DNA of 64,000 nt from Antedon mediterranea (lineage: Eukaryota; Echinodermata; Crinoidea; Comatulida; Antedonidae), in the NCBI RefSeq assembly GCF_964355755.1, contig NC_092675.1:29288912-29352911 (forward strand). Direction: 5' to 3'. Positions 1 through 64,000 of this stretch are shown in pieces; positions within the stretch are counted from its first letter, which is position 1; each line of letters begins with the position of its first letter. The translations under genes were made by a program, and so were the position numbers. The notes beneath the pieces are model-generated. The model was not told the DNA's origin, searched no databases, and was given only the letters and a program-made list of their open reading frames with translations.

Positions 1-429
1 TATTCACATTAATAATACTGAATCTGCTATTAATTTGTTTTTTGTGACTCTTATTTTAACCAGCGTATAGTACTTCCTTTGTTTTTGTTAGCACAATAGC
101 GTCCACAAGTTTATTGTCCTAAAATTTCGGCTGTTAATAGGTATATACTTATATAGACTACGCATACTGATTTTCAGAAAAATCAATACAGTGGTGACAT
201 CACACATGCTTATTATAATCTTGAATTATGTTTATTTTCAATATGGGCCAAAATATACATAGAACGCCCCCTGTTGATCTCTTTAAATTTCACAAGTATT
301 TCGCTGAGTTTCTGAGTGCTAAATTTATTTATTTATTACTTATAGGGTTAATTTGAAATTGTTTGTATTAATATGATATAATAATATAAATTTTATGTAA
401 AAAGATGACAATCCATAGTTCTTAATTAC

Positions 430-597
430 CTGCAATAATTTATCTCCAATTCGTAGTCTTCCATCATTCGCCGCCACCCCACCTGGTGTGATTGTTTTTA
501 TAAACACACTAGTTTTGCCTCCTTTCTCTCCTCCAATCAAGCTAAACCCAAGCCCACCGCTCGCTGGCTTGTCAAACTCAATTCTGAGGATGCCACC
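430..597 (-). CDS. PTPN13: PDZ6, first two thirds
   Basis: A 168-nt phase 0-0 exon encodes ILRIEFDKPASGGLGFSLIG with a canonical GLGF loop, then TSVFIKTITPGGVAANDGRL and RIGDKLLQ. The remaining alphaB helix and last strand must be in an exon left of position 1, because nothing matching is seen in 1-429 on the minus strand. Human PTPN13 has five PDZ domains, so this would be a sixth. Confidence 0.9.
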
Positions 598-3500
598 CTA
601 AAAGAACAAATAAGAGTTTTGATGAATTAAAAAATGAAATCCCAAAGGTGTCCCAATGGCTATGAGCGCTCACTGGCTAAACCCAGGGACCCCCTGAGCA
701 ATGCCCAGAAGAAACAACAGGCATTAAAAAATATCAAAAAATGCTAAAAACACAGAGGCCTTCAGCGTTGGAGGGTCACATAGGGTTCCCAAACCATGTG
801 CCTCAGACCTCTGCATTACGCCACTGATGTGTCTCCTTAATTACTTTTGAGTGCCATTGTTATCTACTTACTATATTTAGTATCTATTATACTTCTACTG
901 ATATTTATAGGTTTAATACAGTGCTAATTGTAACTAATGACTATATCAACAAAAAGAAATCCTCAGAAGAAGCTTAAGAAGCCCTAATGATCAAGGATAC
1001 AAAGACTGATACAACAACACATCATTGCTATGTGTTACTAGTACCCTTTCACACCAAAAGCAAAACTTATAATAATAAGTAGTATCACTATCAGTAAAAC
1101 CTTATATTACTTCTGAGACTTTTGAAAGTACAGTAATTATTAAATTAAAAATATTATTAATTAAAATGATTCTAATGATTTTCGCTATGTAAACAAATAA
1201 AATAGAGGGCGACATTTACAATTTTATTTTATAAACCCTGGTGTTGCTAGGTTGGTGTGAAAGGGGTATCTCCGGAGTTTCTCGACGTTTTGAATGGTCA
1301 TAAACCCTGGGGTGTCTCCGGAGATCACTCCGGAGTTTTGGTGTGAAAGGGGTAGTAGACGAAGCCAATGTATTACTAACACTGTGTCAACTGTCATGCA
1401 GAAGCAAGCAAAAATATCATATCCTGAAAAAACTAGGGAAATCCAGTCTATGCATGATGAATTATAGTAAAACAAGCTATATCTTACAAATAGTACCATT
1501 CAACAGCAACCTATCTTTAAAATATGATGAATGAATCTATAGAGAAAATTTTAACAAAAAAAGTTTAAAATGGAAAGGATTTATAAGGGGAAGGTTAACT
1601 AAAATTATGCAAAAAGAAATTTCTGCTGTTATAATTAAATCAAATAAAAGAAAGAGCTTTATCGCTTCTAAAAGGAAAGGTCAATTTGGTAGCAAACAGT
1701 TAAAAAGAAAATTATAACTTTTGTTACTAAACAGGTTTATTTCAGTGTTGGTTGTTAAAAATGTTTTAGCTTGACGTTTTTGTTTTGTATTATTTTTCAA
1801 TATACCGAAACAAATAGAAATACATCCACTAAAAAAAATCTTAAATTGCCTAATTTTTAAATTCTAATTTATAATGTTGTATTCACCAAAGCTGGTCCTT
1901 TGATTCTTGGAATTTTGCAAGGAGTTGTTTTTGACCAGCGAGCTGTTGACACGGCAACATCACTTGCCATGGCAACCACCTCAAACAAAACTGAAACTTT
2001 AAGCTGTAATATCCAAAAGAGAGATCCAATAAATGTTCAGATTGTTACTATTTGAATGTGGTTAGAACTTAAGATCACCAATGTTGAAAATCTGCTAGTA
2101 TGTCCAACTGAATAATATCAGTCTAAGCATTCACTTTGTTTCCATTTTACTTAGAATTTGAAGAACACGAATTATAAGCTCAAATAAAAACAATTTTAAT
2201 TCCAAGTTAGAATGAAAAAACCTTGAAAATTGCAGGAACTGGTCCAAAGTTTAATAGCAACAAAATGATGATAAGTAAATCAAACTACGGATCCTAGAAA
2301 GTGAAGTTCTGCCTTTAAGCTTTCTCAGCTATCGACAAAAGCAAAGTAAAAACAATCGTGCATTAACCGCAAGTATCTCTTAACAAAACATCTGTACTCC
2401 CGCATCAGGTATCAACCGTCAATTCACAACTCCAGCATGTGACGCTCCTATAAGTAGATTTTTTTGCAAAAAGATTGTTTCGACACCGCTATACACCGCA
2501 ATCTTATCAGCTGGCAAGACTTTTATCATGCTAACCAGCTCTGTGATTCACAGACCAAGATAGCTACAGCATGAGTAACCAATTTCCTTCCCACTTGCTG
2601 ACTCACAAGCACTCAGTCCAACATGCCTTAAAAATCCCCAACATCCTAAAAAAAAGTGTCAATATACGCACGCCGAGCATGGCCTTACACCTGTTGCGAG
2701 TGTCGTATTAAAGAGATTTCAATCAACTGGTAAAGGTCACAAGGGATGTCAAAGAAACGGAGACTTTTAGTTTAGAAAATTGGACGTTATCAATGACAAA
2801 TAGTGAGAAATACCAGATAATTAGGAAAGACACAATGCATTATAGCTTACACCCCATTATGGCTTACTCACAAAAGTCTTGTTTACTAACAATGATTTCC
2901 TTCTTGTTACTACAAACTAAAAGTTATCTATAATATTAACTATTTAAAATATAAGAATATTAGAAGATAAAGAGTACAAAACAAGCTCCCAGATACATGC
3001 AATTATTAGACTTCCATACCACACTTTGACAATTGTATGTACATAGCTCTGTCTACACTATCAAACTAGTTTGACAAAAAAAGTGTGATGTGCCCAAATA
3101 TAGTAGTGATATGCCCAAATATTATAATGCTATACCCAAATATGGAAGTGATATGACATCATCATGTATGGGCACATCACATTTTTTTGTTACACAAAGT
3201 TTGATAGTGTAGACAGAGCTTTAAAGAAAAGGGCATGTAACCAACGGAAAATCAAATGCCAAAACCCGAACATTTCTAACAAATAGAATGTTGGTCCATT
3301 TGAAAGCTTTTGAATTATATGATAATTTCTAATTTGTTATTTCAAGGGGCCAGTGACAGCTGGTTGCTCTGATAATGTAATGTGCTAGATATACTGACAC
3401 ATTTCTTATAAAATAATAATGAACACAAGTCATGTTCAATTATACACTTTATAGAGTAAATAGTTTAGTCATGATGATGTGTTTAATACCAAACAAGGGT

Positions 3501-6500
3501 ATCAGGAAATTTGTGGTGGTACAGCAAATACAAAATAAGTTATTTTACTTAAAAAATTTATTTAAAAAAAACAGCCCCTGGGTAAAAGAATATTGGAAAT
3601 GTCTGTATAATTTTACAATTTTTACAACAATAATTTATCATTCCAACATTTTTATAAAAGTTAAGAAATGCTTAAAATTGGATTATTTATGATAAAATGT
3701 TTAATTTAATGATTGTAAATGTTTTTTAGTACTGTTTGTAGTACTAAATGAATTCAGAAATTTCTTCTGAAGAAGCTGTCTGTGTAAAGAACAAAATAAA
3801 AACCGTTTTTACAAATTTTTAATCCAATTGGTTTGTTAAAAAGAAATTTCTAAATTGTTTAATTCAATGTATTAATCACTGTAGTTTGATATGCCGCTGA
3901 TAAAAATCGTGAACAGTCACTAATTACTAACAATTGCTGTTACAAGTTCCTGGCACACAAGTACTTTTCACTACTCATGTTCAATTAATTATTTATAGCC
4001 TACATAATTAGCAGTCACCATAATGAATTAATTACCTGTTGTGATGTGTTATCAAGTTTGCTAATATCCGTGTCAGCTAGCGATGTTGATCTCAAGGAGC
4101 GAGGTGTTGGCGAGAGTGCAGGTGATCTCGCTGATGGCGACCACGGTGGCGTGTCCGGGGACAGCGACACGCTGCTATCCCACGTATTCTCGTCTGCGGG
4201 CTGGGTTGCGGACTGGTTAGCAATATCCTGTCATAAAATAACAATTATTATTTTTTTGATACATTACTTCTAACACAAGGCAAACACTTCCATAAATTAC
4301 AGTAATAACTGATTATTATTGTTGATTTATTACTGCTTTTCGTCGCAGTAATGAAACAATGTTTATTTTAGTAGAAGAACAATAATTATCGTTTTAAGTA
4401 AATCTCTATTTGTCTTTCTCAGGGGAAAATGTAAGGGTTGTGCTTATGGCATTTCCCGCCTTTTGACAGTTGAAATGCAATTATGAACTACTCTTTGATA
4501 TTTTTTTTTGACTGTTTGAAATATCTTGAGCCCGCCTCTGTTTTTAATTATTATTATTAACCACATTACAAATCTTCTAAAAATTGGCAACAATATAATA
4601 ATATCGCCTTGAGTTAAAAAGATCTAAAAATAGAACATTTAAGTAATATAGTTATGACTCATACAAAATTATTTAATTTACATTTTTCTAAATCTTTCTG
4701 TATATTAAAACAGATAAATTAATTTTAAAGGTGCAAAAAGGTGTTCAGTTTTGTGGGATTTAAGTAAAACATTTTATTGTTTTAGTCGAAATACCAATTA
4801 AAATAAAGAACTTTATAAACATCTTCATACCTTTTCCGAAAAACTAAACTTGAGCTGTTTATTAGCTGGTGAAAGGAGTCTATCATCAATGCTAGACCAA
4901 TTATTGGCTGGAGACTGGAGTCTATCATCATCAGTTGAGATGTTTGCCATGCTCTCTTGTGAAATTGGACTCTTCAGCTGATCAAAGGAATTTGGGGATG
5001 TTACGGATGTTTTCCTAGTTGAACTTGCACCCTCTAGTGGTGTACTGGTTTTCACTGCTGGAGATATTGGACTCTTTAACTGATCAAATGTATTTGGAGA
5101 TGTTACAGCTGTTGTCTTAGTTGAACTTGCACCCTCTGCTGGTGTACTGGTCTTCATTGCTGGTGATATTAATAATGAAGGTGACAATGTGTTCTCCTTC
5201 ATCTTTGTGTCCGTGTTCTTTGCTTTGTTGTCAATGGACTGGAATTCCTTTCGATTCGCTTCGATGGAAGCTAACAGATCATCAACATCTTTTAGTTGGT
5301 CATTATCATCAGAAAAATCCTGTAAAAAGTTAATACAAAACACACGATAAAAATCATAAATGCAGTTGTGCTGGGCGGCATTCAAAGTTGTCCAGACAGC
5401 CTACAAGTTATTTTAAGACCTTTTACCAGCCAAATTTCAACACAGCATTCAATCTAGACAGGTATCTCTGGGTACCTGTAACTGCTAATTTTCCACACCC
5501 ACTGAATGTGCTGTATCGCAGCTACCAAGCAAACATTTTATGGCCACAAGGCCTAATAAAACCTAAAGCTATGACTACACTATTAATATATGGACATGAT
5601 GATGTCATACCACTACCATATTTGGGCATATCACTACCATATTTGGGCATATCAATAAACTAAATGTTAAATGTTTAAAATAATTCTAACCTCCCACTCA
5701 GAATCTGACGAGAGTTCTCCGACATCAATATCAGATTCACTCTTCTTCCTCTCTCTCAGGCTTCCACCTGGTTTTAGTAGACTCATAGATTTTTCTGGTT
5801 TCTTTTTTTCTTCTCCAGTGGAATTAAACGTGCTATTCTTGCTTGCATTCAGTGAATCAGATTTCCCATATTTCTCATTTTCTTCGTCATCAGACACGAA
5901 TGGAGATACTGGTGCTATTCCCACAACAGGTTCTTTATTTCTGAAAACAAAAGAGAGTAAATGTATGTTAAAATAGATACAATACAATACACTTTACATT
6001 TACAATAAGTTTAATAGAAATGAAAGTGTTTTTACTTTTTTGCTTGTTTTTGTATTTTTATGAATGTTTTTTGAAGATTTTTTGTGTGGATATTTTCTGA
6101 TATATGGATTGAAATGCTATATTATATCTTTATGTGCTACTTGGTAAGAGGATTCACAGGCTCTTGTCTTAGGGATTTAGTTCCCTTTTGTGTTCCTGCC
6201 ACTTACTTTGTAGTTGTTTGTTATTTGTTGTTGTTTTGATTGGCAATAAAGAATAAGAATCAGAAAGAAATTATATAAAAAGTGTTTTTCCTCTCCATCG
6301 ATTGGAGGAAAATCCTTGAATCTATGCATCAACAATTACCTTGTTAGTTGAAGCTTAGCCACAGGTGCTGCTGCCTCTAGTTCTCTCCTAGCCTGAAGCA
6401 AACCAAGGCCAGACAAACTCTTTCCATTAATGTAGTGAACCTGATCACCAGGCTGAATAGAGCCTTCAACATCAGCAGGTAATCCTGGAATAAGATCACT

Positions 6501-9500
6501 TACGAAAACACCTGGCCTACGACCCTTCAGGTCAAGGGTTAAGGACAAGCCTAAATGGCCAGCTGAATTGCGTTCCATTGTAATCACAGGGAGGTTACTT
6601 GATAAGACACTTGGCAAGGATACAGAGTCCGATAGAGAATTGGTGATAGGTTCCGAGATGACAACTGAATCCTTAGGTCGTGAGAGTTTGATGTTGACCT
6701 CTTTAGGGGTCATTCGCAAAAATGAAACAGCGTCAAAATGGCTCATCGTAGTCATATCATGCCCGTTTACCTATTACAAAAAAAAACTAATAAATACTAC
6801 ATTTGAATAAAATAGTTCCTCAGATTCTTAAAATAGTCTGGAAGCACACAAGCCATTTATTACCGGCATTTTAACTTGAATATTAAAAAATTTAATCATG
6901 TGATTTGGGCTTTGTGCCTGTTTTTTTTTTGCCCGGTTTTTGCATTTTCTTGTTTTTACTCCCTAAAATCTCTACTGTAAACTAATATTTTGTAAACATT
7001 TATTGCAATTCAGTTTGATTTTTAAAACAAATATGTCATTATAAGCACAGTGTTTTTCTAATTACTTACTGAAACTCTACAGCCATGAGTTATAAAAAAC
7101 ATAAACTGTGACAATGTTTCAAATCAAAATGTTACGTAAACATGCACTAAGCACGGTACCTCTAGTATTTTGTCCCCTTTCTGCATACGTCCATCAGCTT
7201 TGGCAGGATCTTGCACTACACCCTTGATGTAGCAACCACCGGTCTTAACACCTCCAGACACAGTGAAGCCAAGTCCGCCTCTTGATGGCTTCACTAAACT
7301 CACTTCAAAGATGTCCTTGGAAAATAAAGAATGAGAATTACACACAGATCTAGATACACTAGATAGCAGCCTAATATAGTAGAAGCCCTCCTTTAGGCTT
7401 CCCTTATTAAGTGGAAATTTTTCAGTGAAAAGAACAAGGGTAATATATGTTTTAAAACTGCAGTTAACCCCTATTCAGTGGACTTTATTGGGTCCTGACA
7501 ATGTCCCCTTAAATAGGGTTGACTGTATAGCCTTAGTGTTACAAAATAAAAGCTTAATAAATAAACATTTACTGAAATGATATCACTACTACTGAGGACC
7601 CTGGTACCATGACTATGATTAGTTGTGTAGGTTTGCTGTACTCGTATGGTATCAAAATAAATCAAACAAACTTTATCAATAATAAAATATTTACTTAGTA
7701 TGATAAACAATAAAATGAAAGGGAAGTAAAATAAATAAGCAGAATTTGTAAAAAAAAAAAAAAGTGCGATAGTGCACAAGATAAAATGGATAAATGGATA
7801 GATACAATACAGTCAACTCTCCCAATACCCGACTCTCCCAAAACCGGAATTCACGAAAAACCGGACTTTTTTGGAGGGCCCAATTTGTCCCTATTCTAAT
7901 TGTACTGTAATTTATTATGAAAACCGGAATACCCAATTCCGGAATCCGGACAAATTATGAAGTACAAAACACGAAAATTAGCGTCTGAAAACCGGACTGA
8001 CGGTTAAAAAACTCCAAATATTTACGAAAACAACGTAACATCGTCGTCGCTGACTCGGATTCACTACATTCACAATGTACAAAAGCTTTTAACCATACCC
8101 TCACCATGCATGAAGTGCGCGACGTTTCGCGGTACGATCAAATAATGTTGCCACGGAGCACTACACTGTGATTGACAGGTCAGTTCATTGTTAACCCACG
8201 AGGCGGCAATTGCTTTGTTGCGTATCGAACTGCGGTGGGCTTTTTCACATCGAAGCGCTATGTCTTAATGTCTATTGTTTTTAGCAGGGAGTTGTTAACA
8301 ACTCCCTGTTTTTTAGCATATGAATTGTTTTTTAATAAAGTTAAATTTACATTCCTGTGTCTTTGTTTTGTTTAAATTATTGTTAAATTCACAATTGCAA
8401 TAGGACTTCAAAAAGGAATGTTTCACTAAAAACGGGATCGACTAAAAATGTGCATCATTATAAATTTGGAAATCATTATGGCAAAACGTAAACGGAATGA
8501 ACATGACTTAACTTGTGTTAATAAACTTTAAAATGTTACCAATTAATTATTGTGTCATTATTGCTTGGCTCGTTTACCTAATCAATTTTCATCATTGCTA
8601 TCAAATTACGTCAAACTAAAGGAGCTTAAAAAACATGTGGTCTAGGTGTGGGCGTTTTTATTTGATTATGACACCTCTGCACATGCGCATCAATCAAAGC
8701 CCTTCACCCATGCTGCTGCTGCTAGCTAGCTCACGAAAAACAATAAACAGAAATTATGTTTGCCGTTAAAAACACATTGAGAAACAATAATTTACTATTG
8801 TAACATGTTTTATTGGTACAATAAATAATGTAACTTTTAAAAAAGGTAAATTGAATTACTGTAGCTTAATATTAATAAAGTAGGCCTAGGCCTATCAGTA
8901 TTTATTTAATTAAAACTAGATTGACACAATCATATTCATAGCCTAGCCTAGGCCTTCCCTACGCTAGGAGACCGTACCGGGCAGCATTCGGTGACAACGT
9001 GATGACTTTAAAAATATGTTTTCAGGAAACCGGACTTTCGAAAAACCGGAAAATATATGCCCGCCCAAGGGTGTCCGGTATTGGGAGAGTTGACTGTACT
9101 TACATTATCATTATCGAGTTCTTGTTCATCTTTATTTGGTGTGAGTGGTGGGGACGTTGAAGGAGGTGTTGGTATGTCAAACCTATCATCTTCCAAGTCT
9201 TTTGTAGGGGATGGTGATGAACTAAACAAGCTGGTGTTGTTAGTAGTAAGAAGTGGGTTCGGGGAGGGGGTTGTCAGCCGAGGGGACATTGATAGCTTAG
9301 CTTCTAATTCCGATTCTTCAGCCTAAAAAAGAATTAATAAATAATAAAGTGAAATACAAAACTTAAATGACTTCCTTTACATCAGTCTTTCACATGATAA
9401 ATAAGTTACACTATATCAATATGACACTCAGAAATGTAAATATATTTATATATTTCAATATCAAAGATATGAAATTGTGTAAAAGTGTTGTTTTACCCTT

Positions 9501-12500
9501 AATCGAATATTATCAAGTTCCTCTTCACTTGGACGACACAGAAGAAGTGTAACAGGGTTGGTGGCACTACGTAATACACTAACTGTTTCCTAAAATGTAA
9601 AAAGAAAGATGTTGATTATAAAAATAAAAATTGCCAAAACAAAGAAGAAAATACAAAAATGCAAAAAAAAATAAAGACATGGTCTTTGTACCATTTGCAT
9701 GTTTGTCAGACTATGGTGAAACCAAGATTGACCAGGATAAGCGTAAATGATTAATTCTCTATCTTTCTTAAAGGTAGCAGTTCGATAAGATTCTCTACAT
9801 AAACAAAGTCTTATTATTCTTTGGGAGTGTAGTTAGTTGTTTTTTGTCATGAGGGAACAATTTTGACCTCTGACAGGATTTGAATCCAGGACCCGAGCAA
9901 CTTAACCACCAAGCTACACTAAAAGTGGAACGTACCGCATGTGAGAGGTCATGAACAGCTGTTTCGTTGACCTTTAGTATGACATCATGCACTTCAATCA
10001 TCTCACTTTCTGCTGCAGGCTGCCCTGCAAAGATCCTCTTGATTCGAATCAGTTGGATGGTAGGGTTCTTGTGGGCATCTTTGCCACCTTGGATACTGAA
10101 CCCTAGGCCTTGGGAGCCTTTTAATAAATCCACTTCAAAGGTATTTTCTGTGTATAAAGTCAGATATTAATATGCAATATCATAAATTACACAAACCAAC
10201 AGTGGTGTTGGTAGTCTATGAGTGAGATACCTACCTGTATAGAGTCTACTGCGCCTGGACTATTCCCGTTCAAAGGGTTGTCCATATTGGGAATAATGGC
10301 TTATGTAGAGTCTATACAGGTAGGGATCTCACAAAATAGACTATATTAACTTTACACACAATAATTATTTGTGTGTGGTAATGAAAGCATTGTCACTGTA
10401 TTCAAATTAAGCTTTTTCATACCAAGTACACACTTCTGTAAAAAAAACCAAGCATTTATTATTATTCAGTGGTCAAATGGTATGACATTCATCCTACCCA
10501 CGCAACATCTCAGGTTCAAATCTCACTAGAGACATTATTCATCAACCAAAAAATTAGTAATAGTTCTATTACTTCTATAGTCAATGTCCCATTTCCATTC
10601 AAACCATTAAATATGGTACAGAATGTACATTTGTAGCTTTATGTAATTTTTCATTGACCCCTTAGAAATACTTAAGTAAAGCCTGATGTAAGTTGCTTTG
10701 ATTTATCTTATATCCCAATGCTTATATTTCAGGATTGATACTACTTACCTGGTGTTACATATGGAAGGTCAGGAAGATGAACTTTGACACCTTCACCAAT
10801 AGCTGACCTCATTGTACCAGTCAATGACATGTTGTCCATAATTGAGAAGTCACCAGTTCTGCTCAGAGTCGATGAAGTTGACACCACAGTAGCATTGTTA
10901 ACCAATAATGAAGGCTCTTCCATTGCCGATGAGGGGGGTGTGTCTGACCATTCACTTTCGGCCGGACTTGACGGTGGGGACGTGAAAACTAATTCGGGAG
11001 CTGGACTACGAGGAGTCGTGTTAGTGGCTGGTTGGTTTGTAGATAGAACTGTATTGCGACTTACAGACGGTGAACTGATTAACTCCAGTAAGTCTGCTTC
11101 TTGGGTGCTAAGCGCTGGTGACACAACACGACGACGAATATCATCGTCTTGGTTCTCCTCATTACCTCTTGATAGGTCATCTTCACTCTCAGCTTTGTCA
11201 AACTGATTGTCACCTGCTAAGTCTGGGAGGTCAGAGTTCAATGAAAGATCATCTCCAAAATCTTCTATTGTAGGTGTAGAAATACGAGAATCGGAGTCAT
11301 CTTCGTCATCTCTAAGATCTTCTGCAGGAATACCAAATGGTTTCTCTTTCGTACCGGAAGGCAGCACCGTGGCAGAGTACTCATCATTGGTGAAGGCTGG
11401 TGATGACATCTCATCATGGGATAACGTCTGTGGTGACACAACTGTGGAGTTGTTTGGTACTTTAGTAGAGTGGGCTGGAGTGGCATTGTCAGACATTGGT
11501 GATGTTAGACCAGACGTCTGGTGTGATGTCATATCTTCAATGTGTTGTTCTGAACTAGACGTGGCTGCTCCAAGATCTGGTTGCAAGAAATTAAAAGAAA
11601 ACACAATTAATTAGTTGACTAAATTTCCTTGGTTGGTAACATTAACCAAACATGCTACTAGAGTAGATGTAGAAATTTGGTTGTAGTGATGTCATTCAAA
11701 CTTGTATAACTTTGGCAGTAAAGAATAATTGTTGTACAAAGTTATAATTATTATTATTTAAAAAATTAAATATTATCAACATTATATTTCCTTCTCCAAG
11801 GCTGGCTGCTCACTAGCAAAGATCTGCGTTCTGCGTAGCACATATCTTAAAATATGCACCATCCATGTGTGTTTTCTTGTGCATGGAAAAATAAACCAAA
11901 TTAACCATTAAATTTAATTGATATATGGAACATTATCCTTTATAATAGTGTATACGTATATAAATTTAATTTACAAACCTTTGTCTTCAGCAGCCATCTG
12001 TGCGGGTGTCGGCGTAGGAGGAAGTGTAGTAGCGCTAGTTGGTGGTACACCTCGTTCAATTTCTAGGCTTGTAACAGCTGGAGCTTTGCGTAAAGCTTCT
12101 ACAGCCTGCTTGTGCGTCACATTAGTCAGTGGTTCAGTATTTACACTAATCACTCGATCACCTAAAAAGTGAAAACAACATTTTTTTAAGGGTTGGAATT
12201 ACATGTGCCAAGAAACAATTGACAGGAGTTGAGGCTAGATTTTGGAATAGATATTTCACCGATAAAAACAAACAACTATTGGCCCAAACTGAATCTGTCC
12301 ACAAGTCTTTCAGTTTCAGCAAAACATGAATTTGTTCATTATAACTCCTTTCTCCATAGAACAGTTGAATCCCTTCACTTTTTGGGTCCTAAAGTGTCTC
12401 CTTAACAGGGTCTACTGTTTTGTCTCAACCTACCAACTTGTATTTGGCCATCTTGATCTGCTGCCCCAGCCTTAGTGACTGTCTTGATATAGATACCTCC

Positions 12501-15500
12501 ATGCTTCACACTGGTGTTAACGCCACCCTAGGGAAAATGAATATAAAACAGTAACATAGGGTAAGCAATGCAATGCAGTCACAATCCCTTTTCCCATTAA
12601 ATATGATGTACATTGTCTTAATAATAATATTAAATATTTATAAAGTGCTGTTTACTGATGTTTCACAGCGCTAAAAAAAAAAATGATTAAAAAGGCGAGA
12701 TTTTAGAAGTGACATAAATTTGCGTTCCTTACAATTAGTAATATAATATGAAATGTTAGGAATTTTAAGAAGGGAGAAAGTGGAATGCTTATAATGCACC
12801 AGATTCTCTATACTGTATCTCCATATAGCCATATCTGTCCAATATCATAGGCAAATTCTGTAATACAGCGTAACATATGTATCACACATGTATAATGTTA
12901 AGGCTACTGTATCATGTTACTGTTAGGTTTATAGCCTATGATACATGCACATGTGATACATATGAAACTGTATTAAATAACTTGCCTATGATACTAGAGA
13001 AATTATAGATTCAATATCTGATCAATATATGTACAAATTAATTGAGACAGTAACACTTACAGTAACACTGATTCCAAGGCTGTTATTAATCTTCTTCAAT
13101 TTCACATTAAACCTATCCCCAGGCTTCAGATTGTCAGGTAGATCGTCAGTGAATTCACTATCAACATCCTCAGTTGGCACTGCCTCAGTTGAACCTGATG
13201 GCATTGATTGATCACCAGTAGTGGCAGATGGCACCCTTGGGCTGGAAAACTCTTTACCGAGGTCTTTCTCAACTGCCTGAAGAACCACTGGTTTTCGACT
13301 GCGTGGTTCATCAGGAATCATGTCTTCAAAGTCTGTGTTCTCTGGTGTAGTGACTTCATCATGGTCACTCTGAAACTCATCCTCCTCATCACTCCCAAAG
13401 TCAAAGTCATCTTCGCTCATCTCCACACCACCTGTATTATTCAAATCATTTGACCCGTTGACAACCGGTTCTTTTGATAGCGTACCGTTTGTCAATGGTC
13501 CAGGTGGCAGATCGACTGCTGCTGCGCTGTACTGTGATCCGAAGCTCTCTGGTCGTCGTTTTGGTTTGACAGGCGCTAGATGTTTAGTGGAGTCTTTATG
13601 CGTGTTAGCTTGATTGGTGTTATCAATAGCAAGCGTGTTATGGTTTGCAATAGTCGCATATGGCGACTCTTTTGAATGGTCATTAGATGATTCAATGGCA
13701 TGCATGAAATCTGTATAAAGATTCAATATATTTGATAAATGAAAGATATAAAAAATAAACTTGAAATAATGAATGGAATAATGTTTATCACAAATAGCGT
13801 GCGTGACGCATGGTGGGAAGGATTTGGAGCAAACGTCGCGTACGTATGTGATTTGTCAACGTACACGTTGTGATGTTTTCTCCCAAACCCTTCCCATCAC
13901 ACATTGTGCAATGACGTTCCTCATGAAATCAAGATATTTGTGATAAACCTTATGGTGATTGTAATTTGAATGTGTATCTACTGAATGATCATTGTTATGT
14001 AGTGCAATGGACTGTGGAGTTAATGTATGTTGATTTTCATAATCAGGTTGTTAATGCAATAGCAATGTCCTTATATATGCCCAGTATTTATAAATATTTA
14101 TTAAATATTATTATTAACTATATACAAATCAATTTCTATGTTATTGTTAGATTATATAAACATTGAAAAATTACTAAAATTAAGACATATATATGTATAG
14201 TGAACTTAAATCCTCTACTATTATGTTAATAGCCAATTTAGAGAGATGACTGGTAATGGTAAGTGGAAAACCGCATAGATTTTCCCATGTAAAATCTGTA
14301 TCTATCCTGACCGGAAACCACGCGTCCTCTTCACGTTTTGTGTAAATGGTCATAAGGAATAACATAGGCTATATTTTTATTACCGTTACTGCCCGTCGTG
14401 TAAATTGGCATTTAAGAGGATACTTTCCCAGTCTTACAATGATATGCTTTAATACTTCAGCCAACCAAAGTTTCCTGAAGGTTTCCCTTAATAGGTGTTA
14501 AACTGTGTATTATTTTCCGATTAATAGATTATTCATACTATAGTAATGTTAGTTGATAGTATAATATCTAGAGTTATAAGTCTCTCTAATACCAATATGT
14601 GCATATTAATAAATATATTTTGCATCCCACCTGGATCAAGACTTTTTGGTTGTGAGAGTATCATCTTTACAACGTTTCTAGCACTCTGTATCATGTCAAC
14701 AGCTCCTTTATGACTGACGCCCTCTAAGCTTCGATTGTTGATGGATATTATGCGGTCACCAGGTCTGATTTGATCGTTGCGTTCCGCTGGGCTACCTGGT
14801 GTTATGCTTTTGATGAAAACACCAAGATCTAGATTGCGAGAGTTTTCACCTCCAACAATAGTTACTCCTGATGAGAAAAAAAAAACAATTTTAAAGTATT
14901 AATTTATTTGGTATCAGATCATAACCAAAATAAGAAATTAAATAAATAAATCTTAGAAAATAATAATAATTACATACAAACATAAAAGTAGTGAATAAAT
15001 AAGGAAATAAATAAATAAATAAATAAGTAAATAAATAATAAAATAACAAAAAAACAACTTACCAATACCAAGTTCTGGATCTTTTTGTAACTTGACTGTG
15101 ATGATTTCTCGCTCCGGTGTATCCGGCATCGGAAGTTCCTCCAAACGTTGCCGTAAGGAATTGCTTATTGTCTCATTGGGATTCAACCCTGGAGTAAATG
15201 GTGTGTGGAGTTGAGACCTAATACTGGCATCTGTTGTTAACAAACATGTCAATTAATTAACTTAACTTTTTGATATTCTTTTGAAATATTTTTGAAATTC
15301 TTAATTAGCTATATTTTGTGGTCTACAATCTTGATTTGAAATGATTATTATTTCACATATTTTATTCATTTATCCATTAAATATGGTAAAAAAAAAAAAA
15401 TTATGACTATTTCAGCCCAAAGAGCTAAATTGCAGAAATATCAAACAAAAAAAAGTTACAAAAGCGAATACAGACACACAGTATACAAAACACACAGCCT

Positions 15501-18500
15501 GGTAACAAAAATGGTTTTTATATTATTAAAATAAAAAAATACAACTAACCTATAACTTTGGCCTGTTGAACGTTGCTGTTCTCAAGAGATCTTTAATAAA
15601 GAAAGACAAAAACAAATTTGAAATACAGTATTTTTTTAAATAATATTAACATATATGGTAATTTAGATATTAATATAAAGCGATTTTTCATATTTTTATT
15701 TTCATTTTTTTTACTAAAATTATTTTTTAAAAATCAGAAAATAGAAATCAATAGACACAATGCTACAAATTTGATTTTATTAATGACAAATGACATTACC
15801 TATCTCTGCTATTATTTTGTTTCTTTCGCTCGCGTCTGATACTATCAATAGTAGCATACGCTGGATCATCAAAATCCATTTCATCATCTTTAACAATCTT
15901 TCCATCGATTTCTTCAAATTCTTGCTGCGGAACAGTACGCCTACTACGCACCTCTCGTACATTTTCATACTGAGCATCTTCTGTGAGACTGTACTCGTGC
16001 GTAGAATCCTTTTCGTGTTTATCGTAGTTGTTAAGTCGGAATTCACCTTTCGCTCCATTGGTTGGTAGAGACGGTTGCCGTGAGTAACTGTCTCTGAGCG
16101 AGTCTTCATCGAATCCGTCCTCAAAACTGTCCTCGTGGTCTTGAATATTGTAACCAATGGAAACGGACTGAGCTAGGGATCCCGCAAAGGAATCCGTATC
16201 CAAAGGATATTCTGAACAAAATATATATATATCATTTATACTGTACTTTATAAAGCTCTGTCCACACTATCAAACTTTATGTGACAAAAAAAAAATGTGA
16301 TGTGCCCATATATGGACATGATGATGTCATATCACAGGTTTTGCTATTAACAAAATTCAAATCGTCTCAATACAATCCCTTAGCAATCATTGTTTAGTTG
16401 TTTATTATTATGTATACATTTTTTGTATATGTATGTATACTTTTTTTTTCAACTTTTAAAACTTAATTTCATACTTTCTTTTGTGTCTGTAGGATCCCTG
16501 CAATATTGTAACAATGAAAATATTTATATTATTACTGAATAAATGTGAATGAATGAATTGAAAATGTTTTTAACATGCATGATTATAGCTAAGAGTTTAA
16601 TTATCAAAAACTGTACCTTGATGGAACTGTTGAGATGTGTTCAGTTTTTGTCTCATTGCCATCTGAAATTTGTGTTGTTGTTTACTCAACCGTAGTAAAT
16701 ACTGCCCTCTGTAGGAAAACATAAAATGAAACAAATTAAAAAATGTATTTATAGAGATTGAGTCAAATTGATTGATAAATCAATAAATAATTCAATGCTA
16801 TTAGAAATATATACTGCAATAATAAGAATAACCAATTATGATTATGAATAATTAATTAACTGTACAGTGAAAGTACAATGTGTCATAATGGCTTTTATAA
16901 AATAATTGTAAACTTACTTTTTATAATTATCTGTGTAAAGTGTTATTTTATCTGAGGAATCTCTTGCTTCGATCACAAACTTTTTCCGCTGATAACAAAA
17001 TTCATAATTGTATATTAATTTCAATGTATTGTAACATATAAATATAAAAAAAAAAGTATATCATACAAATAATAATGTTTATGAGTGCGATGGTACAAAT
17101 AATTTCATTAGGTGAAAGATGAAATCAATTTCCACGAGGCGAAGCAAGGTACCAAAAAAAGTACTATGACACGATTGTTTAATAGTACATACTATTGCAC
17201 ACCATGTGACTCATAATCATCAAATCAAATGACAGGAATTTATTTAGGTATGTTATAATATCGTATAACAAATGTAAATATTGAAAAAAGTCATCTCCTT
17301 CCCAAAATATTTTTGAAATCAAATTTTCATTTCACCTTCACTAAAAACGAAAATTTGATTTAAAAAATGTAAATATTATTATAAGATTGAATCTAAAATT
17401 GGACAATAAATGAGGGGTTAGATTATTAGTTAGATACTTACATTGAATCCTATTTTTTTAGTCAGATGCCAAGGGTGTCTTTGTACAGGTATTCGCTGTT
17501 TACCCCTCTTGTCATATATAATGACCCCTCTTGTACAGATTCCCACCCACAGAGACAACTCATGTTCTTTCTTGTTCTGTGAAATACGATGGAAATGGAT
17601 TCCAAACTCTGATAACTTCCTTGCTTCCTATTATAACAAAACAAGATAGTAACAATAGATAAATGAATAATTTCATCATCAACAGTTTAACATCAATATA
17701 ACTTTATAGAAAATCATCATCATCTTAAACGCTAATTGTCGTTTTTAGATAACAATTTAAACAATTTAAAACATTTTTTTTGTAATTTTTAAAAACACCA
17801 AACAATTTGAAATGTGTAAATAGATGTAGTCATATTAACAATCTCAATATATCTGTTTTTCCATGATTCCATTTGATATTTTTTAATGTTAAAAAAGAAA
17901 TTCGGCAGAATTTCATGTCACAAAGAGTAGACTGTATATATATATTATTTTAATTTCTAAACATTTGTATTAATTTATCTAAATAGAGAATTTGTCTTTA
18001 ATCTTTATAGTATATAATATTGTTATACACTATATTTAATCAAACAATTAAAACATCAAAATGAGGTAATTTAATTGGCTAACCATGAGAAACTCCAACT
18101 CAGCCTGGTCGTCGATCATTCCTTTGTGAAGCTGATGCATAGTGGGTAGCTTCCTCCTAATCTCGTTCACACCCATAACGCTAATCACGTAGGCTGGCAA
18201 GTAATGTTCAGGTAAAAAGTAGTTCCGTGTTAATGAGGCGGAGTGATTTAAATCTCCCATTTCAGCTTGTAACGCCAACGATGCGAGTTGTAACGCTGCT
18301 TGCTCATCGCACTTTGTTCTTTCTTCTAAAATATCCTTCCGCAGCTGAAGGTAGTACTGGTGTCTGGTATTTATTTGTCTGTCAATTTAAAAAAATGTTT
18401 TTGTTCACCATACAAGTTTCAGAAATGTATTTTAAAGTACTTTTAAGCTTTGTCTACTCTATTAAACTTTATGTGATGTAATGTGCCCAAATATGATAGC

Positions 18501-21500
18501 GATATGACATCATCATGTTCATATACGGGCACATCACATTTTTTGTCACATAAAGTTTGATAATGTAGACAGAGATTTAAAATATTAACAAATATACTTT
18601 CAATTGTTATTAATTTAAAAGATATTTGGAAATTGAAACTAATTAATAAGTGATGACTAATACAAAGAGTTTAATACTACAGTATACCTAAGAACACCTG
18701 GATTTTCTACATAGAATTTGACACGAAAGAAAACTGTAAATGATTGGTTTGACATTCGACTCCGCCTTTTTGCCTCCTCCTTCCATGATTGCGGACCTAC
18801 TTTGTGTAATTTTTCCTCAGACTCCAAAAACAAATATTCACCATCTAAGAAAAATATAATTTATATTAACACAGTAGTCCAAATAGTCATTATCATATTA
18901 TAATTACTGTGATTTGATTAATATGTGCCACAGAAGCCCACAACTTGGGTATACACAAACTTGCCAGAAAATGTATAAAGCGCTGTCTACACTATCAAAC
19001 TTTATATGACAAAAAATGTGATGTGCCCATATATTGACATAATGATGTCATACCACTCCCAAATATGGTGGTGATATGCCTAAATATGGTAGTGATATGA
19101 CATCGTCATGTCCATATATGGGCACTTCACATTTTGTTGTCACATAAAGTTTGATAGTGTAGAAATAGCGTACATAGCAGAAATAAAAATAGTGTTTCAG
19201 TCTAAGAATTAATATAATGCATACATTGAATATCTAGTTTCTGCCACTAGACCACAATCACAAGGCAACTCCATATCTAGTTTCTGCCACTAGACCACAA
19301 TCACAAGGCAACTCCATATCTAGTTTCTGCCACTAGACCACAATCACAAGGCAACTCCATATCTAGTTTCTGCCACTAGACCACAATCACAAGGCAACTC
19401 CATATCTAGTTTCTGCCACTAGACCACAATCACAAGGCAACTCCATAATTTCAATGAATTTCACTTACCACGAATATAACAAAGACCAAAGTAGAAGTGT
19501 TCAATAATATCAAGATGTTTAACAACAAGTTCAAACAGATCCTTTCCCGTTGACCCTAGGTCACACATAAGATCTAACCATCGACCATTCAGTAATACAC
19601 AAGTAACCTTCTTACGATTTGGTGGCAGCTTACCAGAACGACTCTGAAATATTTTAAAAGTAAACGCATTTAGCCAATCAGACATTAAGCTCAAACTAGC
19701 TTGACAACAAAAGTGTGATGTGCCCAAATATGGTAGTGATATTCCCAAATATGGTAGTGATATGAAATCATCATGTCCATATATGGGCACATCACTTTTT
19801 TTTCACATAAAGTTTGACAGTGTAGAAAGAGTTTTATAAGCATAATCAATTAATTTATAAAATGGTGTAGAAATCTGTGAGTATGAGAAAAGGCAACCCC
19901 AACCGAGATTCAAACCTGGAATCTTCTGCTTTTTATACAGAAATCCTGGTTCAAATCTTTAACACTCTCGGCTACCAAAACAAACACATTTTAATTGTAT
20001 TGTAAGCATTATCATGACATGTTGCTATAAACATATAGACAATTTGATAAATTGTGTGTTGTTTAGTATTTCGATCTTTGGTGTAGTGCTATTACTTACC
20101 AATAATGATGGAGCTGCAGACAAGGACACGTTTGTATCATCATGGGCCACTGAAAATTCCGGACCAAAAAACTTCTACAAAACAAAATTTAATAAAGAAA
20201 AAACCAAATTAATATAACTATTAATATCCCTAAATACGACATAAAATAAGACAAAAACTAACCAGTAATTTAACCGTGGAGGTTGATCGTCTGAGTGTTC
20301 GTATATTAGGATTATCTTCATAAACTACGTTGTTATTCTCTTTCTTTTTCTTAACTTTTTTAAACTTTAACATACTGGTGATTTCATTGCCCCAACGCAC
20401 ATGAACGCATGGACATGTTATAAGGAAATATGTGCTTTATGAAACTTATTTGTCTTGTCTTATAAAGACAGTAATACATTAAACTCTATGAAACTGAAAC
20501 CAAACTGTCCTCGACCAATTATTTGTTATGTTTTGCTTTGCTTTGTAAAACTATATTTCTGTTATTATTATTAATTGCTAATTTAACTTTTATTTTTCCT
20601 TTAATTTTATTGTTATGCGCATTGAGTCTTTAACATAACTATATTTCATTTCTATTTATTCAACTGTTTTATTATTAATTGCTAATTTTAAGACAGCTTT
20701 AAAAACTCAAATTTATAATTTGTTATTGTTAATTCACTATAATCCTTATTAGTATTGCTATCATTATTAATAATATAAATTAATTTTATTTCAATCAAGT
20801 TTTACTCCTAATGAGTGAAGCCATCAAATTCTATTCAGACGTCATCTCTACGATTAAGGGAACAACACTTTGAAAGGTTTCGAAGGTGTTCCTTAAGGCT
20901 CTGTCTACACTATCATTATCAAACTAGCTTGACAAAAAAAGTGTGATGTGCCAAAATATGGTAGTGATATGCCATCATCATATCTATATATGGGCACATC
21001 ACATTTTTTTGTCACATCAAGTTTGATATTGTAGACAGAGCTTTAATAATAGCTGTATTCAAAACACATCTTATACTGCTGAAGGAAATAAACACAGTAA
21101 TCATCTATGGTATTATTACAGTAGTGATGACATCATTGCATTCAAAAGTATTATTTATTAACCCAAATGTATTTAGATACCTTTAGTTTTCTCTTGTCTG
21201 GTTTCTGTTTTCCATTCTCTCCGTTCCGTCTACGGATAACATCTGGAGTTGGGCTTCCTTGTTGTCCATTTGCATCGAGATTGTCATTATAATCTGGAAG
21301 TTTTGCATTGCCATGACTACCAAAGGTATTCCCTCTATGCAGGTTTGGATCTGATCCGTAATATGGGAACTGGTCTGGGTGATAACTCCCTTAAAAAAAA
21401 TAATTAAAAAATAATACATAATAGAATATGACCAATCATAATGTCTAATAATTATTATTATTAAATATTATTATTTAATTTCATCTTCAAATTGATATCA

Positions 21501-24500
21501 CATATTGTATTCAAATTATTACTATTATTATGTTCTATTGGTTAAATAAATGTTACTAAACTTTAAAAACTTTTAAAATGCTTTTTAAAAAAAAAGAAAT
21601 AAACTTAATGACAAAATTGAACTCAATTTGCTGTGTTTACATAAGATTTTATTTACATTTCAGGGGAAAATTTCATTTTTAAATTTTGTTTAGAAATATT
21701 GCTAATCAAACTGATTTTTGAGTCGAGAAACATAGTTTTGTATTGTATTTTTGCTACACAAATTTAAAAATCTGTAGCAAAAAGGTTGTTTTGTATAGCT
21801 TTTTGCTATGCTACACTGGCAAAATTATTCCCTACATTTACATACAGAAATTGTATTACATTCAATCATATGTTCTTTAATTAATTTTGATAAAGAAGAA
21901 ATTAAAAATATTTACCTTCTTGTGCTGATGGCACAGTAGATGCAATAGATTGGAATGATTTTTGTCTCTTATTCCTCGTTTTCTGATAACCTCTGCCATC
22001 TTCGTAATCACTTCCTGAAGACTCACCGCCACGATAACTCGATGATGACTGAATGAGATCGGGTGGCATTCCCATCTCACCACGCAAAACACTCAAACGC
22101 TCACGCCTCTCTCGTAATCTTTCATATGCTTGACTGGCTCGGGAATACCTGCTGCTTGTCCTGCTAATATGTGATGGAGGAGATTGAGACAGTCTTTGTG
22201 ACCTTTCACGTGACCTATTCACCATTGGTGACCTGTCACGAGTACGATTTCGAGGTGGTAAATCAGGTGTGCTCGGCGAAAATATATCGGACATGTGATA
22301 AGATTGCGCACCTGTTTCGTCGTAACTTTTAAAGGAATGTTTGTTTCTGGAATGTTTATAGTCGTCATAGGAATCGTATGAATCAATAGTAGTCGTACTG
22401 TAGTTGCCGTGACCGCTAGAGCGTGCATCATGTTTGGAATGTTCTGAATGATAGCTGCGTTGTGATCGAGGGCGCTTTATTGACAATGAATCCAAAGCAT
22501 TGGAATGCTGCCTTGGGTGTTTAGTACCATTAAAACCTATAAGTTAAAATCAAAGGAAAATATACAGTAAAAAATAACACATACCTTTTGTTATAGCAAT
22601 ATAAACTACTTTTTATAAATTTATGAAATAATTAAACATGACACTATAAAAATAAAATAAAAAAATATTTAAAGCACAGCACAACTATTTGAACTAATCT
22701 AAAGCTCTGTCTACACTATCAAACTAGTTTGTGATGTGCCCAATACAAATGGTAGTGATGTGCCCAATACAAATATGGTAGTGATATGCCCAAAAATGGT
22801 AGTGATATGTCCATATATGGGCACATCACATTTTTTTGTCACATAAAGTTTGATAGTGTAGACAGAGCTTTAGTAAACATGAACAGGTTAAAAAAGTTTG
22901 AACCAATAAAAAAAAAACAAGGTAAGTTAAATTTTAATTTAAAAAATGGTGGCAATGTTTCAGGTAGAACATGTCAGAGACAGATAGACGGTTATAACAT
23001 ATATAATATAATAATAACAAAATATTTCATCACTATTTATGCATAATAATTTATTAAAAATATGAAATTATTTTTCTTACTTGGTAATGAAAGATGTTGA
23101 CCTGATTGACCCGATTTGTCTATACTGTTGTCATGACGACCATCTTGAGCATCATAATCAGACAAAGGATTGCTAAGCTGTAAAATTAATTAAACAATAT
23201 TTTTAGTGCTCCAGTATTGTGTTTTGAAATTAACAAAATATTTTGCAGTGTAGCATATGTTTACTACAATAATGAAGTATGAAATGATCAAATAATTTGG
23301 TGAATAATGAACTCTGATATAGTATGAAACCTTCAATGTTCTGCCCTTACAACAAACCTTAGTTAATACTACTAGAGGGTGAGCTCGCTTCGCTCGCTCC
23401 CCCTCTAGGAAGTGTAGACGATGGTTCTCGGAATGATAAAAATGTTCTTCTTGTACGTTTTCTGTCGGTTACCATTATTAAAAATGCTTGACATTCGTAA
23501 AACTAAACTATACTCTGTTTCACAGTGTTTTAGATGATTAATAACATTTTAAAGTATAGTGTTTATTGTTTGGTAGGGCCGGCCCTTTGGGGAGGCGGAG
23601 TTCATTTGAGGGAGGTGCTTATTCGAGGGATATATGTTAATTTTTTTAGTCTTAATAATATGGTAACATTTATAATCAAATGAAATCCTGTAATAGATAT
23701 GAAAAGTGGTAAAAAAGAATAACAAATGCTTGGTAAATTGTAGATAACAGTGCGATGAATTCTACTACAAATAGTATAATTGTGTTATTATAAATGTGTA
23801 TGGACATTTATTAGATAGTTGGGTTTGGGGGGGGGGGGGATTATTATTCAAATGGATGTTTTATTGAAGAGGCATTTATTCAAATAATTCAAATTCAAAT
23901 ACCATCCTAATAATTATTAATACATTATTTAATTTAAACATCTTTTGAAACTGCCGTGACAGAGTGGGCCAAGAAAGAAGACATTACGGCTTGAAACATG
24001 GGCAGACATCTCGGTCCTAACAGGACACAGATAGCCTTTCCTGCCAGCTTACTTAACACTTTCACCGCCAAAGACGGAAATCTCCGTCTTTCAATGCCCA
24101 GCGCCAGACCGCCAAAGACGGACATTTCCGTCTTTGGCTTTTTATTGCACAATTTGTTAGATCAGGTATATATGGACCGCATGTAGAAATTTCAACATCC
24201 AAATCGAAAATATTTTGATACTTTATTAACCCCTAGTGCCATTGACCCCAGCTGGCCTACATCACGTCCTATCTGTAAACAACATAATGTGCTTACTGCG
24301 GATGAAGCAATTGCAGAAATATTTGCCGACTCTGACTCTGAAAATGAGTATTTATTATCCCCAGATGATGAAGGTATATTTGTACCTAAACCTGGTTTAT
24401 AAAATGTAATAAATAATTGGAGGTAATTTAGCTAGTCTGGCCTAGGCTAGTTTGTAGAATAGGTTGAGAATCGTGACACTGACAGACGGTGCAGCCAGGC

Positions 24501-27197
24501 TAAAATCCTCATTATCTCTGCTTTGTTCTCCGATTGAGCCTAAAGTGCTAAAAGTGAGCCAAGTTCTTTGTACAATTATGTGGTATTACAGTTTTATTTC
24601 AATAAAGTGTTTGGTACCATTGGAAAGTTTATTTCTATCTCATTATTTGAGTGTATATTGCATGTTATTCTGATTACAAACACCTTTGCTATGAGCTTTG
24701 AAAAACAGGTAAATTTATCTACTTCCTGTATTGAATGCCTGGCGGTGAAAGTGTTAATAAAACTCAGCTATCGGGATTTCACTCGATTTTAAACAAAATG
24801 TCTTATCATCAAATCTCCCTATGTAATTTTATAATACTATTTCCCATAATATATTCCGATTCCTTATGGCATATATTTAATTTGATCTTTATTAATTTGC
24901 AGTATAATTTTTATTTTTTAACTACTGTACCTACACACACGCGCGGTCCGTTCCTAAAATAAACAAAAAACTGAAATGGCTATGCACGGTTTTTTTCTTC
25001 CTTCTTCCAAAGGGACACTGTATTGATTGATGGAAAGTGCCTGTTTCTAGTTACCTTTAGGGTCAAATCTATTATTTTAACTGCTCCCTTGTGTATAAAA
25101 GAGAGAAAATAGTTGAAACCAGGTTATTGCAAGGTGAACCCGGAAATTACTTTGACCCACGAAGAATTGAAATTGAGTTGAAAATCTAAGGCTGTTGAAA
25201 TCATAAATTGTGTTAAAAAACTCTTTATAATATCTTCCTAAGATAGAAATATGGAACAATAGCGTCGATGTGAAAACTAATGTTATCAAATCAACGTTTC
25301 GCGGTACATCTGAGATAGATAAGGTAGGTATCTAAGGCGGAGATTTGTACCGAAGTTTTTGCATTGTGCTCGCCTATGTCAGAATTAACCATAATTTATA
25401 TATAGATACTTACATCTTGTATGTTTCCAAGTACTAGCTTAGCCAGTTTGCTGAGATGATGTGAATAGGGTACCTTTATTGGAAATTGCTGTGTATGCAA
25501 TGTACAGGCCTAGAAAACACAAAATACATATAATATCATATCGAGTTATACAGTATCATTCAAAGGTTGCATCATTTATAATATACAAAAACACATAAAA
25601 AATATATAGTGGAATTAAGTGGAAGCATGTGAGCAGTAAACTTGTCAATGGATGTTGATACTGTAACTGGTAGATTCAACTCTTACAAAGTCTGAAGAAA
25701 GTAAAGAGTGCCAAAAGACACAAACTTTGTAGTATACAGTAGTATATGCTAGAAAATGAAGGATGTATTGATGTTTATAGTATAGTAGAACCCATATTAA
25801 AGGGATACCTTCGGGACACAAGAAAGTATCCTCTTAATTAGAGTGTCCTCTTAATAAGGATGTCCTCTTAATAAGGGTGTCCTCTTAATAAGGGTGTCCT
25901 CTTAATAAGGGTGTCTTCTTAATAAGGGTTTCCCCTGAATAGGGATAGGCTGTAGTGTTAAAAGATAAATTGCTCTTGTTTGTTGCACAGGAAGGTGTGT
26001 TTTATGGTATGTGATAACTGTAGTAAAGTTTAGCACCAGTGGTGGATCCAGGATTTCAATGGGCTTCAATGAAATAGGGGGAGGGGGCTGGGGTAAAAGT
26101 AGGGAAATGAAGTGCTGAACTTTGATGTCCTATCTTTTGCATTACAATTTGTGAAATTTAGAGGGTGCCTCGGGCTGGTTGGGCCCCCTTGAAACCTTGA
26201 GCACATCTTACCTCTAACACATGAATTAACCCAGATCTCCGAGCTGGATTCTCCTCCACCATGGAGAGCAGAAGGGAATGAAGAGAACGTGTTAAATTAT
26301 GACTACTTCCTCTATGTGCAGTTTTACCGAATTCAGCTGCCCAGAATATCGTCATACCGAGGGAGTAAACATACATCTATAGAAAAAAAAACCAAATTGA
26401 AATAAAAAAAGTTTAAATAATGAGTAAACTGTAAATTGTAATAATTTTTGTTTTCTCTATTGGAGAGATCGAACTTAAAGTACTGTTGGGCCTAGACTGA
26501 ATCTGCCTTTACATATTAGAAACTCGACATATGGACAGTTTTAAGTCATTTTTATAAACTCACCTTTTCAGATTTTTTCTTTTTGACAGCGCTATGAGCA
26601 ATGAACGTTGAAATGGCGCTTTAAAAATTGAACGATTGATTGATTAATATACATTTTAATTTTACCAACCTTTTCAACAGCGACATCCGAGAAACTGACG
26701 CTGTGTGCAAGGATTTCCGGAGGTAGGTAGCCACTGACGTCATACTGCGATGTGTTGACACTATCTGCATATCGTATCTGACCAGTAGGTTGCAATAATA
26801 AGGTGTGTGGACTGATAATGAATGATGGACCATTGTCAGCTATAGCTTGACCTAATATTGATAAACAGAGGATGAAATGAATGAATGAGCGAGCGAGTCA
26901 AATGGCAGAGCGGTTAAGGTAGGGGCGCCGTTTATCATACCTAAAGAGCCAACCACATCGGCAAGGCCGACTCGGGACACAGTATTCGATACTAACAAAG
27001 AAATGTGAAAATATAATATTTATGACTATACTATTATTATACAGCAATTGAGTGTACACATTACCCCTCAAAAATATGTCTTGCATGGCTTCACTGCTAT
27101 GGCATAGCAAGGCCCATAACTCCTCTTCTGATACAGCATTTCCTTTGACTTCCAAGGCATCAAACAGGGAAACATGAACAAGAGATGCTACTGGCAT
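430..27197 (-). CDS. PTPN13: PTPN13-like FERM/PDZ scaffold tyrosine phosphatase (3' end beyond left edge)
   Basis: Thirty-two exons join with consistent phase and GT-AG borders, giving about 2,493 codons. In transcript order: 27195-27065 (ATG at 27197), 26851-26670, 26376-26212, 25509-25414, 23177-23081, 22536-21916, 21389-21181, 20364-20263 (5' border uncertain), 20174-20100, 19643-19469, 18844-18688, 18378-18084, 17627-17442, 16988-16918, 16708-16617, 16211-15800, 15590-15550, 15230-15063, 14867-14631, 13710-13061, 12527-12434, 12161-11979, 11576-10749, 10147-9936, 9589-9497, 9322-9104, 7315-7160, 6770-6340, 5940-5691, 5319-4831, 4227-4036, 597-430. Domains in order are KIND, FERM and six PDZ, separated by acidic, Ser/Pro-rich linkers. 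This is the PTPN13 order; FRMPD2 shares KIND-FERM but has three PDZ. The family acts at the cell cortex and binds C-terminal peptides. No phosphatase exon is visible, so catalytic status is unknown. A 5' UTR acceptor sits just upstream of the ATG. Confidence 0.9.
598..4035. other. Large intron of the PTPN13-like gene
   Basis: A 3.4-kb intron between the PDZ6 exon and the SP-rich linker exon. It holds a dispersed repeat at about 630-835, a duplicated GC-richer patch at 1224-1372 and a hairpin MITE at 3044-3223. No other coding exon is recognisable on either strand. The short ORFs at 1343-1534 and 3432-3692 look random. Confidence 0.7.
3044..3223. mobile_element. Hairpin MITE, full copy
   Basis: Has the family ends GCTCTGTCTACACTATCAAAC and the inverse GTTTGATAGTGTAGACAGAGC, and the core units CCAAATAT(GG)TAGTGATATG. 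Flanked by TA/TTA, as expected of a Tc1/mariner-type MITE. Confidence 0.85.
4036..5940 (-). CDS. PTPN13: Linker exons between PDZ5 and PDZ6
   Basis: Three exons (5940-5691, 5319-4831, 4227-4036) encode about 310 residues of acidic and Ser/Thr/Pro-rich sequence. The 489-nt exon holds two tandem copies of a 34-residue unit (each with KTSTP, EGASST, TSPN and FDQLKSPIS), followed by a shorter repeat around DDRLQSPAN and DDRLLSPAN. The third exon is dense in SP/TP sites (SLSPDTPPWSPSARSPALSP). No fold recognised. Confidence 0.85.
5563..5657. mobile_element. Hairpin MITE, partial
   Basis: Keeps a degraded left end (TAAAGCTATGACTACAC), the ATATATGGACATGATGATGTCAT core and two ACCATATTTGGGCATATCA units; the right arm is missing. 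Confidence 0.7.
6340..7315 (-). CDS. PTPN13: PDZ4 and PDZ5 exons
   Basis: Exon 7315-7160 encodes the first two thirds of PDZ4 (DIFEVSLVKPSRGGLGFTVSG, CYIKGVVQDPAKADGRM, KGDKILE). Exon 6770-6340 completes it (VNGHDMTTMSHFDAVSFLR), then after about 27 linker residues encodes a whole PDZ5 (LPVITMERNSAGHLGLSL, GVFVSDLIPGLPADVEGS, PGDQVHYINGKSLSGLGLLQ). In PDZ5 the binding loop reads HLGLSL. Vertebrate PTPN13 also has PDZ4 and PDZ5 close together. Confidence 0.92.
7810..9096. mobile_element. pogo/Tigger-like non-autonomous element
   Basis: The element starts CAGTCAACTCTCCCAATA and ends with the inverse TATTGGGAGAGTTGACTG, flanked by TA (7808-7809 and 9097-9098). The inverted repeats extend with mismatches through AAAACCGGA-rich sequence. 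CAGT termini with TA duplication are typical of pogo/Tigger elements of the Tc1/mariner superfamily. No transposase ORF survives. It lies in the intron after the PDZ3-PDZ4 linker exon, and its right edge abuts that exon's splice donor. Confidence 0.82.
9104..9322 (-). CDS. PTPN13: Linker exon between PDZ3 and PDZ4
   Basis: A 219-nt phase 0-0 exon encodes a Ser/Thr/Pro-rich, acidic segment (MSPRLTTPSPNP, PTPPSTSPPLTPNKDE) with no recognised fold. Being a multiple of three and symmetric, it could be skipped without a frameshift. Its splice donor (GTAAGTA) runs directly into a pogo-like transposon that begins 7 nt downstream. Confidence 0.85.
9497..11576 (-). CDS. PTPN13: Ser/Thr-rich linker and PDZ3 exons
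   Basis: Exon 11576-10749 (828 nt) is an unstructured, acidic and Ser/Thr/Pro-rich linker. Exon 10147-9936 encodes most of PDZ3: NTFEVDLLKGSQGLGFSIQG with a canonical GLGF loop, KRIFAGQPAAESEMIEVHDV and ILKVNETAVHDLSHA. Exon 9589-9497 supplies the last helix and strand (TVSVLRSATNPVTLLLCRP). The ENTFEV and LLLCRP flanks match PDZ3 of vertebrate PTPN13. Confidence 0.92.
9840..9920 (-). repeat. tRNA-like SINE head
   Basis: On the minus strand an A-box-like TAGCTTGGTGGTTAAG (9916-9901) is followed by a B-box-like GGATTCAAATCC (9887-9876) at tRNA-like spacing. The sequence between does not fold as a full tRNA, so a tRNA-derived SINE is likelier than a tRNA gene. Confidence 0.45.
10222..10332. 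mobile_element. Foldback element GTGAGATACCTACCTG
   Basis: GTGAGATACCTACCTGTATAG at the left and CTATACAGGTAGGGATCTCAC at the right, each followed inward by AGTCTA/TAGAGT. About 110 bp. Confidence 0.65.
10467..10530 (+). repeat. tRNA-like SINE head
   Basis: GTGGTCAAATGGTATGAC resembles an A box and GGTTCAAATCT (10513-10523) a B box. No complete cloverleaf is evident. Confidence 0.4.
11979..13710 (-). CDS. PTPN13: Acidic linker and PDZ2 exons
   Basis: Exon 13710-13061 encodes about 200 residues of low-complexity acidic linker (MSEDDFDFGSDEEDEF) and then the start of PDZ2 (FNVKLKKINNSLGISVT). Exon 12527-12434 continues GGVNTSVKHGGIYIKTV and exon 12161-11979 ends the domain with DRVISVNTEPLTNVTHKQAV. 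The NSLGISVTGGVNTS segment is nearly the same as vertebrate PTPN13 PDZ2, the best single piece of evidence for orthology with PTPN13 and not with FRMPD2. Confidence 0.93.
12843..12994. mobile_element. Foldback element TATCATAGGCAA
   Basis: TATCATAGGCAA at the left and TTGCCTATGATA at the right, with further matching inside the arms (ACATATGTATCACACATGTA against its inverse). About 150 bp; a clean hairpin inside the PDZ2 intron. Confidence 0.68.
13783..13951. mobile_element. Foldback element GTTTATCACAAATA
   Basis: GTTTATCACAAATA and TATTTGTGATAAAC form terminal arms, with GGTGGGAAGG facing CCTTCCCATC further in. About 170 bp, in a PTPN13-like intron. Confidence 0.62.
14631..15230 (-). CDS. 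PTPN13: PDZ1 exons
   Basis: Exons 15230-15063 and 14867-14631 encode PDZ1. The first ends in EIITVKLQKDPELGIG, where the carboxylate-binding loop is ELGIG rather than GLGF. The second continues VTIVGGEN, GVFIKSITPGSPAERN, IRPGDRIISINNRSLEGVSH and AVDMIQSARNVVKMILS. All strands and the alphaB helix are present. The intron splits the binding loop, as it does in PDZ2 of this gene. Confidence 0.92.
16251..16337. mobile_element. Hairpin MITE, partial
   Basis: Left arm (TAAAGCTCTGTCCACACTAT) and core as far as GATGTCATATCAC; right arm missing. Confidence 0.75.
16617..19643 (-). CDS. PTPN13: FERM domain exons (residues about 561-870)
   Basis: Exons 19643-19469 and 18844-18688 form the ubiquitin-like F1 lobe (KKVTCVLLNGRWLDLMC, then HFYFGLCYIR, and FFRVKFYVENPGVLR at the F1/F2 join). 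Exon 18378-18084 is F2 (RHQYYLQLRKDILEERTKC, LQLASLALQAEMGD, YFLPEHYLP). Exons 17627-17442 and 16988-16918 are F3 (EFGIHFHRISQNKKEHELSL, VGICTRGVIIYD, then KKFVIEARD). Exon 16708-16617 carries the C-terminal helix (QYLLRLSKQQHKFQMAMRQ). The full three-lobe FERM is intact; family members use it to bind membrane phosphoinositides and cortical proteins. Confidence 0.93.
18443..18579. mobile_element. Hairpin MITE, short copy
   Basis: Both arms present with only one TAGCGATATG-type unit between them. Lies in a FERM-region intron. Confidence 0.8.
18976..19170. mobile_element. Hairpin MITE, full copy
   Basis: Left end AAAGCGCTGTCTACACTATC and right arm GTTTGATAGTGTAGAAATAGC with several core units between. 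A few hundred bases from the previous copy, in the next intron. Confidence 0.8.
19230..19444. repeat. 43-bp minisatellite, five identical copies
   Basis: The unit begins ATATCTAGTTTCTGCCACTA and repeats exactly five times without a visible mismatch, ending 25 bp before the FERM F1 exon (19469). Confidence 0.95.
19685..19837. mobile_element. Hairpin MITE, decayed left end
   Basis: The left arm has lost the TGTCTACACTAT segment (TTAAGCTCAAACTAGCTTGAC); core and right arm are intact. Confidence 0.78.
20100..23177 (-). CDS. PTPN13: KIND-FERM linker exons, Arg/Ser-rich
   Basis: Exons 23177-23081, 22536-21916, 21389-21181, 20364-20263 and 20174-20100 encode about 370 residues with no recognised fold. 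The 621-nt exon is rich in Arg, Ser, His and Tyr (NRSRERSQRLSQSPPSH, then an RLRERRERLSVLRGE helix-like stretch). The next exons end in a basic patch (KFKKVKKKKE) just before the FERM domain. The acceptor for 20364-20263 has a poor pyrimidine tract. The downstream reading frame is secure, but the exon could begin upstream of the position given. Confidence 0.78.
20893..21045. mobile_element. Hairpin MITE, full copy
   Basis: Left arm contains a small internal duplication (CTATCATTATCAAACTAG); right arm GTTTGATATTGTAGACAGAGC. Flanked by TTAA/TTAA-like bases. Confidence 0.82.
22699..22872. mobile_element. Hairpin MITE, full copy
   Basis: Clean arms with TA on both sides, and three tandem core units, two of them of a variant (CCCAATACAAA). 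Confidence 0.85.
24057..24753 (+). mobile_element. piggyBac-like deletion derivative
   Basis: The termini CACTTTCACCGCC and its reverse complement GGCGGTGAAAGTG are flanked by TTAA on both sides (24053-24056 and 24754-24757), the piggyBac target. Subterminal copies of CCAAAGACGGA occur on the left. A piece of an open frame near 24272-24402 reads HNVLTADEAIAEIFADSDSE, an acidic N-terminus like that of PGBD-type transposases, and then stops. It is inside the intron between the KIND exons and the Arg/Ser-rich exon. Confidence 0.8.
24272..24402 (+). pseudogene. Truncated piggyBac-type transposase N-terminus
   Basis: About 40 codons in one frame: a short basic lead, then LTADEAIAEIFADSDSENE, and a TAA after GIFVPKPGL. 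The (L/S)xxEAL...DSDSE pattern is common at the start of piggyBac-derived transposases. There is no DDD catalytic core, and the surrounding element is only 697 bp, so it is a remnant. Family assignment rests on the inverted repeats and TTAA more than on this short peptide. Confidence 0.5.
25414..27197 (-). CDS. PTPN13: KIND domain exons (residues 1 to about 192)
   Basis: Four exons (27197-27065, 26851-26670, 26376-26212, 25509-25414) encode a kinase non-catalytic C-lobe (KIND) fold. Visible markers are the N-terminal VSLFDALEVKG and EEELWALL stretches, FIISPHTLLL, the SGYLPPEIL segment that corresponds to the kinase APE region, and YSLGMTIFWAAEF. KIND domains occur at the N-terminus of PTPN13, FRMPD2 and Spire and mediate protein binding with no kinase chemistry. 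The start ATG follows a splice acceptor (TTTTAG then GATTCAAG), has A at -3, and lies where the KIND domain normally begins. Confidence 0.9.
25835..25933. repeat. 17-bp tandem repeat TGTCCTCTTAATAAGGG
   Basis: About six near-identical units in the intron after the third KIND exon. Single relatives of the unit are scattered through the window (for example 7390, 14410, 39830, 63780), so the array arose from a dispersed repeat. Confidence 0.85.
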
Positions 27198-27205
27198 CTT
27201 GAATC

Positions 27206-30200
27206 CTAAAAGATAAATTAATAAATATTATATTGTGACACCAGACTGGATAACAACAACAAATTGGATAACTGGAGATTACATTTTTAGCAGAAATTGC
27301 AATACATTATAATTATAACTCTTATGCTTTAGATGTAATTGTAAACTGTCTCACTGCTAATAAATGTATTTACAGGTATAGTTTGAAATTGAGTATTCAC
27401 TTGTTTTAATTATCATTATGTCAACACATTTTTATTTAAAAAAATGTAATTTTCAATACACTACTAAGTGGTAAATCTCTAATTATATACTGTAGCTATT
27501 GACAATTAATGAAAAGGCTAAAAATACAAAAAGCAGATAATGCAGGGTGCATGATGGGAACACCAACAGCTGACCTTGAAAACAACAATCAACATCATAT
27601 TTTATATGCTGTATTGTTTAAAGTTTTGCATGGCGAAATGTTGATATTATTATTATGTACCGCAAACTTTATATCAGCAATTATATTTTAATATGGAACT
27701 GTAATATTACTGAAAACAAAACATTTTGCAAAATAAATAATAATATACTTATTTTACACAATAAATAAACTCTTTTGTAACTGTAGTAGAAGAAGTAACA
27801 GTATTTAATTTTATACCGTGCTAGAGTGATGTGACACTTTTCAAATTTAATTTGTTTTTGTGTATCTCAGACTCAGAGCAAACACAATTTCTATATATAT
27901 ATACTTATGCAAATAGAAGTAATATTCCACAGATGAATGTTTAATTGCATGTGCTAATTAATATTGTACATTGTATAGTACAAAGTAGTGAAAATATTAA
28001 AAATGAAATATATTTTGAATTAAATCTGGTTTTTTTGTTAGAATTATACTTACTTCTCTTTTACAGTAGTTTAAAACAAGTGATAATTACTTAAATATGT
28101 ATGACATTACTTATAATGACTATCATTAAATTGTTAATTACTGTCTATTTTACAATTGTGAAATAGCATAGAACAAATTGGCAACATTATAGCATTGACA
28201 GCATATGGGAAATGACCACAGCCTTTCATAGTGAGTCACAATGAGGCAGATTGATATAGAAATGCATACAAAAGATATGAGCAAAAATCAATAGTCAAAC
28301 AACAATGCAATCATAGCTAAATGCTAGTATATTGTGCCCCACACCCAATTCACACTCAAATGCACACAGACCTGGCCTAATACAGCTGTAGCTATTATCA
28401 TATTGACATCAAATATGAATGTCGCTGATGCAAACAAAATGGTACAAAAAACAGTACATATAATATGACCACAAATTGTAAAGTAATACTTTCTTTCAGT
28501 TAATATTTCATGCAATACTGAGGTATCCCAAATTACAAAAATAATGATATTATTATTTCCATGAAATACAGAACCTGTATTCAATTATTAAAATTAAAGA
28601 ATGTGTAAAATTTTAAAATGCCTTTATTTCTTTACAGATTTGTTTTTTTGCTTTTTTTATTATTACAAATCAAAAGAGGTACCGCTAATAATTAGGCCTA
28701 CAGGTAATCTATGTTATTTTACTAAGTAGTGTGCATAGACAAATGTCAATATTGTAAATTTAATTTATTTTGTCTTAACATGATATGTACATTGACTTTT
28801 ATTATACAGTAACACATATTGTAAATTGAAATGCAATTTAATAATTTTTATATTAATTATTTTAAATTATGTATCTCAATGGAAATAAGCTAATAAGCTT
28901 TTTGGGCTATCCTTGAAAATCTTGTATAAATTTATTTATTTTTAATGTCAGTAATTTATACAAATTTATTTCATTTTGTATGTATTTTTTATGATTTTCC
29001 TAATAAAATCAATATAAATAAAGGACGATAGAGAGCAGAAAAAATATATATCAATTTGAATATTAATTGACACAAACTTCTAGAAACATTTAAACCTGTT
29101 TTAAAAAATGCACATAATTTGGACGGATCCCTTCCTATATCCAGAGTAGAGGGACGCCCTGTCAACATCAAAATCTAAATAAATTTCTTTTTAAAAAGGA
29201 AGCAACGGTTAAACTTCTTCTTCCTGATTACTGAGTTCATTAGTTTTATTTTAATTTTGAAAAGGGCTACATTAAAATCTATAAATACATAGAAATGATT
29301 TTTTCAGGTATTCACCTATAAACTTTTAATTAGTCACGTGGTGCAGAACTTTTTTCTGTCAAATACAAAACAGAGATATAAAAAAGGGAATCAGGGAAAC
29401 AAATAATTACATTATTGTCAATTTCTTGAAAAAACCCCAAAAAACAAATAAATATAAAAATGATAATCAATGAACTTGGCTAATTAATTAAATAGCCTCT
29501 AATGACATTGACAAGAACCTAGCCTAAACTAAGACCTATGCAATCATATCCATACTACATCCTTACAGAATATAGTTAATATTTGTTCTCATGTGGAATC
29601 AAGCCTAGGCCTAGTAGTAGTAGCTTGTATAGAGGCTAGGCCAACCCTACATTCCCAATAGCTACATTGATTGAAACATGCCTGACTTAGTACAGTAGCC
29701 TGGACTGTCATGTTGAAAGAGAAGAGATGTCGAAACACATAACATACCGACACTTGAGTCGAGTTTCCGAAGTAAATATTAACAACTTGATTTAATAGAT
29801 TATATCCTTTTTGTCTTCTTCATTATCTACAGCATTATTGTTTTCCAAACTGCTCATAATGGTAATTAAAATACATAAATTCAACACACATTTCTAGGCC
29901 TACATCACCCATCGTATCGTTCGTTGTTGTCATCCTGAAGCGTTGATCACTACATGACTATACCATTTGATTATAGGGATGTACTGTAAATGATTTTTCA
30001 GGTTAAATCTTAAATTCAAACTAAAATATTACAAAAAAAATATACTTATATATAGAATAAATTAGTTTAGTATTGTAATATTCTAATCTATTTATTTTTA
30101 ATTGAAATTAATGAACATTATATATTTACCAAAAGTCAAACCTATATATTTAATAGACTATTCTTGTGACGCGTCAGGTATTTAATTTTGAAATAATATG

Positions 30201-31684
30201 TAAACAAGTTTAGATTGTTGAAATACTGCCACCATTTATAATACAAGTTTACATACTTAATTACTACACTATACTCCGATCCATGATTTGACATTCATTC
30301 ATAATTTTTTGTGAAGTTAGTTGGTTGAATTTATATTTATACATAATATATTATTTGATAAAAAATACCTATTACGAGTATTTTATGTTTCAGTTATCAA
30401 TGTGTTTATGTTCAAATTTATTTTTTGTGTGTGTAGGCCTATAATATATAGGCATCTCCATGATGGAGGTATAAAAATATACCTTCATGGGAATATCAAT
30501 CAATCATTTATATAGAATAACAATGAATTAAATTATCAATCAAGTTTAATAGTAATTTTACTTAACTTTTTAAAAGTTTTCTTTTTGTATTATTTTTATT
30601 ATTTATTAAACTTTATCACTGCACATTGATTGAGAATGTGTTAGCATTTGGCTGCCTGTAAATGTTTATTGATTTTTAAAGTTTTTTTTCTACCAAAAAT
30701 ATATTAAATAGATCGATTTAATTTCCATTTTCACAAGCAAAATTGTAGCTCTTTAACAAGCAAATTAGATATAGTGTCGTCCCTCTAAAAAATATTTTCA
30801 AATGTTTGTATTAATATGCCATCATGTCACATAATAATAAATGTATTTACCTGGAAAAAAAAAGTAATTTAAAGCAACCGTGTTAAGATTCGAACACGAG
30901 TGTGACAAAGTGCGAGGCTGTGCGAGGCAGCGAGGAACGCCAAATAATTGTGCGAGGCACGCCAAACATTGTGCGAGGCATCATTTTATCATTTCCAAGT
31001 GCGAGGCATGTAGGCATATAGTTTAAAATTTTAGGGTATTTTTTTTAGGGTAAAAAATGAACTGATCCACCAACCGAAGGCAAGAAAATTCTGCTCGGGG
31101 TTTCCCCTTTTTATAAACGCACGTGTCATGTCACTGTTGTTATCATGTCATATCACGTACTTTGATGCGGGACGGACCGTCCCGGCGGTGGGATACGGTT
31201 GGTAACTATTAAATTTACATTTATTTAGTCATCGTTTATAATTACAATTTCAGTATATAATTGATGGCAAGGATCCTGCATAAAGAAGTTTACAATTCTG
31301 TTTTTGCAGGACTCTTACAAAAACATAAAACAATAACACAACATAAAAGTTAGAAGAAACGACATTTTTTCATATTATATACATTCATATGTACAGCAGT
31401 GTTGTTCATCAGCATAAAGCGATAAATAGTGTTTTTTAATGTTTATTTATTCGTTTATTTTTTCTTTCAAAAATATTCAGCTTATATTACCACCAGACAT
31501 TTATGAATTCTTTTCCACAACTTTGGTCCATATATGTAGGCGTATAATGAATCATGGAGGTATTACTATTATACCTCCATGTATGAATTGACTGCAAAAG
31601 TCAATCTCGATGCGAATCAGTTTCTGTTCTGAGGTTATGAGTAAAACTGGCACAATAACTAAACATATTTAAAATAGTTATAAA
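27206..31684. other. PTPN13-CDK1 head-to-head intergenic region
   Basis: About 4.5 kb of AT-rich DNA with no supportable coding exon on either strand. It must contain the PTPN13 promoter and non-coding first exon, but I cannot place them. Short palindromes carrying GGAGGTAT/ATACCTCC arms occur at about 30455-30490 and 31549-31582, and a cluster of GTGCGAGGC repeats lies at 30915-31015. ORFs such as 28324-28584 look random. Confidence 0.5.
30915..31015. repeat. GTGCGAGGC repeat cluster
   Basis: Five or so copies of GTGCGAGGC within 100 bp, separated by ACGCCAAA-type words. Function unknown. Confidence 0.65.
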
Positions 31685-31872
31685 CCAATGGAAATGATCA
31701 ATCAATCAATTATTGGCGGGAATTTCATTATCCTTGAGTCTGAAAGGTAGGTCAGAGATAAGAAGATTAAAATTCCAGATCCATGTATAGAGGGCGCATT
31801 ACATAAATATTGTACAGCGTTTGTAATTGGCTGTTGCTTTTTTAAAGATGTTTGTTGATTGGCTACTTCAAA
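31685..31872 (+). promoter_or_regulatory. CDK1: CDK1 promoter: E2F, CCAAT and CHR-like sites
   Basis: Reading toward the gene: CCAAT at 31685-31689; TTGGCGGGAA, a textbook E2F site, at 31713-31722; inverted CCAAT (ATTGG) at 31826-31830 and 31858-31862, 32 bp apart; and TTCAAA, a CHR core in reverse orientation, at 31867-31872 next to GGCGGC. Paired CCAAT boxes about 31-33 bp apart with a CHR nearby are the usual layout of NF-Y/DREAM-controlled G2/M promoters, including vertebrate CDK1. Assignment is by motif and position only. Confidence 0.6.
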
Positions 31873-31879
31873 CGTGGCG

Positions 31880-32532
31880 GCTAGGATGAATCTATGCACC
31901 TCCTCAACACAAGGAGCGATCATTGGATTTTTAAACCGTAAAGAAGTAAGTTGTAAGTACGAAACTCTTTACGAATTTGTAATTCATATTATTGTATGTT
32001 TTTTTTAATTAGGTCTTAAAATATATTAATATCAACTTTAAGAAACTATTTCTATGTGTTTTGATATTGTTTTAAGTAACTTTTTTTAGATTGAATCCTC
32101 AAAAAATGGATCAAAGTTTGAACGGAATTTAGTCGATGGTCTGGCCCGCCGCCGTGCCGTGGGTACCCTATAGGCGAATTTCCCTATAGGATAGGCTAGC
32201 TTAATTCAGGCTAGGCGTGGCTAGCCGAATTGGATCCGCCGAATCCTGGCATAGCCTAGTCAGGCTGCTGTATAGGCCAGCTTGGCCTATAATATTAATA
32301 ACTAGCCTAGGCTCAGTGATGTGCAAAACTGTAGTGGGGAGATTTTCCTGATTTTTTATCACCAAACAAAATTGAATTTTTTTTTGCAATTTGAAATTGC
32401 ACAATCAAATGTTTAGACCTTAGATTCGGCTTAACTAGGCAAGGCCAAACAAGGCTAAGTCGCCGAATTGAAACAACTTTTTTTTAATCATTGTTTAGAA
32501 ACCGCATTGGAGCAAGACAAAAGGAAGACATC
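31880..32532 (+). other. CDK1: Probable CDK1 5' UTR exon and intron
   Basis: A GTAAGT donor near 31945 and a TTTAG acceptor at about 32500 (followed by AAACCGC and, 32 nt on, the ATG) would give a short untranslated first exon and a roughly 555-nt intron. The transcription start is placed only by the promoter motifs upstream. The interval also contains tandem GCCTAGGC-like sequence with no coding potential. Confidence 0.45.
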
Positions 32533-34745
32533 ATGGATCAGTATTTAAAGATTGAGAAGATTGGAGAAGGTTTGTAAAAAAGAAAAATGTATTATTATGT
32601 AATTAATGTAAATAATTTTGCATGCAGCATCTTGACAACGAAACATTGATTTGATTTGCTGCACAGGAGTGAAAGACCAAGACTTTATGATATATCCCAG
32701 GCAATATTTGTAATAAATATTTTTAATTGCAGGCACATATGGAGTTGTGTACAAAGGAAAACACAAGGAAAGTGGCATGATCGTAGCTCTAAAGAAAATA
32801 CGATTAGAAAGTGAAGAAGAAGGAGTACCAAGCACTGCAATTAGAGAGATTTCCCTTTTAAAAGAATTAGATCATCCTAACATTGTAACGTATGTTGTTG
32901 TCATATTTATCATCCTAACATTGTAACGTATGTTGTCATATTTATCATTTATTTCAGGAAGAAATGTTATTTTACTAGTAGTTAGTGTTAGTTATGCTAG
33001 GGTTCATTTCAAGTCATTATTGAATTAACTAATAACAATAATAACTAGTTTAATATGTTTCTCTTCAGGTTGCAAGATATATTAATGCAAGAATGCAAAT
33101 TATATCTTGTCTTTGAATTTCTTACTATGGACCTAAAAAAATACATGGACAGTTTGAAGGGCACACTAATGGAGGCAGATCTTGTTAAGGTGTGTTTTGA
33201 CCACATTTGAATGTTTAATTTTAATACGATAAAAGAGTACACCCTTTGTGACCTACTTGCTAACAAGACTGTAAATCTGTCTACACTATCAAACTAGTTT
33301 GACAAAAAAGTGTTGTGATGTACCCAAATATGGTAGTGATATGACATCATCATTATGAGCACATAACATTTTTTTGTCACATAAAGCTTGATAGTGTAGA
33401 CAGAGCTTTACAAACAACTTTCAAACCAGTTGCTGATGACACAAGAACAAGCTGAAAAAAACACATTAAAAATTTTTTTTATATTCTTTAGAGTTATTTA
33501 CACCAAATATTGGAAGGCATGGTCTACTGTCATTCAAGGCGAATTATTCATAGAGATATGAAACCCCAGAATCTATTAATTGACAACAAAGGAACAATCA
33601 AATTGGCAGATTTTGGTTTGGCAAGAGCATTTGGCATACCAGTTAGAGTGTACACCCATGAAGTAGGTTTAAACTCACCCTATTCTAACATGCATCTTAC
33701 AGAATTACATTAAAGCCATGCGAATTGAACCTAAAGATTCAGACATGAAGGGTATTTCACACCAGTGCTGGTGTGGCAGAGTTAAATCAAACCTACCTGT
33801 TTTGTTTTCACATGTCCACGCGCATATCGATTGGTGCATAGCGGCGTGGAGCGCCGTACCAACTAAAAATTGATGTTTAATTTGCCATGCCGGAAAAGAT
33901 GTGAAAGTGGATGGGTCCAGTTTAAATGAAACAAGTGAAATAACACACGATGAATAAAGATAATAATATTACTTATTTTATTCATACCATACATATTAAA
34001 AATGTATTGTACATGTTATTTTCTTGTAGGTTGTGACTTTATGGTACAGAGCTCCTGAGATCTTGTTGGGTTCTGCAAAGTATGCCACACCCGTCGATGT
34101 CTGGAGTATTGGCTGCATTTTTGCTGAGATGGCAACAAAGCGTCCTCTCTTTCACGGTGACTCGGAGATCGATCAACTTTTCCGTATTTTTCGTACTCTT
34201 GGAACGCCGGTGGAAGACACATGGCCGGAAGTGACCAAGTTACCGGACTACAAGCCATCTTTCCCTAACTGGAAAAGCAACAGCTTAACCACCAATGTGA
34301 AGGCCTTGAATAGCTCTGGATTGGACCTCTTACAGGTACAGTCATTAGTACAAAATTGTAGGCTATGATGTAGATAATTAATTGTGAATAGTTTACATAT
34401 TTTTACACCATAGTTGTTATAAAGTTCGCGGCACACCTCGTATGTAGCTCTGATGTTTCAATCAATACCTCTTTATAAAGTCAAGGAAAACTGGGAATTG
34501 TGAAATTGGATGGGACTGGGTGTGAATGCTAAAACAATAGCAAAGTTCACAGTGGGAGGGATTGAAACTAGACATAGAAGAGCATTGTTCTCATGAACTA
34601 TACACCATAGTTTTTAAACTTAAATCTTTTAATATTTGTTATTTTACAGAAAATGCTCATCTACAATCCAGCTAAAAGAATTTCAGCAAAGGCAGCTTTA
34701 AGGCATCCTTATTTTTCAAATGATATTCTATCGATCAAATCATAG
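32533..34745 (+). CDS. CDK1: Cyclin-dependent kinase 1 (cdc2)
   Basis: Six exons join in phase: 32533-32569, 32733-32889, 33069-33189, 33492-33662, 34030-34335, 34650-34745, giving 295 aa (human CDK1 is 297). Visible features: GEGTYG loop with the inhibitory Thr14/Tyr15 pair, the catalytic Lys in VALKKI, an intact PSTAIRE helix, HRDMKPQN catalytic loop, DFGLARAFG, and [14 protein letters not shown] with the activating T-loop Thr. RLESEEEG before PSTAIRE is the CDK1 form (CDK2 reads RLDTETEG). It pairs with A/B cyclins to drive G2/M. The start codon context is good (A at -3, G at +4). A poly(A) signal AATAAA lies at 35482. One intron carries a MITE (33272-33410). Confidence 0.97.
33272..33410. 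mobile_element. Hairpin MITE in CDK1 intron
   Basis: Both arms present and a single core unit, in the third coding intron of CDK1. Confidence 0.82.
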
Positions 34746-36318
34746 TGCAGATCAAGAGTATTAACATAATCAGAACTAGACTAGAAACGATATGGGGAAT
34801 TAAGGCGGTACAGGTGGTGCCATCACATTTTGTTCCAAAACAAGGTGTTTAACCAAATATTATCCAACGGCATAACAAATTAATTTATGAACTATATAAA
34901 TGCTCAACGTTTGGGTGGGAAATTTCTAAAACATTTAATGACCTTGTTTCATCCACTATATCAATAACAGTACTGTACTTTGTCAGAGTTGACAGAGCAA
35001 AAACATATTTTTTTTTGGCCAAAAAGATTATTTCTAAGATTTATTCATCAATGTTTAAAAAATGGATTTCTTATTTGCTTTGCAAATAATGTGATGAACA
35101 ATTGAGATTTGATTAGCATTTTGCAAATGCGATTTCTATAGAGAGTAAGTATAGTGACTGTTCAAATAGAGTTTTTTTGTAGATATTTAGTAAAATTTAG
35201 TTGTTTGTGTTTAAATTCAGTATGTCTCTGAGTAAATTAGTTATATTCTTTATTTAAAAAAAATTTTTTTTTTACTCTTTGTGTTTGATGAATAACAAAC
35301 GGTACATCAACAATTGGAGGCATATTTATGCGATATATTAACAAAAAAGGAAAGGCTAATATTTGTACTGTAATGTTTACGATATACTTTGCTTTGTATT
35401 TATGCTAAGGTAGGGAAAAAAAGAAACAAATTACATAGTAATCAGTTCCTGTAAATGTTGTAAATGTATTTTGATATCAAAAATAAAAAATACAGCTCTA
35501 CCACATCACATTCACTTGTACTTTTTTATATGATTGACTCGTCCTTTATGAGTTTATAGGCATACTCGCTGTTTAACAAGTTTTGGCTAAGCAATGGCAC
35601 TTTGGTTTGGTGATTTCTCTGTTATTATTATTCTCTGTTTATAATTGCCAAATCAATCGTACACATGTTGATGCTCTGAAAGCAAGGCAACCTAACAGGA
35701 CACTGAGCTCGTCTTGCCAAGAGAGGAACTCCTAACAGTCCTTTGATCTTATGTCTGGCTGCGACAAATACCAACAGGTATATTACATATTCTCTGTGGC
35801 ATTTGGTGTCTGTTAAGGGGTGTGGGTAGGCTCTGACGCCACAGTTGGATCTAGAGTGCTCTCTTTTAAGACAACTTGCCTACCTTCTCCAACCCCACAG
35901 CTCTTTCTATACATCAAAAGTTAACATTGACTTAAAAGTATTCATAAAAATGTAGTTTTTATTACAAAACAGATTAATTAAATCAACAGTATTATTCATT
36001 TGAATCTATTATACATTAAAACAATTAAAATGTCTCAATATCTTTTAGTTTACTATAAAGCCTCCTTTCATTGTTGTCTGTCCATCCAGTCATTATATCT
36101 TTACTTTTACAAGTCCGTGCTAGGTTTTGAAGGATACAAAGTGCAGTTTGTTGGTAACCCTTAAGCTCTGTCTACACTATCAAACTAAACCAAACAAAAA
36201 AAGTGTGATGTGCCCAAATAGCACATTTTTTGGTCGCATAAAGTTTGATAGTGTAGATAGAGCTTTACAGTGGGTAACTAGAATATTCAATGTCTTTAGC
36301 AGTAACTCAGATGCTAGC
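34746..36318. other. CDK1-LARP7 tail-to-tail spacer and 3' UTRs
   Basis: The CDK1 3' UTR probably runs to the AATAAA at 35482-35487 and the LARP7 3' UTR (minus strand) to TTTATT at 35958-35963, which reads AATAAA on the minus strand. A short hairpin MITE lies at 36161-36268, inside or beside the LARP7 3' UTR. No further gene is visible. Confidence 0.55.
36161..36268. mobile_element. Hairpin MITE, shortest copy
   Basis: Arms intact (TTAAGCTCTGTCTACACTAT ... GATAGTGTAGATAGAGCTTTA) but most of the core is deleted. Lies just past the LARP7 stop codon. Confidence 0.8.
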
Positions 36319-39300
36319 TTAGTCTTCAAACTTGATATGAGAGCGGGATGCCACTGTTAAAACTCTTTCTGCTTTATCCATTAACTAAAATTTAAAAAGG
36401 ATGGGATGTAAAGCCGTTTCATGTGTACGAGAAATTCACACATATACAACAAAGAAATTTGTACACTAGAGGTATGCTTACTAAACAAGGTAACATTTTT
36501 TGTAAGAGGTATAGCTACTAAACAAGATAGACATTGTTTTAAGAGTCTCACCCTGTCTGTCCCTCGTTTCTTCTTGCCTTTTGTTTTACTTGAGAGTCTC
36601 GCGATTCGGTCTGCTTTTAATTTCTCCCAATATTGTTTCTCATCATCGCCTATAACAAGTTTCAGAAAAAATATATGAATTAATTTATATATTCTATGCT
36701 ATTGTGTTGCTATGGATTGTAGCATGGCTGAAATAGTAACGATTTACATACTGCTAAAACAAATTAGATTGACACACAGATTGATGCAAAAAAAAAATAA
36801 CCACTTAATCACACTAGACCAATTGACTTACCTGATAGTAACTGAGCAGACATTTCATCCTCCATTTTAAGCCTGTTGATGACATCACTGGCACCCTGGG
36901 CCGTTTTAACTCTTACAAATCCCTTACTATCACCATCTTCAAGATCCAAGTATGCAATGGGAGCCATTGTTTCTAGGTACTCCTGAAAGAAATTTCATTG
37001 TGGATTCTTTATATTATGTACAGTATTGCTAAAACTCTGTCTACACTATCAAGCTAGTTTGACAAAAAAAACTCCCATATCCCTCTTAGTACCAAATTCC
37101 CGAGAGAGAGCCATTTTCCCTCAACCGAATTCTTTTCAGAACAGCATTTTTATAGTACTCCAGGGAGTTGACATTTTTAAAACAGTAATTTCATCATTTT
37201 ATCATAAATGTATGAAAATATGTTTCTAAAAACAAATATTCCTTATTAAATTTCCTGTAAAATGATGTATATTTGTATGATTTATTTTTATTTATGAAAT
37301 GTATGAATTAAAAAAAATAAAATTTTTAAATAAAATTTCCAAGAAATTGCTTTAAAAAAACGCCGTGGTTAGGATTCCGGCACCGGAACTCAACTGCCCA
37401 CCGTTAGGGAATCCGACACGCTATTGCGCATGCCCAGATCTCTGGGAAGTGAATTATAGCTTGCACTAATAGTGCCACACCACGGAGAGTCGGAGTGTTA
37501 TAGGGATTTACTGTAGCCGAGATAGAGAGCGATGGATGAAACTTGGCCTATGCCATACATGAATTAATAATTAAAATACGACTACGCCACGCGTTAAAAT
37601 AATTATAATGATATTATGTACAGTATAATGCGTTATGAAAAATCATAAAACTAGTCATGTAATTATATAATTCATAATGACATGAAGTTTATATATGAAT
37701 GAAGCAACCACTTTTTAATTACAAAATAAATACTAATAGGCCCACTGGTCACGTCTAACTGGTAGCCCTAGCCTTAGTGGATCCCATATTAGTAGGCATC
37801 TACTAGGCTAGTTCGCCGTGTGTGGCGCAGCTACGAAATGATCCATCGATGTTGATAAGTATAGAGTCGCCGATGACCTCGCTCTGGGCATGCACAATAG
37901 CGTGTCGGATTGCCTAACGCTGGGCAGTTGAGTTCCGGTGCCGGAATCCTAACCACGGCGTTAAAAAAATTGTATAAAAACGATAATAAAATGATATTTA
38001 GGAAACCCCAAGAAACAAATATTTATAATACATACCTATAAATGTACATTTACTTGAACAAAAGTAATAATAGGAGAGTTAGATACGAGTTATTTTATTC
38101 AAATAAACCGCCATCGTATAATTTTAGCCTAGGCCCAATCAAACCATCCTATCACCATCGTTAGTTTGAGCATGCCCACTACAAGCAAGTTGCTCAGGCG
38201 AGTAAATTCTGACAACGTGCTGCATGGGCCTACAAACAATCCTTCTCGCGTTGCACATTTTTCAACAAAGGAGTCAGTGTTTCCGGTTGTCTGACTAGAT
38301 ACGGGGAACGTGTAATTCACAAACAACATGATTTTGATTAATTATCAGTTTTTAATTAATACAGTATTTCCAAAAGATTTTCCTATAGCGAAAATGTTTT
38401 CGTTGACATTTTTCGAAAGAAAATGTTACGCTTGATCGAATAAAAGCTATCCCAGAATCCTCAGACAAGCAGAAGTTAGTGATTATCGCCCTCAAACACA
38501 GAAGGTACGTTTGGTGTGTAACCTCGACTAGGGGTTTTCAACGCATGTCCCATGGGGTTTCTAACGCCGCCCGTGGCACTAAGAGGGATATGGTAGTGAT
38601 AAGCCCAAATATGGTAGTGATATTACATCATCAATTCCATATATGGGCACATCACATTTTTTGTCACGTAAAGTTTAATAGTGTAGACAAAGCTTTATAG
38701 TGAAAATTGTTTCAACTGTATAATATAACACATTTAATCTATACTAATAACACTACTAATACAAAATATTTTAAAACATAAATACATTTTTACAAAATTA
38801 TACAGACACAACACAAAATGCTGTCCAGTAAAATGGCATAAATAGTCGCAACTAATGGTAATGAATAATATCACGTACGCTATAGCATTTATATACATAA
38901 ACACACAATAATAATGTAGTAATTGACTTACTCTTAACTGCTTTCTTGATGGGATACTGTCTTTGCTTACTATCTTAATCACAGTTGAAGCTGTGAATTC
39001 AGGTTCTTTGGATTTTACATCATCTACTGGAGTCTTCTTTGAACAAGCTGGAATTACGGTCTAGAAACAAATACTAATGTTGTTTTATGTCTATTTATGA
39101 ATTTTGTTCATTAGAAGGAAATTAAGTTTACAAAATATTCATATTTCTGCACCAGCCTTATTCTCAATTTGTGCAGTTTTTCTCAATTTGATGTCATATT
39201 CTTAAGCTCTGTCTATACTATCAAACCAGTTTGACAAAAAAGTGAGGTGTTCAAATATGGTAGTGATATGACCAAATATAGTAGTGATAATCATCATGTC

Positions 39301-42300
39301 CATGCACATCACATTTTTTTCACATAAAGTTTAAAAGTGTAGATAAGAATTTTTAGAAAAATTGTATCTTTATATATTCTTTCTTTGACCTATAATAATC
39401 TATAAAAATATAAAATTATTAAAAATGTACTGATGTACATCATCATGTCCATATATGAGCACATCATTTTTTGTCACATAAAGTTTGGTAGTGCAGACAT
39501 AGCTTAATTGTGTCTTATCTGCCTATGTATTTTAAATTCATTGGACGTCAATTACTGCTTATATTTTGGACCTAATAAACAAGCAATGCTTACCTTTTGC
39601 TGTAGTTCCATCTTCATTACACTATGCTTAAGTTGCTTCTTACTTTGTTTCTGAAGATCAATGTATTCTTTTTTTAATTGTAACCATTCTGTCCTATAAT
39701 AAAATATAAAGTAGTCATGGGAAGTGGGACGTCAGTCATGAGCCTCAGCTAATCAGAGCTTGTGGAATTCATTGCAGGAATACAGTAGAACCCCTATTGG
39801 GGGGGCACCTTCTGGACCCATCCAACTATCCCCTTAATAGGCATTTCCTTGGCCATAGTGTGAAAAAAACATAGATTGCTTCTTTGTGATAACTAATGTC
39901 TATTGAGTCCAACAAATGATACAATAAAACAACTTACTTTGTGATAACAAACGTCTAGTGAGTCCAACAAATGATACAATAAAACAACTTACTTTGTGAT
40001 AACAAACGTCTAGTGAGTCCAACAAATGATACAATAAAACAACTTACTTTGTGATAACAAACGTCTAGCAAGTCTAACAAATGATACAATAAAACAACTT
40101 ACTTTGTGATAACAAACGTCTAGCAAGTCTAACAAATGATAGAATAAAACAACTTACTTTGTGATAACAAACGTCTAGCAAGTCCAACAGATGATACAAT
40201 AAAACAACTTACTTTGTGATAACAAACGTCTAGCAAGTCCAACAAATGATACAATAAAACAACTTACTTTGTGATAACAAACGTCTAGCGAGTCCAACAA
40301 ATGATACTTACTTTGCTATGACTCTCAGCTGATACTGACAGCCACCTTTCAACTTGTTTGCTTTCTTCTTCCTCTTTCTTTTTTTCTTTAATTTTTCATC
40401 ATCATTTTCACCCATGTCTGAATCTGTAATCTTTTTCTTCTTTTGTATCACTGTTTTCTCTTCACCATCCTCCGATTTTCTTTTCTTTCCTTTTTGTTTT
40501 TTCAAAGTCTTTATATTACTTTCTTCTATTTCTACACTTCTTTTTTCTTCATCTTTTATCCCAACCTCTATTTTTTTTTCATTCGATTTTTGTTTCTTAC
40601 TCTTCTTTTTCTGCTTTGTATCTCCCGTATTTTCTCCCTCTTCGTCGTGGCTTCTTTTTCTTTTGCTCTTTTTTACTGGTTCTTTGTTTTCTAGATCATT
40701 CTTACATTCTTTCTCCGCCGCTTCTCTTTCATCTTCTTCTTTCAGCTTTTCTTCTAATAACTGCCTTTGTCTTTGTACCTTATATGGCTCTGGATTGGAA
40801 TCAATGCTAATTGATTTTCCTTTTCTCATCGTTGGGAATTTTCCAGGTTTATTTGTGGCATTTAGAGGTGGATTATTTAACAACTAAAAATAAAAAAATC
40901 ATTTCACATTGAAGGACAATTTTCTTTTGACTTTTTAGTTGATTGTCAAGCTTGGTTCCTACTACTGTATAGGATACAACACGTGAGTGAGTTTAATCAA
41001 TAGCTTGTGATTGGTCAAATCTCCTTGCATTGAATTCTAGTGACAACCAAGCTTAACTGTTAATTTAATGTTAAACAATATAAATTAAATTTAAAAATCC
41101 TGAAATAAATAATTCTCAATTTTAATGAGTACGGCTTTTCTGTCCAAGCTATCAACTTCTATAGCCTGGAATGGACTATTTTTAACTATTATAGGCCATT
41201 TCTGGGCATAGTTAAAAACAATGAATGGCAAACAAGCTATTTATTATTTGTCTGGGAAACACAATGTACATACGTTTTTGTCATTCCATGGAAGGTAAGA
41301 TATTTGAATTACTGTAAATATAAACAAATTCAATTACCTTACACGCCCTTTTTGCTTCTTCTGGTTTTTCAAACTCAATGAATGAGAATCCCTTGATATC
41401 ACCAGTAGTCTTGTATCTAGGAATACTGACATAGGTTACCTTGCCACAAGTTCCAAACACTTTCTGTAACCAGTCATGATCAGCTGTCTTTGGCAAGCAT
41501 TCCTTAAAAACAAAAACAAAATACATATCTTAAATAGATAAAAGCCCTAATACATGCTTTTGTTTGAATACTGGGCCTCGTTGCCAGGAGTGTTAATTGT
41601 GAAAAAACATCTAATTTCAATTATTTTAGATGAAAATTCTCTAGGCTAGGCCTAGCTAGCCCTAAGCATAAATCGTCCAGATTTTCGGGGGGAAATAACC
41701 AATTTTTAGGCGGGGATCTGCATTAAAAATCGGGGAAAATCGGAACAAAAGCCACACATTTCGGGGAACTTGGGACCTCTGGATAATAGGTGCTGTCCAT
41801 ACTACAAACTGTGCTGCTGAAGTGCATGATGGGAGGGAGATAAGATAATAAGATTTATAAAGCGCACATCCACAAAGTGCTGAAGCCACTTAACAAAGCT
41901 TCTGTCCGCACGCCTTGCCTCTACACGTCTTTCCGAGATATTGCTAATAATCGTAGTTTAAGCAACAAAATAAAATAACACAAGAGAAATAATAATTTTG
42001 GAAATGTGTTTTTGAATTGCATACTGTACTGTACATATAAAGTATAAACAGTAAGATCAAAAGAGATACATTTAAATAACATAAACAAAAAGAAACAATG
42101 TAACTTACAACATAAACAGTGAGATCATCTATGTTGTACTTTGGCGACATCATTTGATTGATTCTACGTAATCTGGTTTTATCCTCACTTACCTGTAGTG
42201 ATAAAAAAAAAGCAAATACATATTCGCAAAATTAGTATTTGTAATTGTAGTTTCCTCAAAGAATAAAATAATATTCAGCAACAATTTTAAAGTTGTTCAT

Positions 42301-43262
42301 GTATGATATAATATTCAAAGAATAAAGATCCTATTACATGAATAAACAATATTTTTTTCATTTAATAAACACAGTTCATAACATTTTTTAATTTAAGTTT
42401 TCACGATGTCAGAAAATCCAGGAGCCTCACACATTAGATTTAATGAAAGTTTTCCAGTTTTAACTTTACAAACCTGTAGAAAATTAGATTTCTTGACAGC
42501 TTTTGCGACAAGCTCAGCATCTGTTGTCATCATCTTCAGTTTGTTAAATGACAGTAACACTGATATATCTACATCTAGAATGAAACAAATAAACTATATT
42601 CAAGTTCTGAAAACCTGTTATGTAAAAATGTGACCAGAACCTCATTGGTTTTAGCTTATAAGTTAAGGTAAACATATTTTATTTTCATTATAATTATGAG
42701 TACATGTTTTATATTGTGGGTTTAAAATCAGAAAGTTACTTAAAAGGCTGCAATAGAGAGCAAATCCAGGATTTTTTAAGCTAACAAATAATAGAGCAAA
42801 ATATATATTATATAACACCTAAATAAATTGTACCATTACACTCATACTTTTCATTATTTGTATAATACAGTAGTAATAAATTAGATATTAAAAATGTTTT
42901 ATCATACAAAACATTATTGTAGCCACTGTAACATTCACATTTATTGGGTGGTTGCTTATACATTATTGTAGCCTAGATTTTATTAGTTTTTTTGTTTTAA
43001 CTAATAAATGTAAAAAATAGGTTTTTTTTCTTCTTTCAAATCAAATTGACTATTTTGCTTAAATTGCATGTTTTATACACTTACATCTGTCTTTATCTGC
43101 CTCAATTTTTTGCTTCAAAAAGCGGTCTTTTCTTAAATTTGCATCACTAAAGTAAAATTTTAGTTGATCATGGATGTCAGACAACTGTTTCTTCGATCGT
43201 TTTCTTTTTTTCTTGTCATCTAAATTCTGATCATTCAAGTCTTTCTCAACTTTAACTGACAT
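36319..43262 (-). CDS. LARP7: La-related protein 7 (7SK RNA-binding protein)
   Basis: Ten exons join in phase: 43262-43085, 42574-42474, 42192-42109, 41502-41338, 40883-40312, 39693-39594, 39060-38932, 36982-36832, 36649-36552, 36384-36319, giving 547 aa (human 582). Order: La motif (QLKFYFSDANLRKDRFL, then YVDISVLLSFNKLK), RRM1 with RNP2 (DLTVYV) and RNP1 (KGFSFIEF), a Lys/Glu-rich linker of about 190 residues, and the C-terminal xRRM (STVIKIVSKD, PIAYLDLEDGDSKGFVRVK, KQYWEKLKADR). The C-terminus ASRSHIKFED matches the vertebrate end. The family caps and stabilises 7SK snRNA in the P-TEFb-inhibitory RNP. An in-frame stop shortly upstream of the ATG fixes the start. The long intron holds a MULE-like element, and the exon-5 donor is followed by a minisatellite that copies it. 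Confidence 0.95.
37031..37070. mobile_element. Hairpin MITE, left-arm fragment
   Basis: Only ACTCTGTCTACACTATCAAG and CTAGTTTGACAAAAAAA remain, in a LARP7 intron. Confidence 0.7.
37361..37960. mobile_element. 600-bp inverted-repeat element with 9-bp target duplication
   Basis: The ends CGCCGTGGTTAGGATTCCGG and its reverse complement head inverted repeats of about 90-100 bp with few mismatches. It is flanked by TTAAAAAAA at 37352-37360 and 37961-37969, a 9-bp duplication, although low-complexity sequence makes chance harder to exclude. There is no coding capacity. It lies in the LARP7 intron between 36982 and 38932. MULE-like by duplication length; a different family from the 44.5-kb element. 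Confidence 0.75.
38587..38698. mobile_element. Hairpin MITE, right part
   Basis: Core units and right arm (TTTAATAGTGTAGACAAAGC); left arm lost. Confidence 0.75.
39203..39349. mobile_element. Hairpin MITE, degraded
   Basis: Left arm GCTCTGTCTATACTATCAAA; right arm decayed to TTTAAAAGTGTAGATAAG. In a LARP7 intron. Confidence 0.75.
39435..39507. mobile_element. Hairpin MITE, right-arm fragment
   Basis: Carries CATCATCATGTCCATATATG and AAGTTTGGTAGTGCAGACAT only; 86 bp from the previous copy. Confidence 0.72.
39881..40310. repeat. 55-bp minisatellite carrying splice-donor motifs
   Basis: About eight units of 55 bp (starts at 39936, 39991, 40046, 40101, 40156, 40211, 40266, plus a diverged first unit) directly downstream of LARP7 exon 5. 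Each junction contains ACTTAC, which is GTAAGT on the LARP7 strand. Confidence 0.93.
40948..41054. mobile_element. Possible relative of the second MITE family
   Basis: Ends AAGCTTGGTTCCTAC and GTGACAACCAAGCTT form an inverted repeat of about 13 bp around 80 bp of sequence. Only the ends resemble 50418-50625. In a LARP7 intron. Confidence 0.45.
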
Positions 43263-44389
43263 GACTCTTACTTAGCAATCTGGAACACAATCACAATTTG
43301 CCTTTTTCTAGTATTAGCAACCTTAGAATATTTTATAAAAAAAAAGTTGTTGTATTAACATTCTTTTCATAATTAAAAGATCACAATTTTACCTTGCTAT
43401 TAAATGTATTTATTTAAAAGTAAATTAATATATTGTATTCAGGTATAAAAAATGTACCAAAAGCAGACAAAGGTCTGAAAATATTGTATTACAAATATTG
43501 AAACATTAAAAATGATGGATCAAATTCACAGCAAAACTACACATACAATTTAAACATACAGAAAGGCATATGAAAAAAAAAACACATTAAAATGTAACAG
43601 TATTGTACGGTTATTAGGCATTTGTGGGTTACAGTACTAACCAATCGTATTGAAAAAAAAACATGAAAAAAAATCATATATTTTTTATTAAAAATAACCT
43701 TAATCTTCAGTTTTGGAATAAATCTTATCTGCATTAAATATCACAATAACATTTTAAAATATAATATTAATTTTTTGATAATAATAGTTATTAAACTGGG
43801 CATTGATAGATTCGTAGTATGACCCGACCGATTAGTTTGTAGACGAGGTGACACGGAGCAAGTTGAGAACCGGGACCGAGTTGACACAGGGAGACTGAAA
43901 AGAAAAGGCACCGATTGATGTTTGTTTTGGCCCTTGCCTTGTATAGGTTGGTGTTGCCTGGCTGGTTTCTAGCCTAGCTAGGAATAGGAGGCCTATCAGT
44001 ATCTATTATTTTAACTAGCAGGCACTATCTCTATGCCTAGTCTAGAGTAGGCTTAAAGCTAGGCCCATCTATATCATTTATTAAATATAAATAACTACAG
44101 TAATATCAGAAGAATTAATCATTTATCTTCATTATAAACAAATAAGTTTAAAACCATACACGCAGGAAAAAGTTGTAAACAACACCAACGTTGAGCGGAC
44201 GCTTTGGTAGCCTTCACACTCGCTTCGTAAGTAATACATATGACTGGTGACTAGAGGCTAATATTATTTTTATTATTCAACATGTGCAACAGAGCAGAAC
44301 ATGTGTACGAACTACACACCCACTTTCTCCGCTAGTTGGTTAGAACATTTAGTAGGCCTACGCCTAAAAGGCTAAGACTATAGCATGCC
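43263..44389. other. Head-to-head spacer LARP7 / ZDHHC gene
   Basis: About 1.1 kb separates the two start codons, so the genes probably share a bidirectional promoter region. The LARP7 side is very AT-rich; the 43800-44390 half is richer in GC and contains several GCCTAGGC-like motifs. No coding exon, CpG island proof or clear core-promoter motif can be claimed. Confidence 0.5.
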
Positions 44390-47300
44390 ATGGATGTCGA
44401 TGCAAAAAAAAAGTTGTCGTTATTAGACGTTGTTCAAAATTGTGTTTCTATAGTTGATATTGAAGATCATGTGAAAAAGAACATAGACAAATTAAATCAA
44501 AGAGGTAGGCCTCCGGGTTTACGATGAAATCGGTCGCGTCTGAAATCGGTCGCGTTTGAAATCGGTCGCGATAAAATCAACTTCCGGTATTTTGTATGGC
44601 GCGCCGCTAGAGCTATAATCCTTTTGATGATATCGGTCGCGTTTGAAATCGGTCGCGTTTGAAATCGGTCGCGCTATTTTGTATGGATCGAGCGGGATGC
44701 ATGCTAGAACGGGATATACATTTTTCGTTTATATATATTTAATTGATATTTTCTAGGAACTAGATTATTTATGTGGATATTTTTTACTTGGTTAATAAAT
44801 ATTTATTATCAATCATTAAATTAATTTTTTTTTTTGTATTTCACAGGTCTCGGAGAAGGACGGTGTCTTTTCAAAATGGCCATTTCTAAACACGTTTAAA
44901 TATCATATTAGGCATAATGTTATATTAGGCATATAATAATTTACCTCTATTAATATGTACTGTAATTAATATATTATATAGAGAATATACGTCTGTCGTG
45001 TCTTTTATTACGCAAACAATTACGTAAAAGAGAACAATTTATTTAAAAACAAGAATTTTTACAATATAGCCCGTAAAGCCAGCGTATCAATTTTTATACT
45101 TATGCATACTGTGGCAGATTATATCATATCCAATTAACAACATACTATTCGATCACCTTATTTTTATTTCTATTTTCTAAGTGTATAATGATTATTGTTG
45201 AGGCAAATCACGTGTATGTTTTTATTTCTAATGTTTAAAATAGTTTTTAGTAAAATGATCATTATATGCGGATGGTTAACAGGCGAGTTACTGAAATAAA
45301 CCCCCGAATAAGCCATATTGGAGATGCGCCTTCTATGATCGTGCAGCTGTTTCCTCTAACAATACGTTATTTTGCTGACGGGGATTCCCCTTTTTAAAAA
45401 ACACGCACTAGTAGTGTGTCAAATCATGGAGAAAACACGTACGATCGTTGTCCATGGCGAGGTAAAGATGACGTCTATTACTAATAACCATACATTTGAA
45501 AGGTCTATAGGCCTCCTGCACGTGTTTTTGTGAAACGATCCAATGAGCTATAGATGCTCGACGCGATTATGAGATCATGTTCATTCATTCTTTATTTAGC
45601 CTTTAAAATCGAAATACATTTAAAACATAGGTAACCAAATCAAGACACGTGGAAATGTAAGGAGGCAAGGATAAGCAAAAGCAATTAAATCGCTGTAGCT
45701 AACAGGCTTGCTTATCCATAATAATTCCGAATAAAGCACTTTTTCTATAATTTGACAGTATGATTTATACGTATATACGTCGGCGATACTATAGATTTTA
45801 ATTTGAATATTTTTTATTTTTGTCTTCATTTATAATAATCATTTAATGTAAATAATTAAGTAAGTGCAACTCAGTGTCTCGCATTCATACGCCGTTCGTA
45901 AATCTAAACGTTTAAATATCAGTGCAGATTACCTCTTTGAGAATTGTGTCCACCTTTATTATCCATACATTATTATTCTCACATCTATCATCGGCATATA
46001 TTATCTATATATTTTATTAATATCCTAAAACCATACGTAATTGTTTGCATAATAAAAGACACGACAAACGTATATTCTCTAATTATAATATATTAATTAC
46101 AGTACATATAAATAGAGGTAAATTATTATATGCATAATATAACATTATGCCTAATATAATATTTAAACGTGTTTATAAATGGCCATTTTGAAAAGACACC
46201 GTCCTTCTCCGAGACCTGTGAAATACAAAAAAAAAATTAATTAATGATTAATAATAAATATTTATTAACCAAGTAACAAATATCCACATAAATAATCTAG
46301 TTCCTTAAAAATATCAATTAAATCTATATAAACGAAAAATGTATATCCCGCTCTAGCATGCATCCCGCTCGATCCATACAAAATAGCGCGACCGATTTCA
46401 AACGCGACCGATTTCAAACGCGACCGATATAATCAAAAGTATAGCTCTAGCGGCGCGCCATACAAAATACCGGAAGTTGATTTTATCGCGACCGATTTCA
46501 AACGCGACCGATTTCAAGCGCGACCGATTTCATCTGACACCGGCCTCCGGACCTAGGCTAGTAGTACTAGCTAGTAGTAAACATTCACTAGTAAGTAGGC
46601 TGATAACCTCATATCCAACAGCCGCATATTGCTTACTAAAGTATATTAATAAATTGGCATAAAAAATAAATGTTTTTATTTTTCTTTGTTTAGGTTGGCA
46701 TGGACTGACACCTCTTCATAAAGCAGGTTTGCGAGGTGACTCTAAAATAACAGAGTTGTTAATTAAATATGGTGCGGATGTGCATGTTGTAACTGACTAT
46801 AGTGAGACCCCTTTACATTATGCATGCAAAAATGGTAATTTAATGAATATTCATTTGATGATTGAGCATGGCGCTGATATACAGCAGTTGGATCAACATG
46901 GTCGCAATTCTCTTCATCATGCAGCTATGGGAGGCAGTGTGTAAGTGCCGGATCTTAACATTGCCGCTTTTGTTTTTTTTTATTTGTAAAAAATATTGGG
47001 GAAAAATTTGTACTGTACCTTCTTTACTAAATGGCGTATTCGACTACAGACTTTGACCTGGTTCACCATGCATATTTTTAAGTATGCTCTGTACTATGTT
47101 TTCCAGTGTTCTTTTGCCTTGTGTTGCGTGAAATCAAACTGATTTGTTTTCCCGTAGTGATGTTTGCAGCACTATTATGGTATCGGTTCCCATTTGTGAT
47201 TACGCAATACAGCACTTTGCGTCGATACGTTGATGCATTACGTTCTACAAATCAACTCTCACTCGGTTAAAATAGCAAGAAGTACGAATAAAAAAAGACC

Positions 47301-50300
47301 AGTCTAAAATAAGCTTTTTTAAACTTAAACAACTTGTAAAACATAAAAATGAGATATACCTGTATCTGTTTTTCTTTTAGAATGGTTCTGCATTATTTGT
47401 CCACTGTTCATAATATGGAACTAGATGTACCAGATAAATCGTAAGTAATAGATAAATCACATGCAAAGATTTTAGATATCTTTCTTGTTTTTTGATTTTC
47501 AATTTACAAAGGCAATGAAATATTTGAATATATTTTATTTATTTTTTATTTTCAGAGGTCAAACAGCTTTACATCTTTCATCTTACCATGGTTACATTGA
47601 CACAGTTGATTACCTGCTAAGGCGAGAGGTAAGCAGTGGTACAGTATAGTGGCCCCTAGTTTAGTGTGAGCCCTCCAACTCTGGGTAGTTATTGGGCCTT
47701 CTTATACTCTGAGGCCCCTGGGTTTAGCCAGTGTACACTCATAGCCATTCCACCACTGGAGGTAAGCATAGCTACACAAAATTGTTCACATCCATCATTT
47801 GACAATCATCACCACCAATTATTAGTTTTATCTGTATCTTAAATTATTCTTGTATTTGCTGATATTTTACACTAGTCTTTTTAGTACCTACTGTAGGATG
47901 TCATGTTAATTTATTTGCGTATGCCTTTGAGTTTCTTCTGGCACTTTCATCAATTATAACCTTCTTATTAGTGCACTGTAGTTGCAAAAAAAATTGAAAC
48001 TTGAGAAAAATTATGTAATCCATAATTTAATAAGTCTAGCTCATCACAATTCAAAGTTCCCTATTTTAAATCTACATATATTTAAATTTAAAAACATTTA
48101 AAATGGTATATAATGAACACAAAGATTAACAAAATAAACATATTCTTTCAAAGCGATGCAGTCCTCTTGTAAAAGATATGAATGGCAATACAGCACTACA
48201 CATGACATGTATAAATGGCCTGCAGCTATCTGCTTGGCAGATACTACAGAGTGGCACATGTAGCATGCTACATATAAGAAACAATGATGGCAAGACTCCA
48301 CTAGATATAGTTGCTGACAAAACAAAATCATCATATCAGTAAGTATGCATTTCAAGATAAACAACATTCTTTGGAATTGAAATGACAGTGATACTGATAA
48401 TATGAAAACATTTGAACGATCTCGCTGTTAAAATAAAACTTTCTGTATCTTTAATTACTTTAAAAAAATCTGTAAAACGTTAGCCATTTAAACAACTTAC
48501 TTTTGTTATGCTCAATATTTTATCTCTTTCTTTTTTTGACTTATTTTATTGTTTATTGTTTTATACAGTATATCCTTTTATTTATTTCTGCATATTTGTA
48601 TTGTAGGGGCCCCTCATGAGACAATCTATTGCTTCTAGTACGGGCCCCAGTTATTATTGTCAAATAACTGAATAAATGTGTATGAATGAATCAACATTGG
48701 AAATGCATTTTGAAACTCTGGTGAATAAAGTAAAACAGCAATGATATAAAAGATAAAATTTAATTAATTATACAGGAATATGAGACAAAATCAGATTAAT
48801 CTAAAATAAATATCTTATTGCACTAATGTTTCAGTTGTAAATTAAAAAAAATATATACATGATATAAGGATTGTCCTTTATCTAAAGCTCTGTCAACACT
48901 ATCAAACTTTATGTGACTAAAATGTGATATATATGATCATGATGATGTCATATCACTACCATATTTGGTATCTCAATTGGGATTTGTATCTTGCATATCA
49001 CTACCATATTTGGACACATCACACTTTTTTTGTCAAATTAGTTTGATAGGAAAGACAGAGCTTTACACCATTCAAATCCCATTCATTTTTTGTCATTTTT
49101 ATTTTACATTTTAGGCATCGTATGCTCTTGAAAGAACTGGACTACTGGGGCAAAAGCAAGCTTCAAAATAAAGCACCCAAGGGTCCACTATTTACTTGGT
49201 ATTTTCTCATGTTCTTTCCATTTCTTGGCATGCTTTCTATCATTCTTTGTGGACAGATTGCTGGGGCCTACAGAGGTGTATTTTCCATTATTGCTACAAT
49301 AGTGTTGAGTGTATTTGTCAGTGGTAAGATTCACAGGTTAAAGCATATAAGCAGGTATGTTTATATGTGTGTGGTAAATTTTTATGTTGCCAAGTTTTTC
49401 GATCCTAAAGACTGAATAAATTTCATTAATTTCATTTATTTATGGTCAAACACAGTTTGAAATGATTTTCATTAGTTCAAAGTTAAAAATTCAAATAAAT
49501 TCTTCAATATTATGGTTCTTATGAACGCCACCAGCCGGCGTTTTAATTTTTGTCCTAGATTCCATCTCAAGTATATGTATGACATGCTTTGTGTGCCAAA
49601 ATATTTATCTTTTTACCAATATTAAGTTGCTTTCTACAACCTATACTAATATAAATATATGTAAAATAATCTGATTTACTCTATTATAACATAACCTTTT
49701 TTTCAGATGGCCAAATCCAATACATGCTGGTGCCTTTGCTGCTGGCATACTGCATACAATAATTTGTTATCTTTTTTTAATTCTTCCTGATATCCTTTTG
49801 AATGCATGACTCAGTATTTAGTAGTAAACCAAATAGAGAAATCAATACACTCAACTTTCCCAAAGTTAGACACCCTAAAGCTCTGTCTACACTATTTTGT
49901 GATAACAAAATGTGATGTGCCCATATTATGGACATGATGATTTCATATCAGTACCATATTTACGAATATCACTGCCATATTTGGGCACAGCACATGTTTT
50001 TTGTCAAACTAGTTTGATAGGCCAATCTAGAGTTTTATGATTTCAAAATGCAATAATGATAATATTGCCTTAAATTATTATGTTTTTAGAGATTGAATCT
50101 TTCTTTCTTCCTAGGAAGAACAATACAATAAAATAAACTCAAATACTTTTTCCTTAAAAACATGTGTACTTCTCTGGCCGCATTTCTATGCATTATGTTT
50201 TAATATACCAAGCTTGGCTGTCATGTTGTACCTGTATCTGCTGGTGTTGACCATTGACCCAGGGTTATGTCATTCATCAAGGGAGGGGCCAACTCTCAGT

Positions 50301-51773
50301 CAGCCCTACATGACTGTTGAAGATATTGCTAAGGGTATTTGTGATAAACAAGATTTCTGTTCTAGATGCGAGGTAAGATTTTACTATTTTATCATATATT
50401 TTTTCATGTTGATCCTTAAGCTTGGTTCCCACTAGCGACGCAACGTAGCACAACCTATGCAACGTAAGAAAATGCCCTTCCAATAATTGTGTTTGCCCCC
50501 GTCTGCGTGAAATCAAACCTACAATGTTTGCAGCACTGTTCCCACTTGTGATTACGCAATACAGCACTTTGCGTCAATACGTCATTGTGTTACGTTATGT
50601 TACATCGCTAGTGGGAACCACACTTTATAAAACATCGGAATAATTAGTGATTGCAAAACTTTGAAATGCTATATTCTACTCTATTATAGTTTATATATTT
50701 TTTTATTTTGACACATTTAATACCTGAATTCAATAAGCCAATTATTCTTACCCTAATCTAACATTCAAAAATTAATTTCAAATTGAAAATTGTGCTTCTC
50801 TTTGCCAAAAGTGATAATTTTTGTTCATTTTCACTTCTTTCATTTAATTCTAACACATTAATTTTAAATAAGCATAAAAGTCTAGCAAGTACAAATATTT
50901 ATATGTATTTATTCAGAATCTATTATGACACTTTGACATGAAATAAGGCTTCAAGTACAGGTGTTTTGTGGTGCCTTTAGCCGTTATTCCTCTATCAATA
51001 AGATTTAATGGCTTATGGCTTGTCTTTTCGAGCAAACCATCAAAAAGTGTCCCTTAAGTGGCCTCTTTTTAATTGTGACACATTTTTTAATGTGACACAA
51101 TTGCTTTAGTAAATTGATAAGGTTTAGAAATCGGTCAATAAAAACTAGGTATTTTATTCTTGAGGTCTCTTCTGTGAAACATTTATTATTTTTATTGATG
51201 CATAAAACCACTAACGTGAAACATTCCACGCTGTGTTTATATGGTTAATAATTATGTTTAATAAAAGTATGGTTTTTACTTTTACAGATAATAAGACCTG
51301 TAAACGTGAGACATTGCACGCTGTGTGAAAAGTGCTATTATGGTCTTGATCATCACTGCCTGTTTCTTCTCACATGTGTGGCAAAAAACAACCATCGTCA
51401 TTTCATCATGTTACTCGGACTCGTTGTTCTCGCTCAGTCTTTGTTCATTGTGTATGGTATTCAATACATACTAGTGTTGTATGATCCATTACCGGAAACT
51501 TTTATGTTAATTAAAACTTTAATTCTGGAAGAATCGTGGTTCGTTGTGTTAGCGGGGTTAAATGTAGCGTCTATCGTTTGGGAAACATGTTTACTTATTT
51601 ATCAACTGCGTATGATCGCTAATGGGTTGACAACGTTTTATGCGCTAAGGCTGTTATCAAAAGATGTGCGTCGTCTTACTACGTTTCAGAAGATGCAGAA
51701 TGTTAGGAATTTCTTAATGGGACGTAAAACTATTTCAGCTGCTGATTTAGGCACTGCATTTTTCAAAGTTTGA
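44390..51773 (+). CDS. Ankyrin-repeat DHHC palmitoyltransferase (ZDHHC13/17 group)
   Basis: Nine exons join in phase: 44390-44504, 46694-46940, 47381-47440, 47556-47628, 48154-48338, 49115-49354, 49707-49789, 50170-50372, 51288-51773, giving 563 aa (human ZDHHC17 632, ZDHHC13 622). About seven ankyrin units (GLTPLHKAGLRGD, SETPLHYACKNGN, GRNSLHHAA, GQTALHLSSYHGY, GNTALHMTC) precede four hydrophobic segments, a DPG motif, the Cys-rich DHHC domain (CSRC, RHCTLCEKC, LDHHC) and two more hydrophobic segments. It should S-acylate proteins at Golgi or vesicle membranes. Oddities: after DHHC the usual PWVxNC reads LFLLTC, and TTxE reads TTFY; the catalytic Cys is kept. An in-frame TAG two codons upstream fixes the start. 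Intron 7 is AT-AC. Intron 1 holds a 2-kb foldback transposon. Confidence 0.9.
44508..44516. repeat. 9-bp target-site duplication, left
   Basis: GGCCTCCGG, identical to the copy at 46542-46550 on the other side of the foldback element. It starts four bases after the exon-1 end of the ZDHHC gene. Confidence 0.88.
44517..46541. mobile_element. Mutator-like (MULE) foldback element, non-autonomous
   Basis: A 2,025-bp element flanked by a perfect 9-bp direct repeat GGCCTCCGG (44508-44516 and 46542-46550). Its terminal inverted repeats are about 510 bp (44517-45026 and 46031-46541), highly similar along their length. Each arm opens with tandem copies of GAAATCGGTCGCG, in two clusters, which look like transposase-binding sites. 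The right terminus reads GGTGTCAGATGAAAT on the minus strand; the left is slightly diverged. The roughly 1-kb centre has no long ORF. Nine-bp duplications with long inverted repeats fit the Mutator superfamily. It sits in intron 1 of the ZDHHC gene, 13 nt past the exon-1 boundary. Confidence 0.88.
46542..46550. repeat. 9-bp target-site duplication, right
   Basis: GGCCTCCGG, identical to 44508-44516. Confidence 0.88.
47103..47260. mobile_element. Fragment of the second MITE family
   Basis: Shares GCGTGAAATCAAAC, GTTTGCAGCACT and GTGATTACGCAATACAGCAC with 50418-50625 in the same order; the AAGCTTGG ends are absent. Confidence 0.62.
48882..49065. mobile_element. Hairpin MITE, full copy, opposite orientation
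   Basis: Arms AAAGCTCTGTCAACACTATC and TTTGATAGGAAAGACAGAGC; the core is inverted relative to the 3-kb copy. Confidence 0.8.
49790..50169 (+). other. U12-type AT-AC intron
   Basis: The intron begins ATATCCTTTT at 49790-49799, the U12 AT-AC 5' consensus, and ends in AC at 50168-50169. A U12-like branch site, TTCCTTAAA, is at 50150-50158, so the branch A lies about 12 nt from the acceptor, in the usual 10-16 nt range. No GT donor exists before the in-frame stop at about 49807, and this choice keeps phase (G|TT) and continues a hydrophobic segment into LWPHFYALCF. A hairpin MITE (49875-50037) takes up nearly half the intron. Confidence 0.82.
49875..50037. mobile_element. Hairpin MITE inside the U12 intron
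   Basis: Left arm AAAGCTCTGTCTACACTATT; right arm decayed (TTTGATAGGCCAATCTAGAG). It occupies about 43% of the AT-AC intron without touching its splice or branch sites. Confidence 0.8.
50418..50625. mobile_element. Second MITE family (AAGCTTGGTTCCCACTAGCG)
   Basis: Inverted ends AAGCTTGGTTCCCACTAGCG and CGCTAGTGGGAACCACACTT enclose about 170 bp rich in ACGCAA and TTACG words. Lies in the last ZDHHC intron. Fragments of the same sequence occur elsewhere in this window. Confidence 0.72.
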
Positions 51774-52347
51774 GGGATGTTTACACTGTTTTACAAAGCT
51801 TATTTTCTACCCACCAAAAAAAGCTTTCTTGCAAATTGCTGAATAATACAATTGCTGTGGATGTATAGTGAATTAAATACAATAGAAACAGTTTTGATAA
51901 TTATTATTTTAAGCAATAAAAAACCACATACAAATAATTGTATGTCTTAATAATATGTTATTAATCCTAAAATAAGTGTTATTGATATATTTGTTATAGC
52001 AACATTTTAAATTGAAAAATTTCTCTACCAGTTTATTAGACATTAGTGTTTTAAAAACTTGATTTTTACCAACAATTTAAATTTATTTATCAATTATTTA
52101 TGATATATATTTATTTTGTGTTATTATTTCATTAAGGCCTTTACAACATTGTATGATGGCTTCAATTTTAACGGAATGTTTTCAAAATGTATCATTTCCA
52201 TTTAATCCATGTACAGTATTATTAACTATTTTATATTAGGTTTTTTACTACCATTAAATTGACTCAGATTTATAGTTGTTTAATATTTGTTTTTGCTTAT
52301 AAAAGCCAGTGTAAAATGTGTGTGTTATATTGTAAAGAAAAAGATGC

Positions 52348-52512
52348 TTAAAGCTCTGTCTACACTATCAAACTTTATGTGACAAAAAAAAAATGTGATG
52401 TGCCCATATATGGATATGATGTCATATCACTACCACATTTGGGCACATCACTATCATATTTGGGTACATCACAATTTTTTGATCAAACTATATGATAGCG
52501 TAGAAGGAGCTT
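52348..52512. mobile_element. Hairpin MITE, full copy
   Basis: Clean left arm (AAAGCTCTGTCTACACTATC) and slightly decayed right arm. In the ZDHHC-RAP1GDS1 spacer. Confidence 0.82.
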
Positions 52513-54546
52513 AAGAGTGATCATGACTGATAAAAAGATTCAATAGAAATATAAATTGTCATTTTTTTTATTGTATGACGTACATGTTATAAAACAATAC
52601 TTGAAAATTGCACAGAAAACTGAAAATGAAAATACTCAAACCATAAAAATACTGAAAAGTGTCTTAGACTACACTTATATCAAGAAGCATATATAAGTGT
52701 AATAATCATTTAGTTTTTTCTAAAACTCTGTATATTCCAAGATTACAAATTTCACCATTATTCTCCAATTCAGGATTGTCTTTTTCTTTATCGATTTCAC
52801 CAAAAGACTTTCTCTAAAACCCAACATACACAATGTTTGGAGAATGAATTTGTATATGGAATGTGTATTATCATTTACTTACAAACAACTACACAACATA
52901 ACCACTAACGACGTCCAAATCTTGTTACCGCGGTAACAAGATTTGGTTTGAGCAGTATCAAAGCACACAATGTGACATTTTAGAGGATCTTATTCTTTCG
53001 TTCTGACAATTTAAAGTTACATAAAATAATAATATACAATATTAGAAAGATTTTGGTCTGTAAAAAAGTAAAGTAAAAGTATTATACGTATGAAACGCCA
53101 TGTGTGACAAAATGTTTATCTTTTTACCACTATTAAGTCTAAGCACCTAGATTAGTAATAACAGCACATGATAAACCTATCGCCTTCTTTAGAGAATTGT
53201 TATACATTCAACTGTAAATAACTTTAATTCTCCCAGATGTGGGAGTACAAATGTACATTTAAAATCTCCCAACAATAATGTTCAATATACTGTACTACTG
53301 GACTGGTACAAACATTATTTCTCCTTTTCATATGTAGCACCAGCAGTAGGCGTTTTTATTTTATAGCTCAAATACAGTTATGACACGGCAAGTGTGCCAG
53401 AATGTTAATCTTAGTCTATAACATCTAGACTATACAAAATATGAAATATTGTACGAGTCTTAAAGTAGATATTGCACAATAATGCATTTAAAATTTAAAT
53501 TTTGTAGTAAATTAGATACTGATTATATTGAATCTATAAAACATGCAGGCAATATAAAACAACATTTTGCTGGCTTTTAATAACATAATGAAAAAGTGAA
53601 TTAAGCACAAAATGTGTGGTGTTGATCAGGGAACTATTGTGACAAATGTATTTTAAGAAAGGACACAAAGTTCTATTCATAATCTAACATAAATAATGAC
53701 AACACATAATTACAAATAACATCATAATGTGACATTAATTTGTTTAAATTATATTTCATTTTACGAATATTTGAGTAATTCCAAATCATTATTTATAGCA
53801 CATTGTGTTTTACTAATACAACATTTGACATTATTTTATCTACCATTTTTTGTACAGTATCTTAAAATTTTACAATGGAATACAAATTTGGTCCTTGTAT
53901 TGAAAGATGTACACACACTTATTGTATTAATTAACCATAATCAAAATATGTTCAGCATAATGCAGAGATATTGTTTACTTTTTACTATTTATTTGGTCAC
54001 CATCAATGATAACCATCAATGAAATGGAGTACAGTAAAAGTAAAACTCGCGTATCAAATACCAGTATTGGAGTACACAACAAATGTTGTTTCTTTAACAT
54101 TCTTAGACTTCAACAAATACATTAATAAAGGTACACTAAGCGGTTGAGATAAGTAGTATCAAATTTATGTTATTATTCTATTATACGGTTTATATATTAC
54201 TTTTTTTTAAGCACTACTTGCCGTTAGCTTCTAGACTATAATGCATAATTAACATTCATTAGTTGTTATTCTTTTTAAAAACAAATTTTGCTCATGATTC
54301 CAAAACTTTCTTAGTATTTATAGAGTTAAAAATCGTTTTTAAAAACTTCTTTTTCATAATCTATTATTTCATAAAATGTGCCTTTCACATAGTTTAGGTA
54401 CTGTACTAGAATATTCTAAATGTTCATTCCATTGTCTGAATTCAAAAATCTTTTTTTTTTTATCACTCTAAGTTTATAGAAACTGTGGCAAAAAACTCTC
54501 TCTTTTCAGCAAACTTTATTTATTCATGCCATTTTCATGATAACAT

Positions 54547-54690
54547 TCCAATACGATCCAACTATCCCTCACAACACTTCCCAATACCACCTAACTACCC
54601 CTCACAACACCACCTAACTACCCCTCACAACACCACCTAACTACCCCTCACAACACATGGCAATACCACCTAGTGTATCACTCACAACAT
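54547..54690. repeat. 24-bp minisatellite
   Basis: Unit CCACCTAACTACCCCTCACA plus ACAC, repeated about four times with diverged flanking units, in the RAP1GDS1 3' flank. Confidence 0.85.
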
Positions 54691-55087
54691 GTCATAATAC
54701 CTTGTTCATAGGGCCTAGGGAGTTTTACGTATGGAAAACACATATTTTAATAATTTTATATACAAAAGAAATGAAAAAAATTACACAAATAACACATTTG
54801 GAATATATTGACACGTTGAAAACAGATAAAAGTTTAAATAAAAAGTACAAATAAAAAACAAGAAAAACGCCCTCTGCCGGATCACCTAAAATTATTTTGT
54901 GTAATAACGCAAATATATTTAGAGCAAAAATCCAGGCGGGTTATGTTGAATCAACGATGGTTCCACGTCACATCTCCTTTCAAAACTCGCTGTTTCTTGG
55001 CCTTTTCGTCTTTTCCGCGAAATAAAACCATTCGGTAACGATTGTGTTTTGCAGAAACATTGATCATTTTCGTGACGGCAGCAAAGT

Positions 55088-58000
55088 TCAACGAAAGTGC
55101 TGACTAACACTCAACGCCTTTCCTTTAATTACTTCATTGCTGTTATCACAAAGACCTTTAACAACATCGTCAAGCTCTTTTTCTTTTATTTCTTCCTGTA
55201 AGCTGTCTGTAAATATGATAAAACAAATATGTAAAGGCCACAGGCACAAGTAGAACATTCTGAACCTATAAATTGCAGGATAACAACTACATTAGTATGT
55301 TCTAGACACATCATTGATAATGCAAATGCCTGTTTTCTATTATAATATTTCCATTTATTGTACTCTATGGTTTTAGACACATCATTGATAATGCAAATGT
55401 ATGTTTTTTTACATTACAATATCACATTTATTGTACTGTATGGGTCTAGACACATCATTGATATTACAAATGTATGTTTTCTATTATAATTTTCCATCTA
55501 TTGTACTGTACGTTTCTAGACATATCATTAACATTGCAATTTTATATGTTCTTTATGCTACAATATCCCATCTATCATATGGTTTCAAAGTCTTTAGGGC
55601 ACAATATAAGAAATGAGCATTATAGTACAATTTGAGCTAATGTTCCAAAAATCAAATATTTAGGTTTCTAAGAATTAAAATTATTATAAATACAATTAGT
55701 ATATTTTTAACTGTGATTTTAACTATATTCTAATTTTCATGAAATATTTAGCGTAAAGTTTAAATAAACTTTAAATTACCCTGATTCTTTGGAGCACTTA
55801 TTCTAGTACTTTGTTGTTTTTCTAAAGAGTATTCCTCATTTAAGCGACTAATTCTGAAATTCAAAATCTTACCAGACTCTGTGAGAAAACTGATGAGGGA
55901 CAAGACGTTGCACTGAATTTCAGCTGCCGATCCCTCATTGGTTAAAATAGTTTTGCAAACACCAATCAAATCAGATGAATGAATTGCAGGAACAGCCATA
56001 CCTAGTGGAAAACATTTTTAAAAATTCTAACAAAAGATCATAAGATATGACAATACTGGAAGGAAGCTTTACATCAGGTTCTTGATATGGAGGTTAATTG
56101 GTTTAAGACCAATCTAAGAATTACCCACAAGTTTTGTCAAAAATTTTCTCAAATGTACTTAGTATAAAGTACAATTTACATCAGAGTATGGCAAATATCT
56201 GACCAATTAAGTATTGCAATGGTCAGTAGGCTCACCTAGGTTAGATGAAGCTATTAACGTGAGGGCAATAAGTGCTTCGTTCTGCATCAACGTGTGCTCT
56301 GACATTGCCATCTTCACCAGATGAATCATACCACCCTGGTCAATCACTGTCTGCATCACTTTCATTGACGCAGAGTTTTTAACCAGTGCTGCCAGCAACC
56401 TGATACATTGACAAATATTTGTTAATGGTTAAACAGTAACCAAATTTTTTGTTTGTATTATAGCGTAAATCTCTGTCTACACTACCAAACTAATTTGATT
56501 TTAAAAAAAAGTGTAATATGCACAAATATGGTAGTGATATGCCCAGATATGGTAGTGATATGCCCAAATATGGTAGTGATATGACATCAACATGTCCATA
56601 TATGGGCACATTACATTTTTTTGTCACATAAAGTTTGAGTGTAGCTTAAGAATACACTGCCTCATATACCTCTACATTGAAACAAATTAAAATCATGTTA
56701 TTGCAGTAAAACATTTAGTTACTGCAGTAAAATAATGCAGCGATAATCTTTTTTTGTTAGCTTTAATCCTGAACACGATGTAAATTAATTAGAATTGTCA
56801 ATATCAATTTCATGCTATTCTGCAATGTGGTACATCACACTAATTATAATATTTGATAATTTTAAATGAAGGCCAATATTGTTTTGTGTCTTCAATTATA
56901 CTTTCATATTGGAATTGTACTTTTACCTTTATGCGCTTTAGTATATTTTTAAAAATAAAAATTGAAAATCATATAACATTTAGTCTACATATATCATGTT
57001 AATTTTGCAAATACAATTTAAAATGATGTAATGGACACTATAAATAAATACCTGTTAGCTTCTCCAGATACCCCAGCATGTACTTCACAGCTGCAAAGGT
57101 CAGCAACCCTTTCAACAAGGTCAGCATTTGACCCCATCTTTATTGCTGCTGCAGCTGAAATAATTAATATACTTTATACATAATTATGCTATTAAACACA
57201 TCAAATAAGTTTATTCTCAGTCAAATGTAAAACTTAATAAAAAGGAAATTGCAATAAAAATTATGAAAAACCTACCTGATCCGTCAATGAGTAGTCTAGA
57301 CGTTCCAAGAAGTTTAAATTGTACAGGATTTCTATCAGTCTCTAACAATGGTAATATCACTTCTATTGTTCCTGCATCTAGCATTCTTCCCTTGTTTAAT
57401 TCTTCAAAGAAAAAAATAAATAAATTTTGTTATCAATTTCAGTTCTCATTGACTGATTCTAGGGTCTCATTTGGTCTGAGCTCTCTTTTCTAGAAAAATT
57501 CGTTTAGAAAGCCTAGATTTCTGAATTGATTGATAACATTTTTATACATGTTACAAATAACTGCAACCATAGAGATATTATAATATCTATAATAATCTAA
57601 TCCTGCAACTTTTGGATGTAATTTGGTTTGATACGATGCGTTTGTTACTCAATAGATATAAAGATGGTTTTTATTGTATATGCTATGAATTTGTATTCAT
57701 ACAATTCTCTTTTATGTTATTTCATCGTATGACTGATATAAATAAAAATATTCATGAACAGCTTTTGTGGGTAATTTCCCTTGATTCGTTGAAATTGCCC
57801 AATGCATAAAACTGAAATTTTCATTATAGAAAACATGATTATGCATTATTAATAGACAATCATTTATGATTTCCAGGTTGTCTTTCGATACTTGAATATT
57901 AAATCATATAATATATTTTTCAGGATCATATTACAATATCGTTAGAAGGCTTACTTACTAGGAACCGACAAGTTTCTCAGGGCACTTAACACTGCGTGTT

Positions 58001-61000
58001 GTAAACGCACATCCATCTCATGACCTTCAACCTTTTCAAGCATTTTAAATAACGGATCAAGAATGCCTAAGTCTAGAAGCTTCAAACAATTACCATCTGA
58101 AATAATCAAATAAAACAATACAATGATGATAATTCAAGCTTTGATGCTCCCAACTGAGGGTGTAGTTTGTGTTTTATATCTCTCTCTTTGAGGAAAATAG
58201 GCTTTTTTCGTACGCTAGGCACGAAATAGACAATATTAAACAATACACTCACAGTATTTATGACTTCTAAAGCTCTGTCCACACTATTAAACATTATGTG
58301 ATGTGTCCATATATGGATTTGATGATGTACATCACCACATTAAAACATATAACTACCATATTTTTTTGTCAAACTAGTTTGATAGTCTAGACAAAGCTAT
58401 AATATAATCCAAAAAACATTAAAAGAAAAGATTACAAATTACCATTGCGGGCAAAGTTGCCTAAAACAAGTGCACCGGATATTTGATAAACATCAATGGT
58501 ACTGGGTAGCCATGACGACATCACATGTTGATACAATAAACCTTTACCATCGTCAAATAAAATTGTCATGCTAACGTCTGAAATAAGAACAATTACGAAT
58601 TGTATGCAATATTATACAAATAATGAATGTTTATGAGGAGAATGGTGATAATTTCTCATAGAATGAAATATTCTTTCCATTCAACAAATAAAAAACATTC
58701 GTTATTTGTTTTATAACATAACTACTGTACTTTTATTCAAACTATCCATTGTAAATCATTGAAGAATGGTAAGCCAGGAAGCTGGACCATTAAAAGAGGC
58801 AGTGCTCCAACTTTTGATGCAGATTAGTACAGTTTATAAACGCCGCACACCACTAGCATGTTAATTATCACCATTAGATATCGCTTTTTCATTAGATAGG
58901 ACTAACTCCAAATGACACATTTTATTTATTTTTATTTTATTTTATTCAATTTCCAGGTAACATACAAAAATCATAAACAAGGTACGGCATCATTCAACAA
59001 AACAGAACAAAAGTACTATCAGCACATGATATGTGATTGACAAATCAAATTGCAAGAATACCATCAGGTGTGTTATAAAATAAAAAAAAAGATATATAAC
59101 CTAATTAATTTATTTTTTACCTTCGGTTACAAGTAGAACAATGATATCTGTTGCTAGTTTTTCCACCTGTACCTCATCATCAGTAGCACAAGCCTTTGCC
59201 CCATGTAGGTCTTTATAACCCTGTAAAATCTCCAATAAACTCGCTACCAAATTTGCTTGAGTAAATTCCTGTTTCATTTCATCTAAAGAGTATAAATGTT
59301 AACTGAACTAAAAACAATAATTAAATATACTGTATACATTAAAGACTTAATATAGTTTTTAGTTTCATGTGGACAATTGCTTAGGTGGTCAATGCTCATA
59401 ATTCTTAGTGTTAGTATAAATATCTGTTCTATTTTGTTGAATGTGTGGAAGATAAATGAAAAAAACAAACAAACTTGAACAAAATAGAAAACTATACAGA
59501 AATACTATACAGAATATAACTTGTATATTAATGGCAATATCATTGGCTTTGATTCTAAAGCCTTGTTCACACTTGAAAAAATAGTACATTTAGCCATTGA
59601 GGTAACTTAACCCAAAATGGAAAATGTTTCAAGAGAGAGAGTTAATATAGGCTTAATTCTCTAATCATTGAATTCTACTCAAATCTCTTCTTTTTTCTTA
59701 TACTCAACGTATGTGGCTCTTTTGTGTGAGAATTAATTTTGTTAAATGCACACAGCTGTTATGAATTATGTATTTAATTTTTAAATCTTTATCCTGTTGC
59801 TTATACTTCATTTAAACTATTATGATTCTTTTAAATTCAATCATATTAATATAGTATAATCAAGGATTGAAATATATCATGAATATAAATTACAAATGAA
59901 TTAGCATCAGCTATGAGGAAGATTACACATTATTTTGAGGTAGAAATGTTTGCGTTTCATGAGTATATTTTATATTCAATCATATTAATATAGTATAATC
60001 AAGGATTGAATTATATCATGAATATAAATCATGAATGAATAGCATCATCTATGAGGAAGATTACACATTTATATTTTGAGGTAGAATGATTGCCAGCAAA
60101 ATTACCCATCCAAATTTACGGTTTATTAGAAGTGCTGAAATCATGAGAAATTAAAAAGGCAAAATTACATGGCTGTACTTTAATCATTATATACTGTTAT
60201 TAATGTTAAAATGATATTGCAAACCATTAACCTAATGTTGTTGGAATTGGAATCGACGTTAAAAGGCAAGACAGATTACACATATCTTTTACAATGTATA
60301 GATTGATTGCTGTGTTAATGACTTTAGTCACCTATACAGATTATAAATCCATTTCATTTACAATATCACTGTATATTATAACGTACATCTATTATTTTCA
60401 TTTAAGATCAATATGCTTAGGCTTTAATTAGTGCCCAAGCTAAAGTGTAATGTAATTGATTAGTTTTAATTAATGATTGGTGATGAAATACAGCATCTAT
60501 AAAATGGCTAAAATTGAGGAAGCTCAATATTTTATGCAAGATTATATAATTTACACCAAAAAAAAAAAAAAAAAAAAATTATGAACATATAGTACGGAGT
60601 GTAACATTCACCACATTTAATTTCACAAGTACCAGAAAATTTAGGTTTAGAAGGGTCACATTGGCACATGAATTTAAAACATAATCAAATATGATTGATA
60701 AAAAATGGACTGTACCATTTTCTGCAAGGGATGCTATAACTTCAAGTAACGCTTCTTGTTCATCTTCTTCTGCTACCATTTGCAATGCATTTACTAATAG
60801 TTCACCCATTCCAGTGCCAATGAAAGCTGCCTTATTTGCCTCTATTCGGAAAAAAAGGGTATTATGCAAATGAACTGAATTAATTTAAGCAATGTTCCCA
60901 GGAAATTTCTTTTATCTTGCATAGTAAAAGGTCATACACATAGGACAGAGGACAGAGCTTTATGTATGAGTAGATAGTAATGAACATAAAATTTAAAACC

Positions 61001-63427
61001 ATTTTATTTTTCAGCTGTATTTTTTTTTTTTTTTTAATTTATTCGGTATATAAAAAATACCCACAACAATCCCAGAGGGCAAACCTGTGATTTCAATACA
61101 CAACAATGACGATTAAATAATAAGATGATTATAGAAATTTAAAAAGTTTATAAAAATATACTGAGTTATTATAATTATTATCATTATTCGTTAAGATTAA
61201 CGATTATTTATTTATATTCAAATTTGAGTAAGCCATCTTTTGCTATTCTACATCTTTTGAGTACATGCAAAATTCAGAAAGATATTAAAAATTAAATTAA
61301 ATCAATCTGAGTTTATAAAAATACAATGTTTATAATTATTATTATTTATAGTAGAATACCATACCTGCATCCGCAAGATTACCAACACAAATGACAATCT
61401 TGCCACAGAGGACAATATCCATAGAATATTCCTTGAGTAATTGCACTAATGTATCCACTAAACCTTCATTTATTGCTTTGCTCTGAAGAACTTCTGTAAA
61501 TAAAACCATGAATACCAAAGCATTATATCTTGTGTTATTTCAAACAGCAAGCATGCATTTTCACAGTGTCTTCAAAAAATATCTAGGGGTCAACCAAAAA
61601 GTAGGTATGACAATTATTTTGTAAATAACTTTGAAGTTCTGGTCATTTTCTTGTGAGTACCAAATCTGTTTTCACTTTCAGCCACATCACATTTAGTTGG
61701 TTATGAGACTAGGGCAAGGGACAAACTTTGACTTCTAATAAACGTTCCATCTTTCAACATTGTGAAAATGTAGTAATTACAGTAACTGACAATAATAACA
61801 TCCTTAAGCTCTGTTTACACTATAAAAATTTATGTGACAGAAAAATGTTATGTGCCCATATATGGACATGATGATGTCATATCACTGCCATATTTAGGCA
61901 TATCACTAACATATTTAGGCATATCACTAACATATTTGGGCACATCACACTTTTTTTGTCAAACTAGTTTGATAGTGTAGACAGAGCTTTAGTACTACAG
62001 TATTCCATAACATTCTAGTGTAGTTGCATAATTCTTACCATTGCCAAATGTAAGATTTGTAAGATAAGCACATGCAACAGCTCGGAATCTCTCATTGGCT
62101 GGATCATTATCACCTGATAAACATCTCGTTTTGAGGATGTTAACCAGACTTTGGACTCCTCCAGATTCATTGATGGCTTCTCTTGCTGGGTCTGATGATC
62201 ATTTAGAAACAAAAAATGTATTATTTATTTATATCTCAAAAGCTGAAGAACTTCAGCAAATTACAGACTAAGTTTACTAATAGCGGTTGTTGCTGTACAG
62301 CTAGTAAGCTACTCCTAGCAACCACTAACATCTAGTCATTGCCAGATGAAGATTTGTTGACAACAAGTCACACACACACTTATCTATACTAATTTCACGT
62401 AAGGAATTGTATACAGATGAAAGTAACAGTAGTAGCCATTGCATTGGGAAACAGATGTAGTGACCATAACCACAGAAAGATTGCCAGAAGCAACAACCAA
62501 TAACATTAACAAACTGTAAATTGGCAGCAGGGGCAGAAAGCAGCTTCAGTAGTTCCAGAAACTACAGCAGAGCAGAATAGCAATAACTTCAAACAGCACA
62601 TAAACAGAAGCAACAATACACATATCCACATGAGCTAGCCTACTGCAATACTAGCAGCTTCAGGTGTAGAGGAGCTACAGCAAGGCACACTGGCAACAGA
62701 CAAGATATAGCCCTTACCATAATCACAACACAGATTGCCGAGAGCTCTGCATGTTTGGTGGAGCACATCTACGTCATTTTCTTTGAGGTAGTTATTAAGA
62801 GGAGGCACAAAACCTTGCTTTACGCACGGTCCTCGAAGATTCTCTATAACAACAAAAATACAGTACATACAAAAATAAATGAAAGGTATTTTTGATATTT
62901 TCATGGATCCATTTATATAAAACCATCCATTTTAATGAGAATTATTTACTGTATAATATTGTTTATTATAATGTCATCATTTGATACATAAAAAGACACG
63001 TAATTGACAAGATAACATACAGCAAATGTGAGTGAAAAGGAGGTCGAGTCTAACATATCCAAGTGTAAATAGGGAATTTAAATTAAATAAATATGAGATT
63101 AAATTGAATTTTACTTAGCTTAGACCATGGCTGTATAAACATAATATTGTAAAACCAAAGACATATTAAATACCAATGAATTGTATAAATATCATGAAAT
63201 ACAAAATCATGAATAAATATGTAAAACTTAATGGTCAGTGGGGTCATAATGGTCAGTGGGATAAATTACCATTTTCGCTAAAAATCTGATATACTGACCA
63301 TTTTTTGCAAGCTCAGCTACTAAGTTAGCAAGCTTCACCTGTAACCTTCTTTCTTGTTGTTTCTCTAAAAGGTCGTGAACTTTGTCTAGAATACCTAGCT
63401 CGTCAAGCTTGCTACTGTAGACTTCAA
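55088..63427 (-). CDS. RAP1GDS1: RAP1GDS1 / SmgGDS armadillo-repeat GTPase chaperone (N-terminus beyond right edge)
   Basis: Thirteen exons join in phase: 63427-63299, 62843-62718, 62191-62039, 61493-61365, 60841-60716, 59282-59121, 58577-58443, 58096-57959, 57401-57276, 57154-57052, 56399-56236, 56001-55873, 55206-55088 (stop at 55088-55090), about 579 codons. The product is a string of armadillo repeats that follows human RAP1GDS1 throughout: LANLVAELAKNENLRGPC, TCRALGNLCCDYG, SGALVLGNFARNDGN, AVLSALRNLSVP, VQFKLLGTSRLLIDGS, HAGVSGEANRLLAALV, SEHTLMQNEALIALTLIAS. SmgGDS binds prenylated or polybasic Ras/Rho-family GTPases and promotes their exchange and trafficking. The first exon or exons (about 40 residues) lie beyond 64000. 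The C-terminus ends ALSVSQHFR. The donor of exon 63299 is GTCAGT, unusual but phase-consistent. Confidence 0.95.
55297..55590. repeat. Diverged 72-76-bp tandem repeat
   Basis: Four units, each containing TCTAGACACATCATTGATA, a TATGTTTTCTATTATAAT-like stretch and ATTTATTGTACTGTATGG. In the last RAP1GDS1 intron. Confidence 0.75.
56465..56650. mobile_element. Hairpin MITE, three core units
   Basis: Left arm CTCTGTCTACACTACCAAAC, then three tandem AAATATGGTAGTGATATGCC-type units; the right arm is shortened (GTTTGAGTGTAGC). Confidence 0.82.
58268..58401. mobile_element. Hairpin MITE, short copy
   Basis: Arms AAAGCTCTGTCCACACTATT and TTTGATAGTCTAGACAAAGC; reduced core. In a RAP1GDS1 intron. Confidence 0.78.
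59834..60090. repeat. Tandem duplication of about 135 bp
   Basis: The block starting AATTCAATCATATTAATATA recurs about 139 bp later with the same downstream order (ATCATGAATATAAAT, CTATGAGGAAGATTACACAT). Confidence 0.8.
61804..61991. mobile_element. Hairpin MITE, full copy
   Basis: Arms AAGCTCTGTTTACACTATAA and TTTGATAGTGTAGACAGAGC with three ATATTTAGGCATATCACTAA-like units. In a RAP1GDS1 intron. Confidence 0.83.
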
Positions 63428-63651
63428 CTGAAACAGAAATAGCAAATATATTGGATGAAAATATTGCTTTCAACATTGTATTATATATTATTATTTATAA
63501 TACTTATTAATATTATTACACTGGAACCCATCCTTTCGGACACTCCTATTCAGAGGACATGTTCTTATTGCACAAATGAGGAGCAAATATATGTCTTAGC
63601 ACTACAATCACCTATTAAGGAGTCAAACGTTTTGGCCCCTCAATAGAGATT

Positions 63652-63709
<58 letters not shown>

Positions 63710-64000
63710 CGAATAAAATCCCTGAAAAGGGAATAATTAATAGAAATTGTACTGAATTATATTAGGCCTCAAAGGTGTCCTCTTAATAGAGATTCTATAT
63801 ATATATATACTTGCACTGATGAAGGGCTAGTGTTGCCCGAAAGCTCTGCTAACTTTTCTGGCCGTTTTACTTATCGTTTTGATTTAGCTTTTTGCTTTTT
63901 TTTTTATGTATTGAGATCCAGCCACTGATACCCACAGCATTGTCATTTTTTCAGTAATTTGCCTTTGAATTTATATATATATATATGTTCGAATAAAATC
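63428..64000. other. Intron of RAP1GDS1 with simple repeats
   Basis: No exon is recognisable. The stretch holds a (TA)n microsatellite at about 63656-63706, shorter TA runs at about 63797-63810 and 63972-63986, and duplicated sequence around 'ttcgaataaaatccc' at 63709 and 63989, as well as fragments of a dispersed 'cctcttaatagagattct' repeat. The missing RAP1GDS1 5' exon or exons must lie to the right. Confidence 0.6.
63656..63706. repeat. (TA)n microsatellite
   Basis: Uninterrupted TA dinucleotides for about 50 bp. Confidence 0.95.

Follow-up and report, generated by a model that had tools for sequence, protein, structure and literature searches.

From the sequence of a 64-kb stretch of Antedon mediterranea DNA (hereafter the window, meaning the whole stretch that was analysed), we infer that intron 7 of an ankyrin-repeat DHHC palmitoyltransferase (ANK-DHHC) gene is an AT-AC intron excised by the minor spliceosome, and probably an old, inherited one (probability roughly 0.96). 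The initial annotation had placed such an intron at 49790-50169, behind an exon ending in CTTCCTG and with its AC 12 nt past a branch site, and both coordinates and motifs proved exact. Support for reading it as U12-dependent comes from the splice signals, the restored reading frame, the snRNA genes of the genome and the presence of an AT-AC U12-type intron at the matching place of a ZDHHC17 paralogue. That it represents a real AT-AC U12-type intron of the known kind is predicted with high confidence. The features concerned are as follows.

44390-51773, + strand: predicted ANK-DHHC palmitoyltransferase gene, 563-aa open reading frame (Pfam Ank_2, 8.3e-27; DHHC, 3.4e-24)
44390-44504, 46694-46940, 47381-47440, + strand: exons 1-3
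47556-47628, 48154-48338, 49115-49354, + strand: exons 4-6
49707-49789, 50170-50372, 51288-51773, + strand: exons 7-9
49707-49789, + strand: exon 7, 83 nt, coding for a membrane segment (hydrophobic by hydropathy)
50170-50372, + strand: exon 8, 203 nt, coding for the membrane segment that follows, a DPG motif and the beginning of the Cys-rich domain
49790-50169, + strand: intron 7, predicted U12-type AT-AC, 380 nt, phase 1; 9/9 match at the donor and 8/9 at the branch site, terminal AC, 563-aa frame on removal
49790-49799, + strand: predicted U12-type 5' splice site ATATCCTTTT, 9/9 match to RTATCCTTT
50150-50158, + strand: predicted U12-type branch site TTCCTTAAA, 8/9 match to TTCCTTRAY; branch A probably 50157
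50168-50169, + strand: predicted AC 3' splice site, 12 nt past the presumed branch A, frame kept
49876-50020 (approximate bounds), + strand: palindromic MITE-like repeat within intron 7, with at least 40 genomic places, the best of 90% identity

The ANK-DHHC gene

Joining of the nine exons yielded a single frame of 563 codons from the ATG at 44390 to the TGA at 51773. Ankyrin repeats are followed by membrane helices and then by the DHHC domain, with Ank_2 and DHHC both above the Pfam cut-off and the DHHC motif intact (DHHCLFLLTC). The remaining seven introns are ordinary GT-AG introns with pyrimidine-rich acceptors.

The enzyme had been named ZDHHC13/17 in the initial annotation. While the ankyrin repeats and DHHC domain were indeed found, the name is too precise, as the protein is about 24% identical to each of human ZDHHC13 and ZDHHC17 and a clear ZDHHC17 gene is present elsewhere in the genome. 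The two human proteins are 51% identical to each other, and for this reason the window gene is, judged by its predicted protein, a divergent ANK-DHHC gene that is not clearly either of the two.

Several further features were observed in and around the gene. Intron 1 (44505-46693) holds an apparent inverted-repeat insertion, noted by eye, with CTCGGAGAAGGACGGTGTCTTTTCAAAATGGCCATTT at about 44850 and the reverse complement of this sequence at about 46180. A 24-nt stretch of exon 9 around VRHCTLC (51303-51326) is duplicated with 92% identity at 51213-51236, in intron 8 and 90 nt upstream of the exon 9 original. On the - strand, a La-domain gene at 40000-43265, whose exon 1 matches Pfam La at 7e-10, is arranged head to head with the ANK-DHHC gene, and one of its exon ends is adjoined by a tandem repeat with a unit of roughly 60 bp near 40000-40300 (by eye).

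Splice signals of intron 7

The upstream exon ends ...CTTCCTG at 49789, giving the junction G|ATATCCTTTT, and the donor core ATATCCTTT agrees with RTATCCTTT at all nine positions. U12-type branch sites follow TTCCTTRAY, about 9-16 nt upstream of the 3' end; in TTCCTTAAA only the last base departs from this, being A instead of C or T. Splicing would join CCT G|TT CTC TGG to encode P-V-L-W, which places the intron in phase 1. U12-type introns avoid phase 0, and the phase of the window intron agrees with this. Set against animal U12-dependent AT-AC introns in general, it shares the terminal dinucleotides, the donor and branch consensus, the branch-to-acceptor distance and a phase other than 0, and apart from the final A of the branch site nothing substantial sets it apart. 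In most genomes minor introns account for less than 0.5% of the total (PMC10639083), and AT-AC introns make up 8-47% of U12-type introns in the listed animals that have them and 26% in human (PMC7367187, Table 2).

The donor alone would prove nothing, since RTATCCTT is common in this AT-rich DNA (8 occurrences in the window against 6 expected); it is the combination of donor, branch site and acceptor that is informative. When the region was shuffled 20,000 times with its dinucleotides preserved, a perfect donor followed by branch site and acceptor, in any frame, arose just once. When both strands of the 64-kb window were scanned in the same manner, every donor/branch/acceptor combination ended at the intron 7 acceptor. 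Donors of the 16 GT-AG introns of the window gene and the ZDHHC17 paralogue matched the U12 consensus at 3-6 of 9 positions. Another copy of ATATCCTTTT lies within intron 5, at 48570, and was rejected as a decoy, the intron 7 acceptor being its sole potential partner, across exons 6 and 7.

Many of the genomic places of the MITE-like repeat match on both strands, and relatives occur in the window at about 48883-49065 and 52349-52510. The copy at 49876-50020 makes up more than a third of the length of intron 7.

Alternative splice choices

The initial annotation had claimed that the frame is lost with every GT-AG choice. When the choices are enumerated, however, seven GT-AG pairs leave it open, all of them from the GT at 49730 or 49766. 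Use of either would remove a membrane segment wholly or partly, with the choice at 49730 cutting out a strongly hydrophobic stretch. As donors these two GT sites reach -3.6 and -3.9 bits, against 4.9-9.4 bits (leave-one-out) for those of the 16 GT-AG introns in the two ANK-DHHC genes, and the acceptors reach -1.2 bits or lower, so that such an intron is extremely improbable. Many GC-AG pairs likewise keep the frame open and are not credible on the same grounds, the best GC donor scoring 0.7 bits. It belongs to the best rival of all, a GC-AG intron of the major spliceosome at 49804-50114, which would add 23 residues between the membrane segments, leaves an open frame of 586 aa and has a fair, pyrimidine-rich acceptor (TTTCTTTCTTCCTAG). 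Its donor, AAT|GCATGA, is however far below the range of real introns, the perfect U12 donor and the branch site would be left to pure chance and the ZDHHC17 paralogue would not be matched; we regard it as very improbable, if slightly less so than the GT-AG choices.

With the AT-AC donor retained, the acceptors at 50118 and 50121 are also in frame and were rejected for want of a good branch site. Scoring of all in-frame splice choices at the protein level did not discriminate among them, and the AT-AC junction was not the best one against the ZDHHC17 paralogue. The membrane segment is too divergent for protein similarity to single out a junction, and this scoring was therefore not counted as evidence.

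Minor spliceosome components

Genes for U12 (125.7 bits), U6atac (136.6 bits) and U4atac (97.6 bits) snRNAs were detected in the genome together with two U11 genes (88.6 and 82.9 bits), and a PDCD7/U11-59K relative is represented by two exons. U6atac has one further match, a weak one (33.7 bits; G000:C7:8523554-8523655, - strand), which is probably a pseudogene. The U11 genes start with AAAAAGGGC, and CCUUUU of the intron is complementary to AAAAGG at the U11 5' end. The U12 gene holds GTAAGGAAAA, with AAGGAA of the snRNA complementary to UUCCUU of the branch site, and U6atac holds GAAAGGAGAG on its own strand, with AAAGGA complementary to UCCUUU of the donor. In the proposed mechanism, the U11/U12 di-snRNP would recognise AUAUCCUUUU and UUCCUUAAA, U6atac would then pair with the donor and exon 7 would be joined to exon 8 through the split GTT (Val) codon, in a membrane segment that precedes the DHHC domain.

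The ZDHHC17 paralogue and probable common descent of the intron

The ZDHHC17 gene (G000:C7:24706000-24715999) lies on a different chromosome from the window gene. The 528 residues reconstructed for it share 53% identity with human ZDHHC17 and 23% with the window protein. The gene contains an AT-AC U12-type intron of 486 nt in phase 1 at 4841-5326 of the locus (CCAT|ATATCCTTTTTA...TTCCTTAACCATTTAACAC|ATG), with 9/9 matches at both sites, a perfect TTCCTTAAC branch site, a branch A situated 11 nt before the intron end and a reading frame that stays open across the splice. A scan of viral contigs with this paralogue as query found no relative, and a search for COX1 yielded no mitochondrial sequence.

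The introns of the two genes agree in subtype, phase and protein segment. The preceding exon codes for the same membrane segment in both (83 nt in the window gene, 101 nt in the paralogue), and the intron before that exon interrupts an Arg codon in phase 2 in both. They differ in length (486 against 380 nt), in the perfect branch site of the paralogue and in position, as their junctions lie about 4 codons apart in the alignment. The alignment of the membrane segment needs a gap, and equivalence at the residue level is uncertain by this same distance. The offset, and the low identity of the proteins, would fit two introns that arose independently. Such an origin is nonetheless unlikely, given that minor introns are rare and that it would have to account for the same subtype and phase, for a shared location between neighbouring membrane helices and for the Arg-splitting phase 2 intron just upstream. 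The two AT-AC introns are thus likely one inherited intron, identity of position not being proven, and the match in type, phase and place indicates that the window intron is probably old.

U12-type introns in other DHHC genes

Introns of two further DHHC genes of the same genome served as controls. These genes, L005 and L006, are taken to be ZDHHC5/8-like and ZDHHC9/14/18-like, respectively. L005 has a GT-AG U12-type intron at 1677-2451, in phase 2 and after the DHHC motif, whereas the window intron is AT-AC, in phase 1 and before the motif. L006 has an AT-AC U12-type intron at 2209-2840, with TTCCTTGAC. Both introns appear to lie 16 residues before GLAGFH and in phase 2, and because residue and phase seem to coincide, the comparison suggests one ancient intron that switched subtype.

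A U12-type intron of ZDHHC8, of GT-AG type and common to fly and human, has been published (PMC2831892, Table 2). Compared by gene and subtype, the L005 intron agrees with it; the window intron has in common with it that a U12-type intron lies within a DHHC palmitoyltransferase gene. In a search confined to papers, no report was found on ZDHHC13, ZDHHC17 or HIP14 together with U12 or minor introns.

Implications for the DHHC family

The window intron provides a rare and well-supported marker for the history of the palmitoyltransferase family, and it gains interest from an AT-AC intron being common to two deeply diverged paralogues. If these inherited it, the AT-AC type was kept through divergence down to 23% identity. 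It seems rather probable, though far from assured, that an ancestral ANK-DHHC gene carried an AT-AC U12 intron where two membrane segments adjoin ahead of the DHHC domain, which would be older than the split of ZDHHC13/17 from the divergent lineage and would recur in other animals, and that a second ancient U12 position, the one in phase 2 before GLAGFH, would be common to ZDHHC5/8 (GT-AG) and ZDHHC9/14/18 (AT-AC). In this one genome four DHHC genes each carry a U12-type intron, and two of these introns differ in subtype while apparently sharing their position in the protein; the DHHC family offers a convenient test set for the retention of minor introns and for switching between AT-AC and GT-AG.
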